From: Roseomonas sp.
GTDB lineage: Bacteria > Pseudomonadota > Alphaproteobacteria > Acetobacterales > Acetobacteraceae
Assembly: GCA_020249435.1 (NCBI GenBank)
Contig: JADCFQ010000007.1
Coordinates: forward strand, 248,001 to 312,000
Direction: 5' to 3'
Length of the DNA: 64,000 bases
Below the pieces are notes generated by a model, which saw nothing but the letters and a program-made list of their open reading frames with translations, did no database searches and was not told the origin of the DNA. Shown here in pieces: positions 1-64,000 of the stretch. A program made the translations under genes and the position numbers. Each line of letters begins with the position of its first letter. Position 1 is the stretch's first letter.

Positions 1-615
1 CGTATCCGTGTAAAGCTCTGGCTTCTTGCCGCTGGTGCAGATAAAGCCATCACCCGCACGCCCGGCATATTTCGCAACCATGGCGCCGGCAGCCGCCACA
101 TAAATCGGTACGGGCGTCGCTGGACGATCATAGATTGTCGCGTGTTCGGTGCGGTAATACTGACCCTCAAAGCTCACGCGTTCTTCGGTCCAAAGCTTGC
201 GCATCAATTGCACGGCTTCACGCATGCGGGCGAAGCGTTCTTTGAATTCTGGCCAGGGTTGGCCTGTGGAAGGCACCTCATTCAACCCCTCACCAGTGCC
301 GATGCCAAGAATGACGCGGCCCGGAAACATCGCGCCCAAAGTGCCGAAAGCCTGCGCCACAATGGAAGGGTGGTAGCGAAAGGTTGGCGTCAGCACGCTG
401 GTGCCCATCACAAGCCTTTGCGTGCGCGCCCCAAGCGCACCAAGCCACACCAGCGAATTCGGCGCGTGGCCGCCCGTGTGTTTCCAGGGCTGGAAATGGT
501 CCGAGATGAAGCAGCTATCGAAGCCCATCTCCTCGGCCAATACGCCAAATTCCAGCAATTGTGCCGGCGCGAATTGTTCGGCGGATGCCTTATAGCCCAG
601 CTTCAACATGGCCAT
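1..615 (-). CDS. F420-dependent glucose-6-phosphate dehydrogenase-like LLM oxidoreductase (3' part outside window)
   Basis: Only the first 205 codons are present; the gene runs off the left edge. The protein starts at an ATG that overlaps the stop of the upstream gene (TGATG), so it is probably translationally coupled. It is a luciferase-like TIM barrel and reads very like mycobacterial Fgd1, which oxidises glucose-6-phosphate with cofactor F420. The start is [14 protein letters not shown] and the block SDHFQPW puts His at 40 and Trp at 44. Later come [11 protein letters not shown] and the GIGTGE block with Glu at 109. In Fgd1 these are the catalytic His, Trp and Glu at the same numbers. The family is established for actinobacteria; in this alphaproteobacterium the substrate and F420 use are inferred from residue conservation. 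Confidence 0.8.
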
Positions 616-1475
616 CACGTATCCGCGAGTGCCGCAAGCATCGCATCCCGATGCGCGACATCGCCATCTTCCGTCACTGGCTGGATGCAAACATGCGTGG
701 CACCCGCTGCAAAATGTGCGCGCAGGCCTGCCTTCACGGTCGTGGCATCGCCATGCAGCACCATCGCATCAATGAAGCGATCACTGCCGCCATTGGCGAG
801 CTCCGCTTCACTAAAACCAAGCCGCAGCCAATTATTCACGTAATTTGGCAACACCATATAGCGCGATAATTCGCGCCGCCCGAGGGCGCGTGCGCGCACC
901 GGATCGGTTTCAATGCACACCTTCTGTTCCACCGCCAGCACCTTGCCCGTGCCAAGAATAGCCGCGGCCTGGGCAGTATGTTCCGGTGTTACGTTGTAAG
1001 GCACAGCGCCATCCGCAGCGCCGCCGGAAAGTGCCAGCATTTTCGGCCCAAGCGCTGCCAGCAGCACTGGCCCTTCCAATACATCACCGCCCGCCTTGCG
1101 CAACCCTTCCAAATAGCCGCGCATCGCGGGGATGGGCTTTTCGTAGCGATGCCCGCGCAAGCCTTCCACCATCGGGATATGGCTGACGCCAAGCCCAAGC
1201 GCGAAGCGCCCGCCATGCAGCGCATTCAGCGTCGCGAGGCCCCGGCGCGCGGTGAAGGCATCACGCGCATAAATATTCGCAATCGAGCTGCCAATAATGA
1301 GCTTCCGACTATTCGCCAGCAAAAACCCCGCCAGCGCCATGGATTCATAACCGCGCGATTCCGGATACCAGAAGCTGCCATAGCCGTGGTCTTCCACGCG
1401 GTTCAGCAGCGCGCGCAAGGCCGCCGCATCCAGCCGATCCGTGGAACACCAAACGCCCAAACGACCGAATTGCAT
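615..1475 (-). CDS. LLM class F420-dependent oxidoreductase (MSMEG_4141-like)
   Basis: This is a luciferase-like monooxygenase fold protein of 286 residues. The start chosen is MQFGRLGVW, preceded by GGAAAGGAAG; longer forms add a poorly conserved leader. Recognisable blocks are [10 protein letters not shown], a strand reading [14 protein letters not shown], and [13 protein letters not shown], which fit the actinobacterial-type family usually labelled probable F420-dependent oxidoreductase, MSMEG_4141 family (TIGR03620). It lies 28 bases after the PEP mutase-like gene and overlaps the Fgd-like gene by one base, so the two oxidoreductases are likely co-expressed. The substrate cannot be read from the sequence, and the F420 preference is inferred from family membership. 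Confidence 0.75.
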
Positions 1476-1503
1476 GATAGACTTCCTTTCCCCGAGACGC
1501 GGG

Positions 1504-2364
1504 CTAACCGTAGGTTTCATCCAACGCCTGAAAGCGCGGCAGATCAACCAGGGCGCTGAATTCCGCATAGCTCATCATGGTGCCCGCTGCCTTGGCTGGT
1601 GTGCCATCACGCTTCAACACGGCCAGCGCATCAGCCACCGCACGCGCGGCGGAAAACAGCGCCGTCACCGCATAAAACACGACAGCAAAGCCCATCTGTT
1701 CCAAATCACGCATCGTCAGCGCCGTGGTTTCATTGCCATCCACAATGCTGACAACCTTGGGGCCGGGCACCTGCCGCGCCACAATCTCAACCTCAGATAT
1801 TTTCTTGATGCCATCAACAAACACCAGATCAACCCCGGAATCCTGATACATCAGCGCGCGGCGCACGGCTTCTTCCGGGCCAATCGCCGGCATGGCATCG
1901 GTCCGCCCAATAATCAGTGGCCCGTTCGCAGGGCGGGCCGCAATGGCGCATTGCAGGCGCCGGACGTTTTCCTCTGCCGGGATCAGCCTGATGCCAGCCA
2001 ATTGCCCGCAACGCTTCGGCGCCACCTGGTCTTCCAGATGGATCGCAGCAACGCCGGCCTGCGCATATTCTTCAATCGTGCGCGCGATATTGGCCGGGCC
2101 GCCATAGCCCGTATCCGCATCGGCAATGATTGGAATTGTCACGGCGCGCGCCATATCCCGTGCATGGGTGGTCATTTCCGTCTGCGTCAACAACCCAATA
2201 TCGGGCCTGCCTAGCCGAGACGCCGTCGCACCAAAGCCGGTCATGTAAATCGCCTCAAACCCCGCCTGCTCAATCAATCGGGCGGTTAGGCTATCGGGCG
2301 CGGCTGGGGCGGCAATGATGCCACCGGCCTTGAGGCGTTGGCGCAAGCGATCGGCAGCGTTCAT
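1504..2364 (-). CDS. isocitrate lyase/PEP mutase superfamily protein
   Basis: This 286-residue TIM-barrel enzyme belongs to the PEP mutase/isocitrate lyase group, which makes or breaks C-C or P-C bonds next to a carboxylate using Mg2+. Visible motifs are YMTGFGATAS near residue 40, DADTGYGG near 85 (metal-binding acidic residues), HLEDQ near 114 and KRCGQLAG just after. The active-site loop of lyases in the family normally reads K-K/R-C-G-H; here Gln replaces the His, so classical methylisocitrate lyase activity is doubtful. Oxaloacetate decarboxylase-like or carboxyphosphonoenolpyruvate mutase-like activity is possible. It follows the MBL gene by 15 bases in an apparent operon. A good AAAGGGG site precedes the ATG. 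Confidence 0.82.
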   Translation of the reverse strand: MNAADRLRQRLKAGGIIAAPAAPDSLTARLIEQAGFEAIYMTGFGATASRLGRPDIGLLTQTEMTTHARDMARAVTIPIIADADTGYGGPANIARTIEEYAQAGVAAIHLEDQVAPKRCGQLAGIRLIPAEENVRRLQCAIAARPANGPLIIGRTDAMPAIGPEEAVRRALMYQDSGVDLVFVDGIKKISEVEIVARQVPGPKVVSIVDGNETTALTMRDLEQMGFAVVFYAVTALFSAARAVADALAVLKRDGTPAKAAGTMMSYAEFSALVDLPRFQALDETYG

Positions 2365-2379
2365 GGCAGCCCCTTTCCG

Positions 2380-3258
2380 TTAAATCTGCTGTTCCCAGGC
2401 GGCTGGTATCAACTGATACCCGCTGCCGCGCGGCACCAGATGCGTGAAGCCCGGAAAATGCAAATGCATGCCCGTGACCAACAGCCTATCGGTCGCGACC
2501 ATATCAAAGACGCGTCTGCGCGTTGCTTCCGCTGCCTTCGTATCGGTATCAAACGCCATGCAGACTTCCGGGCGCGCGGTTTGCACTTCCGGCACATGGA
2601 CAATATCGCCCCAGATCAGCAATTGGTCCTGACCGGACGCAACCAGATAGCCGGAATGGCCTGGCGTATGGCCATGGAACGGCATCGCGGTCACGCCAGG
2701 GAAGACCTCACCTTTGTGGAACAACCGCCACCGGTCCTTATACGGCAGCACCTGTTCGCGCCCGGCCTGGAAGAACAGTTTCTTTTCACGCTCCGTGCCT
2801 TTGGCCATGGCGCCATCATCAAACCAATGCTTCGGTTCGTTTTCATGCATGACCAATTCGGCATTGGGGTAATGCGTGAGGCCAGTTGTCATATCCGTGA
2901 GGCCCGCGGAATGATCGGGATGCATATGCGTCAGCATCACCACTTCGATATCGGCGGGATCAACACCAAGCGCCTTCAGATTGGTCAGGATTTTGCCTGA
3001 ACTTGGCTGCATGTAAGTACCGCAGCCGGTCTCGATCAGCGCAAGCCGTCCCGCCGACCAGATCAGGAAGGCATTCACCGCCGTGCGCCGCGCGGGGCGG
3101 AAATTCGCTGTCAGGATTTGGCGCGCTTCATCTTCGGTGATGTTACGCAACACTTCCAGATTGCCATCAAGGAAGCCATCGCTGATGGCGGTGACAACAA
3201 TGTCCCCAACACGGCGATGATAAACGCCTGGAATTTGCGTGGTTGGCGCGCTTTTCAT
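2380..3258 (-). CDS. MBL-fold metallo-hydrolase
   Basis: This is a metallo-beta-lactamase fold hydrolase of about 292 residues. The metal-binding motif HMHPDH lies near residue 112. A second His follows in the segment PFHGHTPGHSGY, an Asp lies in WGDIVH and a late His in TGMHLHFPGF, giving a complete binuclear zinc site. The arrangement resembles AiiA/AttM-like lactonases and many uncharacterised hydrolases; no substrate can be named. The ATG at 3258 is preferred to the one at 3267 because the G-rich ribosome site is about 9 bases upstream of it but directly abuts the earlier ATG. It heads the run of four minus-strand genes. Confidence 0.85.
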   Translation of the reverse strand: MKSAPTTQIPGVYHRRVGDIVVTAISDGFLDGNLEVLRNITEDEARQILTANFRPARRTAVNAFLIWSAGRLALIETGCGTYMQPSSGKILTNLKALGVDPADIEVVMLTHMHPDHSAGLTDMTTGLTHYPNAELVMHENEPKHWFDDGAMAKGTEREKKLFFQAGREQVLPYKDRWRLFHKGEVFPGVTAMPFHGHTPGHSGYLVASGQDQLLIWGDIVHVPEVQTARPEVCMAFDTDTKAAEATRRRVFDMVATDRLLVTGMHLHFPGFTHLVPRGSGYQLIPAAWEQQI

Positions 3259-3364
3259 GACAATCATTCCCCCCGATGCCGCAGCAGGCAGAAGCCCGCG
3301 TCTGGCCTGAAGTCAAAAGCCTATGGAAGGGAAGGCCGCGTGGCAATATTCCGTGCCGGCGGAT

Positions 3365-3440
3365 TGGTGAGCTCGGAGGGATTCGAACCCTCGACCTACA
3401 GATTAAAAGTCCGTTGCTCTACCAGCTGAGCTACGAGCTC
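3365..3440 (-). tRNA. tRNA-Lys (anticodon TTT)
   Basis: Reading the minus strand, a full cloverleaf can be drawn. The acceptor stem GAGCTCG pairs with CGAGCTC, the D arm is GCTCAGCTGGTAGAGC, and the anticodon loop is CTTTTAA with anticodon TTT. The T arm is GAGGG-TTCGAAT-CCCTC, followed by discriminator A and an encoded CCA. It is 76 bases long. Confidence 0.97.
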
Positions 3441-3493
3441 CCAAACACGGCGGGCGCCTTAGCACGGCGCCGCGCGTTTACCAACAGCAGGCT

Positions 3494-4003
3494 TCAGGCG
3501 TTATCCGCTGCAAGCTTCATGCTGCGGATGCGATCCGGCCCTTGCACCATGCCAGACCCGCCAGAGCCGCGCTTGATCTTGTCCACCGCATCCATGCCGG
3601 CAGTGACCTCACCCCAAATGGTGTATTGGCCATCAAGGCTCGGGATTGGCGCGAACATGATGAAGAATTGGCTATTCGCGCTATCGGGGTTGCTAGTGCG
3701 CGCCATGCCGCAAACGCCGCGCAGGAAGCGCGCCTGAGATGGTTCGCTGAATTCCGCCGGCAAATCGGGCAGATCGGAACCGCCCGTCCCGGTACCGGTG
3801 GGGTCGCCGCCTTGCGCCATGAAGCCTTCGATCACGCGATGGAAGGGCACGTTGTTGTAGAACCCCTGCCGCGCGAGGGTCTTGATCCGTTCCACATGCA
3901 GGGGCGCCAGATCGGGCCGCAGCTTGATAGTCACGGTGCCGTGCTCAATTTCCATGAGCAGGGTGTTTTCGCCTTCCCCGGCAGGGGCTTCAGTTTCGGA
4001 CAT
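3494..4003 (-). CDS. cytoplasmic peptidylprolyl isomerase (cyclophilin)
   Basis: This 169-residue cyclophilin catalyses cis-trans isomerisation of X-Pro bonds. The active-site segments FHRVIEGFMAQGGDPTGTG (Arg and Phe of the catalytic pocket), NSQFFIMFAP and LDGQYTIWGEV are intact. There is no signal peptide; the start MSETEAPAGEGENT is hydrophilic, so the product should be cytosolic (PpiB-like). It lies 24 bases upstream of a second, exported cyclophilin with which it shares long runs of identical DNA, pointing to a tandem duplication. Confidence 0.93.
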   Translation of the reverse strand: MSETEAPAGEGENTLLMEIEHGTVTIKLRPDLAPLHVERIKTLARQGFYNNVPFHRVIEGFMAQGGDPTGTGTGGSDLPDLPAEFSEPSQARFLRGVCGMARTSNPDSANSQFFIMFAPIPSLDGQYTIWGEVTAGMDAVDKIKRGSGGSGMVQGPDRIRSMKLAADNA

Positions 4004-4027
4004 GGTTTTGGTCTTTCGCTTCAGGTC

Positions 4028-4579
4028 TCAACGAATATCAGCGGCAACGCGCATTGTGCGCAGCCGATCCGGCCCGCGCACAATGCCATTCGGCGGATCG
4101 CCGCGCTTGATCTTGTCCACGGCATCCATGCCAGCGGTCACCCGGCCCCAGATGGTATATTGCCCATCCAAGGAAGGCGCTGGCGCAAACATGATGAAGA
4201 ATTGGCTATTGGCGCTATTGGGGTCGGAAGACCGCGCCATGCCGCAAACACCGCGCAGAAACCGCGCGCGCGCAGGCTGGCTGAATTCCGCTGCCAGATT
4301 GGGCAAGGGCGAACCACCCGTGCCGGTGCCGGTGGGGTCGCCACCTTGCGCCATGAAGCCTTCGATCACGCGATGGAAGGGCGTATTGTCGTAAAAGCCG
4401 CGCCGCGCGAGAACCTTGATGCGCTCCACATGGCGCGGCGCCAGATCGGGCAGCAATTGGATGGTGACGCGCCCATCCTTCAATTCCAGGAACAGCGTGT
4501 TTTCCGGATCATTTGCCTGCGCCAAAGCGGGGGCGGCCAGGGCGCCCATACCGGCGGCAAGCATAAGGCGGCGATGCAT
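4028..4579 (-). CDS. exported peptidylprolyl isomerase (cyclophilin)
   Basis: This is a 183-residue cyclophilin with the same catalytic blocks as its upstream neighbour (FHRVIEGFMAQGGD, NSQFFIMFAPAPSLDG). It differs in having an N-terminal signal peptide, MHRRLMLAAGMGALAAPALA, ending in an AxA-type cleavage site, so it should act in the periplasm (PpiA-like) on secreted proteins. The ATG follows GGAAAGG. The pair looks like an old duplication in which one copy acquired an export signal. It is followed after 15 bases by coaD. Confidence 0.93.
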   Translation of the reverse strand: MHRRLMLAAGMGALAAPALAQANDPENTLFLELKDGRVTIQLLPDLAPRHVERIKVLARRGFYDNTPFHRVIEGFMAQGGDPTGTGTGGSPLPNLAAEFSQPARARFLRGVCGMARSSDPNSANSQFFIMFAPAPSLDGQYTIWGRVTAGMDAVDKIKRGDPPNGIVRGPDRLRTMRVAADIR

Positions 4580-4594
4580 GGGTTTTTCCTTTCC

Positions 4595-5101
4595 TCAGGC
4601 GCCGGCTTTGACGCGCGCCATGGTGCGTTCCAAGGTCAATTTCGGCACGAAGCTGCTGATGTCACCACCCAGCCGAGCGATTTCCTTGACCAGGCGCGAG
4701 GCGATGAATTGGTTCGTTTCAGACGCCATCAGAAAAACGGTTTCAACTTCCTGATCCAGCCGACGGTTCATGCCGGTCATCTGGAATTCGTAATCGAAAT
4801 CCGTCACCGCGCGCAGCCCGCGCACAATCATGCCTGCGCCGATTTCGCGGGCGAAGCCGACCAGCAAGCCTTCAAAGGGGCGCACTTCAATCGCGGTGCC
4901 GGTGCGCGCCGCAATCGGCGCAACTTCCGCCTGCACCAATTCAACGCGTTCGGCCAATTCAAACAGCGGCCCCTTGCCGATATTGATGGCAACGCCAATC
5001 ACCAGCCGATCCACCAGCCGCGCGGCGCGGCCGATAATGTCCAAATGCCCATTCGTCACCGGATCAAAAGTGCCGGGATAGAGCGCAATGCGTTCAGCCA
5101 T
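4595..5101 (-). CDS. coaD: phosphopantetheine adenylyltransferase
   Basis: This is the fourth step of coenzyme A synthesis, transferring AMP from ATP to 4'-phosphopantetheine in the cytosol. The protein has 168 residues, the normal size. The nucleotidyltransferase signature [14 protein letters not shown] lies at the N terminus, the (T/H)xGH motif being TNGH, and a later ISSFVPKL block matches the C-terminal ligand-binding segment. The start at 5101 is set by this signature; upstream ATG codons would add a basic leader inside gyrA. The ATG lies 8 bases inside the end of gyrA, so the two genes overlap. Confidence 0.96.
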
Positions 5102-7850
5102 TGCCGTTTTCCTCCTGCGCGGGGCCGGCTTCCTCATCACTGCCTTCATCGGCCACGGGGAAGCAGGAAATCACGCGCTCACCTTCTGCGGGGCGCATGA
5201 GCGTCACACCCATCGCCATGCGCCCGGTCAGGCGCACATCATCGGCCTTCAGCCGGATCAATTGCCCGCCATTCGTCACCAGCATGATGTCATCGCCCGG
5301 CCGCACCGGGAAGGTGGCGACCACCTCACGGCCCGTGCGCGCACTCAAGACAATGCCGGCAATGCCCTGACCGCCACGGCCCGTGACGCGGTATTCATGC
5401 GCGGAAGAACGTTTGCCGAAGCCGGCATCCGTCACCGTCAGCAGAATTTCCTCAGCCTCCGCCAGCGCGTCAAACCGTTCGGGGGAAAGCGTGATTTCCG
5501 CCACCGCTTCCTCTGCCTCAGCCTCGGCCACCGGTGGCGTTTCGGCCTCCTCATCGGCGGCGCGGCGGCGTTGCGCGGCGGCCTTCAGATAGGCTGCGCG
5601 TTCTTCCGTGCTCGCCTCCACATGGCGCAGTACGGAAAGCGCAATCACCGCATCACCCTGCGCGAGCTTGATGCCGCGCACACCGGTTGAATCGCGCCCG
5701 GCAAAAACGCGGAGCGTATCGGCATCCGCCGTGAAACGAATGCATTTGCCGCCGCGTGTGGCCAGCATCACATCATCGCCTTCGCGGCAGGTCGAGACGC
5801 CAACCAGGCTGTCACCCTCATCCAACTTCATCGCAATCAGGCCGACCGAGCGCACATTCTTGAAATCGGACAGCCGATTGCGCCGCACATTGCCCTGCAC
5901 GGTGGCGAAGACCAGATGCAGCCCTTCCCAGAGATCCTCATCCATCGGCAGCGGCAGGATGGCGGTGACGCTTTCACCTTCCTGCAATTGCAATACCTGA
6001 CGGAGAGAACGCCCACGCCCCTGCGGCCCGGCTTCCGGCAATTGCCAAACCTTCTCGCGGAAGGCGATGCCGCGATCGGTGAAGAACAACACCCATTGAT
6101 GCGTATGCGCGACAAAGGATCGGATGATGACATCATCCTCACGCGTTGCCGCCGCACTCCGCCCCTTGCCGCCACGCCCCTGGGCGCGGAAGGTTTCCAA
6201 AGGTGTGCGCTTCACATAGCCATCACGCGTCAGCGTCACCACCATGGTGCCGGGTTCGATCAGGCTTTCATCATCCACATCGGCAATGCCATCCACAATC
6301 TCGGTCATGCGCGGCGATGCGATCTCGGCGCGGATTTCGCGCAATTCCTGATCCATCACTTCCAGACGCCGAGGCCGGCTCGCCAGGATTTCCAGCAATT
6401 CACGAATGCGCCCGCCAACTTCGCCGAGTTCGGCGACGATCTTTTCGCGTTCCAACCCCGTCAGGCGTTGCAGGCGTAAATCCAGAATGCCGCGCGCCTG
6501 TTCCTCGGTCAGCCGCACCGTGCCTTCGGGCGACACCGCATTGCGGTAATCATCCACCAAAGCGAGCAACACACCCACATCACCTGCCGGCCAATCCCGC
6601 GCCATCAAGGCAGCGCGCGCCGCAGCGCCATCGGCACTTTCGCGAATGACGCGAATAACCTCATCCAGATTGGCGACGGCAATCGCCAAGCCAATCAGCA
6701 AATGCCCACGTTCCCGCGCCTTGGCGAGGCGATGGCGGGACCGGCGCAGAATCACCTCCTCACGGAAGGCGATGAAGGCCATCAGCGCGTCCTTGAGGCC
6801 CATTTGCCGTGGCCGGCCTTCATGCAGGGCCACGAAATTCACGGGGAAGGAGGTCTGCAACTGCGTCATGCGATAAAGCTGGTTCAGCACCACTTCCGCG
6901 GTCGCATCGCGCTTCAATTCAATGACAATGCGCATGCCCGAACGGTCGCTTTCGTCGCGCAGATCGGAAATGCCTTCCACCGCCTTGGCGCGGACCAATT
7001 CGGCGATTTTTTCCAGCAACGTAGACTTGTTGACCTGATAGGGAATTTCGGAAACCGCAATCGCCTGGCGGCCGCCGCGCATTTCCTCAATCTCTGCCCG
7101 TGCGCGCAGTGGGATGGAACCGCGCCCGGTTTCAAACGCGGCGCGAATGCCGGAACGACCCAGAATCAAGGCCCCGGTCGGGAAATCCGGCCCCGGCACG
7201 ATCTTCATGAGCTCTTCCAGCGTCAACGCCGGATTGGCGATCAGCGCGAGCGTCGCATCCAGAATCTCGGTTGGATTATGCGGCGGGATATTGGTGGCCA
7301 TACCCACCGCAATGCCGCCCGCGCCATTGATCAGCAGATTGGGGAAGGCCGCCGGCAATACGCGCGGTTCATCCACGCTTTCATCGTAATTCGGCTGGAA
7401 ATCCACCGTGTCTTCATCAATGCCGGCCAGCAGCGCGCCGGCAGCCGGCGCAAGGCGTGCTTCCGTGTAGCGCATCGCCGCTGGCGGATCGCCATCAACC
7501 GAACCGAAATTCCCCTGCCCATCAATCAGCGGCAGGCGCATGGAAAAGGGCTGCGCCATGCGCACCAGCGCATCATAAATCGAAGCATCGCCATGCGGAT
7601 GGTATTTACCCATCACATCGCCGACCACGCGGGCCGATTTGCGATAGGGCTTATCCGCCGTATAGCCCGCTTCCTGCATGGCAAAGAGAATACGCCGATG
7701 CACAGGCTTCAACCCATCGCGCACATCAGGCAGCGCGCGGGCCACGATCACGCTCATCGCGTAATCGAGGTAGGAGCGGCGCATTTCCTCCTCAAGCGCG
7801 ACCGGGGTCGTATCCTGCGGGGGTTGGCCGGGGTTTTGGATGTCGCTCAC
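5094..7850 (-). CDS. gyrA: DNA gyrase subunit A
   Basis: This is the breakage-reunion subunit of DNA gyrase, with 918 residues. The N-terminal block [25 protein letters not shown] at 84-88 and [10 protein letters not shown] with the catalytic Tyr at 128 are intact. The C-terminal DNA-wrapping domain has the GyrA box as QGRGGKG. In the quinolone-resistance region the sequence is GDASIYD, so the position equivalent to E. coli Ser83 is Ala. An Ala/Glu-rich insert of about 40 residues interrupts the C-terminal beta-pinwheel (around residues 745-785). The start codon is GTG with a weak ribosome site. It overlaps coaD by 8 bases. Confidence 0.98.
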
Positions 7851-7979
7851 GCTTGAAAACCGATTCTGAAGGCCGCGATTCCGGGGAAGTTACATTGGGA
7901 AGGACGCATAGGCCCTTTCAGGCGCGCCGCGTCAACCACCACGGCGCTGCCCTGCCCAAGCAAAGGTCAAGTAATTGAC

Positions 7980-8453
7980 TCAGAATGGAATTTCATCATC
8001 CAGATCGGATTTCTTGGCATCCCACCCACCAGCGCGCTGGGCAGGGCGGGCGGGGGCGCTACGTTCTGCCATAGGTTCGCCCGGATCATCCATGCCGCCA
8101 CCCGCGCCGCGCCCGCCAATCAACTGCAATTCGCCGCGATATTGGCGCAGCACGACCTCGGTCGTGTAGCGATCCTGGCCGGATTGATCCTGCCATTTCC
8201 GGGTTTCCAACTGGCCTTCAACATAGACCTCACTGCCCTTGCGCAGGTATTTCTCGGCCACATCGCCCAGGCGATCATTGAAAATCGCGACCGAATGCCA
8301 TTCGGTGCGTTCCTGCTGATTGCCGTCCCGGTCCTTGTAGCGCTCAGACGTGGCGATGCGCAGGTTCACCACCTTGCCGCCATTCTGGAAATTGCGCACT
8401 TCCGGGTCCCGCCCCAGACGGCCCAGGATAATGACCTTGTTGATACCCGCCAT
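7980..8453 (-). CDS. ssb: single-stranded DNA-binding protein
   Basis: This is a 157-residue SSB that protects single-stranded DNA in replication, repair and recombination. The OB-fold starts [20 protein letters not shown] and contains [11 protein letters not shown] and [16 protein letters not shown] glycine/alanine/proline-rich linker follows, then the acidic tip DLDDEIPF used to recruit partner proteins. The ATG at 8453 matches the conserved family start and follows GGGAGAG; upstream codons are not conserved. It is transcribed divergently from uvrA across a 162-base gap holding a LexA box. Confidence 0.97.
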
Positions 8454-8555
8454 GGCTAAGCTCTCCCGCGATGTCACGATTCAGGATAGACCATCGCCCC
8501 AAGGCGGGCCATCCCGCACCCTTCCCAGGGCGCCATTCAGGCGCATATATAACGA

Positions 8556-8570
8556 GAACATTTTTAGAAC
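8556..8570. promoter_or_regulatory. LexA (SOS) box between ssb and uvrA
   Basis: GAAC, 7 bases, GAAC: this is the complementary reading of the alphaproteobacterial SOS operator GTTC-N7-GTTC, a direct repeat rather than the palindrome of E. coli. It sits 45 bases before uvrA in the gap shared with divergent ssb, an arrangement known for LexA-controlled uvrA. Occupancy is inferred. Confidence 0.8.
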
Positions 8571-8615
8571 AACCGCTTTTCCCCTCCCCGGGTCGGCGGT
8601 CGGAGCCCCCTTTGC

Positions 8616-11480
8616 ATGACCGGCCATATTCGCATCCGCGGCGCGCGCCAGCACAATCTGAAGAACCTGGACCTTGATATCCCGCGCGATACGCTGACGG
8701 TGATCACGGGGCTTTCGGGTTCGGGCAAATCATCGCTGGCTTTCGATACCATCTATGCCGAAGGCCAAAGGCGCTATGTGGAAAGCCTCTCGGCCTATGC
8801 GCGGCAATTCCTGCAATTGATGCAAAAGCCGGATGTGGATTCGATCGAAGGGCTATCGCCCGCCATATCCATCGAACAGAAAACCACCAGCCATAACCCG
8901 CGTTCCACTGTCGGCACCGTCACGGAAATCCATGATTACATGCGCCTGCTTTGGGCGCGGGTTGGCGTGCCTTATTCGCCCGCCACGGGCCTGCCGATTG
9001 AAGCGCAGACGGTTTCCCAAATGGTGGATCGCGTGATGGGGATGGCGGAAGGCACGCGGCTTTTGCTGCTGGCCCCGGTGGCGCGCGGCAAGAAGGGCGA
9101 ATTCCGCAAGGAATTGGCCGAATTCCAGCGCCGAGGCTTTGAACGCGTCAAAATCAACGGCAAACTCTATCAAATCAGTGAGGCACCGAAGCTCGACAAG
9201 AAGCTCAAGCACGATATTGAAGTGGTGGTGGATCGCGTTGTCGTGCGTGATGGCATCATGCAGCGCCTTGCGGATTCCTTCGAAACCGCGCTGGGTTTGG
9301 CCGATGGCATTGCCTATGCCGAAAACGCCGATGGCGGGGAACGCACAGTCTTTTCCAGCCGCTTCGCCTGCCCGGTTTCGGGCTTCACCATTGAAGAAGT
9401 CGAACCGCGCCTGTTTTCCTTCAATTCACCGCATGGCGCCTGCCCGGTTTGCGATGGGCTCGGCACGGAAAGCTTTTTCGATCCGCAATTGGTCGTACCG
9501 CAGGATGATGTCGCGCTGAAGGATGGCGCCATCATGCCCTGGACGGGCGCGTCATCCCCCTATTACGACCAAACCCTGCAAAGCCTGGCGGCGCATTTCA
9601 AGGTGAAGATGACCACTGCCTGGCAGGAACTTCCCGCCCGCGTGCAGCAGGCCATTCTGCATGGCACGGGCGATGAGGTTGTGACACTCCGCTACAAGGA
9701 TGGGCTCCGCGCCTATGAGGTCAAAAAACCTTTTGAGGGCGTGATCGCCAATCTGGAACGGCGCTTTCGCGAAACCGATAATCCTTGGGTGCGCGAAGAC
9801 CTCTCCCGCTATCAGGCGGAACGGCCTTGCGCGGCTTGCACGGGGCATCGGCTGAAGCCACAATCGCTGGCGGTGAAAGTGGCCAAGCTGCATATCGGCG
9901 AAGCCTCCGCCATGCCCATTCATCGCGCGCGGGATTGGTTCGCTGAGGTGGAAGAAACCCTGACACCGCAGCGGCGCGATATTGCGCGGCGGATCCTGCG
10001 TGAAATCAATGAACGCCTGCAATTTCTGGTGGATGTGGGGCTGGATTATCTCTCCCTCGCGCGGTCTTCCACCACGCTGTCGGGCGGCGAATCGCAGCGC
10101 ATTCGCTTGGCGTCACAGATCGGTTCCGGCCTGACCGGCGTGCTGTATGTGTTGGATGAACCCTCCATCGGCCTGCATCAGCGCGACAATGAAAGGCTGC
10201 TGGTCACGCTGCGGCGGCTCCGCGACCTTGGCAATACTGTGCTGGTCGTCGAGCATGATGAGGATGCGATCCGCAGCGCCGATCATTTGGTGGATATCGG
10301 CCCCGCCGCCGGCAAGGGGGGCGGGCGGCTGGTGGCGCAGGGCAAGCCGGCGGAAGTCGCCGCCAATCCGGCCAGCCTGACGGGGCAATATCTCTCCGGC
10401 ACCAGGCGCATCGAAATTCCCGTAAAGCGCCGCAAGATTGACCCGAAGCGGCAGCTGCGCGTGGTGGGCGCCAGCGGCAACAACCTCAGGCGCCTGAATG
10501 CCGCGCTGCCGCTTGGCACCTTTACCTGTGTCACCGGCGTTTCCGGCGGCGGCAAATCAACGCTGGTGATTGAAACGCTCTACAAGGCCGCAGCGCGGCG
10601 CCTGATGGGCGCGGCGGAGGTGCCGGCGCCGCATGATCGCATCGAAGGGCTCGATCACCTCGACAAGATCATTGATATTGACCAATCGCCGATTGGCCGC
10701 ACGCCACGTTCCAATCCTGCGACTTATACCGGGCTATTCGCACCCATTCGCGATTGGTTCAGCGAATTGCCGGAAAGTCGGGCACGAGGCTACAAGCCAG
10801 GCCGCTTCAGCTTCAATGTGAAGGGCGGGCGGTGCGAGGCCTGCCAGGGCGATGGCGTCATCAAGATTGAGATGCACTTCCTGCCCGATGTCTATGTCAC
10901 CTGCGATACCTGCAAGGGCAAGCGCTACAATCGCGAAACGCTGGATGTGAAGTTCCGCGGCAAATCCATCTCCGATGTTTTGGACATGACGGTGGAGGAA
11001 GGGGAGGAATTCTTCGCCGCCGTCCCCGCGATTCGCGAAAAGCTCTCCGTGCTGCGCAAGGTGGGGCTTGGCTATATCCATCTCGGCCAGCAAGCGACCA
11101 CGCTTTCGGGCGGGGAGGCGCAGCGCATCAAATTGTCCAAGGAGCTGTCGCGCCGCGCCACCGGGCGCACACTCTACATATTGGATGAACCCACCACCGG
11201 GCTGCATTTCGAAGATGTGCGCAAATTGCTTGAAGTGCTGCATGCGCTGGTGGATGCCGGCAATACGGTGGTGGTGATTGAACATAATCTGGAAGTGATA
11301 AAAACGGCCGATTGGGTGCTGGATCTCGGCCCCGAGGGCGGCGAGGGCGGCGGCAAATTGGTCGCGGAAGGCACGCCGGAAGACATCGCGGCGGTGGCCG
11401 AAAGCCATACCGGGCGCTTCCTGGCCCCCTTGTTGCGGGACGCCGCACCAGCGCCGGTGAAGAAGCGCAAGCGGGCCTGA
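8616..11480 (+). CDS. uvrA: excinuclease ABC subunit A
   Basis: This 954-residue protein is the damage-recognition ATPase of nucleotide excision repair, acting with UvrB and UvrC. It has two ABC modules. The first has Walker [10 protein letters not shown] near residue 31 and signature [12 protein letters not shown]. The second has Walker [10 protein letters not shown] and signature [12 protein letters not shown], each followed by a Walker B ending in LDEP. Zinc-binding cysteine pairs are visible as [15 protein letters not shown] and, in the second half, CEACQGDG with CDTCKGKRY. It is preceded by the LexA box at 8556-8570, so SOS induction is expected. The length is normal. Confidence 0.98.
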
Positions 11481-11550
11481 ACCGCTTCGCCTTCCCTTCG
11501 CCCGGCTTCCCGTCTATCCCGGCAGCCCCACCCCCGAGGGAGAGAACCCC

Positions 11551-12249
11551 ATGCCCGCCTGGCTGCCCGAATTGGCGGCTTCGGTCTTTGCGACCATCAT
11601 CGCCATCACGCTGCATGAAGCGGCGCATGGCTATGCGGCGCGTGCGCTCGGCGATGATACGGCGGCGCGGATGGGGCGGCTTAGCCTGAACCCGATCCGC
11701 CATGTGGATATGGTCGGCACCATCCTGCTGCCAGGGTTTTTGTTGGTTTCACAACTGCTTACCATTGGCCGGGTGGAGGCCATGTTCGGCTGGGCCAAAC
11801 CCGTCCCGGTCAATATCTGGCAGCTCCGCAACCCGCGCTACGGCATGGTGGCGGTGGCGGCGGCCGGGCCGGCGACGAATTTCGCCCTTGCCCTGGCGGC
11901 GGGGCTGGCCGCCCATGTGGTGGAACCCTGGCAAGCCAGCCTGGGGGCAGATGGCACTGCCTTTGCCTATCGCGCCTTTGGCCTGTTTATCCTGGCTAAT
12001 CTGGTGCTTGGGCTGTTCAACCTCTTTCCCATGCCGCCCTTGGATGGCGGGCGCATCGCGGTTGGGCTGCTGCCGCGCACCCCCGCCATGGCACTCGCGC
12101 GGATCGAACCTTATGGCCTGCTGCTGGTCATGTTTGGCCTGTTCATCCTGCCCCATTTGGTTCCGGGCTACGACCCCATGGGCTGGTTTTTTCGGGGGGT
12201 GGTTGCGCCCGCCTTCGATTTCGTTCTCATGCTCACCGGACACGGGTAA
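11551..12249 (+). CDS. site-2 protease family (M50) membrane metalloprotease
   Basis: This is an intramembrane zinc metalloprotease of 232 residues with several hydrophobic segments. The zinc motif HEAAH (HExxH) lies in the first membrane segment near residue 24. The third-ligand motif in a later segment reads NLFPMPPLDGGRIA (N-PxPxxDGG), as in the short S2P/SpoIVFB-like proteins common in bacteria. It lacks a PDZ domain. The ATG follows GGGAGAG. It is immediately upstream of scpA, a frequent arrangement in alphaproteobacteria. The substrate is unknown. Confidence 0.92.
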   Translation: MPAWLPELAASVFATIIAITLHEAAHGYAARALGDDTAARMGRLSLNPIRHVDMVGTILLPGFLLVSQLLTIGRVEAMFGWAKPVPVNIWQLRNPRYGMVAVAAAGPATNFALALAAGLAAHVVEPWQASLGADGTAFAYRAFGLFILANLVLGLFNLFPMPPLDGGRIAVGLLPRTPAMALARIEPYGLLLVMFGLFILPHLVPGYDPMGWFFRGVVAPAFDFVLMLTGHG

Positions 12250-12258
12250 CGGGACCAG

Positions 12259-13020
12259 ATGAGCGACTCCTCCCTCCAATTGCAGCTTGATGGCTATGAA
12301 GGCCCGCTTGATCTGCTGCTGGAACTCGCCCGGGCGCAGAAGGTGGATCTGGCCAAGATCTCCATCGTCGCCCTGGTCGAGCAATATCTGGCGGTGATTG
12401 AAGGCGCGCGCCGCATTCGGCTGGAATTGGCGGCGGATTGGCTGGTGATGGCCGCCTGGCTTGCCTGGCTCAAATCCCGCCTGTTGATCCCGCCGGAACA
12501 GGTGGAAGGCGAAGATGCCGAAGCGCTCGCCGAGGCGCTGACGGATCGGCTGGCAACGCTGGAGCGCATGCGCGCTGCCGCGCTGTGGTTGAACCGCCGC
12601 CCCTGGCTTGGCCATGATGTCTTTGCCCGCGGCGCCCCGGAACGGCTGAAGGTGGAAGACCGTTCCGGCATCTCCGCCGATCTGCCGGCGCTGCTGCAAG
12701 CCTATGTCACCGGGCGCCGCCGGGCCTTGGCCGCGCGCCCCTATCGGCCCAAGCCGCGCAAGCTTTTCACCGTGCAGGAAGCCTTGGATCGGCTCACCAA
12801 GCTGGTCGGCGCCCTGCCAAGCTGGTCCGAATTGCGCGCCTTTCTGCCGGAAGGCTTTGACGATCCGGTGGAGCAGCGCACCGCCTTGGCCAGCACCCTG
12901 ATCGCGGGCTTGGAAATGGCGCGCGGCGGCAGGATAGAATTGCACCAGGAAGCGGCCTTCGCGCCGATCATGATCCGCCCGCGTGTGGAAGAAGAGGGCA
13001 GCGATGGAAGAACCGACTGA
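12259..13020 (+). CDS. scpA: segregation and condensation protein A
   Basis: This is the kleisin subunit of the bacterial SMC-ScpAB condensin, which compacts and helps segregate the chromosome. The protein has 253 residues. The start LDGYEGPLDLLLELARAQKV is the typical N-terminal SMC-binding region (YxGPLDLLL). The C-terminal winged-helix part reads VEQRTALASTLIAGLEMARG, with an E(x)R-type kleisin pattern. It begins 9 bases after the M50 gene and overlaps scpB by 17 bases. Confidence 0.95.
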   Translation: MSDSSLQLQLDGYEGPLDLLLELARAQKVDLAKISIVALVEQYLAVIEGARRIRLELAADWLVMAAWLAWLKSRLLIPPEQVEGEDAEALAEALTDRLATLERMRAAALWLNRRPWLGHDVFARGAPERLKVEDRSGISADLPALLQAYVTGRRRALAARPYRPKPRKLFTVQEALDRLTKLVGALPSWSELRAFLPEGFDDPVEQRTALASTLIAGLEMARGGRIELHQEAAFAPIMIRPRVEEEGSDGRTD

Positions 13021-13672
13021 AACCCCAACGCCCGAGGCTCCTGCCGCGCCGGATGAGGCGACCATGGCGGCGGCGCTCCGCATTGCGGAGGCGGTGATTT
13101 TCGCCGCCGACCGCCCGGTATCGCCGCAAACCCTGGCCGCTGTGCTGCCGGAAGGCGTTTCCGCCACTTCTGCCTGCGCGGCGCTTGCCGCCGCCTATGA
13201 AGGGCGCGGCGTGGTGCTGGCTGAAATCGGCGGCGGCTATGCCTTCCGCACGGCGGCGGACCTCGCGCCCCGGCTCACCAAGGTGGTCGAAAGCCCGCGC
13301 CGCCTACCGCGCGCGGCGATGGAAGCGCTTGCCATCATCGCTTATCACCAGCCCTGCACGCGGGGCGATGTGGAAGAAATCCGCGGTGCCACTCTCGCAC
13401 AGACCACCCTGGAATCGCTGCTGGAACTCGGCCTGGTGGCGCCGCGCGGGCGGCGGGAAGTGCCTGGCCGGCCCACGCTTTGGGGCACCACGCCGAAGTT
13501 TCTGGAACAATTCTCCCTGAAATCGCTGGCCGATCTGCCGCGCAAGGAAGAATTGGTCACCGGCGATGCGCCGCCCTTGCCCGGCCTGAACGCCCCGGTC
13601 ATCCCGGACGAAGCCGAGGAAGAAGCCCCCTCCGCCACCCCCGAAGCCGCCGAGGAAGCCAGCGAAAGGTGA
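13004..13672 (+). CDS. scpB: segregation and condensation protein B
   Basis: This is the partner of ScpA in the SMC condensin, with 222 residues in tandem winged helices. Conserved blocks are ALRIAEAVIFAADRPVS at the N terminus, AMEALAIIAYHQPCTRGDVE and the segment WGTTPKFLEQFSLKSLADLP. The start is placed at the ATG inside scpA (13004), after AAGAGGGC, because upstream codons are not conserved. The C-terminal 25 residues are a Glu/Ala/Pro tail. Its stop overlaps the GTG of the next gene. Confidence 0.95.
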   Translation: MEEPTETPTPEAPAAPDEATMAAALRIAEAVIFAADRPVSPQTLAAVLPEGVSATSACAALAAAYEGRGVVLAEIGGGYAFRTAADLAPRLTKVVESPRRLPRAAMEALAIIAYHQPCTRGDVEEIRGATLAQTTLESLLELGLVAPRGRREVPGRPTLWGTTPKFLEQFSLKSLADLPRKEELVTGDAPPLPGLNAPVIPDEAEEEAPSATPEAAEEASER

Positions 13673-14712
13673 GCCTCAGCTTCGCCGATATCCGCCATGC
13701 CTATGGCGCGCGGGAGGTTCTGGCCGGCATTGAGCTAAGTGTCGCGGCGGGGGAGATTGTCTGCCTGCTCGGTGCCTCCGGCTGCGGCAAGACCACGCTG
13801 TTGCGGCTGGCGGCAGGGCTTGAACCGCTCCAGCATGGGCGGATTGAAATCGGTGGCCGGCTGATTGCTGAAGCGGGCCGGGAAGTGCCGCCGGAAGCGC
13901 GGCATATCGGCTTTGTCTTTCAGGATTACGCGCTGTTTCCGCATCTGACCGTGGCGGAAAACGTCGCCTTCGGGCTGCGCTTCGCCCCGCGCGGCGAAAG
14001 GGTCTGGCGCGTGATGGATGCACTGGCGCGCGTGGGGCTGGAAGCCTTCCAGAACGCCTTTCCCCATATGCTCTCGGGCGGGCAGCAGCAGCGCGTGGCA
14101 CTTGCCCGCGCGCTGGCACCGCGCCCCACCGTGCTGTTGTTGGATGAGGCTTTCGCCAGCCTGGATGCGCGGCTCCGTGAGAAAGTGCGCGATGACACGC
14201 TGCATGTGCTGCAGGAAGCCGGCATCGCGACCCTGCTGGTGACGCATGACGCCGAAGAAGCCATGTTCATGGGCGACCGCATCGCCCTGATGCGGCAGGG
14301 CCGCATTTTGCAGGTGGGCGCGCCGGAGGTGCTCTATTTGGCCCCCGCGGATCGCTATGTCGCCAGCTTTTTGGGTGAGGTGAATAGCCTGCCCGCCCGC
14401 ATCACGGCTGGCCTGGCTGAGACCGCACTTGGCGCCCTGGCCGCCCCAGGCTTTGCGGAAGGCGCCGAGGTTGAGGTGCTGGTGCGGCCAGAGGGGCTGA
14501 AGCTTGGTGTCGAAGGCCCGGTGGTGGAGGTTGAAGCCTTCCGCCTGCTCGGCGCCACCACGCTGGCCCATCTGGCGCTGCCCGATGGCGCGGGCGGGCT
14601 TTTGCACCTGCATGCCAGGTTGCCCCCGGGGCGGAGCCTCCGCCGAGGGGAACGAATCGCCGTCGCACTCGACCCCGAACGCGCCTTTGTCTTCCCGCGC
14701 GCTGAGACATGA
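13669..14712 (+). CDS. ABC transporter ATP-binding protein (FbpC/PotA type)
   Basis: This 347-residue importer ATPase energises uptake of a solute such as iron, polyamine or sulfate; the substrate is not readable. Walker A is GASGCGKTT near residue 37, the Q-loop follows in GFVFQDYALFPHLTV, the ABC signature is LSGGQQQRVALARAL, Walker B ends in LLLDEAFASLD and the H-loop is TLLVTHDAEEA. A C-terminal TOBE-like region (about 235-345) has the typical VLVRPEGLKL stretch. The start is a GTG that overlaps the scpB stop; a longer open frame from inside scpB is not conserved. No permease or binding protein is adjacent, and the gene occupies the place usually held by tatA. Confidence 0.87.
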   Translation: MSLSFADIRHAYGAREVLAGIELSVAAGEIVCLLGASGCGKTTLLRLAAGLEPLQHGRIEIGGRLIAEAGREVPPEARHIGFVFQDYALFPHLTVAENVAFGLRFAPRGERVWRVMDALARVGLEAFQNAFPHMLSGGQQQRVALARALAPRPTVLLLDEAFASLDARLREKVRDDTLHVLQEAGIATLLVTHDAEEAMFMGDRIALMRQGRILQVGAPEVLYLAPADRYVASFLGEVNSLPARITAGLAETALGALAAPGFAEGAEVEVLVRPEGLKLGVEGPVVEVEAFRLLGATTLAHLALPDGAGGLLHLHARLPPGRSLRRGERIAVALDPERAFVFPRAET

Positions 14713-14823
14713 CAGCGCTTTTATTCAAGGCTCGGGCACGCCATATCGGGGCGGTTGGCGCGCATCCGGCTTCCTGCTAACGGAACCTTCCCGACAGAGT
14801 GAAGCGCGCGGGCAAAGGATAGC

Positions 14824-15297
14824 ATGTTCGACCTCGCCTGGTCAGAAATCGCCGTGATCGCGGTTGTTGCCGTGGTTGTCATCGGCCCGAAGGATTTGCC
14901 GGAGGCCATTCGCGGTGTCGCGAAGGGCATTCAGAAGCTGCGCCGCATGGCCGGCGAATTCCAGCAACAGGCCGATGAACTGGTGCGCGAAGCGAAGCTA
15001 GATGATGTGCGCAATTCCATCCAGGAAATGAAGAGCACCATCAACGATATCCGCAGCTTCGACATCAAGGGTGAAATCGAAAAGGCCGTGGATGCGGATG
15101 GCACGGTGCGCAAGACCCTCGCCGAAGATCCGTTGCGCGACACTTTCATGCCGCCGCCGCCCTTGCCGCCAGTCCCTGATTCGCCTGCCTTCGTGCCGCC
15201 AACGGTTGCGCGTTTTGCTGCCCCATTGCCGCCAGCGCCTGAACCCGCGCCTGCCCCGCCTGCTGCGTCATCCACCCCGCCTGCCGCCAGCGTTTGA
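14824..15297 (+). CDS. tatB: Sec-independent protein translocase TatB
   Basis: TatB forms the substrate-recognition complex with TatC for twin-arginine export. The 157-residue protein has one N-terminal membrane segment, LAWSEIAVIAVVAVVVIGPK, followed by the glycine-proline hinge and the amphipathic helix DLPEAIRGVAKGIQKLRR. A charged region and a proline/alanine-rich tail come last. The GPKDLPEAIR motif supports TatB over TatA. The ATG follows AAAGGAT. tatC begins 9 bases after the stop. No tatA lies upstream; it must be elsewhere. Confidence 0.93.
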   Translation: MFDLAWSEIAVIAVVAVVVIGPKDLPEAIRGVAKGIQKLRRMAGEFQQQADELVREAKLDDVRNSIQEMKSTINDIRSFDIKGEIEKAVDADGTVRKTLAEDPLRDTFMPPPPLPPVPDSPAFVPPTVARFAAPLPPAPEPAPAPPAASSTPPAASV

Positions 15298-15306
15298 GGA
15301 ATTTCC

Positions 15307-16104
15307 GTGTCCACCACCCGGGATGACGATCAGATAAACGACAAGGCCATGCCGCTCATGGACCATTTGAAGGAGCTGCGCACGCGGCTTCTCTGGTCCG
15401 TTGGCGCTTTCGGTATTGCGTTTGCGGTCTGCTATTATTTCTCGCCGCAGATTTATGCCTTTCTGGCGCAGCCCTTGGCCGATATTCTGGCCAAGCAGGG
15501 CGGCGGTGATCGGCGCATGATCTTCACCGCACTCTATGAAGCCTTCTTCACCTATTTGAAGGTGGCGTTCTTTGCGGCGGTGTGCGTTTCCTTCCCGATG
15601 TGGGCAACGCAGCTTTGGTTGTTTGTCGCCCCCGGCCTGTATCGCAGTGAAAAACGCGCGATCATGCCCTTCCTGATCGCGTCACCCTTTCTGTTCTTGG
15701 CGGGCGCGTCGCTCGCCTATTTCTTCATCTTCCCACTGGCCTGGCAATTCTTCATCTCCTTCGAAACGCCGCCCGGTTCGGGTGGCATTCCGGTGCAATT
15801 GGAAGCGAAGGTCGGTGAATATTTGTCGCTGGTCATGCATATGATCCTGGCCTTTGGCATTGCGTTCCAATTGCCGGTGCTGCTCACGCTTTTGTGTCGG
15901 GTTGGGATTTTGAATGTCGAAAGCCTGCGCAAGGGACGGCGCTATGCCATTGTTGGCATGTTCGTGGCCGCCGCAGTGCTGACGCCGCCAGATGTGATCA
16001 GCCAGATCGGCTTGGCGGTGCCGTTGATCCTGCTTTATGAACTCTCAATCCTGGCGGCGCGGTGGATGACACCGAAGACCGAAGACGAGAGCAGCAAGAC
16101 GTAA
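15307..16104 (+). CDS. tatC: Sec-independent protein translocase TatC
   Basis: This is the polytopic core of the Tat translocase, binding the twin-arginine signal. The 265-residue protein has six predicted membrane segments. The N-terminal cytoplasmic motif MPLMDHLKELRTRLL contains the conserved E-L-R, and the block around LFVAPGLYRSEKRAIMPF matches the family (F-x-x-P-G-L-x-x-x-E-K). FGIAFQLPVLLTLL is the conserved Glu/Gln-containing segment. The start is GTG. Exported candidates in this window include DctP, whose signal has a twin-arginine-like RR-GFLK motif. Confidence 0.96.
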   Translation: MSTTRDDDQINDKAMPLMDHLKELRTRLLWSVGAFGIAFAVCYYFSPQIYAFLAQPLADILAKQGGGDRRMIFTALYEAFFTYLKVAFFAAVCVSFPMWATQLWLFVAPGLYRSEKRAIMPFLIASPFLFLAGASLAYFFIFPLAWQFFISFETPPGSGGIPVQLEAKVGEYLSLVMHMILAFGIAFQLPVLLTLLCRVGILNVESLRKGRRYAIVGMFVAAAVLTPPDVISQIGLAVPLILLYELSILAARWMTPKTEDESSKT

Positions 16105-16128
16105 CGATCCGACTGAAGGGTCCGGAAC

Positions 16129-17400
16129 ATGCATGACATAAGGCAATTGCGCGCCGACCCGGCGGCTTTCGATGCGGCTTTGGCGCGGCGCGGCATGGCC
16201 CCGGCGGCGGCTGGCATTTTGGCGCATGATGAAGCGCGCCGCGCGGCACAAACCGCGTTGCAGGAAAAGCAGGCGCGGCGCAATGCGCTGTCCAAGGATA
16301 TCGGGATCGCCAAGCGCCAGGGCGCCGATACGGCGGCGCTGGAAGCCGAAGCGGTGCAACTGCGCGATGACATGGCCGCCCTGGAAGCCGAAGCCGCCAA
16401 GGCCGAAGCCGCGCAACAGGCTGTGCTGGAAACCCTGCCCAATATCCTTGACGCCGAAGTGCCTGATGGGCGCGATGAAAGCGCCAATCTGGTGCAGCAT
16501 CAGCATGGCTCGCCGCCGGCATTTCCCTTCACCCCTAAGCAGCATTTCGAATTGGGCGAAGCGCTTGGGCTGATGGATTTCGCCACCGCCGCCAAGCTTG
16601 CCGGCGCGCGCTTCACGGTGCTGAAAGGTGCGCTCGCACGCTTGGAACGCGCCCTTGGCCAATGGATGCTCAACCTCCACACTGAGGCGCATGGCTATAC
16701 CGAAAGCGCCGTGCCGCTTTTGGTGAATGACACCACCATGTATGGCACCGGCCAATTGCCGAAATTCGCCGAGGATTTGTTCCGCACCACCGATGGCCGC
16801 TGGCTGATCCCAACTGCCGAAGTGCCGCTGACCAATTTCGCCGCGCAGGAGATCACGGCAGAAGCCGATCTTCCCATCCGCCTGACCGCGCTTTCGCCCT
16901 GCTTCCGGTCTGAAGCCGGCAGCGCCGGGCGCGATACGCGCGGCATGCTGCGCCAGCATCAATTCGCCAAGGTGGAACTCGTTTCCATCGTGAAGCCGGC
17001 AGACAGCGACGCCGAACATGAACGCATGACGCGCTGTGCGGAACGCGTGCTGACCGAATTGGGCCTGGTCTGGCGGCGGATTATTCTATGCGCCGGCGAT
17101 ACGGGGTTTGGTGCCGCACGCACCTATGATCTGGAAGTCTGGCTGCCCGGCCAGCAGGCGTGGCGAGAGATTTCATCCTGCTCCAATTGCCGGGATTTCC
17201 AGGCCCGGCGCATGAGCGCACGCTACCGCGCCAAGGACGCCAAGGGCACGAATTTCCTCCATACGCTGAACGGGTCCGGCGTGGCCGTGGGGCGCGCCCT
17301 GATTGCTGTGCTGGAAACCCATCAGCAGGCGGATGGCAGCATCGCCATTCCGGAAGTGCTGCGGCCCTATATGGGCGGCATGGCGCGGCTTGGTGCTTAA
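16129..17400 (+). CDS. serS: seryl-tRNA synthetase
   Basis: This class II aminoacyl-tRNA synthetase charges tRNA-Ser (and tRNA-Sec if present), with 423 residues. The start [20 protein letters not shown] precedes the long N-terminal coiled-coil arm (about 30-105). Class II motif 2 is the block [20 protein letters not shown] and motif 3 is [24 protein letters not shown] is also present. It is co-oriented with tatBC after 24 bases. Its TAA stop overlaps the TAA of the convergent lytic transglycosylase gene within TTAA. Confidence 0.98.
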
Positions 17401-18305
17401 CGCCGCGCGCCGCCCGCTGCCGGGCGCGCTTCTGCAACCTCGGTCGCGGGATTGCCCGCTTTTGGCAGGCACATGATGCGCGTGCGCGTCGCCGGGCCAG
17501 GGGCGCCGCCACCGCGCAGGCGCAAGTCAACCTCCGGCGTCGTGGGCACAGGTTTCAGGCTTGGTTCACGCGCGCCAATCAGCATCACCGCACCGCGCCC
17601 CGAAGCGCAGAGCCCCGCCATGGCAGGGCCGGGGAGTGGAATCACCCCAGGCGCGGGACCTGGGACAAAGCCTTGGCCGCTCAATGCCGCCATGACGCGC
17701 TGCTGATAGATCAGGCCGCGTTCCGGCGTGGCAGAGTGATACAGGGCAACCGCCTGGTTCCAATCCCCGGTACGCGCGTGCAGGCTTTTCAGATAGCGCA
17801 CCGCATAGGCGACATTGGTGGCCGGGTCGAAGCCTGCCTCCAGATTGGGGAAGGCATCCGGGTGATGCAGCAAATTGATCTGCATGCAGCCGATATCAAT
17901 GGAGCGCACACCGCGTGCCTGGATCGCGCGCACTTCCTGGATCGCCTCGGCATTGGAGGCTGCATAGCGGCCATCACCGGCGGCGTTATAGGACCAGGGC
18001 CAGGGCTGCACGCTGCCATCCGGCGCGCGGCGCCCGGTTTCAACCTTGGCAACGGCGCCAAGCAAACCTGGCGGCATGCCTGCATCACGCTCTGCCGCTG
18101 CAATGGCAGCGGCGCAAAGCCCCCAGGGTTCGGGAAGCGCAGGCGGCGCGGGGCGCGCGGCGGCATTGGTCGCGGCGGGGCGTTGCGGGCTGGCGGGCCT
18201 ATCGGGCGCGGCGAAAGCAGTCAGCGGGGCCAACAAAAAAACGCCAAGGCCAAGCCAAAGCTTGGCGGCACCCAGGCCAAAAACCGATCCCGCTGGCTTT
18301 CCCAT
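17397..18305 (-). CDS. lytic transglycosylase (SLT domain) protein
   Basis: This is a secreted murein lytic transglycosylase of about 302 residues, cleaving the MurNAc-GlcNAc bond of peptidoglycan. A signal sequence [17 protein letters not shown] is followed by a Pro/Ala-rich stretch, then the SLT domain. There the catalytic Glu lies in [13 protein letters not shown], followed by [14 protein letters not shown] and the [13 protein letters not shown] block. The C-terminal 90 residues are low complexity. The start at 18305 is preferred because AGGGA is 6 bases upstream, whereas it abuts the ATG at 18311. It converges on serS. Confidence 0.88.
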
Positions 18306-18352
18306 GCGCATTCCCTAGGCCCGCGCGCTGCCCTAGGTCAACCGAAACCCGC

Positions 18353-18655
18353 TCAGAAATGATCTGCCCGCAGCACCTGGCAATCCGAAAGCGTCACAAT
18401 TGCGGGCCGCGCGCCGAGCAATTCACCCTCTGCCGCCAGCACTTGCTGCGCGACCTCTGCCGAGGTGATGCACAGCACCAGCACATTGTCATCAACGCCG
18501 CCCGGGTCTCCCGCGCGGCGAATCCCCTGATGGCCGCGCCCGGCCAGCACGGGCAGGATGGTCCAGCCAGTGGCACCCATGCGGTCCAGCAGCAGGGTTA
18601 CTGCCTCGGCCCGCACGGCCTCCACAATGATTTCGATGCGCTTGCGCGTATGCAT
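18353..18655 (-). CDS. sbtB: PII-like signalling protein SbtB
   Basis: This small ferredoxin-fold PII-like protein of 100 residues is encoded 16 bases after the SbtA-type transporter. In cyanobacteria SbtB binds adenine nucleotides, including cAMP, and inhibits SbtA. The core KRIEIIVEAVRAEAVTLLL, the GATGWTILP strand and the short T-loop region GRGHQGIRRAGDPGG are visible. The C terminus ends CQVLRADHF without the extended redox cysteine loop of some cyanobacterial forms. The start at the ATG after GGGG excludes a leader overlapping sbtA. Its function is inferred from fold and partner gene. Confidence 0.85.
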   Translation of the reverse strand: MHTRKRIEIIVEAVRAEAVTLLLDRMGATGWTILPVLAGRGHQGIRRAGDPGGVDDNVLVLCITSAEVAQQVLAAEGELLGARPAIVTLSDCQVLRADHF

Positions 18656-18671
18656 ATCCCCGACCCCCCGT

Positions 18672-19631
18672 TTATTGTGTGGCCAGCCGCGCCGCCCAAA
18701 GCCAAAGCGGGATGCCAGCCAGCACATTGAAGGGGAAGGTGATCGCCAAGGAAAGGGTCACGTAAATCCCGGCATCGGCGGAAGGCAGCGCCAGGCGCAT
18801 CGCCGCCGGCACCGCGATATAGGAAGCCGAGGCCCCCAGCACCGCCATCAGCCCGACACCGCCCGTGGAAAGCCCCACCAGCAAGCCGCCCGCGAGCCCC
18901 GCAGCACCCCCCAGCAACGGCATGATGATGGCAAAGCCGATCAGCCGCAAATCCAGCCCCCTGCCCCGATCACGCAAACGCCGCGCCGCGGTGATGCCCA
19001 TCTCAAGCAGGAAAAGACAGAGCGCACCCGGGAAAAGCGCGGTGATGAAGGGCGAAAGCTGCCGATCCGCCGCCGCCCCGCCCAGCCAGCCAATCAGAAA
19101 GGCGCCGAGCAGCAGCACGACCGACCCATTCAAAAACACTTCACGCGCCATTTCCCGCGCCCCGCCCGAAGTCGCCGCGCCGCCGCGCCGCGCGATCAGC
19201 AAAGCGGTCAGAATCGCCGGCGTTTCCATCGCGGCCAGCACGGCGGGCATGAAGCCCTCATAGGGTGTATTGGTCGCGTTCAATTGCCCGACCGCCGCGG
19301 CAAAGGTCACCACACTGACCGAGCCATAATGCGCCGAGACCGCCGCCGCCGTTGCCTTATCAAGCGGCGTGGCAGCGCGGAGCAAGCCATAGGCCGGAAG
19401 TGGCAGCAGCGCCGAAAGCGCAATGCCCACCACCAAGGCCGGGATCAAGCCCGCCGAGGCGCCAGGCTGCGCAATGGCAATGCCGCCCTTCAGGCCAATC
19501 GCCATCATGAGATAAAGCGAAAGTGTCTTGGCCAGCGCATCCGGCACGGAAAGATCAGAACGCAGCGCGGCGGCCGCGAAGCCAAGCGCGAAGAACAGGA
19601 CCGAAGGTGGCAGGATTTCAAAGAAGGACAT
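18672..19631 (-). CDS. sbtA: sodium-dependent bicarbonate transporter, SbtA family
   Basis: This is an integral membrane protein of 319 residues with about ten hydrophobic segments. The SbtA family imports bicarbonate with sodium. Family blocks are seen at SLYLMMAIGLKGGIAIAQ, SAHYGSVSVVTFAAAVGQL (the conserved HYGSVSxVTF) and VLGASASYIAVPAAMRLALP near the C terminus. It is coupled with the downstream sbtB. In this heterotrophic-looking genome it may supply carboxylation reactions. The start ATG at 19631 begins FFEILPPSVLFF, a normal family start. Confidence 0.9.
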   Translation of the reverse strand: MSFFEILPPSVLFFALGFAAAALRSDLSVPDALAKTLSLYLMMAIGLKGGIAIAQPGASAGLIPALVVGIALSALLPLPAYGLLRAATPLDKATAAAVSAHYGSVSVVTFAAAVGQLNATNTPYEGFMPAVLAAMETPAILTALLIARRGGAATSGGAREMAREVFLNGSVVLLLGAFLIGWLGGAAADRQLSPFITALFPGALCLFLLEMGITAARRLRDRGRGLDLRLIGFAIIMPLLGGAAGLAGGLLVGLSTGGVGLMAVLGASASYIAVPAAMRLALPSADAGIYVTLSLAITFPFNVLAGIPLWLWAARLATQ

Positions 19632-19675
19632 GGGTGGCGCGGGTTAGGCTTTGGCTTATGAGGTGTAAAGGCTTT

Positions 19676-20179
19676 TCAGCCCTGACCAATCGGCAGGCCA
19701 TGATAGCCGCGCGCGTAATACATCAGGCAGCCGGCTTCCATATCGGCAAAGCGCACTGCCTGAACCTCGGCGAAGACCACGCTATGCGTGCCCTGTTCCA
19801 TCACTTCCGTGATGCGGCAATCAAAGCTGGCCGCCGCCCCTTCCAGCACCGGCGCGCCAGTGACCAGCTTGCCCCAGATACCGGCGGCAAAGCGGCTTGC
19901 CATATCGGCCTTGTCGCTGGGCGCGGAAAAGGCGTTCGAAACGGCGCTTTGCCCAGCCGAGAGCGTATTCACACACAGCACGCCATTAGTCAGAAACAAG
20001 GCGCTGCGCGGGCTGGTGCGGTTCAGGCACACCAAAAGTGTCGGCGGATCATCGGTCACGGAACAAACCGCGGTTGCGGTAATGCCGCCTTGCCCCGCAG
20101 CGCCATCGGTCGTGATGATATTCACCGCCGCCCCGAGCCTTGCCATGGCATCGCGAAAATCCTGGCGAGAGACGGGCAT
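19676..20179 (-). CDS. flavin reductase family protein
   Basis: This is a 167-residue flavin reductase/FMN-binding split-barrel protein of the RutF/HpaC group, which supplies reduced flavin to a two-component monooxygenase. The conserved blocks are LGAAVNIITTDG, GITATAVCSVTDDPPTLLVC and LFLTNGVLCVNTL, with HSVVFAEVQAVRF near the end. The start at 20179 follows AAGGA by 10 bases and gives the usual family N terminus. No partner oxygenase is adjacent, though the two LLM oxidoreductases at the left edge and other genes may use its product. It overlaps nothing; the GNAT gene lies upstream. Confidence 0.87.
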   Translation of the reverse strand: MPVSRQDFRDAMARLGAAVNIITTDGAAGQGGITATAVCSVTDDPPTLLVCLNRTSPRSALFLTNGVLCVNTLSAGQSAVSNAFSAPSDKADMASRFAAGIWGKLVTGAPVLEGAAASFDCRITEVMEQGTHSVVFAEVQAVRFADMEAGCLMYYARGYHGLPIGQG

Positions 20180-20220
20180 GGCGGGCAATCCTTGCAGCGA
20201 GCTTGGGCGGGAAGGCTCTA

Positions 20221-20784
20221 TCACCCCAAGCGCGCGGCGTCACGCCAGCGGGCTTGGTCCAAACGATAAAGCAAATGCCGCCGGTAATGATGGCCTTCCG
20301 GCAGGCGCGGATGGTCGAATGCGCCGGCGGGCGCCATGCCGAGCTTTTCCATGAGCTTCCAGGAAGCCGCATTGCCCGGCACGGTGAAGGCGACAATCTT
20401 TTCGAGGTCCAGTGTCGCGAAACCAAAGCCCAAGGCCGCGCGGGCGGCTTCTTCCGCATAGCCCTGGCGGCGAAAGCGCGACCCGATGCGCCAGCCGATT
20501 TCAACCGCCGGGGTGAAATCCGCCTGCCAGGGGATCGTCATCAGCCCGACCACGCCCACAAAATCGCCCGTCGCTGCTTCCGCGACCACCCAAAAACCCC
20601 AGCCATGTTCGGCAAAATGCGCACGCATTCGCGCGGCCCAGGCATCGCTTTCCGCCCGCGTCATGGAGGTAGCGAAATAGCGCATGCTTTCAGGATCACC
20701 ATTGATGGCGAAAAGCGGCGCCAGATCATCATCGCGCCAGGGGCGGAGGATCAGCCTTGCGGTTTCAAGCGTCACGGGTTCCAT
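20221..20784 (-). CDS. GNAT family N-acetyltransferase (RimJ/RimL type)
   Basis: This 187-residue acetyl-CoA-dependent acetyltransferase starts with TARLILRPWRDDDLAPL, typical of the RimJ/RimL branch. It continues with VGVVGLMTIPW, EIGWRIGSRFRRQGYAEEAA (acetyl-CoA binding loop R-x-x-G-x-A) and SWKLMEKLGM. Proteins of this branch modify ribosomal protein N termini or small molecules; the substrate here is unknown. It is the first gene of a minus-strand pair with the flavin reductase and is divergent from the CoA-transferase operon. Confidence 0.88.
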   Translation of the reverse strand: MEPVTLETARLILRPWRDDDLAPLFAINGDPESMRYFATSMTRAESDAWAARMRAHFAEHGWGFWVVAEAATGDFVGVVGLMTIPWQADFTPAVEIGWRIGSRFRRQGYAEEAARAALGFGFATLDLEKIVAFTVPGNAASWKLMEKLGMAPAGAFDHPRLPEGHHYRRHLLYRLDQARWRDAARLG

Positions 20785-20871
20785 GGGCGCTTCTTAGCTG
20801 AGCCTTGCGCCCGCGCTAGCCCCTAGCTTGCCCGGGCCGCGCCCGGTAGCATAAGGCCAAAGGAGCACGCC

Positions 20872-21699
20872 ATGAATTTGCAAAGCCTTGAAGCGCTCGC
20901 CGCCGAGGTGCCCGATGGGGCGAGTCTCGCCTTGCCGCCGGATAATTCCCTGCCCTCCGTGGCACTCGCCAAGGCGCTGATCCGGCGCGGGGTGCGGAAC
21001 CTCAATCTGATCGGCGTGCCGGTCTCGGGCTTTGCGACCGATATCCTGATTGGGGCGGGCTGTGTCGCGAGTGTGCAGACAAGTGCCGTATCACTCGGTG
21101 AGGCCGGGTTTGCGCCGCGCTTTTCGGCGGCGTTGCGCGCAGGTGCGATCAAGGTGATTGATGCCACCTGCCCCGCCATGCACACCATGTTGCAAGCCGC
21201 CGAAAAAGGTGTGCCCTTCATGGCGCTACGCGGGTTGATCGGCAGTGATATCCTGGCCCATCGCCCCGATTGGAAAGTCGCACCCAACCCCTTCGCCGCA
21301 GAAGGCGAAGACCCGATTGTGCTGCTGCCCGCGCTCAATCCGGATTTCGTGTTTTTCCATGCCTTGATGGCGGATGAGGAAGGAAATGTCTGGGTCGGGC
21401 GGCGGCGTGAATGCGCGACGATTGCGCATGCTTCAAAGCGCGCCTTGGTGACGGTGGAACGCGTGGTGCCGGGCAATTTCCTGGAAGATGAACGCCTCGC
21501 TTCCGGGGCCATCAACGCGACTTATATCGGCGGCATCGCCATTGCCGAACGCGGCGCGCATCCGGTGGCACTTCTTGATGAATATGGCTTTGATGGTGCT
21601 TATGTCAGCGAATATGCCCGCATGGCGCGGAGCGAAGAAGGTTTTGCTGCCTGGTGCGCCCGCGAAGTTTATGGCCAGAAGGCGCAGGCAGCAGAATGA
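20872..21699 (+). CDS. CoA-transferase family I, alpha-like subunit
   Basis: This 275-residue protein resembles the alpha subunit of glutaconate-type CoA-transferases and the IpdA subunit of steroid-ring hydrolases. Visible blocks are GASLALPPDNSLPSVALAKA, NLIGVPVSGFATDILIGAG and RGLIGSDILAHRPDWK. ATIAHASKRALVTVERVVPG and ATYIGGIAIAERGAHPVAL follow. It follows an AAGGAGCACGCC ribosome site and overlaps the beta-like gene by ATGA, so they form one heteromeric enzyme. The substrate is not evident. A CaiB/BaiF gene follows directly. Confidence 0.85.
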   Translation: MNLQSLEALAAEVPDGASLALPPDNSLPSVALAKALIRRGVRNLNLIGVPVSGFATDILIGAGCVASVQTSAVSLGEAGFAPRFSAALRAGAIKVIDATCPAMHTMLQAAEKGVPFMALRGLIGSDILAHRPDWKVAPNPFAAEGEDPIVLLPALNPDFVFFHALMADEEGNVWVGRRRECATIAHASKRALVTVERVVPGNFLEDERLASGAINATYIGGIAIAERGAHPVALLDEYGFDGAYVSEYARMARSEEGFAAWCAREVYGQKAQAAE

Positions 21700-22448
21700 A
21701 CGAGATCAAGCTTGAAGAACGCATCGCGGTTGCTCTCGCGAAGCTGATCCTGGACCCGAGTGCGCCGCCCGCGCGGCATATCGCAGTGGGTGCGGCTTCC
21801 CCCATGCCGGCAGCGGCCTGTTGGCTGGTGAAAAAGCAGGGCAATCCCGTGCGACTTTCGCTGCTGCATAAGCGCAGCGGCAATCCGTTTACGGAAGGCA
21901 CGCGCGAATTATTTGACCTGACCGGCCAGGGGCGGATTGATTTGTTCTTCCTGGGCGGTGGGCAGATTGATGGCAGCGCCAATCTGAATTTGGTTGGCAC
22001 TGGCGAATGGCCCGGCATGGGCGTGCGCTTTCCCGGCAGCTTCGGTTCCGCCTTCATGTATTTCATGACGCCGCGCACCATCCTGTTCCGCGAAGAACAC
22101 ACGCCGCGCGTTTTTGTCGAAAAGGTGGATAATATCTCTGCCCCCGGTGTCTCCCCGCCCGGCGTGTTTCGTCGCGGCACGGCGCAGGCGCTGGTGACGG
22201 GGCGCTGCGTGTTCCGCTTCCATCCCGACCGTGCGCGGTTTTCGCTGGAAAGCGTGCATCCGGGCGAGACGGTGGAAAGCGTGCGCGATGCCACCGGTTT
22301 TGCTTTTGACGTGACGGGCGATGTGCCCTTCACGCCTGATCCAACCGCGGAAGAACTCGCGCTGCTGCGCGGGCCGATCTGCGATGAAATCCTGGAAACC
22401 TACCCGGAATTCTGCGCCCGGGTCTTTGGCAGGAAACAAGCGGCATGA
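21696..22448 (+). CDS. CoA-transferase family I, beta-like subunit
   Basis: This 250-residue partner of the preceding subunit starts MNEIKLEERIAVALAKLIL (ATG overlapping the previous stop). It contains FFLGGGQIDGSANLNLVGTG and PGSFGSAFMYFMTPRT, as in GctB/IpdB proteins. In true glutaconate CoA-transferases a catalytic Glu sits in a V-E-S-G-L-type stretch. Aligned by eye, the corresponding region here reads LSLLHKRSGN, with no obvious Glu, so the pair may be an IpdAB-like hydrolase rather than a transferase. It overlaps the next gene by ATGA, giving a three-gene operon. Confidence 0.83.
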   Translation: MNEIKLEERIAVALAKLILDPSAPPARHIAVGAASPMPAAACWLVKKQGNPVRLSLLHKRSGNPFTEGTRELFDLTGQGRIDLFFLGGGQIDGSANLNLVGTGEWPGMGVRFPGSFGSAFMYFMTPRTILFREEHTPRVFVEKVDNISAPGVSPPGVFRRGTAQALVTGRCVFRFHPDRARFSLESVHPGETVESVRDATGFAFDVTGDVPFTPDPTAEELALLRGPICDEILETYPEFCARVFGRKQAA

Positions 22449-23680
22449 ATGACGCAAGCATCGCGACCCGTGGTTTGGCGCGCTCCGCCGGCGCCTTGGC
22501 GGGGCTGCGCGTGGTGGATTTGACGCGCGTTTTGGGTGGGCCTTATTGCACCATGGTGCTGTCCGATCACGGCGCCGAGGTGATCAAGCTTGAGCCACCG
22601 CAGGGTGATGAGGTGCGCGATTGGGGCCCGCCCTTCGATAGCGCGGGCGATGCTTCCTATTTCGTTGGCGTGAACCGTAACAAAAGAAGTGTCGGACTTG
22701 ATCTGTCCAAGCCCGCCGGCAAGGAAGTGCTGCTGCGCCTTTTGGAAGGTGCCGATGTGCTGGTGGAAAACTTCAAACCGGGTTCCATGGAAAAATGGGG
22801 GCTTGGGTATGAGGCGGTACTGTCAAAACGCTTTCCGCGCCTGATCCATTGCCGCGTTTCCGGCTTTGGCGGTGAAGGGCCGCTTGGCGGTTTTCCGGGT
22901 TATGATGCGGTGTTGCAGGCCATGGTCGGGCTGATGTCCATCAATGGCACGGAGAATTCCGGTCCGACGCGGCTCGGCACGCCGATTGTGGATATTGCGA
23001 CGGGGTTGTTCTCCACCATCGCCATTCTGATGGCGCTGCATGAGCGGGAAAAATCCGGCCAGGGGCAATATTGCGACATGACGCTGCATGATTGCGGCAT
23101 GGCACTGCTGCACCCCCATGCGGCGAATTACTTCCTGTCCGACAAGCGCCCCAAGGCGACCGGCAATCCGCATCCGAATCTGGTGCCCTATTCCAAATTC
23201 AAAACCAAAACCTGCGAGATCTTCATCGCCGCCGGCAATGACCCGGCCTTTCGGAAATTCTGTGAATTCCTCGGTATTCCTGATGTGGCGAAGGATGAGC
23301 GTTTTGCCACCAATGGCGCGCGTGTGATCAATCGCGATGCGCTGACGATCATTCTGGAACAGCGTTTTTCGACGGAAGATGGTCATGATTTGACGCGGCG
23401 CATGCTGGCGGTTGGCCTGCCGGCCGGGCCGGTGCTGCATGTGGATGAAGCCATGGCAGCCGACCACACCGCCTTCCGGGAGATGGTTGCCGATATCGGC
23501 GATTTCCGCGCACTGAATACGCCGATCAAACTATCGCGCACACCTGGTGGTGCGCGCACGCGCCCACCGCGTTTCAATCAGCATGGGCGGGAAGTGCTGC
23601 TGGCGCGTGGCTTTAGTGAGGCCGAGATTGCCGCTTTGGAAGCCGATGGCGTGATTGTGGGCGCGCGCCGGAAAGCCTGA
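22445..23680 (+). CDS. CaiB/BaiF family CoA-transferase
   Basis: This is a family III CoA-transferase of 411 residues, moving CoA between carboxylic acids through an aspartyl-CoA adduct. The N-terminal block LAGLRVVDLTRVLGGPYCTM, the segment GDASYFVGVNRNKRSVGLDL and VLVENFKPGSMEKWGLGY are diagnostic. The catalytic Asp region is GYDAVLQAMVGLMSINGTE. It is coupled by ATGA to the family I-like pair, suggesting successive steps on the same acid. The acid cannot be named. Confidence 0.93.
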   Translation: MNDASIATRGLARSAGALAGLRVVDLTRVLGGPYCTMVLSDHGAEVIKLEPPQGDEVRDWGPPFDSAGDASYFVGVNRNKRSVGLDLSKPAGKEVLLRLLEGADVLVENFKPGSMEKWGLGYEAVLSKRFPRLIHCRVSGFGGEGPLGGFPGYDAVLQAMVGLMSINGTENSGPTRLGTPIVDIATGLFSTIAILMALHEREKSGQGQYCDMTLHDCGMALLHPHAANYFLSDKRPKATGNPHPNLVPYSKFKTKTCEIFIAAGNDPAFRKFCEFLGIPDVAKDERFATNGARVINRDALTIILEQRFSTEDGHDLTRRMLAVGLPAGPVLHVDEAMAADHTAFREMVADIGDFRALNTPIKLSRTPGGARTRPPRFNQHGREVLLARGFSEAEIAALEADGVIVGARRKA

Positions 23681-23681
23681 A

Positions 23682-24542
23682 TTAGGCAGCGGCCGCGATT
23701 GTCGGCCCCTGCCCCGCCACCGTGGTGCGCACCATATGGCGCCGTTCAGTCGTGCTCGCGAATGGCGTGGCGCGATGCAGTACGGCGCGATTATCCCAAA
23801 TCAGCAAATCATGCGGCGACCAGCGGTGGCTGTAGATGAAGCGATCTTCAGTCGCATGCGCCATCAGGCTTTCAATCAAGGCGCGGCTTTCGGCATCCCC
23901 CATGCCGTCAATGCTGCGCGCATGCGCACCCAAATATAGCGCGGGGCCATAGGGGTTTTCTTGCAGCACCACGGCTTGGCGCACCGGCGGGTGCTGCGCG
24001 CGTTCCGCATCGCTCACCAGGGCGGCATCAACGCGGGCGCGTGACCAGCCGAAATCATGCCAGGCTGCAAGCTGCTTCAGGCGCTGCTGTTCGGCGGCAT
24101 CGAGTGCGGCAAAAGCGCCGCGCATGAAGGCGAATTCCGTATTGCCACCCGCGCTTGGAATCTGCCGCGCTGAAAGCAAGGAAGCCCGCGCCGGGACAGG
24201 CTTGAAGGAGGAATCATGATGCCAGAGCCGATTGGCCTTGTTGTTCAACACCTGCTTGTCGCTTGGTGCGACAATCTCGCCAGCCGGCCCCATATTGGAC
24301 AGCACAATCACCGCGCTGCCGGCGCCAAGCGCGCCGGGGCGGGTTTGCTCAAGGGCGCCAAACCCCTCGCTGAAGGCGATTTGCGCCGCGTCATCCAAAT
24401 GCTGCCCGGGCAGCACCAGCACCGAATAGCGATCCAACGCATCGCGCAGCGCCGCCATGACCGGCGCGGCAACCGGCTGCGCCGCATCAACGCCTTCGAT
24501 GCGCGCGGCGAAAAGCGGTTGCAGGGGCGTGATGTTCAGCAT
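23682..24542 (-). CDS. TauD/TfdA family alpha-ketoglutarate-dependent dioxygenase
   Basis: This is a non-heme Fe(II)/2-oxoglutarate dioxygenase of 286 residues; family members release sulfite from taurine or cleave ethers and esters. The facial triad is visible: RLWHHDSSF gives His and Asp, and the distal His is in NRAVLHRATPF. The 2-oxoglutarate-binding Arg is likely in the ERRHMVRTTV stretch. The second ATG (24542) is preferred because GGAGG lies 7 bases before it and only 1 base before the first. It converges with the CaiB/BaiF gene, with one base between the stops. The substrate is unknown. Confidence 0.9.
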   Translation of the reverse strand: MLNITPLQPLFAARIEGVDAAQPVAAPVMAALRDALDRYSVLVLPGQHLDDAAQIAFSEGFGALEQTRPGALGAGSAVIVLSNMGPAGEIVAPSDKQVLNNKANRLWHHDSSFKPVPARASLLSARQIPSAGGNTEFAFMRGAFAALDAAEQQRLKQLAAWHDFGWSRARVDAALVSDAERAQHPPVRQAVVLQENPYGPALYLGAHARSIDGMGDAESRALIESLMAHATEDRFIYSHRWSPHDLLIWDNRAVLHRATPFASTTERRHMVRTTVAGQGPTIAAAA

Positions 24543-24584
24543 GGCCATACCCTCCAGAGCAAAGGCTAGGCCGGAAGGCGCCTT

Positions 24585-26255
24585 TCAGAAAAGCCCCTCA
24601 ATCCGCCCTTCCCCATCCAGGCCAATCGTCTCCGCCGCCGGGCGGCGCGGCAGGCCGGGCATGGTCATGATGTCACCGCAAACCGCGACAATGAAGCCGG
24701 CACCGGCAGAAAGCCGCACCTCGCGCACCGGTAGCACATGATCCACCGGCGCGCCAAGCTTTGTTGGGTCCGCGCTGAAGGAATATTGCGTCTTGGCGAT
24801 GCAGACCGGCAGATGGCCGAAGCCGAGTTCTTCAAACCGCGCGAGCCGCTTCGCCACATCCGCCGGCAGCGCGATATCGCGCGCGCGATAAATCTGCTGC
24901 GCAATGGTGCGGATCTTGTCGGCCAAGGGCATGGCATCCGGATAAAGCGGCGCGAAGCGCGCAGATTTCGCCGCAATCCGCGCCTGCACGGCGCGCGCCA
25001 ACTCCGCAGCGCCCTTGGCGCCATCGCCCCAATGGGTACAAAGGATCGCCTCCGTCCCCGCCGCCTGGATCGCCGCCTGCACCGCCGCGATTTCCGCATC
25101 CGTGTCCGAAGTGAAGCGGTTCAGCGCCACCACCACCGGCAGGCCGAACTTGCCCATATTCTCGACATGGCGAGCAAGGTTCGCAATGCCGCGCGTCACC
25201 GCCGCGACATCTTCCCGCCCCAGATCGGCCTTGGCGACACCGCCATGCATCTTGAGCGCGCGCACGGTCGCCACCACCACGCATACGGAAGGATTCAACC
25301 CCGCGAGGCGGCATTTGATATCAAGGAATTTCTCGGCGCCAAGATCAGCGCCAAAACCCGCTTCCGTCACGACAACATCAGCGAGTTTCAAGCCAAGCCT
25401 GGTCGCCATGACGCTATTGCAGCCATGGGCGATATTGGCGAAGGGTCCGCCATGCACCAGCGCGGGGGAGCCTTCAATCGTCTGCACCAGATTGGGCGCG
25501 AAAGCATCGCGCAGCAGCGCTGCCATGGCGCCATCGGCTTTCAAATCAGCAGCCGTGATCTGTCGCCCATCACGCGTCTGCCCCACCACCATGCGGCCGA
25601 GCCGCTGCTGCAAATCCGGCAAATCGCGCGCCAGGCAAAACACCGCCATGACTTCGGAAGCAACGGTGATATCAAAGCCATCTTCGCGCGGGAAACCATT
25701 GGCGACACCGCCCAATGAGGAATTGATGGCACGAAGCGCGCGATCATTCATGTCAATCGCACGGCGCCAGGAAATGCGGCGCGCATCCAGGCCGAGTTCA
25801 TTGCCCCAATAGATGTGATTATCCAGCATCGCCGCCAGCAGATTATTGGCGCTGGTGATGGCGTGGAAATCGCCGGTGAAATGCAGATTAATATCTTCCA
25901 TCGGCAGCACCTGCGCATAACCGCCGCCGGTCGCGCCCCCCTTCACACCAAAACAGGGACCAAGCGAGGGTTCACGCAGGCAGATCATGCTGCGCGTGCC
26001 AAGCGCGTTCAGCGCATCGCCAAGCCCGACCGTGGTGGTGGTCTTGCCCTCACCGGCTGGGGTTGGGTTGATGCCGGTCACCAGCACCAAGGCGCCATCG
26101 GGGCGATCCGCCTGGGCGCCGATGAAATCCAGCCCGATCTTGGCCTTGTATTTGCCGTAGGGTTCCAAGGCATCGGCCGGAATGCCGGCACGCGTGGCGA
26201 TTTCCGCAATCGGCTTCAGCGTCGCGGCGCGCGCGATATCAAGATCAGTGGCCAT
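24585..26255 (-). CDS. fhs: formate-tetrahydrofolate ligase
   Basis: This enzyme makes 10-formyl-tetrahydrofolate from formate, THF and ATP in one-carbon metabolism. It has 556 residues, the usual length. Conserved parts are the ATP-binding loop [18 protein letters not shown] near residue 60, [20 protein letters not shown], and [39 protein letters not shown] follows in the middle. The start at 26255 follows GGGAG and begins [10 protein letters not shown]. No folD or formate dehydrogenase is adjacent, so it probably acts in formate assimilation or purine/methionine supply, together with metH in the same region. Confidence 0.97.
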
Positions 26256-26309
26256 CCCTGAAACTCCCTGGATTAATGCCCCACGCAACGCCATGGCAGG
26301 GCAGTGCTG

Positions 26310-27059
26310 TCAAGGCCGCGGCGGGCGAAACTTGTCCAGATAGGCGGCGCGATGGGCATAGGCGCCCACATGCGCGACCGGCATATCGGTCAGCGCCCAG
26401 ATGGCGCTGCCCGGCAGACCAAGCCAGCGTTGGCAAAAGGCGTAATCTTCTGAAACGAACCCCTCGGGCAGAGTCATTTCATCGAAAAACGCCCAGTATT
26501 CGCCCTCCAGGCCGAATTGGCGGAAGCTTTCGGATTTGCGCCGCGCGACGCTGCCACTCGCGATCAGTTTGTCGAAGGCTGTCCGCGCAATCATGATGCA
26601 GCCAAAGCCAATGCGGCTGACGCGCAAAAGACCATTGCGGATCACCGGGTCCGCCGGATCGGGTTCGATATTGAAGCGCCGCGACAGCGCATTCAACCGC
26701 GCGAGGTCCGGCGGCCCCTCAGGCGCTTCCCGCGCGGCCTCGGCAAAGCGGGCAATATCGAAATGCCGCAGCGGGCAGGCCAGGCCAATCACCTCCTGCC
26801 CCGTCTGCAAAAGCCGCGTAATCGCGCCCTTCAGCACGCCGATATCGGAATCGAGAAACAGCAAATGCGTGAAATCGGCGCGCGCCAGAAATTGACTGGC
26901 CAGAATATGCCGCGCGCGCGTCACATAGGCGCCATCATAATTGAACCAATCCGCGCCATGCCCAGCGTCGCGCAATTCATTCACCATGGTCACGATGGAA
27001 AGCGTGGTTTCCACCTGCATGGTGCTGGCGATGGTGGGTGTGGCGATAAAAACCTTCAT
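26310..27059 (-). CDS. putative glycosyltransferase (GT-A-like, DxD motif)
   Basis: This 249-residue protein starts MKVFIATPTIASTMQVETT, then YVTRARHILASQFLA and the segment HLLFLDSDIGVLKGAI with a DSD motif typical of metal-dependent GT-A glycosyltransferases. VSRIGFGCIMIAR and EGFVSEDYAFCQRW follow. It has no signal or clear membrane segment. Such proteins are found as short nucleotide-sugar transferase-like proteins in phage and surface-polysaccharide loci; the role here is unknown. Its ATG overlaps the phnW stop, so it may share an operon with the aminoethylphosphonate transaminase, and a role in decorating a glycan is possible. Confidence 0.7.
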   Translation of the reverse strand: MKVFIATPTIASTMQVETTLSIVTMVNELRDAGHGADWFNYDGAYVTRARHILASQFLARADFTHLLFLDSDIGVLKGAITRLLQTGQEVIGLACPLRHFDIARFAEAAREAPEGPPDLARLNALSRRFNIEPDPADPVIRNGLLRVSRIGFGCIMIARTAFDKLIASGSVARRKSESFRQFGLEGEYWAFFDEMTLPEGFVSEDYAFCQRWLGLPGSAIWALTDMPVAHVGAYAHRAAYLDKFRPPRP

Positions 27060-28186
27060 GCCGCTGCGGGCAGGGCTTCAGCCAGGGTTTCGCGGAAAAT
27101 CGCCAGCACGCGCTGCATGTCATCCGGCGTCAGCGCGCCAATCGCGCCAATGCGCATGGTCGGTTCCGGCGTTGTCCAGAAATTGCAGATCAGCACACCG
27201 CGCGCCTTCAGCGCTTCCACATAGCGCGCAAAATCAAAGCGCGGATCGGATGGCTGATGCACGGTGACAATGATCGGCCCCTGTTCCGCTTTGGCCAGAT
27301 AGGGCTTGATGCCCATGGCAACAAAACCATCGTAAAGCGTATCGGCATTGGCGCGGTAACGCGCATGGCGCGCGGGCTGCCCGCCTTCGGCATCAAACAA
27401 ATCAAGCGCCACGTCAAAAGCAGCTAAAACCTGCACCGGCGGCGTGAAGCGGATCGAACCAAAGCCCGCGCGTTCCGAATGGGCCAGCACATCCGCCAGA
27501 TCCATGCACCAGGAACCCGCCTGCCCAGCTGCGGCCTTGATCGTATCAATCCGCGCCACGGCAAACGCGATGCCCGGCATGCCTTCCAGGCATTTGCCGG
27601 AAGTGAACATCAGCGCATCGCATTCGGAATGCTCGGCCATATTGAAGGGCAGCGCGCCAAAGGCGGAAACCGCGTCCACCAGCATGCGCCGCCCGGCCTC
27701 GCGCAGCGCGCGGCCAATGCCTGGCACGTCATTCACAATGCCGCTGCCGGTTTCGCTATAGACCAGCGCCACATGACCAATGGCGGGATCAGCCGCGAGC
27801 ACGGGGGCGATATCCTCGGCCCGCGCGCCGCGCGTATTGGGCAGATTGAGCGTGACCACCTCACGCCCCGCTTCGCGCGCCAGCCGTGCCATGCGATCTG
27901 CATAGGCGCCATTCATGGGAATCAGAATCTTGGCACCCGGCGGCACCAGGGTTCTGATCGCCGCTTCCATGATGAAATGGCCGGAACCCTGCAACGGGAG
28001 TGTCACATGCTCCCCCGCGATACCACCCGCGATGGCGCGCACGCGTTCGCGGATGCGCGCATAGGTCGGGCGAAAGCCGTGATCCCAGGGCGCGATATCC
28101 TGCGCCATGGCTGCTTGGGTTTCAGGGCGGGTCTGCACGGGGCCGGGAATGAGAAGCATCATAAGGCGAAGCCATGCCAGACCCAT
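27056..28186 (-). CDS. phnW: 2-aminoethylphosphonate-pyruvate transaminase-like class V aminotransferase
   Basis: This PLP enzyme of 376 residues is most like PhnW, which converts 2-aminoethylphosphonate and pyruvate to phosphonoacetaldehyde and alanine. The N-terminal LLIPGPVQTRPETQAAM, the block VDAVSAFGALPFNMAE, and TSGKCLEGMPGIAF with the PLP-binding Lys are typical of this branch. GSIRFTPPVQVLAAFDVALD supports it over alanine-glyoxylate transaminases. The start at 28186 overlaps the upstream stop (TGATG); tandem ATGs at 28162 and 28159 would give the standard family N terminus. No phosphonatase gene is adjacent. Confidence 0.82.
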   Translation of the reverse strand: MGLAWLRLMMLLIPGPVQTRPETQAAMAQDIAPWDHGFRPTYARIRERVRAIAGGIAGEHVTLPLQGSGHFIMEAAIRTLVPPGAKILIPMNGAYADRMARLAREAGREVVTLNLPNTRGARAEDIAPVLAADPAIGHVALVYSETGSGIVNDVPGIGRALREAGRRMLVDAVSAFGALPFNMAEHSECDALMFTSGKCLEGMPGIAFAVARIDTIKAAAGQAGSWCMDLADVLAHSERAGFGSIRFTPPVQVLAAFDVALDLFDAEGGQPARHARYRANADTLYDGFVAMGIKPYLAKAEQGPIIVTVHQPSDPRFDFARYVEALKARGVLICNFWTTPEPTMRIGAIGALTPDDMQRVLAIFRETLAEALPAAA

Positions 28187-28806
28187 CAGGCGATGAAAAC
28201 CCCCGTAATTTCGCGCCGCAGTTTTTCACGAATGGCTGCCGCGAAGCCCTCATAATCTGGGCAATGCATCACAAAGGCGCCGGGGCCGCCAATTACCTCG
28301 GCGGCGTAATGCGCCATCAGGTCGGGTTCTTCATTCAGCACCGCCAAGGCATTGATGGCGATGCCAGCCTCAACGCCAATATCGCGGATCGGCCCCGGTG
28401 GGCGGCCCTGGTTATGCGCGCCATCGCCGGAGACATCCAAGACCATCCGCCGTGCGTCCTTCGGGGCATGGGCGAAAAGCGCCAGCGCCGCCGCCATCCC
28501 CTCCCCCAAGGCTGTGGCGCCGGGCGGGACCAGGCGCGGCAGGGCCTCAATCGCCTCGGCCAGCGCCACTACATCGGCGGGGCTGCCCAGAACCCGCCAA
28601 GGGATAGCGATTTCCTGCGCCCTTTCGCCGGACCAGAACAGTATCGCGATCGCCGATGCCCCCGCCGGGCCGGCAAGCAGCGCGGCGGCGATCTCGGCAT
28701 CCCGGAAGGCCGCCGCATAGCCGCCAATCATCAGGTCAAACTCCGCCCGATCCACGGAAGATGAGGCATCCACCGCCAGCACCAGGGCAAGATCAACGCG
28801 CTGCAT
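28186..28806 (-). CDS. DUF1194-type von Willebrand A-like protein
   Basis: This 206-residue protein has the von Willebrand A fold signature: LALVLAVDASSSVDRAEFDL carries the metal-adhesion DxSxS motif near the N terminus, followed by GDGAHNQGRPPG, a TxxD-like region with Asp-Gly. It matches the family usually called DUF1194, found alone in many alphaproteobacteria, of unknown function. It has no signal peptide in this start. The stop overlaps the ATG of the phnW-like gene, placing it at the head of a three-gene minus-strand operon (vWA, phnW, glycosyltransferase-like). Confidence 0.8.
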   Translation of the reverse strand: MQRVDLALVLAVDASSSVDRAEFDLMIGGYAAAFRDAEIAAALLAGPAGASAIAILFWSGERAQEIAIPWRVLGSPADVVALAEAIEALPRLVPPGATALGEGMAAALALFAHAPKDARRMVLDVSGDGAHNQGRPPGPIRDIGVEAGIAINALAVLNEEPDLMAHYAAEVIGGPGAFVMHCPDYEGFAAAIREKLRREITGVFIA

Positions 28807-28897
28807 CGTGCCATTATGCCACAGCCAAACTTGCGCTGCGTCAATAACAGCGCCTCGTCATTGCCGTTATGATGTGATTACAAGACAGGAGGATGCC

Positions 28898-29320
28898 ATG
28901 CGAAACCGCAGCATGGGTGAAATGGTCCGCGACCAGAACCCCCTGACCATGGGGCCAGAGGCGACCGTGCAGGAAGCCTGCGCGGCCATGCATCGCCGCC
29001 ATGTTGGCGCCGTGCTGGTGACCGATCCGGCGGGGCTATTGCTTGGCATTTTCACTGGTCGGGATGCGGTGCATTTCCTCTCCCATGGGAAGGACGCCAC
29101 GGAAATTCGCCTGTCAGATGCCATGACCCGCCACCCAATCTGCCTACCGCCCGAAGGCAATGCCATGGATGCGCTGCATATGATGGCCGATGGCGGCTTT
29201 CGCCATTTGCCGGTGGTGCGCGATGGCAAGGTGATGGGGATTGTCTCCCGCTATGATTTCCGCGCCAAGGAATATGGGCAGCTTGATAAGGAAACCGGGT
29301 TTTTTGAGTGCCTAAGGTAG
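28898..29320 (+). CDS. CBS domain-containing protein
   Basis: This 140-residue protein is made of two CBS domains (about 8-63 and 72-128), each a beta-alpha-beta nucleotide-binding unit. Blocks are HRRHVGAVLVTDPAGLLLGI with TGRDAVHFL, then MADGGFRHLPVVRDGKVMGI followed by VSRYDFR. Such stand-alone CBS proteins sense adenine nucleotides and regulate unknown partners. The start at 28898 is chosen for the ribosome site CAGGAGGATGCC. It stands alone, divergent from the vWA gene. Confidence 0.9.
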   Translation: MRNRSMGEMVRDQNPLTMGPEATVQEACAAMHRRHVGAVLVTDPAGLLLGIFTGRDAVHFLSHGKDATEIRLSDAMTRHPICLPPEGNAMDALHMMADGGFRHLPVVRDGKVMGIVSRYDFRAKEYGQLDKETGFFECLR

Positions 29321-29386
29321 GGCCTCAGCCACGCCCCTAGCCCTCCGTCCCCGCCCGACCTAGTGTTTGGGCGACGGAGGAATGAC

Positions 29387-30604
29387 ATGCCCGAAAGCCC
29401 GATTGATCCCAAGCTTGCGACCGAAGCCGCCCTGCCACTCGCGGGCGTGCGTGTGCTGGACCTGACGCTCGCCCGCGCTGGCCCCACCTGTGTGCGCCAT
29501 TTGGCCGATTGGGGGGCCGAGGTCATTCGGGTTGAACCGCCGGCCAATGCCGATGGTTTTGGCGGTGATCGAGAAGGCTATGATTTCCAGAATCTGCATC
29601 GCAACAAGCGGTCCATCGCGCTCAATCTGAAATCGCCGGAAGGCAAGGCTGCGCTGATGAAGCTCGCCGCCAATGCCGATGTGCTGGTTGAGAATATGCG
29701 CGTGAAGGTGAAGCACCGGCTTGGCATTGCCTATGATGATTTGAAAGGGATCAATCCGCGGCTGATCTATGCCTCGATCTCGGGCTTCGGGCAGACCGGC
29801 CCTTATGGGGAACGCGCCGGCGTGGATCAGATCGCCCAGGGCATGGGCGGGATGATGACAATTACCGGTGAGCCAGGCCGTGGGCCGATGCGCGCCGGCA
29901 TTCCCTTTGTGGACCTCACGGCGGGTAATCTGCTGGCGCTGGCCGTCATGATGGCGCTGTTCCAGCGGGAGAAAACCGGCAAGGGCCGCTATGTGCATAC
30001 CAGCCTGCTGGAAGCCATGGTCTTCATGCTGGATCTGCAAGCCGCGCGCTGGCTGATGGATGGCGAAATTCCAGGTCAGGCCGGCAATGACCACCCGGTG
30101 AATATCCCGATGGGCGTTTTCCCAACCGCCGATAAGCCGATCAATATCGCCGCGTCTTCACCCAAGATGTGGGTGCAATTCGCCGAAGCCTTGGACCGGA
30201 AGGATTGGCTGGAGGTTGAAGAATGGAAGACGCTGAAGGGCCGCAGCGCTGATCGTGCAAGGCTCAATAAGACCATCAGCGAAGTCACCAGCACCAAGCC
30301 AAGCGAGTTTTGGATTGACCTGCTGGAACGCATCGGCATCCCGTGTGGCCCGATCAACCGCGTGGATCAGGTGTTTGAAGACCCGCAGGTGAAGCATCTG
30401 GCCATGGCGCTGCCCATGACGACGCCAAAGCGCGGCCTGACCCATATCGTGGGCACTGCCATCAATATGCAGGGGATTGAAAGCAGCGTCCGGCGCATCC
30501 CGCCCCGGCTTGGCGAACATTCCGCCGAAATACTGCAACAGGCCGGCTATGGCGCGGCTGAGATTGACCAATTGCGCGCGCTTGGCGTGATCAGCGAAGG
30601 ATAA
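29387..30604 (+). CDS. CaiB/BaiF family CoA-transferase
   Basis: This is a second family III CoA-transferase, 405 residues. It starts PLAGVRVLDLTLARAGPTCV, with NLHRNKRSIALNLKSPEGKA and VLVENMRVKVKHRLGIAYDD. The catalytic Asp region is GERAGVDQIAQGMGGMMTIT. The start follows ACGGAGGAATGAC. An enoyl-CoA hydratase gene begins 5 bases after the stop, so this operon probably activates an acid to its CoA ester and hydrates it. The first block lacks the usual L-G-P run (ARAGP here), a minor variant. Confidence 0.92.
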   Translation: MPESPIDPKLATEAALPLAGVRVLDLTLARAGPTCVRHLADWGAEVIRVEPPANADGFGGDREGYDFQNLHRNKRSIALNLKSPEGKAALMKLAANADVLVENMRVKVKHRLGIAYDDLKGINPRLIYASISGFGQTGPYGERAGVDQIAQGMGGMMTITGEPGRGPMRAGIPFVDLTAGNLLALAVMMALFQREKTGKGRYVHTSLLEAMVFMLDLQAARWLMDGEIPGQAGNDHPVNIPMGVFPTADKPINIAASSPKMWVQFAEALDRKDWLEVEEWKTLKGRSADRARLNKTISEVTSTKPSEFWIDLLERIGIPCGPINRVDQVFEDPQVKHLAMALPMTTPKRGLTHIVGTAINMQGIESSVRRIPPRLGEHSAEILQQAGYGAAEIDQLRALGVISEG

Positions 30605-30609
30605 GAACG

Positions 30610-31404
30610 ATGGAATTCGCGGAAGGCAAGATTCTTGCCGACATCAAGGATGGCGTTGGGCGCATTACCTTCAACCAGCCGGAAAAGCGCAACGCCATGT
30701 CGGTTGCGATGTGGGATGGCATGGGCCAGGCCTTGGATGTCTTCACGGCGGATGCCTCGGTCCGCTGCGTGGTGCTGACGGGCGCAGGCGACAAGGCTTT
30801 TGTCTCCGGCGCGGATATCAGCCAATTCGACAAAATCCGATCGGATGCTGATGCGCAGAAGGAATATGGCCGGCAGACCGCGGTTGGGCGCTTGAAGCTT
30901 GCCACCTATCCGAAGCCCGTGATTGCGGAAATTCGCGGCTTTTGCATGGGGGGCGGGCTTGGCATTGCCATGTCCTGCGATATCCGCATCGCGGCTGAGG
31001 GCAGCCAATTCGGCATTCCGGCAGCCAAGCTTGGCATCGCTTATGGCTTTGACATGGTGAAGCATCTGGTCAGCCTGGTTGGTCCCGCCCATGCCCATAT
31101 GATCCTGATGACCGGCGAACGCTTTGACGGCCGCGAAGCCGAAAGGGTTGGCCTGATCAACAAGCTGGTGCCGGCGGATGCGCTGGCCGGGGAAGTGGCC
31201 AAGCTGACCGCAACCCTGGCGCAGAATGCGCCGCTGTCGCTTTTTGCCAATAAGCGCACCGTGCAGGCGGTTTTGCAGGACAAGGCAGATCGGGACATGG
31301 CGGCGATCCAGGCTGATTTGAACGCCTGTTTCGATAGCGCGGATTACAAGGAAGGCCGCAAGGCCTTCATGGAAAAGCGCAAACCGGCCTTTCAGGGGCG
31401 GTGA
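30610..31404 (+). CDS. enoyl-CoA hydratase/isomerase family protein
   Basis: This crotonase-fold enzyme of 264 residues hydrates or isomerises enoyl-CoA. The start is LADIKDGVGRITFNQPEKRN, oxyanion-hole block 1 is KAFVSGADISQF near residue 60, and block 2 is EIRGFCMGGGLGIAMSCDIR near 105. A glycine-rich turn is followed by AAKLGIAYGFDMVKHLVSLV, where catalytic Glu residues of classic hydratases usually sit. It is coupled with the CaiB/BaiF gene. The ribosome site is AAGGATAAG. Confidence 0.92.
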   Translation: MEFAEGKILADIKDGVGRITFNQPEKRNAMSVAMWDGMGQALDVFTADASVRCVVLTGAGDKAFVSGADISQFDKIRSDADAQKEYGRQTAVGRLKLATYPKPVIAEIRGFCMGGGLGIAMSCDIRIAAEGSQFGIPAAKLGIAYGFDMVKHLVSLVGPAHAHMILMTGERFDGREAERVGLINKLVPADALAGEVAKLTATLAQNAPLSLFANKRTVQAVLQDKADRDMAAIQADLNACFDSADYKEGRKAFMEKRKPAFQGR

Positions 31405-31412
31405 AGCGCTGG

Positions 31413-31439
31413 GCTTGCGGCAAGCTTACCCAAAGGTAA
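31413..31439 (+). other. two adjacent hairpins after the enoyl-CoA hydratase gene
   Basis: GCTTG-CGG-CAAGC is followed directly by TTACC-CAAA-GGTAA, 8 bases after the hydratase stop. No T-run follows, so this is not a standard terminator; it may act in a Rho-dependent end or protect the mRNA. Confidence 0.3.
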
Positions 31440-31512
31440 GTTGAACCCAGGCCCCAGAGCGCTATGTAACGCGTACCGGCAACCTTTAGCCCCAGGACGC
31501 CACTAGCCCATC

Positions 31513-32142
31513 ATGGAAGACGCCCTGCCCCCGATTGCCGGGAATCATCAAAACGCGCCCATTTCCCGCCTGATTGCGGAGGTGGTGGAACGCTGCCCCG
31601 GTGAACGTATCACCCTTGGCGAAATGGCCGAGGCTTTCGGCGACCGTGCTTTTGGCTTGCTGATCCTGATGCTCTGCCTGCCAGGGCTTTTGCCGGGCAT
31701 GGCTTCCATCTTTGGCACGCCGATGTTGATCCTTGGCATCCAGATGGGGCTTGGCTTTCGCAAGCCGAAGCTGCCGGGTTTTCTGGCGCGGCAATCGCTG
31801 AAGCGTACCGATGTGATGCGGCTTTCGACCGGGTCTTCCAAATTGCTCTCTCGCATTGAAACCTGGGTGAAGCCGCGCCCCGGCCCCTTTACCAGCAATG
31901 CGGCGGATAAGGTGGTGGGCTGGCTCACGGCCTATGCCGCGCTGATGCTGATCCTGCCCGGCCCCGGCACCAATGGCCCGCCGGCATTTGGTACCATCGT
32001 CATGTCGCTGGGTGTCGTGGAAAATGACAGCAAGGTGGTCGGGCTTGGCATTCTATTCACCATCCTCGGCAATCTTTTTGCGACCGCGGTACTGGTGGCG
32101 ATTGCCTGGTTCGGTATTGAGGCGCTGGGTTACGTTTTTTGA
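31513..32142 (+). CDS. ExoD-like exopolysaccharide synthesis family membrane protein
   Basis: This is a 209-residue membrane protein of the ExoD family, named for a gene needed for exopolysaccharide production and alkaline tolerance in rhizobia. The N-terminal cytosolic part ISRLIAEVVERCPGERITLG precedes membrane segments at FGLLILMLCLPGLLPGMASI, TAYAALMLILPGPGTNGPPA and LFATAVLVAIAWFGIEAL. The biochemical role is unknown. It stands alone, with the cobalamin riboswitch about 50 bases downstream on the same strand. Confidence 0.85.
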   Translation: MEDALPPIAGNHQNAPISRLIAEVVERCPGERITLGEMAEAFGDRAFGLLILMLCLPGLLPGMASIFGTPMLILGIQMGLGFRKPKLPGFLARQSLKRTDVMRLSTGSSKLLSRIETWVKPRPGPFTSNAADKVVGWLTAYAALMLILPGPGTNGPPAFGTIVMSLGVVENDSKVVGLGILFTILGNLFATAVLVAIAWFGIEALGYVF

Positions 32143-32309
32143 TTTGCATTTTGCTGGACAGATCAACCTGGGCTGACTAGCCTTCCCCCATGCTTCGGTG
32201 GCCCGCAAGGGCTGAAACGGGAATGCGTGACACGGTGAAATCCACCGCCAATCCGCAGCTGCCCCCGCAACTGTAGGCGACTATATCTGGCCCATATGCC
32301 ATTGCATGT

Positions 32310-32394
32310 GCGTCTGATCGGCGGAGGTGGAACACCGAAGCCGTGAATCAGCCGCTCAAAAAAGATGATGAGAGCCGCGAAGCGGTTTTCATCA
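32310..32394 (+). repeat. structured tandem repeat, copy 1 (inside riboswitch)
   Basis: This 85-base unit folds into two hairpins. The first (32314-32351) has nested helices CTGAT/ATCAG, CGGC/GCCG and GGTG/CACC with GAA loops; the second (32366-32394) has TGATGA/TCATCA and CCGC/GCGG. The unit is repeated next to it almost exactly. Confidence 0.95.
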
Positions 32395-32480
32395 GCGTCT
32401 GATCGGCGGAGGTGGAACACCGAAGCCGTGAATCAGCCGCTCAAAAAAGGATGATGAGAGCCGCGCAGCGGATGTCATCA
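32395..32480 (+). repeat. structured tandem repeat, copy 2 (inside riboswitch)
   Basis: This second copy is 86 bases. It differs from copy 1 only by one extra G after the A-run, a GAA to GCA change in the second hairpin's loop, and two changes in its internal loop. All differences are at unpaired positions, so both hairpins are kept. Confidence 0.95.
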
Positions 32481-32700
32481 TTGATGCGAGAAGGCGGGCA
32501 GAGCGGGGGTAACCCCAGGTCGCGAGCCAGGAGACCGGCCGTCGCATAGTTGTCTCGCGCGTATCGGGCGGGGTGCACCGATGCAACGGACCAAAGCTGT
32601 GCGGGCACGCCCGCGCATCTCCGTCTGCGAACAGCGTAGGAAATGCTCCAGGGCCGCAAGGCTTTGGGGTGCGTGATACCTATGCTCGGAGGAATGCCGG

Positions 32701-34695
32701 ATGAAACACCGGATTCTCGTATTACTGGCGCTTGCCCCACTTGCCCCGGCCTGGGCGCAAACGGCAAGCATCCCTGAAACCATTGTGACAGCCACAAGGA
32801 TACCCACGCCGCAGGAACGCCTGCCGGCAGCGACCACGGTGATTGATCGGCAGATCATCGAAGAACGCGGCTATGTCACGCTGGCCGATGCGCTGGTGAG
32901 CGTGCCGGGCTTCAACATCATACCAAGCGGCGGCATGGGTCAGGTGACATCGGGCTTCATGCGCGGCACCAATTCGAATCACGTATTGGTCTTGCGTGAT
33001 GGCGTGCCGATGAACGATGCCAGCCACCCAAGCGGCGCCTTTAATTTCGGCAATACGCTTTTGGGGGATATTGAACGCATTGAGGTGGTGCGCGGCCCGG
33101 TTTCCGCGATTTACGGCACCTCGGCGATTGGGGGCGTGATCAATCTGATCACACGCCGCGCGCCCGCCGATCGGCAAGCGCAACCTTATGGGGAACTGGC
33201 CGGCGGCACCAATTACACCGCGCGCGGTATCGCCGGTGTTGCGGGTACTATCGGTAATACGGATTACGGCGTGACGGGGCAAAGCCTTTCGACACGCGGT
33301 TCAAACGCGGTGGCACCGCGTTTCTATAATAATCAAGGCGAACGCGATGGCTTCCGATCCGCGGTGATCACCGTGCGCGGTGGCGTCAATCTTGGTGAAA
33401 CCGCGCCGGCCAATGTGCTTGGCATGACGCGGCTGGATGGCTTGGTGACCATGCGGGAGAACCGCTTCGGCCTTGATAGCATGCCGAATGATGATCCAAA
33501 TTACAGCGGCGATGATCGCAACTGGATGGGGTTTCTCCGCAGCGCCACCGAATTATTCGGCGGCGACTGGACCACGGGCCTGACGCTATCGGCCACCGAA
33601 GATCGGCGGCGCTACACCAATTGGCGCGATAGCCTGAACAGCAGCACCGCCGATGATCTCTATCGTGGTCGGCGCGAAAGGCTTGCCTGGGACAATACTG
33701 TCAGGCTCGCGGATTTTGGGATCCTCACCGCCAATAATCTTGTCTTTGGTGCAGGGTCCGAAAACGAAAGTGCTTTCACCAAGTCGGTTCTTGGGTTCAG
33801 TTTTGGCTCAATTAGCCAGGATTTGGACAAATCGCAGCGCAGCGCCTTTGGCTATATCGGCACGCAGCATCGGCTTTGGGATCGGCTGGATGTGACCACC
33901 GCGCTCCGCCAGGACGCGCCGGATGGCTTTGATGGCGCGACCACTTGGCGCCTCGGTGGTGTGCTGAGCCTGCCGGAGATCGCATCGCGCGTCACGGCGT
34001 CTGGGGGCACCGCCTATCGAGCCCCGGCCCTTTACGAACGCTATGGCGTATTAACATCAAGTCTCAGCCGTTTCCGGGGTAATCCCGATCTGAGACCGGA
34101 ACATTCTACCTCCTGGGAGGCAGGCATCGAAACCGATATTGGTGCCGGTTTCACTATTTCAGCACTTTATTTCGAAAGTAGGATCCGTGACCTAATCCAA
34201 GGAAAGAGCATTTCTCCCGGCAACTCGACCAATGAGAACATTGCCCGCGCACATATCCAGGGCGGCGAATTCGGTTTGACTTGGCGCGCTTCCGACAGTT
34301 TTTCGACGCGCGCTGCCTGGACAATTCAGGAGACCCGTAATGAGGCAAATGGCGCTGCCCTCGAACGTCGGCCGCGCAATAGCGCGAGCCTATCGCCACG
34401 CATCGCGCCTAAGGTGGATTGGGTGGATGTGCTGAATGCGCGGCTGATCATTGCCCCCGAATTCATCTATATGGGCGATCATCGCGATTATCTTAATCGC
34501 GATAATGGATCGGGCGCGGGCCTCGGGCAAAGCGATGGCGGCTTCGTCTTCAACATGACGGCCTCCCTCCCCATCACGCAGCAAATCACTGCCTTCATCG
34601 AAGCGCGCAATCTTGGCAATCGGCGCTACGAACCCGCCAATGGTTTTGTCATTCCAGGCCGCAGCGCCATTCTTGGCCTGCGCGGCGTTTTCTGA
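32701..34695 (+). CDS. btuB: TonB-dependent outer-membrane receptor, BtuB-like
   Basis: This is an outer-membrane beta-barrel importer of 664 residues, predicted to carry cobalamin because of the riboswitch. It has a signal peptide (MKHRILVLLALAPLAPAWAQ), a TonB box near PETIVTATRIP, and a plug domain with LADALVSVPGFNIIP. IERIEVVRGPVSAIYGTSAI then GGVINLITRR complete the plug. The barrel ends in a C-terminal aromatic residue (RGVF), as needed for BAM assembly. The ATG follows CGGAGGAATGCCGG. The partner TonB and an adenosyltransferase gene lie just downstream on the opposite strand. Confidence 0.92.
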   Translation: MKHRILVLLALAPLAPAWAQTASIPETIVTATRIPTPQERLPAATTVIDRQIIEERGYVTLADALVSVPGFNIIPSGGMGQVTSGFMRGTNSNHVLVLRDGVPMNDASHPSGAFNFGNTLLGDIERIEVVRGPVSAIYGTSAIGGVINLITRRAPADRQAQPYGELAGGTNYTARGIAGVAGTIGNTDYGVTGQSLSTRGSNAVAPRFYNNQGERDGFRSAVITVRGGVNLGETAPANVLGMTRLDGLVTMRENRFGLDSMPNDDPNYSGDDRNWMGFLRSATELFGGDWTTGLTLSATEDRRRYTNWRDSLNSSTADDLYRGRRERLAWDNTVRLADFGILTANNLVFGAGSENESAFTKSVLGFSFGSISQDLDKSQRSAFGYIGTQHRLWDRLDVTTALRQDAPDGFDGATTWRLGGVLSLPEIASRVTASGGTAYRAPALYERYGVLTSSLSRFRGNPDLRPEHSTSWEAGIETDIGAGFTISALYFESRIRDLIQGKSISPGNSTNENIARAHIQGGEFGLTWRASDSFSTRAAWTIQETRNEANGAALERRPRNSASLSPRIAPKVDWVDVLNARLIIAPEFIYMGDHRDYLNRDNGSGAGLGQSDGGFVFNMTASLPITQQITAFIEARNLGNRRYEPANGFVIPGRSAILGLRGVF

Positions 34696-34716
34696 AACCG
34701 CGCGGGCGGCGAGGGC

Positions 34717-35283
34717 TCACCCCCTCGTCGCCCCCGGCACCCACAGCACATCGCCCGCGCCATTGCCATTCAGCCGCCGCGCGAGCACGAAAAGATGATC
34801 CGATAGCCGGTTCAAATAGCGGATCACGGCGGGGTTCACTTCCTCCTCTGCCGCCAGTGCTACAACAAGCCGTTCCGCGCGCCGTACCACAGTGCGCGCG
34901 ACATGCGCTGCTGCCGCACCCGGCGCGCCACCTGGCAGCACAAAGGATTTCAGCGCGGGCATTTGCCCATTCATCGCTGATAACTCCGCTTCCAGCCGCG
35001 CGCATTGCGTATCCGCCACGCGGAGCCTTGCACCCGCTTCGCCTGGCACGCAAAGATCAGCGCCGATATCGAAAAGATCATTCTGAATGCGCGCCAGCAT
35101 GGCATCGGCTTCCGCGTCTTCGCGCGTAGAAAGGCGCAGCACGCCAAGCGCGGCATTCGCTTCATCCACCGTGCCATAGGCTTCCACGCGCAGCGCATCC
35201 TTGCGCACCCGCGCGCCATCACCGAGCGAGGTTTCCCCCTGATCCCCACCGCGCGTGGTGATCACATCAAGCTTGACCATCAT
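34717..35283 (-). CDS. cob(I)alamin adenosyltransferase, PduO type
   Basis: This 188-residue enzyme converts corrinoid and ATP to adenosylcobalamin. The N-terminal TTRGGDQGETSL is the ATP-binding TRxGDxGxT element, and RVEAYGTVDEANAALGVLRL and FVLPGGAPGAAAAHVARTVV match the PduO family. RYLNRLSDHLFVLARRLN is the conserved C-terminal helix. It has two consecutive ATG codons; AGGGA is 4-7 bases upstream. It converges with the BtuB-like gene and is in line with tonB, supporting a local B12 import and use module. Confidence 0.95.
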   Translation of the reverse strand: MMVKLDVITTRGGDQGETSLGDGARVRKDALRVEAYGTVDEANAALGVLRLSTREDAEADAMLARIQNDLFDIGADLCVPGEAGARLRVADTQCARLEAELSAMNGQMPALKSFVLPGGAPGAAAAHVARTVVRRAERLVVALAAEEEVNPAVIRYLNRLSDHLFVLARRLNGNGAGDVLWVPGATRG

Positions 35284-35311
35284 TCAATCCCTGCAAAAGC
35301 GTCACATCGCC

Positions 35312-36148
35312 TCAGCGCCGTGCGGTTTCAAGGCGGAAATGCACGGCGGTGGTGATGCTGCCCGCCACGGGTATTCCCGCGCGCTGCGCCGGGCGAAAGC
35401 GCCAATCGCGTACTGTTTGCACTGCAGCCGCATCGAGCGCGCTGAAGCCCGAGCTTTCCAGAATGCGCACATCTGCAACGCGTCCTGTCGGGTCCACCAA
35501 TAATTCAACGCGCACCAAGCCCTCTTCACCGCGCCGGCGGCTGGCTTCCGGATAATTGGGAGGACGATTGCGCGCTGCGTCCAGCGCTTCTGGCGGTGCG
35601 CTGCGGCCTTCCAGGGTGAAGCTTTCCATCCCTTGCAAAGCAGCATTCAACCGCACAGGCGCGGGCGGCGCGGTTTGTGGGGGGCTTTGTCGCGGCGGGG
35701 CGCGACGCTCTGGCGGGGTTGGCGCCTCGGTCACTTGCCGGGGCTGTTCCGGTTCCGGCAAGGGTTCCGGCGCCGGTGGTGCTTCCGCGATTTGCGGCGG
35801 TGTTTCCTCAACCGGTGGGGGCGGCAGCATCGGTGCCGCAAGCGCCGAAGGAGGCGATAGCACGGGCGGCGGTGCTGCGATTACTGGCGGCGGCGACGGT
35901 GCGGCAACCATCGGCGGTGGTGGCGGCACATCAGGGGCGGGCGGCACGGCCGCCACTTCGGGCGGGGCGGCAGGGGATTCCACCTCACCAATATCCGGTG
36001 CGCCCTCATAAATCACCGCAACGCCCTGGGCTTCCGCCTGGTCCGCCGAAAATTCCTCAATCATCGGCCATAGGATCAAAAGCGCCGCAACCAGCCCATG
36101 CAGCGCCAGCGACGCGCCAAGCCCAAAACCGCGCGGTGCGGCCTTCAC
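35312..36148 (-). CDS. tonB: TonB family energy transducer
   Basis: This inner-membrane-anchored protein of 278 residues passes proton-motive energy to outer-membrane receptors. It starts at a GTG, with the membrane anchor LGASLALHGLVAALLILWPM. A long periplasmic Pro-rich stretch follows (about 60-180, many PP and EP pairs), then the TonB C-terminal domain with VRVELLVDPTGRVADVRILE and AAVQTVRDWRFRPAQRAG. It overlaps the CDF gene (GTGA). No exbBD lies here. With the nearby btuB-like receptor a dedicated role in B12 import is likely but not proven. Confidence 0.92.
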   Translation of the reverse strand: MKAAPRGFGLGASLALHGLVAALLILWPMIEEFSADQAEAQGVAVIYEGAPDIGEVESPAAPPEVAAVPPAPDVPPPPPMVAAPSPPPVIAAPPPVLSPPSALAAPMLPPPPVEETPPQIAEAPPAPEPLPEPEQPRQVTEAPTPPERRAPPRQSPPQTAPPAPVRLNAALQGMESFTLEGRSAPPEALDAARNRPPNYPEASRRRGEEGLVRVELLVDPTGRVADVRILESSGFSALDAAAVQTVRDWRFRPAQRAGIPVAGSITTAVHFRLETARR

Positions 36149-37047
36149 AGCACCGGCACCCCCTGCTGCTTTGCCTTGCCTTCGGGTTCGACATGAATGG
36201 TGATGATGGCGCCCTCAAGCTCCGCCTTCAGCGCGGCTTCGATCCGGTCGCAAATCTCATGGCTTTCACGCACGCGCATATCACCCGGCACCACCAGATG
36301 GAATTCCAGAAAAGTATGCCGCCCCGCATGGCGGGACCGCAAATCATGCGCCTCAATCGCGCCCGATGCCTGTTCGGCCACAATGCGACGAATGCGCTCC
36401 ATCGTGGCCGGCGGCACGGCTTCATCCATCAACCCGCCGACACTTTCGCGGAGCAGCCGCCCGCCCGAGATCAGGATATTCACCGCCGTCAGCGCCGCCA
36501 GCAGCGGATCGAGCCATAAAATACCGGTGAGCACGACAAGCCCAACACCGATCAGCACGCCAACCGATGTCACCACATCCGCCCATAAATGCCGCGCATC
36601 GGCCATCAGCGCGGGGGATCGGAGCGCCTTGCCGCGTCGCCCGAGATAAAGCGCCCAGCCAGCATTCACGCCGCTTGCCACTGCGGATACGGCAAGCCCG
36701 ATGCCCGCCTGTTCAGGTGCGCGCGGTGCCAGAAAGGCAGCCCAGGCCTCATGCAGAATGAGCAAGGCCGCCACGATGATCAGCGCGCCTTCCAGCACGG
36801 CCGAGAAATACTCAACCTTGGAATGCCCGTAAGGATGGTTCGCATCCGCCGGTAGTGCCGAAAGCCGCACCGCGAGCAAGGCCGCGCAGGCCGCCGCGAC
36901 ATTCACAATGCTTTCAAGCGCATCGGCGTAAAGCGCGACCGATCCCGTCACCCACCAGGCAACAGCCTTGAGTGCGAGAACCGCCACCGCAATCGCCACG
37001 CTGAGCGCAGCCAATTGCGCGGCGTTGGAATGCCGGGCCTCAACCAT
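36145..37047 (-). CDS. cation diffusion facilitator family transporter (CDF, FieF-like)
   Basis: This inner-membrane divalent cation/proton antiporter has 300 residues, six membrane segments and a C-terminal cytoplasmic domain. Zinc-site features are YADALESIVNVAAA in TM2 and DARHLWADVVTSVGVLIGVG in TM5 (HxxxD); the DANHPYGHSKVEYFSA loop is also typical. The metal may be Zn, Fe, Mn or Co and cannot be settled from sequence. It overlaps tonB by 4 bases and lies 23 bases after metH on the same strand. Confidence 0.93.
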   Translation of the reverse strand: MVEARHSNAAQLAALSVAIAVAVLALKAVAWWVTGSVALYADALESIVNVAAACAALLAVRLSALPADANHPYGHSKVEYFSAVLEGALIIVAALLILHEAWAAFLAPRAPEQAGIGLAVSAVASGVNAGWALYLGRRGKALRSPALMADARHLWADVVTSVGVLIGVGLVVLTGILWLDPLLAALTAVNILISGGRLLRESVGGLMDEAVPPATMERIRRIVAEQASGAIEAHDLRSRHAGRHTFLEFHLVVPGDMRVRESHEICDRIEAALKAELEGAIITIHVEPEGKAKQQGVPVL

Positions 37048-37070
37048 GGCAGGGGTTTAGCCCGTTAGAG

Positions 37071-40000
37071 CTAGACCGAGAAGTACTTGGCCCGTGGGTG
37101 ATGCAGCACAATGGCGCTGGTGGATTGTTCGGGATGGAGCTGCCATTCATCACTGAGCGAAACGCCAATACGTTCCGCATCCAGCAATCGCAGCAGCCCT
37201 TCCTGATCTTCCAGCTTCGGGCAGGCCGGATAGCCAAAGGAATAACGCCCACCGCGATAGCCCTGTTGGAGCATTTTTTCGATATCGCGATCATCCTCGG
37301 CAGCGAAGCCCAATTCAGCGCGGATGCGCTTATGGACATATTCCGCCAGCGCTTCGGCCATTTCGACCGAAAGCCCATGCAGATAGAGGTAATCCTGGTA
37401 GCGATTATCCTCAAACCAATCGCGCGCGATATCGGATGCCTTTTGGCCAACAGTGACCACTTGCAGGCCGATCACATCGCGCGCATCGGGGCCATCATCC
37501 ACATCGCGCACGAAATCGGCGATACAATCGCCATCTTCCTTGGGTTGGCGCGGCATATTGAAGCGGCAGACTTCGGTCGCGCCATCTTCGGCGAACAGGA
37601 TCAGATCATTGCCTTGACCGGCACATTTCCAATAGCCATAGATCGCTTGCGGCTTCAGGATGTTTTGGTCTTCCGCCAAGGCGAGCATGCGCTTCAGCAC
37701 CGGGCGCAATTCCTGCTTGGCCCAGCCGAGGAAATCTTCCAGTGATCGCCCCGCCTTCCGGAAACCCCATTGGAATTGATAGAGGCTCCGTTCATTGATG
37801 AAGGGCACCAGCGCCTTGGGGGCGGCTTCCAGCACGCGGGCACCCCAGAAGGGCGGGGTTGGTACCGCGCTTTGCGCGGCAACACGGCGGCGGCGGGTTT
37901 GCGCGTATTTCACATCAACGGGCGCAAAGCCGCGCGGGTCCGCCGTGCCAAGGGTGCGCTTTTCATTGCGCGCCTTGCCGGAACGCTTGGTTTGCAGCGC
38001 CGCCAGGTAATCATCAAAGCCATTGCCCATGACCTTGTCCATCAAATGCAGGCCATCAAAGGCATCGCGCGCATAGGCAACGCGGCCCGAAGCATAGGCG
38101 CGCACGCAATCATCTTCGACGTAATTCCGCGTGAGTGCGGCGCCACCCAGCAGCACGGGAATATCCACGCCCTGGCGCGACATTTCTTCCAAATTCTCGC
38201 GCATCACGACGGTTGATTTGACCAGCAAGCCAGACATGCCAATCGCATTGGCCTTATGTTCCCGCGCCGCCGCGACAATTTCCGTCAGCGGCACCTTGAT
38301 GCCGAGATTGACCACGCGATAGCCATTATTGGTCAGGATGATATCCACCAGATTCTTGCCGATATCATGCACATCGCCCTTCACGGTGCCGAGCACGATG
38401 GTGCCTTTTTCCTGGCCGGCCACCCTTTCCATATAGGGTTCCAGATAGGCGACGGCGGATTTCATGGTCTCGGCCGATTGCAGCACGAAGGGAAGCTGCA
38501 TCTTGCCGGCGCCGAACAGCTCCCCCACCACCTTCATGCCATCCAGCAGAATGTCATTAATGATGGAAAGCGGCGCGATACCCTTGGAAAGCGCATCGGC
38601 CAATTCATCATCCAGCCCCTTGCGGTCGCCATCAATGATGCGGTCCTTGAGCCGCCCTTCGACGGTTTCCGCGCGCTTCTTCGCCGTGGCATCGGCAGCC
38701 TTGCGGCCCGCGAAAAGCTCCAGCATTTTTTGCAGAGGGTCATAGCCTTCGGTGCGGCGATCATAGATCAAATCTTCCGCAACCTTCACCTCCTCAGCGG
38801 GGATTTGATGCAAGGGCTTGATCTTGGAGACATGCACAATCGCCCCCGTCATGCCGGCCTTCACGGCGAGGTCCAGGAATACGCTGTTCAGCACATGGCG
38901 CGCGGCAGGGTTGAGCCCGAAGGAGATATTGGAAAGCCCCAGAATGATCTGAATATCGGGAAATGCATCCCGGATCATGCGAATGCCTTCAAGCGTCCAA
39001 AGGCCAAGCTTGCGGTCATCCTCATTGCCTGTGGCCACCGTGAAGGTCAGCGGGTCAATCATCAGGTCTGATTGCGGCAGACCGTGCTTGTCGCAGGCAA
39101 ATTCCACCAGGCGGCGGGCAATGCGTAGCTTATCTTCGGCGGTCTTCGCCATGCCCACTTCATCAATGGTCAGCGCAATCACCGCGGCGCCGAATTTGCG
39201 CGCGAGCAACATACGGTCTTCGGCGGCCCTCTCGCCTTCTTCGAAATTGATCGAATTGATGATGGGCTTGCCGCCATGCAGCTTGAGCGCCGCTTCAATC
39301 ACCGGCGTTTCGGTGGAATCGATCACCAGCGGGCCATTCACGCTGCTGGTGAAGCGGCGGATCACCTCGCTCATTTCCGCCATTTCATCGCGCCCGACAA
39401 AGGCGGTGCAGATATCAAGGCTGTTTGAGCCCTCGGCCATTTGCTCACGGCCCATGGCAACGCAGCCATCCCAATCGCCCGCCGCCTGGCGTTCGCGCCA
39501 AGCCTTGGATCCATTGGCATTGCAGCGCTCTCCGATCGAGAAATAGGAGTTTTCCTGACGCAGCGCCGTCGCGGTGTAGAGCGACGCCACCGATGGCACC
39601 CAATAAAACTTGCGCTTGATTGGCGCCGGGCGCTGCGCGGCACCGCCGAGCTTGCGCAGCATGGCATCAAGTGCGGTGATATGCGGTGTGGAGGTACCGC
39701 AGCAGCCGCCGATCAAATTCAAGCCATCTTCAACAACAAAGCGTTCCATCCAGGCGGCGAGTTCTTCCGCGCCCAGCGGGTAATGAGTTTTGCCATCCAC
39801 CAATTCCGGCAGGCCGGCATTGGGCTGGCAGGAAATCAACCCCGGCCAGTTCTGCGACAGCCAGCGCACATGTTCCGCCATTTCCTGCGGACCTGTTGCG
39901 CAATTGAGCCCCATCAGCGGCACATCCAGCGCATGCACAATTGTGGTCGCGGCAGCGATATCGGGGCCGACAAGCAAGGTGCCGGTGGTTTCCACTGTCA

Positions 40001-40571
40001 CCTGCACGAAAATCGGAATTGTGGACCCCGCCGCCTTGCGCGCAATTTTCGCGGCATTCACGGCGGCCTTGATAAACAGCGTGTCCTGATTGGTTTCTGT
40101 CAGCAGCGCATCCGCGCCACCGGCAATCAGGCCGCGGCATTGTTCCACCAGCGCGGCTTCCAGCGCGTCATAGGTGATATTGCCAAGGCTTGGCAGCTTG
40201 GTGCCTGGGCCGATATCGCCCACCACCCAACGATGCCGGCCATCGGCGAAACCCTCAGCCGCCTCGCGCGCCAATTCAACGGAAAGCTTGTTGATCTCAA
40301 AGGCGCGATCTTCCAGTTCAAACTCGGCCAAAGTCACCGGCGAACCGCCGAAGCTATTCGTCAGCACCATATCCGCGCCCGCTTCGTAATAGCCGCGATG
40401 GATATCGCGCACGATATCGGGGCGCGAAAGGTTCAAAACTTCGGTGCAGTTTTCCTTGCCCCAGTAATCGCGATCCACTTCCAGGGCCATGGCCTGCACG
40501 CGGCTGCCCATGCCGCCATCACAGAGCAAAACGCGGTCACGAAGGGCGTCGAGGAGATGCGGGCGCGCCAT
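37071..40571 (-). CDS. metH: methionine synthase, B12-dependent
   Basis: This enzyme transfers the methyl group of methyl-THF via cobalamin to homocysteine, with 1,166 residues. The four modules are in order. The homocysteine/zinc domain has GLNCATGPQEMAEHV and LIGGCCGTSTPHI. The pterin domain (about 360-640) has NSYFSIGERCNANGSKAW. The B12 domain has KGDVHDIGKNLVDIILTNNG, which holds the lower-ligand His of D-x-H-x-x-G, and the reactivation domain has YSFGYPACPKLEDQ. The start chosen at 40571 begins MARPHLLDALRDRVLLCDGG; the longer frame adds a non-conserved leader. It follows the ArsR/methyltransferase gene by 10 bases and is probably co-transcribed with it. Confidence 0.97.
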   Translation of the reverse strand: MARPHLLDALRDRVLLCDGGMGSRVQAMALEVDRDYWGKENCTEVLNLSRPDIVRDIHRGYYEAGADMVLTNSFGGSPVTLAEFELEDRAFEINKLSVELAREAAEGFADGRHRWVVGDIGPGTKLPSLGNITYDALEAALVEQCRGLIAGGADALLTETNQDTLFIKAAVNAAKIARKAAGSTIPIFVQVTVETTGTLLVGPDIAAATTIVHALDVPLMGLNCATGPQEMAEHVRWLSQNWPGLISCQPNAGLPELVDGKTHYPLGAEELAAWMERFVVEDGLNLIGGCCGTSTPHITALDAMLRKLGGAAQRPAPIKRKFYWVPSVASLYTATALRQENSYFSIGERCNANGSKAWRERQAAGDWDGCVAMGREQMAEGSNSLDICTAFVGRDEMAEMSEVIRRFTSSVNGPLVIDSTETPVIEAALKLHGGKPIINSINFEEGERAAEDRMLLARKFGAAVIALTIDEVGMAKTAEDKLRIARRLVEFACDKHGLPQSDLMIDPLTFTVATGNEDDRKLGLWTLEGIRMIRDAFPDIQIILGLSNISFGLNPAARHVLNSVFLDLAVKAGMTGAIVHVSKIKPLHQIPAEEVKVAEDLIYDRRTEGYDPLQKMLELFAGRKAADATAKKRAETVEGRLKDRIIDGDRKGLDDELADALSKGIAPLSIINDILLDGMKVVGELFGAGKMQLPFVLQSAETMKSAVAYLEPYMERVAGQEKGTIVLGTVKGDVHDIGKNLVDIILTNNGYRVVNLGIKVPLTEIVAAAREHKANAIGMSGLLVKSTVVMRENLEEMSRQGVDIPVLLGGAALTRNYVEDDCVRAYASGRVAYARDAFDGLHLMDKVMGNGFDDYLAALQTKRSGKARNEKRTLGTADPRGFAPVDVKYAQTRRRRVAAQSAVPTPPFWGARVLEAAPKALVPFINERSLYQFQWGFRKAGRSLEDFLGWAKQELRPVLKRMLALAEDQNILKPQAIYGYWKCAGQGNDLILFAEDGATEVCRFNMPRQPKEDGDCIADFVRDVDDGPDARDVIGLQVVTVGQKASDIARDWFEDNRYQDYLYLHGLSVEMAEALAEYVHKRIRAELGFAAEDDRDIEKMLQQGYRGGRYSFGYPACPKLEDQEGLLRLLDAERIGVSLSDEWQLHPEQSTSAIVLHHPRAKYFSV

Positions 40572-40581
40572 GGGGAAACCT

Positions 40582-41523
40582 TCAGGAAACGGGGGTGGAA
40601 ACAGAAATTGGCAAGCGTTCTGCCGACCAAAGCTTGAGCGAAAGATCAGCAGGAATGCTGCCAACACGCGGCGCGGTGCAGCCCGCGCCGCCAAGCCAAC
40701 CGGCCATCGCGGCATCATCAAAACCAGGCCAGCGATGGGCGTAGCGGGTCAGCAGATCGGCGCGGTCATGCGGCGCCAGATCAAGGATCAGCAAGCGCCC
40801 GCCGGGGCGCAATACCCGCGCGGCTTCAGCCAAGGCGGCGGCGGGGTCTTCCGCGTAATGCAACACCATGTGCAAGGTGACCGCATCAAAACCCGCATCC
40901 GGCAGGGGCAGCCGATACATATCCGCTTGCCGCACCGAAATATGGCTGAGGCCGCGTTCCGTCAGGCGGCTGCGCGCCAGCGCCAGCATCTCGCGTGAGG
41001 CATCAACGCCAAGCCCTTCATCAATGCGCGGCGCCAAGCGTTCCAGAACACCGCCCGTGCCGCAGCCGATATCAAGCAAGCGGCCAAGGCGCGGCGCCGG
41101 CAGGGCATGCAAAAGCGCGGTTTCAATCGCTTCGGTCGGCAGGCCAAGGGCGCGGGTTTCATCCCAATCGGCGCCATGGCTGCGGAAACTGTCGGAAGCA
41201 ATGCGCGCCCGCTCCGCCGCCAGCCGCGCTGCGGCGCGCCGATCAGCGGCCAGCAGGGGGTCCGATTCGGGCAGGCGGGCCAGGATATGGCGGGCGAGGT
41301 CAGCATCCGGCGCCATCTGAAACCAGGCATTGGCGCCTTCGGGCGTGCGGGTCAGCAGGCCGGCTTCGACCAGAAGCTTCAAATGGCGGGAGAGCCGTGG
41401 CTGGGATTGGCCCAGAATCGCCACCAATTCCGTGACGCACCAGGCGCCACGGGCGCAAAGCGCCAGTAGCCTGAGGCGTGTCGGCTCCGCCGCGCCGCGC
41501 AATTGGGACAGAACATCCTGCAT
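40582..41523 (-). CDS. ArsR-family regulator fused to a SAM-dependent methyltransferase domain
   Basis: This 313-residue protein has an N-terminal ArsR winged helix (about 1-85, with ELVAILGQSQPRLSRHLKLL as the recognition helix). A class I methyltransferase domain follows, with SAM motif LLDIGCGTGGVLERLAP near 145 and ARVLRPGGRLLILDLAP. The architecture and position directly before metH match SahR-type regulators, which sense S-adenosylhomocysteine and control SAH recycling and methionine synthesis genes. A 9-bp palindrome lies just before its ATG. Whether the methyltransferase part is catalytic or only a ligand sensor cannot be seen. Confidence 0.87.
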   Translation of the reverse strand: MQDVLSQLRGAAEPTRLRLLALCARGAWCVTELVAILGQSQPRLSRHLKLLVEAGLLTRTPEGANAWFQMAPDADLARHILARLPESDPLLAADRRAAARLAAERARIASDSFRSHGADWDETRALGLPTEAIETALLHALPAPRLGRLLDIGCGTGGVLERLAPRIDEGLGVDASREMLALARSRLTERGLSHISVRQADMYRLPLPDAGFDAVTLHMVLHYAEDPAAALAEAARVLRPGGRLLILDLAPHDRADLLTRYAHRWPGFDDAAMAGWLGGAGCTAPRVGSIPADLSLKLWSAERLPISVSTPVS

Positions 41524-41533
41524 GGGCTTTACA

Positions 41534-41559
41534 TAGACATAAACATATTCTTATGTCTA
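41534..41559. promoter_or_regulatory. inverted-repeat operator before the ArsR-methyltransferase gene
   Basis: TAGACATAA, 8 bases, TTATGTCTA: a perfect 9-bp inverted repeat 10 bases upstream of the ATG at 41523. It is AT-rich like ArsR/SahR-type sites and its placement would block transcription or initiation of the arsR-metH operon. Autoregulation is inferred. Confidence 0.65.
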
Positions 41560-41685
41560 GTATCGGCCCGGAAGTTTGAGCTTTTCCCAGTCCTGACTTG
41601 CTCAACAACCCAGTTCAAGGCTGCGATTTCCGGTAAGCGGTTCACGCTTTGCTGCTTCGTTCGGTCCGGGAGCCCCGAGCCCAGG

Positions 41686-42078
41686 TCAAGAACGACGGTT
41701 CAGGGTGTTATAGGCCGCGTCATAGCCGGGCAGGTCAAAGTAATATTGGCCAGAGCCAAGCCGGTAGAGCGCGCCACATTCCCAAGACCCGCTGTCCACG
41801 GCGATGCAAAGTTGCTCGCCATCAATCTTCCAGGATCCAGTCCTAACTGCCGGCAACATCCGCATGGAGAAGCCAACTGTTCCGTCCGGCGCAAAGGCAT
41901 AGCTAAGGCCCCCAGTGATACTGTTATCAAACCGTACCGGCTGTGCCAGCAGTGTTCGCATTTCCGTCACCTGCAAACGCTTTGCGCCGGTCGGCGGCGC
42001 CGCGGTCTGATTGCTGGCGCAGGCACCAAGCGACCCAAGCATCATCCCCGCCACTGCAAGACGAATATAACTTGTCAC
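41686..42078 (-). CDS. hypothetical lipoprotein
   Basis: This 130-residue protein begins at a GTG with a TAGGAG ribosome site 7 bases upstream. The N terminus MTSYIRLAVAGMMLGSLGAC is a lipoprotein signal with lipobox LGSLGAC. The rest is soluble, with two cysteines in the segment EQLCIAVDSGSWECG that may form a disulfide. It also has many Gly/Tyr residues (RLGSGQYYFDLPGY). No family is recognised. It faces the ArsR operator region and is divergent from the CobW-like short gene. Confidence 0.7.
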   Translation of the reverse strand: MTSYIRLAVAGMMLGSLGACASNQTAAPPTGAKRLQVTEMRTLLAQPVRFDNSITGGLSYAFAPDGTVGFSMRMLPAVRTGSWKIDGEQLCIAVDSGSWECGALYRLGSGQYYFDLPGYDAAYNTLNRRS

Positions 42079-42277
42079 GGTCGGCTCCTATTGAAAAATG
42101 ACGATCTTGGGCATCCAGCAGCACCAGGCCGCCAAACCCCGCGATTGGAGATTTGGTAAAGACTGATTATGTTTATTCTAAGCCCGTTGAAGTCACTTGG
42201 CCGCCTTAAACGCTTAGATGTCATCGTTATGCCTAGCAGAGCCATTAAGGGGCAAAATTGCGGAATGAGCTCGTCAC

Positions 42278-42622
42278 ATGGCTTGGTCGCTCGACGCCCG
42301 TATACCTCTCCACCTGCTAACGCCGGGTGAAACCCCTGCGCCGGGCATGGCCGTGCTTGCCGAGGCGCCAAGCGCGGCCTCAGCCCCCGCCATGGCGTTG
42401 TTTTCCCTGAATGGCGCGCATGTGCCGGCCTGCGCCTGCTGCGGCGTGCGCGGTCCGGTGGCGGAGGCGTTGGACAGGCTGTTTCTTGGCCGGGTGCGCG
42501 GCGAGCTTCCCTGGTTCATCGCCATCGCCGCCCTGCCGCAAACCGCTGAGGCAGCCGAGGCGATTCGCCGAACGCTCCGAGATGATGCCGCCAGCAGTGC
42601 AAGGTTCCGGCTGGCGAATTAG
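42278..42622 (+). CDS. short CxCC protein resembling part of a CobW/COG0523 GTPase
   Basis: This 114-residue protein is not assignable to an enzyme. Its middle, HVPACACCGVRGPVAEALDR then LFLGRVRGELPWF, resembles the segment around the metal-binding CxCC motif of CobW/COG0523 metal-chaperone GTPases (typically GCxCCTxRGDLxEAL), and the end RTLRDDAASSARFRLAN resembles the later ARFRLDG stretch of those proteins. No P-loop, no DxxG and no NKxD GTP-binding motif is present, and the switch region is degenerate. It could be a decayed or specialised CobW derivative; the similarity was judged by eye only. The start is ATG with a weak GAG site. Confidence 0.6.
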   Translation: MAWSLDARIPLHLLTPGETPAPGMAVLAEAPSAASAPAMALFSLNGAHVPACACCGVRGPVAEALDRLFLGRVRGELPWFIAIAALPQTAEAAEAIRRTLRDDAASSARFRLAN

Positions 42623-42670
42623 TGAGCGGGCGTGTCGAAACTACCGGACGTCGAAGCGCGAAACCAAACC

Positions 42671-43198
42671 TCAATCCACCGGCAGCGTCTTCTCACCCTC
42701 CCCCAGGCTTCTTTGCATCGTCACCACATCCACCCAGCGGCCAAATTTCATGCCGACCGCGCGCATGGTGCCGATATGCCGGAAGCCGAGTGACACATGC
42801 AGGCCGATGGAACCCACATTTTCAGAATCGCCAATCACCGCCAGCATTTGCCGAAAGCCAGCTTTCTCCGCCCGCGCGATCAACTCCGCGACCAGCGCCT
42901 TGCCAACACCCTGGCCGCGCACATCATCGCGCACATAGATCGAATTCTCGACCGTGTAGCGATAGGCTGAACGCTCCCGGAAGGCGCTGTAATAGGCGTA
43001 GGCGAGGATCTCTCCCGCCTCCCCATCTGCCACCAGCCAGACATTGCCGCGACCGGCGAGCACTTTTTTCATGCGCGCGGCCATATCGGCCTCATCAGGG
43101 GGCACTTCCTCAAAAGTGCCGGCGCCATGCAGCACGTGATGGGCGTAGATTTCCGTGATGGCGGGCAGATCAGCGGGGGTGGCTTCGCGAATTTGCAT
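42671..43198 (-). CDS. GNAT N-acetyltransferase (phosphinothricin/methionine sulfoximine acetyltransferase group)
   Basis: This 175-residue acetyltransferase starts MQIREATPADLPAITEIYAH, with GTFEEVPPDEADMAARMKKV. The acetyl-CoA loop DDVRGQGVGKALVAELIA and IGDSENVGSIGLHVSLGFR follow, typical of the Pat/YncA branch, which acetylates amino-acid analogues such as phosphinothricin or methionine sulfone. The natural substrate is uncertain. It overlaps nothing and follows the amidase gene by 3 bases on the same strand. Confidence 0.9.
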   Translation of the reverse strand: MQIREATPADLPAITEIYAHHVLHGAGTFEEVPPDEADMAARMKKVLAGRGNVWLVADGEAGEILAYAYYSAFRERSAYRYTVENSIYVRDDVRGQGVGKALVAELIARAEKAGFRQMLAVIGDSENVGSIGLHVSLGFRHIGTMRAVGMKFGRWVDVVTMQRSLGEGEKTLPVD

Positions 43199-43201
43199 GT
43201 C

Positions 43202-44389
43202 TCAGTCCCCAATGCCGAGCGAAGCGGCCAGTGCCTCCGCCGCGGCCAGCACGGCGCGGTCACGCCCCGGCGCCCCCACCAGGGAAAGCCCAACCGGCGC
43301 GCCGGCTACCTTGCCCGCGGGGATCGTCACTTCCGGCAGGCCGCAGAAGCCGGCAATGGCGGTCACGCCCATTGTCCGTTCGCGTACCTTGTTCTGCTCA
43401 GCCAATGAAGAAGCCAAAAGCGGCGCCGGCGCGGGGGAAGTCGGGTAGATCATCACCGCGCCCCCGCTCAGCAGCGCATGGAAGCGCGCCTGCGCCACAC
43501 GGCGGAAGGCGCGGCCGGCAGCGGATTTCGCCTGGTCCATGGCGGCGGCAGCGTCAAACCGCTCCTTCACGCCGGGGCCGAATTTCGGATTGGTCGCGGC
43601 AATCCAGGGGCCGAGGGCGGTCCAGGCCTGCTCCGCCTGGGCGCAGCGGAAATGTTCGTAGAAGGCATCAAGGCCCTCGGGCGCCACATGCGTCGCCAGC
43701 GCGGGGCCAAAGAGCGCTTCGGCGGCCTTCAAAGCAGGCGTCAGCGCGGCCACGGTTTCGGGTTCCGCATTGGCCCAGGCTTCGGCAACTGAAATCAGCG
43801 GGCCAACCGCGCCAGCGCCACCGGGCGGCAGCAGCACCTCACCCACACGGCGCAGCATCGTGCCCGTTCGCGCGAACCAGCCCGCCGTATCGTAATCCGG
43901 CCCCAACGCGCAGGCGCCCGCCAGGCTGATCGCGCCCCAGCTCGGCCGAATGCCGAAAACACCGCAATAGGAAGCGGGAATGCGCACGGAACCGCCGGTA
44001 TCCGACCCCACGGTGAAATCCACGAGGCCCGCTGCCGCCGCGGCAGCCGATCCGCAGGAAGACCCGCCCGGAAAACGGTCCGGCGCGGCAGGGTTTTTCG
44101 GTGTGCCCTGCCAGATATTCTCGCCCGTCAGCCCATAGGCCAGTTCAACTGTCTTGGTCTTGCCCGCCAGCGAAGCGCCTGCCTGCAAAAGCTGCGTGAT
44201 CACCAGCGCATCGCGCGTCGCTGGCGGATGGGTCGCTGCCCAATCGGGATTGCCATAACCGGTGACAGTGCCGGCGACATCAAACAAATCCTTGGCGGCG
44301 AAGCTGAGCCCCGCGAGCGGGCCTGAGGCCGCGCCGGCGCGCCTGGTGCGCTCACCCGGAATGAAAGCGCCAACGCTGTCTTCGGTCAT
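43202..44389 (-). CDS. amidase (amidase signature family)
   Basis: This amidase signature hydrolase of 395 residues has a Ser-cisSer-Lys triad. The Lys is in LAGKTKTVELAYG near residue 77, the signature is PGGSSCGSAAAAAAGLVDFT and the catalytic Ser pair is in VGSDTGGSVRIPASYCG near 130-140. The C-terminal half is variable, as is usual, and the substrate (amide, urea derivative or allophanate) is unknown. The start follows AGGAGCTTGGC. It is followed by the GNAT gene at 3 bases, so they are likely co-transcribed. Confidence 0.92.
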   Translation of the reverse strand: MTEDSVGAFIPGERTRRAGAASGPLAGLSFAAKDLFDVAGTVTGYGNPDWAATHPPATRDALVITQLLQAGASLAGKTKTVELAYGLTGENIWQGTPKNPAAPDRFPGGSSCGSAAAAAAGLVDFTVGSDTGGSVRIPASYCGVFGIRPSWGAISLAGACALGPDYDTAGWFARTGTMLRRVGEVLLPPGGAGAVGPLISVAEAWANAEPETVAALTPALKAAEALFGPALATHVAPEGLDAFYEHFRCAQAEQAWTALGPWIAATNPKFGPGVKERFDAAAAMDQAKSAAGRAFRRVAQARFHALLSGGAVMIYPTSPAPAPLLASSLAEQNKVRERTMGVTAIAGFCGLPEVTIPAGKVAGAPVGLSLVGAPGRDRAVLAAAEALAASLGIGD

Positions 44390-44552
44390 GCCAAGCTCCT
44401 GCTGCCAATAATGGCGCGGAAACTGCGCCAGCCGGGCGGGTCAGGCAAGGGCGAAAAAAAAGCGGGACACGGGGGCAGGCCGGTCCCGGAACATCAGGCT
44501 TGATGAATGGCTACCTGGCCTCCGGTCAGGAGAAGGTCCGGCGCCTTATTGA

Positions 44553-44711
44553 TCAGGTCAGGTCGAGCAAAGCGGCCTTCACGGTCAGCGCCGCAATGCC
44601 AGCCGCGACAAAGGCCGCAGGCTCGCCAAAGCGCTTGGCCACGAAATACGCGACACCGGCAAAAATGAGCGCCCAGCAGCCAATTTCGCCAAGGCTAGGA
44701 GTGATGGTCAT
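44553..44711 (-). CDS. small hydrophobic membrane protein
   Basis: This 52-residue protein with two hydrophobic segments (GCWALIFAGVAYFVAKRF, then AAFVAAGIAALTVKAALLDL) has no recognised family. The start MTITPSLGEI at 44711 is supported by GGAGGG 9-11 bases upstream; the longer frame begins inside that site. It lies alone between the amidase and a GNAT gene. The clear ribosome site and the coherent transmembrane pattern argue for a real gene, though length alone would allow chance. Confidence 0.55.
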   Translation of the reverse strand: MTITPSLGEIGCWALIFAGVAYFVAKRFGEPAAFVAAGIAALTVKAALLDLT

Positions 44712-44787
44712 AATGAGCCCTCCGTCTTTATGGCGGAAGAATAACACTCAAGTCATGAAAGTCCAGACATAATTTGGTCAGCCCCCA

Positions 44788-45516
44788 TCAAGCGCCCTCA
44801 CCCCGAAAACTGGCCAGCGAGCGGCGCGGGCGGCCATCCGGGCCGAAATTGGCGGCATCCAGCCAGGCGGCGATGGCATCACGGCGTACGGGCCATTCGT
44901 CAGCAATGATCGAAAACCACGCCGTATCCCGCCGCCTTCCCTTCACCACCAGATGCGCGCGATGCGTGCCTTCATAGACAAAGCCAAGCCGCGCGGCGGC
45001 GTGGCGTGATGGCATATTGAGCGCATTGCATTTCCACACCAGCCGCCGATAACCCAGGTCATCCATGGCATGGCGCATCAGCAGGAACATCGCCTCGGTC
45101 GCGGCGCGCGTGCGCTGCATGCGCGGCGAGAACCAAATATTGCCGATTTCGATATCCGCATGGGCGGGGGCGATTTGCATCAGCGTCAGCCAGCCATCCA
45201 CCGTGCCGGTGCGATGCGGGCGAATGGCCCAGGCGATTGGGTCATGCGTCACCGCGAAACCCGCAACATGGGCGCGCATCGCCGCCGCATCGCGAAACGG
45301 GCCATAGCCCATATAGGCCCAGCCCTCCCCACCCGTGTCGCGTTCTGCCGCGCGCCACAAATCCTCGGCATGGCGGAGATGAAGCGGTTCCAGATCAACC
45401 GATTGCCCCTTATGCGGAATGCGCGCCGGCAAGGGGCGCGGTGTCGCATCCACCAGCGGGCCAAGCGGGGGGGTGGTGGCGGAGTCCCAGGGGACGCCTT
45501 CGGGCAGGTTTTCCAT
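44788..45516 (-). CDS. GNAT family N-acetyltransferase
   Basis: This 242-residue acetyltransferase of the RimJ/RimL type carries an N-terminal extension of about 35 residues (MENLPEGVPWDSATTPPLGP). The domain has DLEPLHLRHAEDLWRAAERD, IEIGNIWFSPRMQRTRAATE (acetyl-CoA loop of the larger variant) and NALNMPSRHAAARLGFVYEG. The start at 45516 follows TGGGGCG; the upstream frame extends into the divergent fpr promoter area and is not conserved. The substrate is unknown. It is divergent from fpr. Confidence 0.88.
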   Translation of the reverse strand: MENLPEGVPWDSATTPPLGPLVDATPRPLPARIPHKGQSVDLEPLHLRHAEDLWRAAERDTGGEGWAYMGYGPFRDAAAMRAHVAGFAVTHDPIAWAIRPHRTGTVDGWLTLMQIAPAHADIEIGNIWFSPRMQRTRAATEAMFLLMRHAMDDLGYRRLVWKCNALNMPSRHAAARLGFVYEGTHRAHLVVKGRRRDTAWFSIIADEWPVRRDAIAAWLDAANFGPDGRPRRSLASFRGEGA

Positions 45517-45601
45517 CGCCCCAGAAGAAACGCCCGGCGCGCGGGATGCAAGCCATGATTGCCGGTTGCGCGCCGCGCCGCGCCGCCGCAAAACAGTACC
45601 C

Positions 45602-46408
45602 ATGAATACGGCCCCTTCCCCCGCCCCCGCCATCCCCGCCGCCTATTTCGGGGAAAAGGTCACGCATGTGCATCATTGGACGGATCGGCTGTTTTCCTTC
45701 CGCTGCACGCGCGACACTGGCTTTCGCTTCCGCGCCGGCGAATTCGCCATGATCGGGCTGATGGTGGATGGCAAGCCACTCGTGCGCGCCTATTCCATGG
45801 CAAGCCCCACCTGGGATGAGGCATTGGAATTCCTGTCCATCAAGGTGCAGAACGGGCCGCTTACATCGCGCCTGCAACATATCAAGCCGGGCGATACGGT
45901 GCTGATTGGCCGCAAACCCACCGGCACGCTGGTGACGGATAATTTGCTGCCAGGCCGCAGCCTTTGGATGCTGGCAACCGGCACCGGCCTTGCCCCCTTC
46001 CTGAGCCTGACGCGCGAGCCTGATGTCTATGAACGCTACGGCACGGTGGTGGTGGCCCATACCGTCCGGCAAGTGGCGGAATTGGCCTATCGCGAGATGT
46101 TCGAACGCGACCTGGCGCAGCATGAATTCCTCGGCGAGATCATCGCCGGCAAGCTCCGCTACTATCCTTCTGTGACGCGGGAGCCCTTTCCGACCCAAGG
46201 GCGCATCACTGATTTGATCGAATCCGGGCGGATTTTCACTGACCTCGCCCTGCCCGCGCTCGACCCGGCCCATGACCGCGTGATGCTCTGCGGGTCTGAG
46301 GCGATGAACCGCGACTGCAAGGCCATGCTCGAAGCCCGCGGCTTTGTGGAGGGATCGAACAACGCCCCCGGCAGCTATGTCGTTGAAAAGGCCTTTGTGA
46401 CGAAATAG
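45602..46408 (+). CDS. fpr: ferredoxin-NADP reductase
   Basis: This FAD enzyme of 268 residues moves electrons between NADPH and ferredoxin/flavodoxin. The FAD-binding motif is RAYSMAS (RxYS), FAD phosphate contacts are in VQNGPLTSRLQHIKPGD, and the NADP loop is MLATGTGLAPFLSLTREPD. The protein ends in YVVEKAFVTK, close to the C terminus of the bacterial subclass I enzymes. The start at 45602 is the first in-frame ATG fitting the family; the longer frame reads through the divergent GNAT start region. Confidence 0.95.
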   Translation: MNTAPSPAPAIPAAYFGEKVTHVHHWTDRLFSFRCTRDTGFRFRAGEFAMIGLMVDGKPLVRAYSMASPTWDEALEFLSIKVQNGPLTSRLQHIKPGDTVLIGRKPTGTLVTDNLLPGRSLWMLATGTGLAPFLSLTREPDVYERYGTVVVAHTVRQVAELAYREMFERDLAQHEFLGEIIAGKLRYYPSVTREPFPTQGRITDLIESGRIFTDLALPALDPAHDRVMLCGSEAMNRDCKAMLEARGFVEGSNNAPGSYVVEKAFVTK

Positions 46409-46524
46409 GCCGGCAGGCCTTTGGCGCTGAAAAAAACATTGCGTCATCTGCCGGTCATCCATATGTCACGCCCTTGTGAAGCACCGCCCCAGCCTGCCGG
46501 GGGGCACCATCAAGGGAGAAGCAA

Positions 46525-47667
46525 ATGACCGGTTCCACCGTTGAAGCGCCCGCGCGGCGCGGTTTTTTGAAGGCGGCTGCCGCCACAGGGGCGGGCGTTG
46601 CTGTCCTTGCCACCCCCAATGTCAGCCGGGCCCAGACCACGACGCTGCGCTTCCAGTCCACCTGGCCGCAGCGCGATATTTTCCATGAATTCGCCGGTGA
46701 CTTCGTCAAGCGCGTGAATGACATGGCGGGCGGGCGGCTGCGGCTTGAATTGCTCGCCGCCGGCGCCGTGGTTGGCGCTTTCCAGTTGTTGGATGCGGTC
46801 AGCGCCGGCACGCTTGATGGCGGCCATGGCGTGCCCGCCTATTGGTTCGGCAAGAACAAGGCGTTTTCGCTGTTCGGCACCTCGCCCCCCTGGTTCGGCG
46901 ATGCCAACCAGCTGCTCGGCTGGTATCATTATGGCGGCGGTGAAGCGCTCTACAATGAATTGCTCAATGAGCATGTGAAGGTGAATGTCGTCTCCTTCAT
47001 GACCGGGCCGATGCCGACCCAGCCGCTTGGCTGGTTCAAGAACCCGATTGAGCGTCCTGAACAGATCCGCGGCCTGAAGTATCGGACTGTTGGCCTTGCG
47101 GCTGATCTGTTCGCGGAACTTGGCGCGGCGGTGGTCTCGCTCCCTGGCGGCGAAATCGTGCCCGCTTTGGAACGCGGCGTCATTGACGGGGCGGAATTCA
47201 ACAACCCGTCTTCCGACCGCGTGCTTGGCTTCCCGGATGTGGCTAAGGTCTACATGATCCAGTCCTTCCATCAGCGCACGGAAAGCTTCGAAGTGCTGTT
47301 CAACAAGGGCAAATTCGCAGCCCTGCCAGCGGAGCATCAGGCGATCATCAAATTCGCTTCCGAAAGCGCTTCGGCTGATATGTCCTGGAAGTTGCAGGAT
47401 CGCTATTCGCGCGATCTGCTCGCCATGGCGCAGCAGCAGGGCGTGCAGGTGCGCCCAACACCGCGCCCGGTTCTGGACGCGCAATTGGCCGCCTGGAATC
47501 GCGTGGTGCAGAAGTATGAGGGCGATGCCTCCGCACCGGCTGCGGGCCCCTTCTTCAAGAAGGTCTGCGACAGCCAGCGCGATTGGTGCCGCCGCGTCGG
47601 CAATTTCTTCCTGCGCTATGAAGCAAGCCCAGTGATTTCCTATAATCACTTCTTCGGCGCACGCTAA
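46525..47667 (+). CDS. TRAP transporter substrate-binding protein (DctP-type)
   Basis: This periplasmic solute receptor of 380 residues belongs to a TRAP transporter. The signal region has a twin-arginine-like RRGFLKAAAATGAG followed by an Ala-rich core and a cut before QTTTLRF. The domain shows FQSTWPQRDIFHEFAGDFVK, GLKYRTVGLAADLFAELGAA and IDGAEFNNPSSDRVLGFPDV; the segment after LKYRT includes an Arg typical for carboxylate binding. Proteins of this branch bind 2-oxo acids or aromatic/hydroxy acids. The ATG follows AGGGAGAAGCAA. A terminator-like hairpin separates it from dctQM. Confidence 0.93.
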   Translation: MTGSTVEAPARRGFLKAAAATGAGVAVLATPNVSRAQTTTLRFQSTWPQRDIFHEFAGDFVKRVNDMAGGRLRLELLAAGAVVGAFQLLDAVSAGTLDGGHGVPAYWFGKNKAFSLFGTSPPWFGDANQLLGWYHYGGGEALYNELLNEHVKVNVVSFMTGPMPTQPLGWFKNPIERPEQIRGLKYRTVGLAADLFAELGAAVVSLPGGEIVPALERGVIDGAEFNNPSSDRVLGFPDVAKVYMIQSFHQRTESFEVLFNKGKFAALPAEHQAIIKFASESASADMSWKLQDRYSRDLLAMAQQQGVQVRPTPRPVLDAQLAAWNRVVQKYEGDASAPAAGPFFKKVCDSQRDWCRRVGNFFLRYEASPVISYNHFFGAR

Positions 47668-47680
47668 AGCAAGGTAATGG

Positions 47681-47708
47681 GGTGCGGGTTGCGGCCCGCA
47701 CCCTTTTT
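47681..47708 (+). terminator. intrinsic terminator/attenuator hairpin between dctP and dctQ
   Basis: The stem GGTGCGGG/CCCGCACC with a 6-base loop (TTGCGG) is followed by CTTTTT. It lies 13 bases after the dctP stop and 41 bases before the dctQ ATG. It probably gives partial termination, making more binding protein than permease. Confidence 0.8.
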
Positions 47709-47749
47709 GATGCCCCAGACTGAAGGGGCGATGATCGAAAGCCCACATC

Positions 47750-48385
47750 ATGCAGCGTCTGCTTCTTGGCATTGATCGCTTCAGCACCCTGGTCGGCCAG
47801 ACCTTCGCCTGGAGCATCATCGTGCTGACCCTGGTTGTGACCTATGAAGTGGTGATGCGCTACGCCTTCCGCGCACCAACCACCTGGGCCTATGACACTT
47901 CCTATATGCTTTATGGCACGCTGTTCATGATGGCGGGCGCCTATGCGCTGTCACGCAACGGGCATGTGCGCGGCGATTTTCTCTATCGGAATTTCAAGCC
48001 TGCGACCCAGGCCAAGTTCGATCTGGTGCTTTACATCCTGTTCTTCTTTCCGGCGATTTTCGCCTTCATGATTTCCGGCTGGACCTTTTTCGCGCAAAGC
48101 TTCGCGCAGAATGAAAGATCCATGTTCAGCCCCACCGGCCCGGTGATCTGGCCCTTCAAGTTCCTGATCCCGGTGGTGGGCGTGCTGTTGCTGCTGCAAG
48201 GCATTGTGGAAGTGGTGCGCTGCATCCAATGCATCCGCACCGGCGCCTGGCCAAAGCGGCTTTCGGATGTGGAAGAATTGGACCAGCAAATCCTTGCCGC
48301 CGCCGCCGAACAGGACCCCGAGGAATTGGCCCGCCGCATGGCTGCCTCCGGCCAGATCCCCTTAGACACGTCAAAGAAGGGCTGA
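47750..48385 (+). CDS. TRAP transporter small permease (DctQ-type)
   Basis: This is the four-helix inner-membrane subunit of a TRAP transporter, 211 residues. It has hydrophobic segments including FAWSIIVLTLVVTYEVVMRY near 25 and LYILFFFPAIFAFMISGW near 95, and a long charged C-terminal tail. FRAPTTWAYDTSYMLYGTLF is the common conserved loop with W-x-x-E/D-like residues. It starts after the hairpin at 47681-47708 and is followed by dctM after 6 bases. Confidence 0.92.
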   Translation: MQRLLLGIDRFSTLVGQTFAWSIIVLTLVVTYEVVMRYAFRAPTTWAYDTSYMLYGTLFMMAGAYALSRNGHVRGDFLYRNFKPATQAKFDLVLYILFFFPAIFAFMISGWTFFAQSFAQNERSMFSPTGPVIWPFKFLIPVVGVLLLLQGIVEVVRCIQCIRTGAWPKRLSDVEELDQQILAAAAEQDPEELARRMAASGQIPLDTSKKG

Positions 48386-48391
48386 CGCGCC

Positions 48392-49798
48392 ATGTCTGAC
48401 GGTATGCTCGGGCTCACGCAGCTCTTTCTATTCCTGTTCTTCATCATGCTGGGCTTCCCGATCGCCTTCACGCTGATGGCGATGGGGTTATTCTTTGGCT
48501 ATCTCGGCATGCAGGAACGTATTTTTGATCTGCTGGTGCAGCGCACCTATGCGGTCATGTCGAATGACGTGCTGATCAGCGTGCCGCTTTTCGTGCTGAT
48601 GGGCTATATCATCGAACGCGCGAATATTCTGGACCGGCTATTCCGATCCTTGCAGATGGCGAGTGGGAATATTCCGGGTTCGCTCGCTGTGGCGACCCTG
48701 GCGACTTGCGCGCTGTTCGCAACCGCAACGGGGATTGTTGGTGCCGTTGTGACCCTCATGGGCCTGCTCGCTTTTCCGGCCATGCTCCGCGCAGGTTATG
48801 ATGTGAGACTGGCTTCAGGGGTTATTTGCGCGGGCGGCTGCCTTGGCATCCTGATCCCGCCCTCCATTATGCTGATCCTCTTTGGCGCCACCGCGGGGGT
48901 TTCCGTGGTGCAGCTTTATGCCGCTGCCTTCATCCCCGGTGTCATGCTGGCGGGGATGTATATCCTTTATGCCATGGGCATCGCCCTCCTGAAGCCGGAA
49001 ATGGCGCCCCGCTTGCCGCCCGAGGAAGTGAATATCCCCTTCAGCCAAATTGCGATTTCGCTGCTGACATCCTTCATCCCGCTTGCGGCGCTGATTGCCA
49101 TGGTGCTGGGTGCCATTTTGATGGGGCTTGCGACACCATCCGAAGCCGCCGCCATGGGCAGCCTTGGGTCCATTATCCTCGCCATCGTCTATCGATCCTT
49201 TTCCTTTGCCAAGCTCAAGGAAAGCGTGTTCCTGACCGCGCGCACCTCCGCCATGGTGTGCTGGTTATTTGTGGGCAGCGCGATTTTCTCCTCCGTCTTT
49301 GGTTATCTCGGCGGGCAGGATCTGGTGGAGCAATTCTTCAAATCCCTGCCGCTGAATACCTTCACCTTCATGATCCTGGCGCAATTGCTGATCTTCATCC
49401 TCGGCTGGCCCTTGGAATGGACGGAAATCATCGTGATTTTCGTGCCGATCTTCCTGCCGCTCTTGGATGATTTCGGCGTTGATCCGCTGTTCTTCGGCGT
49501 GATGGTGGCGCTTAATCTGCAAACCTCCTTCCTGTCGCCGCCGGTTGCCATGGCGGCCTTCTACTTGAAGGGGGTGGCGCCCAAGCATGTGCGGCTTGAG
49601 GATATCTTCAAAGGCTGCATGCCCTTCATCTACATCGTGCTGATCTGCATGTTGGCGATCTATGTCTTCCCTGGCCTGGTCACGTGGCTGCCCGATCAGC
49701 TTTATGGCTCAACCCCCAGCGTTGGCACGCCGATCCAATTGGATGCCCCGCCGGAGGGTGGCTTTCAGGAAGATGAAGCCTTGAAGATTGCCGATTAG
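48392..49798 (+). CDS. TRAP transporter large permease (DctM-type)
   Basis: This is the sodium-coupled transport subunit, 468 residues with about 12 membrane segments. Conserved blocks are ATATGIVGAVVTLMGLLAFP, AGGCLGILIPPSIMLILFGA (the GCLGILIPPSI pattern) and LMGLATPSEAAAMGSLGSII. FLSPPVAMAAFYLKGVAPKH lies near the C terminus. With dctP and dctQ it forms one secondary importer for a carboxylate-type solute. It is followed after 4 bases by a hydratase-like gene. Confidence 0.95.
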   Translation: MSDGMLGLTQLFLFLFFIMLGFPIAFTLMAMGLFFGYLGMQERIFDLLVQRTYAVMSNDVLISVPLFVLMGYIIERANILDRLFRSLQMASGNIPGSLAVATLATCALFATATGIVGAVVTLMGLLAFPAMLRAGYDVRLASGVICAGGCLGILIPPSIMLILFGATAGVSVVQLYAAAFIPGVMLAGMYILYAMGIALLKPEMAPRLPPEEVNIPFSQIAISLLTSFIPLAALIAMVLGAILMGLATPSEAAAMGSLGSIILAIVYRSFSFAKLKESVFLTARTSAMVCWLFVGSAIFSSVFGYLGGQDLVEQFFKSLPLNTFTFMILAQLLIFILGWPLEWTEIIVIFVPIFLPLLDDFGVDPLFFGVMVALNLQTSFLSPPVAMAAFYLKGVAPKHVRLEDIFKGCMPFIYIVLICMLAIYVFPGLVTWLPDQLYGSTPSVGTPIQLDAPPEGGFQEDEALKIAD

Positions 49799-49802
49799 CA
49801 CC

Positions 49803-50513
49803 ATGGATCAGGATCCCATCACACGCGCCATCGGCTATCTGTCTGAGGCGTTTGAAACCGGCAATCCGCTGGCGCCGCTGCCCGCAGAAATCGCCCTCAC
49901 CACCCAGGATGACGCCGAGGAAGTGGCGGGCGGTGTGCTCGCGCGGCTTGGCTTTGCGCCATGCGGTGTCCGGGTCGCGCCGGCAGCCGATGGCAGCCTG
50001 ATCACCGGCCCCATGCTGGAAGCGCGCTTCCTGGATGATGGTGCGGGGCTGTCGCTCGAGATCATGCGCCATGGCCGCGCCTCGGCCGCCCTGCTGGGTG
50101 TGCTGGGCGCCGCTTTGGAGCCTGAGGCGACATCGCCGCCCGAGATCACCGCCATCCACCCGGCGCTGGATGTAAGCGCCAGCCGCTTCACCCAGGGCCC
50201 GGCGGATCGCTTGGCGGAGATCGCCGATTTGGCCGGGCTTGGGCTGCTGGTTTTGGGTAAGCGCCGACCGATACCCGAAACGCCAAGCCGTGTTGCCTTG
50301 GTTGAAGGTGAAGGTGCCGCGCGCGGCAGGCCCTTCGACCTGCACGCGGCCTTTGCCAAGGCAGCGGCAGAAGCGCGGCGCTTGGGCGGCTTGCCCGCAG
50401 GTGCGGTGCTAGTGGTGGCAGGGCTTGGTGCGCCGGTGGTTGGCTTGAAGGCCGGCGCGCAGCTCACGGCACGTTTTACCGGCATTGGGAAGGTGAGCGC
50501 GCGCTGCGGTTAG
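49803..50513 (+). CDS. 2-keto-4-pentenoate hydratase-like protein
   Basis: This 236-residue protein of the 2-oxopent-4-enoate hydratase/oxalocrotonate decarboxylase (MhpD-like) group, of the FAH fold, starts MDQDPITRAIGYLSEAFETG. The blocks are GLSLEIMRHGRASAALLGVL, ITAIHPALDVSASRFTQGPA and ARRLGGLPAGAVLVVAGLG; the last matches the GxxVLAGSLG-type C-terminal signature. In the family Glu and Asp residues bind Mg2+; the expected E-x-E pair is not obvious here. It is coupled with the TRAP genes (4 bases), suggesting the imported acid is a keto or unsaturated acid. The role is inferred from context. Confidence 0.75.
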   Translation: MDQDPITRAIGYLSEAFETGNPLAPLPAEIALTTQDDAEEVAGGVLARLGFAPCGVRVAPAADGSLITGPMLEARFLDDGAGLSLEIMRHGRASAALLGVLGAALEPEATSPPEITAIHPALDVSASRFTQGPADRLAEIADLAGLGLLVLGKRRPIPETPSRVALVEGEGAARGRPFDLHAAFAKAAAEARRLGGLPAGAVLVVAGLGAPVVGLKAGAQLTARFTGIGKVSARCG

Positions 50514-50518
50514 AGCGC

Positions 50519-50644
50519 CTGTTCCTTGTCATCCCCCAATGCTCATGACCTGACATAGGCACCCACGGAACCTGGCACTGACCGCAAGAGTTTCCGCCGC
50601 CAGATCCTTGGAGGTGGCTTTAAGCATTCGCTGCCAAGGAACAG
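50519..50644. repeat. fold-back element between convergent genes
   Basis: The outer inverted repeat CTGTTCCTTG/CAAGGAACAG is perfect over 10 bp. A second inner pair AATGCT/AGCATT lies at corresponding positions, so about 126 bases can fold back on themselves. It may be a bidirectional transcription end, a small RNA or a mobile-element remnant. No T-run or transposase is seen. Confidence 0.5.
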
Positions 50645-50704
50645 ACACATGCCGCGCCTGGTGTGGCTATTTGGCAGGGTGACGGCGGCAGCGCTGTGCG
50701 AGGC

Positions 50705-51169
50705 TCAATCCATTTGTATCAACAAGCCATCAGCGCCAAGCTGCAACGCGTAGCCAGTCCGTTCCGGATGGAGATGAATGACGACACCGGCTGGATTTTG
50801 TAACCACAAGCCGCCTTGAACCTCTTTGGAGCCCGCGACCGCGCCGGTCCGCGCGCCGCCATAAAGGCCCGGAAAATCAGCAATGCGCGAGAGATGATAA
50901 ACTTCTCCAACCGCCCGAAGTTCGGAAATACCGATGCCGCCGACACCAAGGCCGCGGATACGAAAGCGGTAGCTGTGTCCGCCGAAAGTCAACGTGCCGC
51001 TGCCCCAGGACACGCTGCCGAACAAACTGACCTGAGTCTGGGACAGGGTTACGCGCCCAACAGGGTGTTCCTCTGCCTGGCTGCCAGTCTGCGCGGCTAA
51101 ACGCCGTGTAAAGAGCGCAGCAAAGGCAAGCCCGCTGATGGCGCGGCGCTTCGCAGTCGGTCCGTTCAT
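50705..51169 (-). CDS. exported hypothetical protein with Gly-rich GLGVGGIG motif
   Basis: This 154-residue protein has a basic, Ala-rich N terminus (MNGPTAKRRAISGLAFAALF) ending in an AxA-like LAAQ, so a cleavable signal is likely. The body is beta-rich: SLFGSVSWGSGTLTFGGHSY, FRIRGLGVGGIGISELRAVG and VYHLSRIADFPGLYGGARTG, with LWLQNPAGVVIHLHPERTG after. This pattern recurs in short exported proteins of proteobacteria usually left unnamed; no function is known. The ATG follows AGGAGCTGGCTGCA, a good ribosome site. It is convergent with the TRAP/hydratase operon across the fold-back element. Confidence 0.75.
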   Translation of the reverse strand: MNGPTAKRRAISGLAFAALFTRRLAAQTGSQAEEHPVGRVTLSQTQVSLFGSVSWGSGTLTFGGHSYRFRIRGLGVGGIGISELRAVGEVYHLSRIADFPGLYGGARTGAVAGSKEVQGGLWLQNPAGVVIHLHPERTGYALQLGADGLLIQMD

Positions 51170-51993
51170 TGCAGCCAGCTCCTTTAAAGCGCAACACCGC
51201 CTTTGCGGTGCTGCAAGGTCCCGGTGGTCCGATCACGCCTGCTGTTTTTCTGCAGGCAGGTGGATCAGCCCACCGAAGACATCGCGAGTGTTGTGCGGGG
51301 CATCCTCGGGACAGACAAAGCCCGCCAGAAGCGCACCACCAGCACATCCTTCGATTTATGCGTTTATACTACGGACGAAGGAACGAATTGAGATATCGCA
51401 AGAACAGCGTTGCATCGCTTGTTCTGCACCGGGATCAATAACGCCAAATTGGTGATTTGCTTGACGAGAGAGTTTCTGCGTGTCGTGCCCCCCTCCCCTC
51501 CAGAAAATCCTGGAAAAGCCGAAATCCCTCCATTCAACCGAGGAAGAATCCGACCGAAAACGCGTCCGCGATGGGCATTCTTGCAGCAGGATTGAGCGCC
51601 AGCGGCAGCCAGACGAAAACGGGAAAGCTCAAAACCGCCTGACGTCCGCTTCACATGCGGTCACAGTCAGGGGGGATATTGTAGGTGCACTTCTTTGTTT
51701 TGAATTGCTTACGGGCTTTCTGGGTGCAGTGCCCGCAGGCCTCAGGCGACTGAGAAAATCCTGCACAAAAATAAATCATTCTCCTAAACCTCGAATAAAT
51801 TCGGCTTACTTGTTAAGTTTTTCGGTTTTTTGTTGTCGTTTTTGAAATTTAATAGGCCATCGGTTATTTTATTATTTATTTTATTCATATTTTTCATTTT
51901 GCCTTTTTCTCGCCTTAATTCATCACGGTTCGGCTATCCTATCATCTGATTTTTTTATTTGCATTTCTTCTCAGCCTCGATTATCGAACCTTC
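51170..51993. other. AT-rich gap without a recognisable gene
   Basis: The 824 bases contain no open frame with a recognised domain. The left part (to about 51690) has normal to slightly lower GC, including a hairpin CACCGC-CTTT-GCGGTG at 51196-51211. From about 51740 to 51985 the sequence is strongly AT-rich, with T-runs on the plus strand and tracts such as TTATTTTATTATTTATTTTATT. Short plus-strand frames in the middle have no ribosome site or conserved pattern. It is the clearest compositional outlier in the window, perhaps an insertion scar or an acquired control region. Confidence 0.8.
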
Positions 51994-52779
51994 ATGACGA
52001 CCGCCAAGGCTTCGTCGGCGCCCCCGGGCCGACGAGTTGGTGTGGCTCTCCAGCGTGCTTTGCTGCGGAGCGCCCACCCCCCAAGGTTTCGTTCTTCCGG
52101 GTATTCGGCCCTAGCGGCCTTCAGCCTATCCCTCAGCAAAGCGCGCCGCGCCTCGGCTATCGCGCTCGTCCTGGCGCTGGGTTTGTTTGGCGCCGGCTGT
52201 GCGGAGCTTCCTCCCCCCGCCACGCAATCGCCTGTGGCACGTGATGCTTCCTCCCCCCGCGCCGCCTGCCTGGTGGCCGCGCGCCAGGCTGAAATCGCCC
52301 ATGGCGTGCCGGAAGGGCTGCTGACGGCGATTGCACTCAATGAAAGCGGGCTGCATGCCTATGCGCTCAATCTGCGGGGCCGCGCCTATTTCCCAGAAAC
52401 GCGGGAAGAAGCGCGGCGGTTGCTGACCTCGGCCGGCACGCGCGGCATGGCCGGATGCTTCCAGATCAATGCCGGCGTGCATGTGAAGCGTGGGGAAGAT
52501 TGGCCGCTTGATCCAAACCAGGCCGCCGATTGGGCCGCGCGCTACCTGGTGCGGCATTATGAAAATCATGGCGATTGGGGCCGCGCCGTGCTGCGCTGGC
52601 ATGGAGCCTCCCCCCGCCAGGCGAATAATCGCATCGTCTGCCGGGTGCATAGCAAGCTGGAAGTGACAGCGCCGGGCAGCACCCTATTCGCTGATCGCTG
52701 TCGCCCTGGTGCTTCCCAATGGGCGCGCGTTCGTCGCAATGGCGCGGCACATCTGGAAGTGGCGGAAGCCGCCGAGTAA
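51994..52779 (+). CDS. lytic transglycosylase-like (SLT) lipoprotein with uncertain start
   Basis: This is a murein lytic transglycosylase-like protein. The SLT part lies at about 95-235: PEGLLTAIALNESGLHAYAL has the catalytic Glu, TRGMAGCFQINAGVHVKRGE the QIN motif, and RWHGASPRQANNRIVC the C-terminal motif. Before it, a basic stretch KARRASA, a hydrophobic run and LFGAGC look like a lipoprotein signal. The first 50 codons (APPGRRVGVALQRALLRSAH then PPRFRSS) look unlike protein and contain an inverted repeat (52013-52034); the real start may be a downstream non-ATG codon. It is the first gene after the AT-rich gap. Confidence 0.75.
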   Translation: MTTAKASSAPPGRRVGVALQRALLRSAHPPRFRSSGYSALAAFSLSLSKARRASAIALVLALGLFGAGCAELPPPATQSPVARDASSPRAACLVAARQAEIAHGVPEGLLTAIALNESGLHAYALNLRGRAYFPETREEARRLLTSAGTRGMAGCFQINAGVHVKRGEDWPLDPNQAADWAARYLVRHYENHGDWGRAVLRWHGASPRQANNRIVCRVHSKLEVTAPGSTLFADRCRPGASQWARVRRNGAAHLEVAEAAE

Positions 52780-52790
52780 GCGCGGTTCCG

Positions 52791-54371
52791 TCAAGGCGCC
52801 TGACGCACCCCCATGGCCAAAGTCCGTTCATCCATGCGCGGCGTATGCGTCAGGCCTTTGCGCAGGCCCCAGGTGTTCAGATATTGCACCAGCTGGATCA
52901 GCGGTTCTTCTTCCGCATAGCGGGCAATGGCCTCGTGCCAGATCTTCTCCCGCGCTGCATCATCCAAGGTGGCTGATCCGCGCGCCGCAAACTCATCAAA
53001 AACCGGGCTTGAGAACCGGGCGTTATTATTGGCGCCGGTCAGGCGCTGCCGGTCATGGGTGGCAACCGTATTGACCAGGAAGTTCGAAGCCTCCCCGGTG
53101 GAACTGCCCCAGGCGCCGATCTGCATGCCATATTCAATGCGCGCGCGGCGCGGCACAAAGGCGGTCCAGGGCGCGGCATCCACCGCGGTACGGATACCGA
53201 TCCGCGTCCACATTTGCGCCACCGCCTGCGCAAGCCGCGCATCATTCGGCCAACGGTCATTGGGGGTGTGCAGCGTGATGCGGAAACCATCCGGGTAGCC
53301 CGCTTCGGCCAAAAGCCGCTTGGCGCCATCGGGATCAAAACGCCGCGGCTTCACCGCAGCATTATAGCCAAAAGTGCCTTCCGGCAGCCATTGCGCGGTT
53401 GCCGTCGCCGCCCCTTCCATCACGCGTTCCACCAGCGCATCGCGATTGATCGCCATGGAAAGCGCGCGCCGCACGCGCGCATCCTTCCATGGGTTCACCG
53501 GCAAGGGTGTGCCGTTATTATCGGTGATCAGCGGCGTGCCGCCATCACGCGAATAATCCGGCGCCATATAAACGGTGCGAAGGCTAGGCACTTCCGTCAC
53601 GGTCACGCGCGGGTCACGCCTAAGCCGCGCCAGATCGCTGGTTGGAATTTGTTCGATGATGTCCACATCGCCGGCCAGCAAGGCGGCAGTGCGGGACGCA
53701 TCATTCAACAAAAACCGCTGATTGGACCGCGCCCAGGGTTCCTTTTCGCCCCAATAAGCGTCAAAGCGCGCCAGCTCAACGCGATCACCAGACCGATAGG
53801 ACAGCATCCGATACGGCCCTGTGCCAATCGCGGCCTTGCCGGAATTGAAATCCTCACTGCTCGCGCCCTCTGCCGCGTGGCGGGCGATGATGCAGACGGA
53901 AGCAAGGTCAAGCGGCAGCAGCGGATGCGGCGCGCTGGTATGGATGATCAGCGTATGCGCATCAGGTGTTTCAACCTTGGTGATGGCGCGCAGAAATCCG
54001 CCAAAGCCGCCCGGGCTATTCGGCACGCCGGCCTGCACGCGGGCAAAGGTGAAGACCACATCATCGGCGGTGAAGGGCTTGCCATCATGCCAGGTCACGC
54101 CGCGCCTGAGCTTCATTTCCCACACCGTCTCAGACACCACGCGCCAGCTTTCCGCAAGGCTCGGCTGCGGGCGGGCGCGTTCATCGCGCTCCACCAGCCG
54201 GTCAAAAATATGGTGCGTCAGCGCGTTATTCGGCCCGACATTATGAAAATGCGGGTCAATGGTGGTGACCGGCGCGCCGAGGCCAACCGTCAGCGTCTGC
54301 GCGCTTGGCGCATTGATCATAAAGGGCAGCGCAATCAGGGCAGCCAGCAGGGTCTTGGTGGGGGTGTTCAT
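52791..54371 (-). CDS. peptide/nickel-type ABC transporter substrate-binding protein
   Basis: This is a periplasmic family 5 solute-binding protein of 526 residues; such proteins bind oligopeptides, nickel or opines. Its signal peptide is MNTPTKTLLAALIALPFMIN then APSAQ. Typical parts are TIDPHFHNVGPNNALTHHIF, WEMKLRRGVTWHDGKPFTAD and FTFARV, IGTGPYRMLSYRSGDRVELA, and DARVRRALSMAINRDALVER. It starts at the ATG after GGGAGGCTACC; a longer frame adds an unlikely leader. No permease or ATPase gene is adjacent, so it is an orphan. The agmatinase-like gene lies upstream on the same strand. Confidence 0.93.
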   Translation of the reverse strand: MNTPTKTLLAALIALPFMINAPSAQTLTVGLGAPVTTIDPHFHNVGPNNALTHHIFDRLVERDERARPQPSLAESWRVVSETVWEMKLRRGVTWHDGKPFTADDVVFTFARVQAGVPNSPGGFGGFLRAITKVETPDAHTLIIHTSAPHPLLPLDLASVCIIARHAAEGASSEDFNSGKAAIGTGPYRMLSYRSGDRVELARFDAYWGEKEPWARSNQRFLLNDASRTAALLAGDVDIIEQIPTSDLARLRRDPRVTVTEVPSLRTVYMAPDYSRDGGTPLITDNNGTPLPVNPWKDARVRRALSMAINRDALVERVMEGAATATAQWLPEGTFGYNAAVKPRRFDPDGAKRLLAEAGYPDGFRITLHTPNDRWPNDARLAQAVAQMWTRIGIRTAVDAAPWTAFVPRRARIEYGMQIGAWGSSTGEASNFLVNTVATHDRQRLTGANNNARFSSPVFDEFAARGSATLDDAAREKIWHEAIARYAEEEPLIQLVQYLNTWGLRKGLTHTPRMDERTLAMGVRQAP

Positions 54372-54465
54372 GGTAGCCTCCCGGAAGTTCTTGGACGGAA
54401 GGCTAACGCGGGTTTGCAGACCTACGCCAGAGGCTTTTGCCAAAAAATCCGCCGGCGCCGCAGGG

Positions 54466-55362
54466 TCACTTCCGCTTGGCAAACAGGCACAAATACTCCC
54501 AAGCCATGGTCGCGGCGGCGAGTGCGGTAATCTCCGCCACATCATAGGCCGGCGCGACTTCCACAACATCCGCACCGCGAAAATCCACCCCCGCCATGCC
54601 GCGCAATATCGCCTGAGCCTGCCAGCTCGCGAGGCCGCCAATCTCGGGCGTGCCGGTGCCGGGCGCGAAGCCGGGATCAAGCCCGTCAATGTCGAAGGAG
54701 AGATAACAGGGGCCGCTGCCCAGCACATCGCGGATTTGGGAAATGACCGTGTTGATCGGCGCCTGATGCACATCCTGCGCGGAGAGGATCGTCGCCCCCT
54801 GCGCCCGGGTCCAGGCGTAGTTTTCCGGCCAGGCTGGGGCGCGGATACCCACCTGCACCATGCGACGCGGCGCGATCAGCCCTTCCTTGATGGCGTGCCA
54901 GAACACCGTGCCATGGGCGAAAACCTGGCCGAAATTATCCTCACCCGTATCCAGATGCGCATCAATATGCAGCAAACCCAGCGGCTCCCCGATGCGCTTT
55001 TTCAGCGCGCGTAATAGGGCAAGCGTGATGCTGTGTTCGCCACCAAAGGCGAGAAGATGGGCGAGGCCTGTCGCCTGTTCTTCAATCAGTGCCAGGCTTT
55101 TTTCCATATCGCCAAGGGCGATTTCAAATTCACCCAGATCGGAAAGATCAAGCGTGGCGGGTGGCGCCCCCGTGATCGGGTGCCGCCCATCGGTCAGCAT
55201 GCGCGCAGCGGCGCGGATGGCGCGGGGGCCATCGCGTGCGCCGGCGCGGTTGGTGGTGCCGATATCAAGTGGCACGCCGGCCACGCAAAAGGCCGCGCCC
55301 CTGTCATGCGGGCGGGCGCCGAGGAAGGCATGCGGGGCGGCAAAGGTGATGGGCGCGGACAT
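54466..55362 (-). CDS. agmatinase/arginase family (ureohydrolase) protein
   Basis: This is a binuclear manganese ureohydrolase of 298 residues, splitting a guanidino group to release urea. Metal motifs are HLLAFGGEHSITLALL (GGEHS), LLHIDAHLDTGED (DAHxD) and YLSFDIDGLDPGFAPGTGTP (DIDxxDP). Substrates in the family include agmatine, arginine, guanidinobutyrate and formiminoglutamate; none can be chosen from these motifs. A good ribosome site is not obvious. It precedes the orphan binding protein, so the pair may handle a guanidino compound. Confidence 0.9.
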   Translation of the reverse strand: MSAPITFAAPHAFLGARPHDRGAAFCVAGVPLDIGTTNRAGARDGPRAIRAAARMLTDGRHPITGAPPATLDLSDLGEFEIALGDMEKSLALIEEQATGLAHLLAFGGEHSITLALLRALKKRIGEPLGLLHIDAHLDTGEDNFGQVFAHGTVFWHAIKEGLIAPRRMVQVGIRAPAWPENYAWTRAQGATILSAQDVHQAPINTVISQIRDVLGSGPCYLSFDIDGLDPGFAPGTGTPEIGGLASWQAQAILRGMAGVDFRGADVVEVAPAYDVAEITALAAATMAWEYLCLFAKRK

Positions 55363-55479
55363 GGGGAATTACTGCAATCCGCCCGGCCCGCCTGTCCAGG
55401 GGGCAGGGCGCGGCGTGACACAAATCCGCCCGGTGGCGGGACGCTCGGCAAAGTCCTGGCCGAGCGCCATTCGGGCCAT

Positions 55480-56262
55480 TCAGCCCTGGCGTTCCACCAT
55501 CAGCTTCTTGATCTCGCCAATCGCTTCCGCGGGGTTCAGGCCCTTGGGGCAGGTGCGCGTGCAATTCATGATGGTGTGGCAGCGATAGAGCCGGAAGGGG
55601 TCTTCCAGATTATCCAACCGCTCGCCGGTCGCTTCATCACGCGAATCAGCAATCCAACGATAGGCCTGCAACAGCACTGCCGGCCCCAGATAGCGATCAC
55701 CATTCCACCAATAGGACGGGCAGGAGGTGGAGCAGCAGAAGCACAGGATGCACTCCCAAAGCCCATCCAGCTTGGCGCGTTCTTCCTTGGATTGCAGGCG
55801 TTCCGCATCCGGCGGCGGGGGCGTGTCTGATTTCAGCCAGGGCTCCACGCTGCGAAGCTGCGCATAAATCTGCGACAGATCGGGCACCAGATCCTTCACC
55901 ACCGGCATATGCGGCAGCGGGTTGATGCGCACATCGCCCTTCACCTCATCAATGGGCTTCAGGCAAGCAAGCGTATTCAGCCCATCAATATTCATGGAGC
56001 AGGAGCCGCAAATCCCCTCACGGCAGGAACGCCGGAAGGTGAGCGTGCTATCCACCTCATTCTTGATCTTGATCAGCGCGTCCAGCACCATCGGGCCGCA
56101 TTGCTCAAGATCAATTTCATAGGTGTCGTTGCGCGGGTTTTCGCCGGAATCCGGGTCCCAGCGATAGATCTTGAAATTCTTGACCTTCTTCGCACCAGCC
56201 GGCGCCTTATGCGTCTTGCCGGTGCCGACAGTCGAATTCTTGGGAAGCGTGAAAGTGGCCAT
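55480..56262 (-). CDS. sdhB: succinate dehydrogenase iron-sulfur subunit
   Basis: This subunit carries the three Fe-S clusters of Complex II, 260 residues. The ligands are visible: [21 protein letters not shown] for the [2Fe-2S] centre, [16 protein letters not shown] for the [4Fe-4S] and [17 protein letters not shown] for the [3Fe-4S]. The ATG follows TTAGGAG. It is the last gene of the sdhCDAB operon, 11 bases after sdhA. Confidence 0.98.
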
Positions 56263-56273
56263 TGTGCCGGCTC

Positions 56274-58085
56274 CTAATAAACGCGCGCCTTGGGGGGGAA
56301 GACCTGCACTTCATTCGTCAGCGTGCGCATCTTCACATCGCGATAATCAAGCTTCACCTCGCGCTTGTCATTCACCCAAGCCAGCGTGTGCTTCATCCAG
56401 GTCTGATCGTCGCGCTCGGGGAAATCCTCATGCGCATGGGCGCCGCGGCTTTCCTTGCGCGCTTCCGCGCCAACTACCGTGGTGATCGCATTGCCGATCA
56501 GATTATCAAGTTCAAGCGCTTCCACCAGATCACTGTTCCAGATCAGGCTGCGATCGGCAATCTTGATATCGCCATAGCTGCCCGCAACCTGCGCCATCTT
56601 GTCAACACCTTCCTTGAGCAATTCTGACGTGCGGAACACCGCTGCATGCGTCTGCATGGTGCGCTGCATGGCAAGGCGTAGTTCGGCCACATTGGTGCCG
56701 CCCTTGGCGTGACGCACGCGATCAAAGCGATCCAGGCTCGCTTCACCGGCCTTCGGCGGCAGCGGCGGCTGGGAAGCGCCGGGCTTGATGGTCTCCGCCG
56801 CGCGATACGCCGCCGCACGACCAAACACCACGAGATCGAGCAGCGAATTCGTGCCCAGGCGGTTCGCGCCATGCACGGAAACGCAAGCCGCTTCACCCAC
56901 CGCCATCAGGCCCGGCACCACACGGTCCTGGTCCTTTGCGGTTGGGTTAAGCACTTCGGTATGAATATTCGTGGGAATGCCGCCCATATTGTAATGCACG
57001 GTCGGCAGGATCGGGATCGGTTCCTTCGTCACATCCACGCCCGAGAAGATCTTCGCGGTTTCCGAAATCCCCGGCAGGCGTTCATGCAGGATCTCGGCGC
57101 CGAGATGTTCCAGATGCAGATGGATATGGTCGCGCTGCGGGCCAACACCACGGCCTTCGCGGATTTCCATGGACATGGCGCGGGAGACAACGTCGCGGCT
57201 CGCCAAATCCTTGGCCGTCGGCGCATAGCGTTCCATGAAACGCTCGCCTTCCGAATTGGTCAGATAGCCGCCTTCACCGCGCGCGCCTTCCGTGATCAGG
57301 CAGCCGGCGCCGTAAATCCCCGTCGGGTGGAATTGCACGAATTCCTGATCCTGCAGGGGAAGGCCCGCGCGCAGCACCATCCCGCCGCCATCACCCGTGC
57401 AGGTATGGGCGGAAGTGCAGGAGAAATAGGCGCGCCCATACCCCCCAGTCGCCAACACCACGCTTTGCGCGCGGAAGCGATGGATGGAGCCGTCTTCCAG
57501 GCACCAGGCGGTCACACCGCGGCAGACACCTTCATCATCCATGATCAGGTCAAGCGCGATGTATTCAACGAAGAATTCGCAGCCATGCTTCAAGGATTGC
57601 TGATAGAGCGTGTGCAGAATGGCGTGCCCGGTACGGTCAGCGGCGGCGCAGGCGCGCATCGCCGGCGTCTTGCCGTAATCCTGCATATGGCCGCCGAAGG
57701 GGCGCTGATAGATGCGGCCATCTTCGGTGCGGCTGAAGGGCACGCCGTAATGTTCAAGCTCGATCACCGCAGGGATGGCTTCGCGGCACATATATTCAAT
57801 GGCGTCCTGGTCGCCCAGCCAGTCAGACCCCTTCACGGTGTCATACATGTGCCAGCGCCAATCATCTTCGCCCATATTGCCAAGCGCGGCGCCGATGCCG
57901 CCTTGTGCTGCCACCGTGTGGCTGCGCGTTGGGAAGACCTTGGTGATGCAGGCGGTCTTCAACCCCGCCGCGCCCATGCCGAAAGTGGCGCGCAGACCGG
58001 CACCACCGGCGCCCACCACCACCACATCATAGGTGTGGTCCACAATCCGATAGGCGCCATTGGAAGGCTTGCTGATCGCATTCAT
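56274..58085 (-). CDS. sdhA: succinate dehydrogenase flavoprotein subunit
   Basis: This FAD subunit oxidises succinate to fumarate in the TCA cycle, 603 residues. The FAD fold starts [20 protein letters not shown], the covalent FAD His lies in [19 protein letters not shown], and the active site is [20 protein letters not shown] then GYLTN. The C terminus ends [12 protein letters not shown]. It starts at the ATG at 58085 and follows sdhD by 67 bases, with sdhB 11 bases after. Confidence 0.98.
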
Positions 58086-58152
58086 TGCTTCATCTCATCC
58101 TGCCAGGCGGCGGGGAATGCGCCCCGGACCCGCCGAAAACCTCAACCAAAAC

Positions 58153-58551
58153 TCACAGCGCGATGCGCAGAACACTCAGTGTCGTTGCCAGCCACAACAA
58201 AATGGCAAGCCCATTCACCGCGCAAATCAAGGCAAAGCGCTTGAGTTCACTGCGCACATAATCTTCGATCACCACCTGCAACCCAGACGCCGCGTGATGA
58301 AACGCCGCCGTCAGAAACGCGAGCAGCAGGACCGCATTGAGCGTATTGCCGATCCATTCCAGCACAACGACATATTCGGCGCCGATCAGGCGCGAAAGCG
58401 AAAAGATCAACCAGATCGAAAGCGGCAAAAGCGCGATGGAGGTCACGCGCTGCATCCACCAATGATGCGTGCCGCCCTTGGCAGAGCCCATGCCACGCAC
58501 GCGCCCCAGCGGCGTACGAAGCGACCGGATCGAGGCGCTGTTTTCAGCCAT
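58153..58551 (-). CDS. sdhD: succinate dehydrogenase membrane anchor subunit
   Basis: This 132-residue membrane anchor of Complex II has three hydrophobic segments. AAFHHAASGLQVVIEDYVRS holds the heme-ligand His and the Asp/Tyr pair near the quinone site. The N terminus has LRTPLGRVRGMGSAKGGTHH, the family's signature before the first helix. The ATG follows GGAGGCATCATC. It lies 12 bases after sdhC, the first gene of the operon. Confidence 0.94.
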   Translation of the reverse strand: MAENSASIRSLRTPLGRVRGMGSAKGGTHHWWMQRVTSIALLPLSIWLIFSLSRLIGAEYVVVLEWIGNTLNAVLLLAFLTAAFHHAASGLQVVIEDYVRSELKRFALICAVNGLAILLWLATTLSVLRIAL

Positions 58552-58563
58552 GATGATGCCTCC

Positions 58564-59001
58564 TCAGATCAGGATCAGCAGGAAGGTGATCACGGAAAGC
58601 ACCGCCGTGCCGATCACCACCAGGCGGCCGGAACGATAGGCATCTTCCATGGCGAAGCCGCGGCCCGCATCCCAGAACAAATGCCGGATGCCCGCGCAGG
58701 TGTGATACCAGGCCGCGACAATCAGCCCGAACAGCGCGATCCATCCCAGGAAAGACCCGAAGAACCACTGCGCCGCGCCAAAGGCTACCTGCCCCGTGCC
58801 GGCGGCGATCAGCCACCAGGACAGCAGCAGCAAGCCGCCACACCATGCCACACCGCTGATGCGGTGCAGAATGGACAGCAGACTCGTCATCTGCATCATG
58901 TCATAGACTTGCAAATGCGGCGACAAAGGCCGGCGCGTCAGCGTGCCATCGGAACGGCGACCAATCATGGCCGCTTCCCGCGCATCTTTAATCCTTGCCA
59001 T
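58564..59001 (-). CDS. sdhC: succinate dehydrogenase cytochrome b556 subunit
   Basis: This 145-residue Complex II anchor and heme b subunit begins the sdhCDAB operon. The motif RPLSPHLQVYDMMQMTSLLS leads to HRISGVAWCGGLLLL (quinone-site Ser/Arg) and a later AAWYHTCAGIRHLFWD with the heme His. Three hydrophobic segments are seen. The ATG at 59001 follows GGAGTAGGGTTG; ATGs further inside are less well placed, and the longer frame upstream is not conserved. Confidence 0.94.
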   Translation of the reverse strand: MARIKDAREAAMIGRRSDGTLTRRPLSPHLQVYDMMQMTSLLSILHRISGVAWCGGLLLLSWWLIAAGTGQVAFGAAQWFFGSFLGWIALFGLIVAAWYHTCAGIRHLFWDAGRGFAMEDAYRSGRLVVIGTAVLSVITFLLILI

Positions 59002-59187
59002 CAACCCTACTCCACGAATTCGACTCCGCACGGAAGCCGCGCGGGCGAATTTCTTGTCCACCGTTCTAAGTCGCGCCTGCCATAGCGTCAAATCAGACCG
59101 TTGGTGCTCATACTGGCCGCAAAAGATTGACGAATGCACCACCGGGGCGCAATTTTGACGCCCAATTTGACAGGGGCCCAAGGGCTC

Positions 59188-60423
59188 ATGAGCGCTGCAA
59201 CTCCCGAAGCTGCCGGGGCCGGCCAGGATGCCCGCATCATCGCCCTGATCGGCACCGGGCATTTCCTGTCCCATTTCTACATGCTCTGCCTGCCGCCGCT
59301 GTTTCTGGTCTGGCGCGAGGAATTCGGCGCTTCCTATGCCGAGCTGGGCCTGACGGTGGCGTTGATGAGCGGCACGACCGCCCTGTTGCAAACCCCAGTC
59401 GGCTTCGCGGTGGACCGCTACGGCGCCAGGCCCTTTCTGGTGGGCGGCACGCTGATCATGGCACTCGCCATCTCGGCCATGGCCTTTGCGCCGGGGGTTT
59501 GGGCGCTTTGGTTGCTCGCGATTCTGTCAGGCGTTGGCAATAGCGTGATCCACCCGGCGGATTACGCCATCCTGGCCGGCAGCATCCGGCAGGACCGCAT
59601 GGGCCGCGCCTTTGCCATGCATACCTTTACCGGCAATCTGGGCTTTGCCCTGGCGCCGCCCATTATCGCCCTGCTGATGACGGTGATGGGCTGGCGGGAA
59701 GCCCTGCTGCTGGTTGGCCTGCTCGGCGTGCCGGTGGTGGGCGCCATTCTGCTGCAAAGCCGCATCCTGAAGGACCAGGCCAAGGCCAAATCAGCGGACC
59801 AGGCAGGGCAGAGCGGGCGCGAATTGCTCCTCTCCCGCCCCATGCTGCTGTTTTTCGCCTTCTTCCTGCTCTCGGCCGCGGCCGGGTCGGGCATTCAGGC
59901 CTTTGTCATCACCGTGCTCGGCAAGCTTTGGGCGACACCCATCGCGACGGCTTCGATGGTGCTGACAGGCTATATGGCCGGCGCCACCGGCGGCACGTTG
60001 ATTGGCGGCTGGTTTGTGGATCGCGCCAAGGGCCGTGGGATCATGGCCTTCATGACCATCCTGACGCTTTTTGCCATGGCGATGTTCCTGGTGCTCGGGC
60101 TGGTCGCCATGCCGGAAATTGCCCTGCCTGGGGTCGGGCTGCTCGCCGGCCTTGCCATGGGGGCATCGCGCACCCCGCGCGACGTGATGCTGAAGGATGC
60201 CTGCCCGCCGGGGCAGATTGGCAAGGTGTTTGGCTTTGTCTCCTCTGGCCTGCCGCTGGGCGGCGCGATTACGCCCGTGCCGCTCGGGTTTCTGATTGAT
60301 ATGGGCTACCCGATCCTGGTGCTGACGGTGGTGGCTGGGCTGCTGGGGCTGTCCTTGCTCTGCGCCGGTAGTGCGCGGGCCAGCAGCAATGCCGCAAAGC
60401 CCCGCGCGGTTGCGGCGGAATGA
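59188..60423 (+). CDS. MFS transporter
   Basis: This major facilitator superfamily protein of 411 residues has 12 hydrophobic segments. The first loop motif is DRYGARPFLVGGTLI (D-R-x-G-x-R-x), followed by GNSVIHPADYAILAGSI and GRAFAMHTFTGNLGFALAPP, resembling the fosmidomycin-resistance-like branch. The substrate is unknown. The start at 59188 follows AGGGGCCCAAGGGCTC. It begins a plus-strand group (MFS, TRIC-type, EamA) with spacings of 6 and 3 bases, likely one transcript. Confidence 0.9.
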   Translation: MSAATPEAAGAGQDARIIALIGTGHFLSHFYMLCLPPLFLVWREEFGASYAELGLTVALMSGTTALLQTPVGFAVDRYGARPFLVGGTLIMALAISAMAFAPGVWALWLLAILSGVGNSVIHPADYAILAGSIRQDRMGRAFAMHTFTGNLGFALAPPIIALLMTVMGWREALLLVGLLGVPVVGAILLQSRILKDQAKAKSADQAGQSGRELLLSRPMLLFFAFFLLSAAAGSGIQAFVITVLGKLWATPIATASMVLTGYMAGATGGTLIGGWFVDRAKGRGIMAFMTILTLFAMAMFLVLGLVAMPEIALPGVGLLAGLAMGASRTPRDVMLKDACPPGQIGKVFGFVSSGLPLGGAITPVPLGFLIDMGYPILVLTVVAGLLGLSLLCAGSARASSNAAKPRAVAAE

Positions 60424-60429
60424 GACCAG

Positions 60430-61074
60430 ATGAGTGCCTTTGATGAGGGGGTAACCTTATCCTCCTGGGTCGCCGTGGCGGTGGTCGCGGCTTCCGGGGC
60501 GCTCAGTGCATCACGCAAGCAGCTTGATCCGGTGGGCTTCATCCTGATTGCGTGTGTCACGGCCTTTGGCGGCGGCACGGTGAGGGATTTGATCCTGGGT
60601 GCACCGGTGTTTTGGCTGAAGGCGCCAGGCATGGTGCTGCTGGCGGCAGGGGTTGCACTGCTGGTGTTCTTCACGGCGCATCTGGTCGAACGCCGCTTCC
60701 TCGCCCTGCTTTGGGCGGATGCCGTGGGGCTTGGCATTTTCGCGGTGCTTGGCGCCGAAGCAGCCTTGCGTTGGGGCGCGGACCTTTGGGTCGCGATCCT
60801 GATGGGCACCATCACGGCAACCTTCGGCGGCATCTTGCGCGACATCATCTGCGCGGAATTGCCGCTGATCCTGCGCCGAGAAATCTACGCCACCGCCGCG
60901 GCTTTTGGTGCTGCGGTTTTCGTTGCACTGATGCTTGCCGGGTTGCCGCGCGATATCGCGCTGCCGGTTGGCGCCCTTGCCGGTTTCGCGCTGCGCGGCG
61001 CGGCCATTCTGCGCGGCTGGTCCATGCCGACCTATAAGGCGCGGCCCGGTCGCGATTACCCGGACGAACGATAG
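60430..61074 (+). CDS. TRIC-type / YicG-like (UPF0126) membrane protein
   Basis: This 214-residue membrane protein is built of two repeats, each about three helices. Repeat 1 has VAVAVVAASGALSASRKQLD and FIACVTAFGGGTVRDLILGA-like residues; repeat 2 has FAVLGAEAALRWG and GTITATFGGILRDIICAELP. The G-G-G-x-x-R-D pattern is the signature of the prokaryotic TRIC cation channel/YicG family (trimeric K+ channel). It lies in a three-gene plus-strand group. Confidence 0.9.
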   Translation: MSAFDEGVTLSSWVAVAVVAASGALSASRKQLDPVGFILIACVTAFGGGTVRDLILGAPVFWLKAPGMVLLAAGVALLVFFTAHLVERRFLALLWADAVGLGIFAVLGAEAALRWGADLWVAILMGTITATFGGILRDIICAELPLILRREIYATAAAFGAAVFVALMLAGLPRDIALPVGALAGFALRGAAILRGWSMPTYKARPGRDYPDER

Positions 61075-61077
61075 AAT

Positions 61078-61941
61078 ATGTCGCCCTACGCCATCGCGGT
61101 TTTATTCACCCTGGCGAGCACAGCGCTTTACGCCCTTGGTTATGCGCTGGCGAAGGTTTTGGCGGAAAGCCTGCATCCGTTTGAGATCACCTTTCTGCGC
61201 TCCGCCCTGGTGCTGGCTTCCGTCATGGCGCTGACCATGGTGAAGCCCGCACCGCTTGCCACCATCACGCGCATCGCCTTGCCTGCACGGCCTTGGGCGC
61301 AGCGCATGACGGGTGCGATGCTGATCTTTTCCACCACGCTTGGCGTGATTGGCTATTGGCTGGTGCCGATCACGGAAGCCGCCGCGCTCGGCTTCACCGC
61401 GCCGGTGATCCTGGCCGCGCTTGGCGCCATTTGGCTCAAGGAAGAAGTCTCCGCCCGACGCTGGATTGCGGTGCTGCTTGGCTTTGCCGGCATGCTGGTG
61501 GTGGTGCGCCCGGGTGGCGAGCTGTTCACCTGGTATGCCGCGATCCCCGTCGCCTCAGCCTTGTCTTACGCCACCTACCAAGTCATGGCGCGGCGCATTC
61601 GTGATGTCGCGTCGGCAGAAGACATCACCACCCAAGGCGCGCTGATGGGCGTTGTGCTGCTGGCGCCGACGATGCTGGTGCTTTGGCGGAGCCCCGATCT
61701 GCTCACCTGGGGGCTGATTGTGATCTATACCTTGCTGCAAACGGCAGCTTTGCTGTTTCTGGCCGGCGCGGTGCGGCGCGCGGAGGTCTCAGCCCTCGCG
61801 CCCTGGCAATATGCGCGGATTGCATTCGCCCTTGCCCTTGATGCGGTGATGTTTGATCGCTGGCCCGGGCTTTGGGCCTTGGCCGGGTGTTTATTGATTG
61901 CGGCGGGGGGCTTGGTGCTGGCCTGGCCGGCACGCAAATAG
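61078..61941 (+). CDS. DMT superfamily transporter (EamA domain)
   Basis: This is a drug/metabolite transporter of 287 residues with two EamA repeats of five helices each. Repeat 1 contains ALGYALAKVLAESLHPFEIT, with GYWLVPITEAAALGFTAPVI; repeat 2 contains AIPVASALSYATYQVMARRI and SALAPWQYARIAFALALDAV. Family members export metabolites such as amino acids or purines; the substrate is unknown. It follows the TRIC-type gene by 3 bases. Confidence 0.93.
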   Translation: MSPYAIAVLFTLASTALYALGYALAKVLAESLHPFEITFLRSALVLASVMALTMVKPAPLATITRIALPARPWAQRMTGAMLIFSTTLGVIGYWLVPITEAAALGFTAPVILAALGAIWLKEEVSARRWIAVLLGFAGMLVVVRPGGELFTWYAAIPVASALSYATYQVMARRIRDVASAEDITTQGALMGVVLLAPTMLVLWRSPDLLTWGLIVIYTLLQTAALLFLAGAVRRAEVSALAPWQYARIAFALALDAVMFDRWPGLWALAGCLLIAAGGLVLAWPARK

Positions 61942-62002
61942 ACAGCGCGCTCCGCTGTTCCCGCCACGCGCCATTGTCAAAAAACTGCGCAGGCCGAGAC
62001 CC

Positions 62003-63616
62003 TCACCCCCTGATCCCCACCATCAGCCCATAAAACGCCAGAATCAGCAGCATCAGCGCAATGCCCGCCACCGGCCAGGGGCGTGTTGCGTGTTCCAGCC
62101 CGACCACCGCGCGCGCCATGGCATCCCGCATGGGCGATCCACGCTCGGCAAACACCAAAACATCACCCGCCTGCACTTCCGGCACGCGCTGAAAAATGCG
62201 CGCCCAAAACAGCGCGAAAGCGACGCCGGCCAATACCGGCGCGATGGCTGAGATGCTCCACACCCCCTCCGGCGCCTTGCCGGTCACCACGCCATAAAGC
62301 GCCCAGGGCAGCGCCAGCGCCGCCACGGCCAAGACCAGCCACGGACCGGCAAGGCCCCAATGCAAAGTGGCCGCCGGTGCTTCCTGCATTGCCGCGCGCA
62401 GCCTTTGCACAAAATGCAGCATCAGCGCGGTTGACCCGAAGGCGGAAAGCATCCCTGCCATGGCTGCCAACCCCGCGCCGAGCTCCGGCTTCGTGGCGGC
62501 CTTGACGAGCGCCCCGCCGGTTGGCGGCAAGCCACCGAAACCAAGCGCCAGCAGCAGCGCCAAGGGCAGCACCCAAGCCCGCCCCGCCGGACCAGTGGCG
62601 AGTGCCAGACCAACCCCCAGAAACAGCGCGCCCTTCGCCAGCATGTGATGCAGCGCATAGAAGGCGGCGTGCAAGGGCGTCTCCGCGATCCCAAGCGCGA
62701 GCCCCATGCCAAAAACCGCCGCCACCACACCCATCTGGCTGACACTGGAATAGGCCAGGATGGTTTTCGGGTTGCGCTGCGTAAGGCCCATCGCGACACC
62801 CCAATAGGCTGTCACAAAACCAAGGGCAGCGAGCCAAACACCATCAGGCGCCGGCACGCCATCAAAGGGCAAGAAGCGGATCAAGCCGATGACGCCCGCC
62901 TTGATGATGGCGCCGCTCAGCACCGCAGAACCCGGCGCCGGTGCGGCCGGGTGCGCGATGGGCAGCCAGACATGCAAGGGCATCAGCCCCATCTTGATCC
63001 CAAAGCCCAGGATCAGCAGCAGCGCAATCACCGACCCGCCCGGCGTTGTGCGGAGCACGGGCGCGACATCGGCAATCGCCACGCTTTCAATCCCGGCGCG
63101 CCCATGCAGCAGCGCAAAGGCCAGCAGCAAGGCAATCTCACCCAGCACCGCGAGCAGCAAATAAAGCCCGCCCGCACGCCGCGCCTTTGGCGAGCCATCA
63201 TGCGCCACGAGGCCGAAAGCCGCCAGGCTCACCACCGCAAAAGCCAGATAGAAGCTCAACAGATCGCCCGCGATGAAAACACCAAGGCAGCCCGCAAGCG
63301 TCAGCAGCCACCAGGCGGCGAAGCGCTTCGCCCTGGGCCCTGTGCCCATCTGCGCGCGGGCGAAGACGCCAGCCGCACTCCATAGCAGCGCAGCGCCGCC
63401 CAGCAGCAGCGCCCCCGGCGCATCCAGCAGCAAGGTGATCTTGATGCCACCTGGATAGAGCACAAGCGAAGAACCCATCGCCAAGGGCGCGATCAGCAGC
63501 GCGGGCAAAGGCGCCAGCCACAGCGCGCCCATCACGCGCCCGCGGGTCACCGGCGAAATAAGCGCCAGCAGCATCAGCACGGGCAGCAGTGGCACAAGCG
63601 GCAGCAGCAAATTCAT
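62003..63616 (-). CDS. proton-translocating antiporter-like subunit (NuoL/M/N or MrpA/D type)
   Basis: This polytopic membrane protein of 537 residues belongs to the Complex I antiporter-like family. The segment LGFGIKMGLMPLHVWLPIAH (Lys-x-x-x-x-P-x-H-x-W-L) and APAPGSAVLSGAIIKAGVIG, with AYSSVSQMGVVAAVFGM next, are typical of these subunits, carrying the membrane Lys/Glu residues. About 14 hydrophobic segments are seen. It overlaps the upstream, edge-truncated subunit by 4 bases. Two such subunits in a row suggest an Mrp-type antiporter or a Complex I-like module rather than canonical nuo; the family branch is uncertain. Confidence 0.85.
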   Translation of the reverse strand: MNLLLPLVPLLPVLMLLALISPVTRGRVMGALWLAPLPALLIAPLAMGSSLVLYPGGIKITLLLDAPGALLLGGAALLWSAAGVFARAQMGTGPRAKRFAAWWLLTLAGCLGVFIAGDLLSFYLAFAVVSLAAFGLVAHDGSPKARRAGGLYLLLAVLGEIALLLAFALLHGRAGIESVAIADVAPVLRTTPGGSVIALLLILGFGIKMGLMPLHVWLPIAHPAAPAPGSAVLSGAIIKAGVIGLIRFLPFDGVPAPDGVWLAALGFVTAYWGVAMGLTQRNPKTILAYSSVSQMGVVAAVFGMGLALGIAETPLHAAFYALHHMLAKGALFLGVGLALATGPAGRAWVLPLALLLALGFGGLPPTGGALVKAATKPELGAGLAAMAGMLSAFGSTALMLHFVQRLRAAMQEAPAATLHWGLAGPWLVLAVAALALPWALYGVVTGKAPEGVWSISAIAPVLAGVAFALFWARIFQRVPEVQAGDVLVFAERGSPMRDAMARAVVGLEHATRPWPVAGIALMLLILAFYGLMVGIRG

Positions 63617-64000
63617 GGCGCCATCACCGGCTGACCAATCTGCGCCATGCCCAGCATGGAAAGCGGCAGCAGCCCCAGCACCATGGAAAGCAGCGCCAGC
63701 ACCAGCACGGCGGCTTCCTGCACACGCGGCACGGGGCGCGGCGTTGCCCCCTCTGGCGCTGGCGACAAGGCGGCGGCGACAAGCCGATAGACATAACCGC
63801 CGGTCAGCAAGCCGCCCGCCAGAATCACCAGCGACCACCACCATTGCCCGGTATCCACCGAAGCGCGCAGCAGCATCCATTTTGCGGTGAAGCCGCCACT
63901 TGGCGGCACGCCCATCAGCGAAAGCCCGCCAATGCCAATTGCCAGCACCGAAAAAGGCGTGGCGCGCGCTGCGCCGCAAAGCCCGGCGACCCGATCCTCA
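63613..64000 (-). CDS. second proton-translocating antiporter-like subunit (5' end outside window)
   Basis: This is the C-terminal part of a NuoM/NuoN/MrpD-like subunit whose start lies beyond the right edge. The frame reads through LAIGIGGLSLMGVPPSGGFT and AKWMLLRASVDTG, matching the family's GLxPxGGFxxKW motif, followed by a TM helix and a hydrophobic C-terminal segment. Its stop overlaps the start of the next subunit (ATGA). No confident subunit name can be given from this fragment. Confidence 0.8.
   Translation of the reverse strand, partial: EDRVAGLCGAARATPFSVLAIGIGGLSLMGVPPSGGFTAKWMLLRASVDTGQWWWSLVILAGGLLTGGYVYRLVAAALSPAPEGATPRPVPRVQEAAVLVLALLSMVLGLLPLSMLGMAQIGQPVMAP

Follow-up and report, generated by a model that had tools for sequence, protein, structure and literature searches.

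The cobalamin riboswitch predicted upstream of a BtuB-like receptor gene in Roseomonas sp. contains two adjacent copies of a structured repeat, which raises the question of how this repeat came to lie inside an aptamer and whether it serves the riboswitch. The locus lies in a 64,000 nt stretch of contig JADCFQ010000007.1 (hereafter, the window), and all its features are on the plus strand. The two copies are 85 nt (copy 1, 32310-32394) and 86 nt long (copy 2, 32395-32480), with borders that agree with those of an original prediction made from the sequence alone. As also proposed there, the insert that they form is structured and belongs to a variable peripheral arm. It lies between a GCCATTG motif (32298-32304), found in relatives too, and GAGAAGGC (32488-32495), the 5′ and 3′ sides of the arm by direct reading. 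A search with the Rfam Cobalamin model (RF00174) gave a match of 37.1 bits at 32183-32370 (gathering score, 31.5). The 3′ half of this match was threaded into copy 1, though the sequence that we take to be the B12 box, GAGCCAGGAGACCGGCC, sits at 32524-32540. Direct reading of the locus identified the core motifs CCCCCGCAACTGT and CAACTGT as well as this box. With a score above gathering, a conserved core and a B12 box, the locus is a predicted cobalamin riboswitch, as originally assigned, which would bind a cobalamin and control the gene. The aptamer with its insert, delimited by the RF00174 match and by motif reading, extends over 32183-32540, through the end of the B12 box. The B12 box is an element mentioned in the accessible text of PMC11260477, which describes, for a different B12 riboswitch, a P6 extension containing P7, P8, P10 and P11.

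The gene downstream of the riboswitch (32701-34695, plus strand) codes for a TonB-dependent receptor with the Pfam domains TonB_dep_Rec_b-barrel and Plug. The best NCBIfam model for its product was TonB-B12, at 255.3 bits, which is under the curated cut-off of 599.7; the BtuB-like assignment of the original prediction is therefore retained as a likeness. Beyond it, on the minus strand, lie genes for a PduO-type cobalamin adenosyltransferase (34717-35283; PF01923, recognised by NCBIfam as well) and for a TonB C-terminal protein (35312-36148; PF03544), and a long open reading frame (37071-40721) that by eye resembles a cobalamin-dependent methionine synthase.

Each copy consists of a hairpin of 46 nt (A, a REP-like unit), an A-rich linker of 8-9 nt and a second hairpin of 31 nt (B). 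Fold prediction and a covariance model placed hairpin A at 32310-32355 in copy 1 and at 32395-32440 in copy 2. The linkers, defined by direct reading and alignment, occupy 32356-32363 and 32441-32449, the latter with one extra G. Hairpin B was predicted at 32364-32394 as a single continuous stem, and at 32450-32480 as a stem mismatched mid-way. The predicted fold of hairpin A combines nested helices (GCG / CTGAT / CGGC / GGTG) with a GAA loop and a 3x3 internal loop of GGA/GAA. Folding z-scores were -5.95 for 32310-32395 and -2.40 for 32396-32480, stretches offset by one base from the borders of the copies, and both A hairpins scored 80.3 bits each in a covariance model trained on rows that included the own sequence. 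These values make the fold improbable by chance. The copies differ by the linker G, one loop base (A/C) and two bases in hairpin B (columns 80 and 82 of the alignment). The original prediction had all four differences at unpaired positions; this holds for the linker G and the loop base, but the two B bases, mismatched in copy 2, form G.U pairs in copy 1, so that hairpin B of copy 1 is one 13-bp stem. Similarly, 3x3 internal loops had been proposed throughout. They are predicted for hairpin A of both copies but for hairpin B of neither: that of copy 1 has no internal loop, and that of copy 2 has two single mismatches flanking one pair. Folding of the whole leader predicted an alternative in which copy 1 pairs with copy 2. 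A consensus scan detected one promoter-like minus-strand site within copy 2 (32478-32451), which agrees with the consensus at 9 of 12 letters; 0.2 such sites were expected.

Hairpin A is a dispersed, often tandem, REP-like repeat family. DNA searches found 10 matches in the own genome, the riboswitch locus included, and matches in 12 of 39 genomes, counting the own. A covariance model built from 23 units (R1), whose copy numbers per genome are lower bounds, raised this to at least 15 matches in the own genome, and identified the hairpin in 33 of the 35 genomes of the genus and, at an E threshold of 1e-4, in 153 of the 397 family genomes sampled, spread over 46 of 102 genera, the own genome being included in each count. 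A pattern scan of named genomes yielded at least 107 stretches with A. Among the matches listed, the taxa were Roseomonas, Falsiroseomonas, Roseococcus, Crenalkalicoccus, Asaia-labelled MAGs and records assigned to Acetobacteraceae, Rhodospirillales or Alphaproteobacteria; under current NCBI taxonomy, Roseomonas, Roseococcus and Crenalkalicoccus belong to Roseomonadaceae, order Acetobacterales. The suggestion in the original prediction that a dispersed repeat might have landed in the riboswitch is thus supported by these searches. It had also reasoned that a riboswitch-specific role would be unsupported if related genomes lacked the repeats at this site but had them scattered everywhere else. 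The repeat is indeed scattered, but nine other genomes keep the insert at this exact site with its pairing largely intact. Within the window, the covariance model detected strong A units in the riboswitch only, and no match to the repeat family at gathering score was found in Rfam. The 20 loci with dispersed A copies produced a single Rfam match, a riboswitch in genome G042 that is described below, and no other Rfam RNA. A divergent A-like unit was seen at linked places in seven metH loci of relatives (e.g. L218, L219, L227).

The matches listed formed 112 arrays of 1-6 A units, 74 of them single and 38 with 2-6 units in tandem; riboswitch inserts accounted for six of 110 distinct arrays. Sites connected through similar flanks differed in their number of tandem A units (e.g. 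3, 1, 5, 6, 3). With the riboswitch inserts removed, the first A unit of the matches listed was preceded by TA or CA in 68 of 103 arrays. Again among the matches listed, a TGATC..GATCA hairpin followed A within 60 nt in 19 of the 97 arrays scored without the riboswitch rows and preceded it in none of them, and a perfect stem of at least 9 followed A in 19 of 103 arrays and preceded it in two (riboswitch inserts kept), while mean folding energy did not differ significantly between the two sides of A (p 0.075). In 26 of 141 distinct arrays, orthologs included, a B-type hairpin was located 16-21 nt beyond the paired portion of A. This makes A-linker-B a recurrent directional composite, present in a minority of arrays. 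By eye, the outer stems of these 26 hairpins were site-specific and in most cases complementary. Dispersed B hairpins such as those of L002, L006 and L162 show a TGATCC..GGATCA core with an outer stem that varies by site yet remains complementary; in L162, the left arm of A is contained within the B stem. A run of at least three A residues separated A from B at 23 of 26 sites, a count that includes the AAA ending unit A and some orthologous sites. At each of the six distinct dispersed loci that the DNA search gave in the own genome (L002, L003, L005, L006, L007 and L008), the element lies at the stop codon of an open reading frame, next to it or overlapping it, and by eye the frame resembles a genuine gene, which makes the riboswitch an unusual location for it. 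Mobilisation of the RAYT type (IS200/IS605) was considered and rejected, since a PF01797 (Y1_Tnp) search that was positive in 5 of 14 control genomes gave no match in the own genome.

RF00174 matched 40 places in 34 of the 35 genomes of the genus, and 39 of these riboswitch sites could be parsed (G040b was left out). An insert in this arm was present in 10 genomes: eight have one unit, and two, the own genome (G000) and a relative (G046), have two. The carriers fall within an 18-genome subclade in which the remaining eight sites are empty, and no partial insert was found among these 18 genomes. A 19th genome, G002, groups with the subclade by metH and has no riboswitch match. Of 28 riboswitches with neither form of the element, 26 have 7-16 nt between the flanking motifs and two have a different motif. 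The span from CCCCxGCAACTGT to GCCAGGAGACC was 100-125 nt without the element, 190-193 nt with one unit, 275-279 nt with two, and 206 nt in G042. The last, from a different species, has no insert in this arm; it carries a reversed element (B-linker-A) in the hairpin that comes next within that aptamer (riboswitch at 522-831, minus strand, of L063, G042:C144:1-2900), and its A unit scored 63.9 bits in the covariance model. RF00174 scores were 37.1 and 37.2 bits in the two-copy genomes, 86-92.2 bits in those with one copy and 98.8-104.1 bits in the empty subclade relatives. Comparison of empty and filled sites by eye for MITE features showed the loop to be too variable to fix a target-site duplication.

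The internal junction between the copies, GCGGTTTTCATCAGCGTCTGATC, is common to G000 and G046, so that one duplication is the simplest reading. This duplication included both hairpins, unlike the other tandem arrays inspected, in which A alone is repeated. In G046 (L062), and in no other carrier, the frame opened by the hairpin B ATG runs through the riboswitch into btuB. Among the loci from named genomes, five contained riboswitch inserts (G007, G014, G043, G046 and G047), all of them carriers already counted, whose riboswitches and flanks are identical to those of Roseomonas sp. MAGs (G014, G046 and G047), a Rhodospirillales MAG (G007) and an Alphaproteobacteria MAG (G043); a loose rescan returned further stretches of 78-258 nt besides these five. 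Of two exact patterns directed at further riboswitch insertions in the 397 family genomes, the first matched 12 genomes, three with a nearby B12 box (the known carriers G000, G014 and G047), and the second matched none. Both patterns are narrow, and G042 lies outside the 397-genome sample, so other forms of the insert may escape them.

The distribution of the insert does not follow the flanking genes. Placing all carriers in one clade was rejected by AU tests on three flanking markers: the metH tree (p-AU 1.6e-6; 21 rows, with G002 among the non-carriers), the btuB side (p-AU 3.3e-8; 19 rows, G022 being dropped for its short sequence) and the upstream side (p-AU 1.2e-3; 19 rows, G039 being dropped for the same reason). 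These smaller row sets replaced a first tree that contained a very long row, G001b. A single origin with strict vertical descent was accordingly discarded. These trees are mutually discordant, with many weak branches and an uneven base composition, and two rows of the upstream tree are long. Since the trees are discordant and many forks weak, local recombination seems likely, although with these same weaknesses recombination, loss and repeated gain look alike. The flank tctggcccatat was present in all 10 carriers and in none of the eight empty subclade relatives, of which six read tctgcccata and then a or g, and two tctggcccgaat; a carrier-only flank is in line with local recombination. One insertion, later spread or lost through recombination, fits these data best, and several losses or gains are possible.

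The mean p-distance of the insert among the 10 carriers (those with two units being represented by the last) was 0.078. For comparison, btuB distances were 0.290 at third positions and 0.055 at first and second positions, and those of noncoding segments were 0.198 for the upstream intergenic region, 0.126 for the 5′ part of the aptamer and 0.067 for the leader past the B12 box. Within the insert, paired positions differed by 0.029 and unpaired positions by 0.155, and 4 of 52 paired columns were variable against 17 of 35 unpaired ones (Fisher, 2e-5). The predicted structure was kept in 99.4% of cells over the 12 units of the 10 carriers, in keeping with the claim of the original prediction that the fold is conserved; as judged from these alignments, this conservation is based on few changes. 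Covariation is weak evidence for the fold. In the 12-unit riboswitch set, one pair had changed on both sides (in 4 of the 12 units), a count reached by 467 of 500 shuffles, while the covariation score was reached by 5 of 500; in another alignment test, three pairs had changed on both sides (411 of 500 shuffles) and no shuffle in 500 reached the covariation score. Pairing at the base of the arm is also kept across variants, e.g. GCAT/ATGC and GCGT/ACGC, as seen by eye. Linked copies outside the riboswitch differed less at paired than at unpaired positions in 10 of 12 clusters, with one tie and one reverse, a comparison biased to well-kept copies because these were found through their similarity to A. 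Since these copies show the same pattern, the constraint need not be specific to the riboswitch; it may come from the repeat family, at the RNA or DNA level, or from a need to stay folded at the tip of the arm.

Given the observed dispersed family, the empty and filled sites, the common duplication junction and the conserved pairing, we think it probable that a REP-like element inserted into a tolerant apical loop, was kept as a self-folding passenger and was tandem-duplicated once. A dispersed A-linker-B element would have entered the apical loop of the peripheral arm in an ancestor within the subclade, presumably as a mobile unit, and the whole element would then have been duplicated in tandem in the lineage common to G000 and G046. 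Its persistence could be explained by self-folding at the arm tip, which would spare the ligand-binding core, the insert being roughly neutral for B12 sensing. Its pairing might be preserved through the disturbance that an unfolded insert would cause to the aptamer, or through a general hairpin constraint on the family. Judging by sequence, the insert most likely contributes nothing specific to B12 sensing. The suggestion of the original prediction that it tunes the ligand response lacks support, since 8 of 18 relatives are empty, the flanking trees are discordant and G042 carries the element reversed in another arm. What speaks against a mere passenger is that the insert is more conserved than nearby sequence that is presumably freer, and that no partial forms were seen in the 18 subclade genomes; this could mean selection at this site. 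The lack of a PF01797 match in the own genome likewise weighs against the explanation.

Such selection is central to the main rival reading, namely that the A-B hairpins were co-opted as a working part of the leader, acting on mRNA stability, on RNase processing or, by slowing co-transcriptional folding, on the width of the decision window. The structure retained in 10 genomes, the almost invariant paired positions, the all-or-none presence among the 18 subclade genomes and the pairing maintained at the arm base would all agree with this. Against it stand the eight close relatives that do without the insert, a presence discordant with the flanking-gene trees, the paired-below-unpaired pattern found equally in 10 of 12 clusters outside the riboswitch, and the reversed element in a different arm of G042. 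On balance, co-option appears unlikely, if still credible. The stronger proposal, that the element was recruited more than once as a plug-in of B12 riboswitches (10 genomes, and another arm and orientation in one), with its fold selected and 0, 1 or 2 copies tuning the leader, is rather doubtful. The position of the six dispersed own-genome loci at the ends of open reading frames, together with the A-run between A and B, might instead point to a terminator or 3′-end hairpin function brought into the leader, where an antisense B followed by the T-run of the linker could stop antisense transcription. A consensus scan of both strands of 32140-32720 found no terminator-like site, and B in the sense strand has no T-run after it; a terminator in the insert was rejected on that scan, and the function as a whole is very improbable. 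A small upstream reading frame, comparable to that of the Mycobacterium tuberculosis metE riboswitch, is the least credible of these readings and hardly tenable. Hairpin B does contain ATGATG in all 10 carriers, but the frames in the single-copy and own-genome units are 20, 20, 20, 29, 32, 33, 75, 75, 75 and 109 codons long, with no common end, and those of both G046 units stay open through 300 codons, into btuB in frame. It was these widely differing lengths that led to its rejection.

This locus is a clear example of a riboswitch aptamer that houses a dispersed hairpin repeat: genomes differ in having 0, 1 or 2 copies at a single site, and the element recurs in a second arm of another species' riboswitch (G042). 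Together, these relatives are ready-made variants for studying how far a riboswitch arm tolerates foreign structure, and the natural 0, 1 and 2 copy variants also make co-option directly testable. Further, the inserts cause the standard covariance model to mis-thread or under-score the riboswitch (37 bits here versus ∼100 in empty relatives). Comparable riboswitches may therefore be overlooked, and annotation pipelines would assign wrong ends and low scores to those that bear inserts.

Searches of the open-access literature, mostly without full text, for this repeat family and for repeats inside riboswitches, cobalamin or other, produced nothing that was recognised as this element; as far as these searches go, the family and its nesting inside a riboswitch are new. 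Several known systems are related in part. In Streptococcus pneumoniae, a BOX element lies between two T-box riboswitches that its authors inferred to remain functional (PMC3049150, as far as accessible). Both cases involve a dispersed hairpin repeat in a riboswitch 5′ leader, compound in the BOX case; BOX, however, sits between two riboswitches, whereas the present element is nested in one aptamer at the tip of an arm. Heterocyst-forming cyanobacteria have STRR repeats within their gene for RNase P RNA (Vioque 1997, from the title as cited in PMC2858038); these are likewise short tandem repeats within a structured-RNA gene, but the repeats are different and the RNA is a ribozyme instead of a riboswitch. 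The metE B12 riboswitch of M. tuberculosis has a uORF in its P9-P10 extension, the effect of which was tested (accessible text of PMC11260477). It resembles the present riboswitch in having an enlarged peripheral region; its extension is coding, with no repeat family described in that text, while the present insert is a repeat element.

For the repeat itself, CGTC-tagged REPs are the nearest described kind. According to the accessible text of Di Nocera 2013 (PMC3733652), these are short palindromes of 20-40 bp, dispersed and mostly 3′ of coding regions, that are frequent in alpha-Proteobacteria and absent from Acetobacteraceae, and for which no dedicated transposase was found. Their hallmarks there are an unpaired CGTC tag, an 8-9 bp stem that starts with AT, a 4-5 nt loop and, mostly, a CCA tail. 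Unit A is similarly short, palindromic and dispersed, and many of its copies begin G-CGTC. In contrast to CGTC REPs, it is 46-47 nt long with internal loops, above the 20-40 bp range, the GCG of its GCGTC is paired, the next stem is CTGAT with no AT start, and it has no CCA tail; nor does that description of CGTC REPs, in the part accessible, contain the directional A-linker-B layout. Compared with this published description, unit A thus differs in tag, stem and tail and was not assigned to the CGTC superfamily. In the wider sense it is REP-like, with its at least 15 R1 matches in the own genome and its place at an ORF stop codon in six of the six dispersed loci from the DNA search of that genome.
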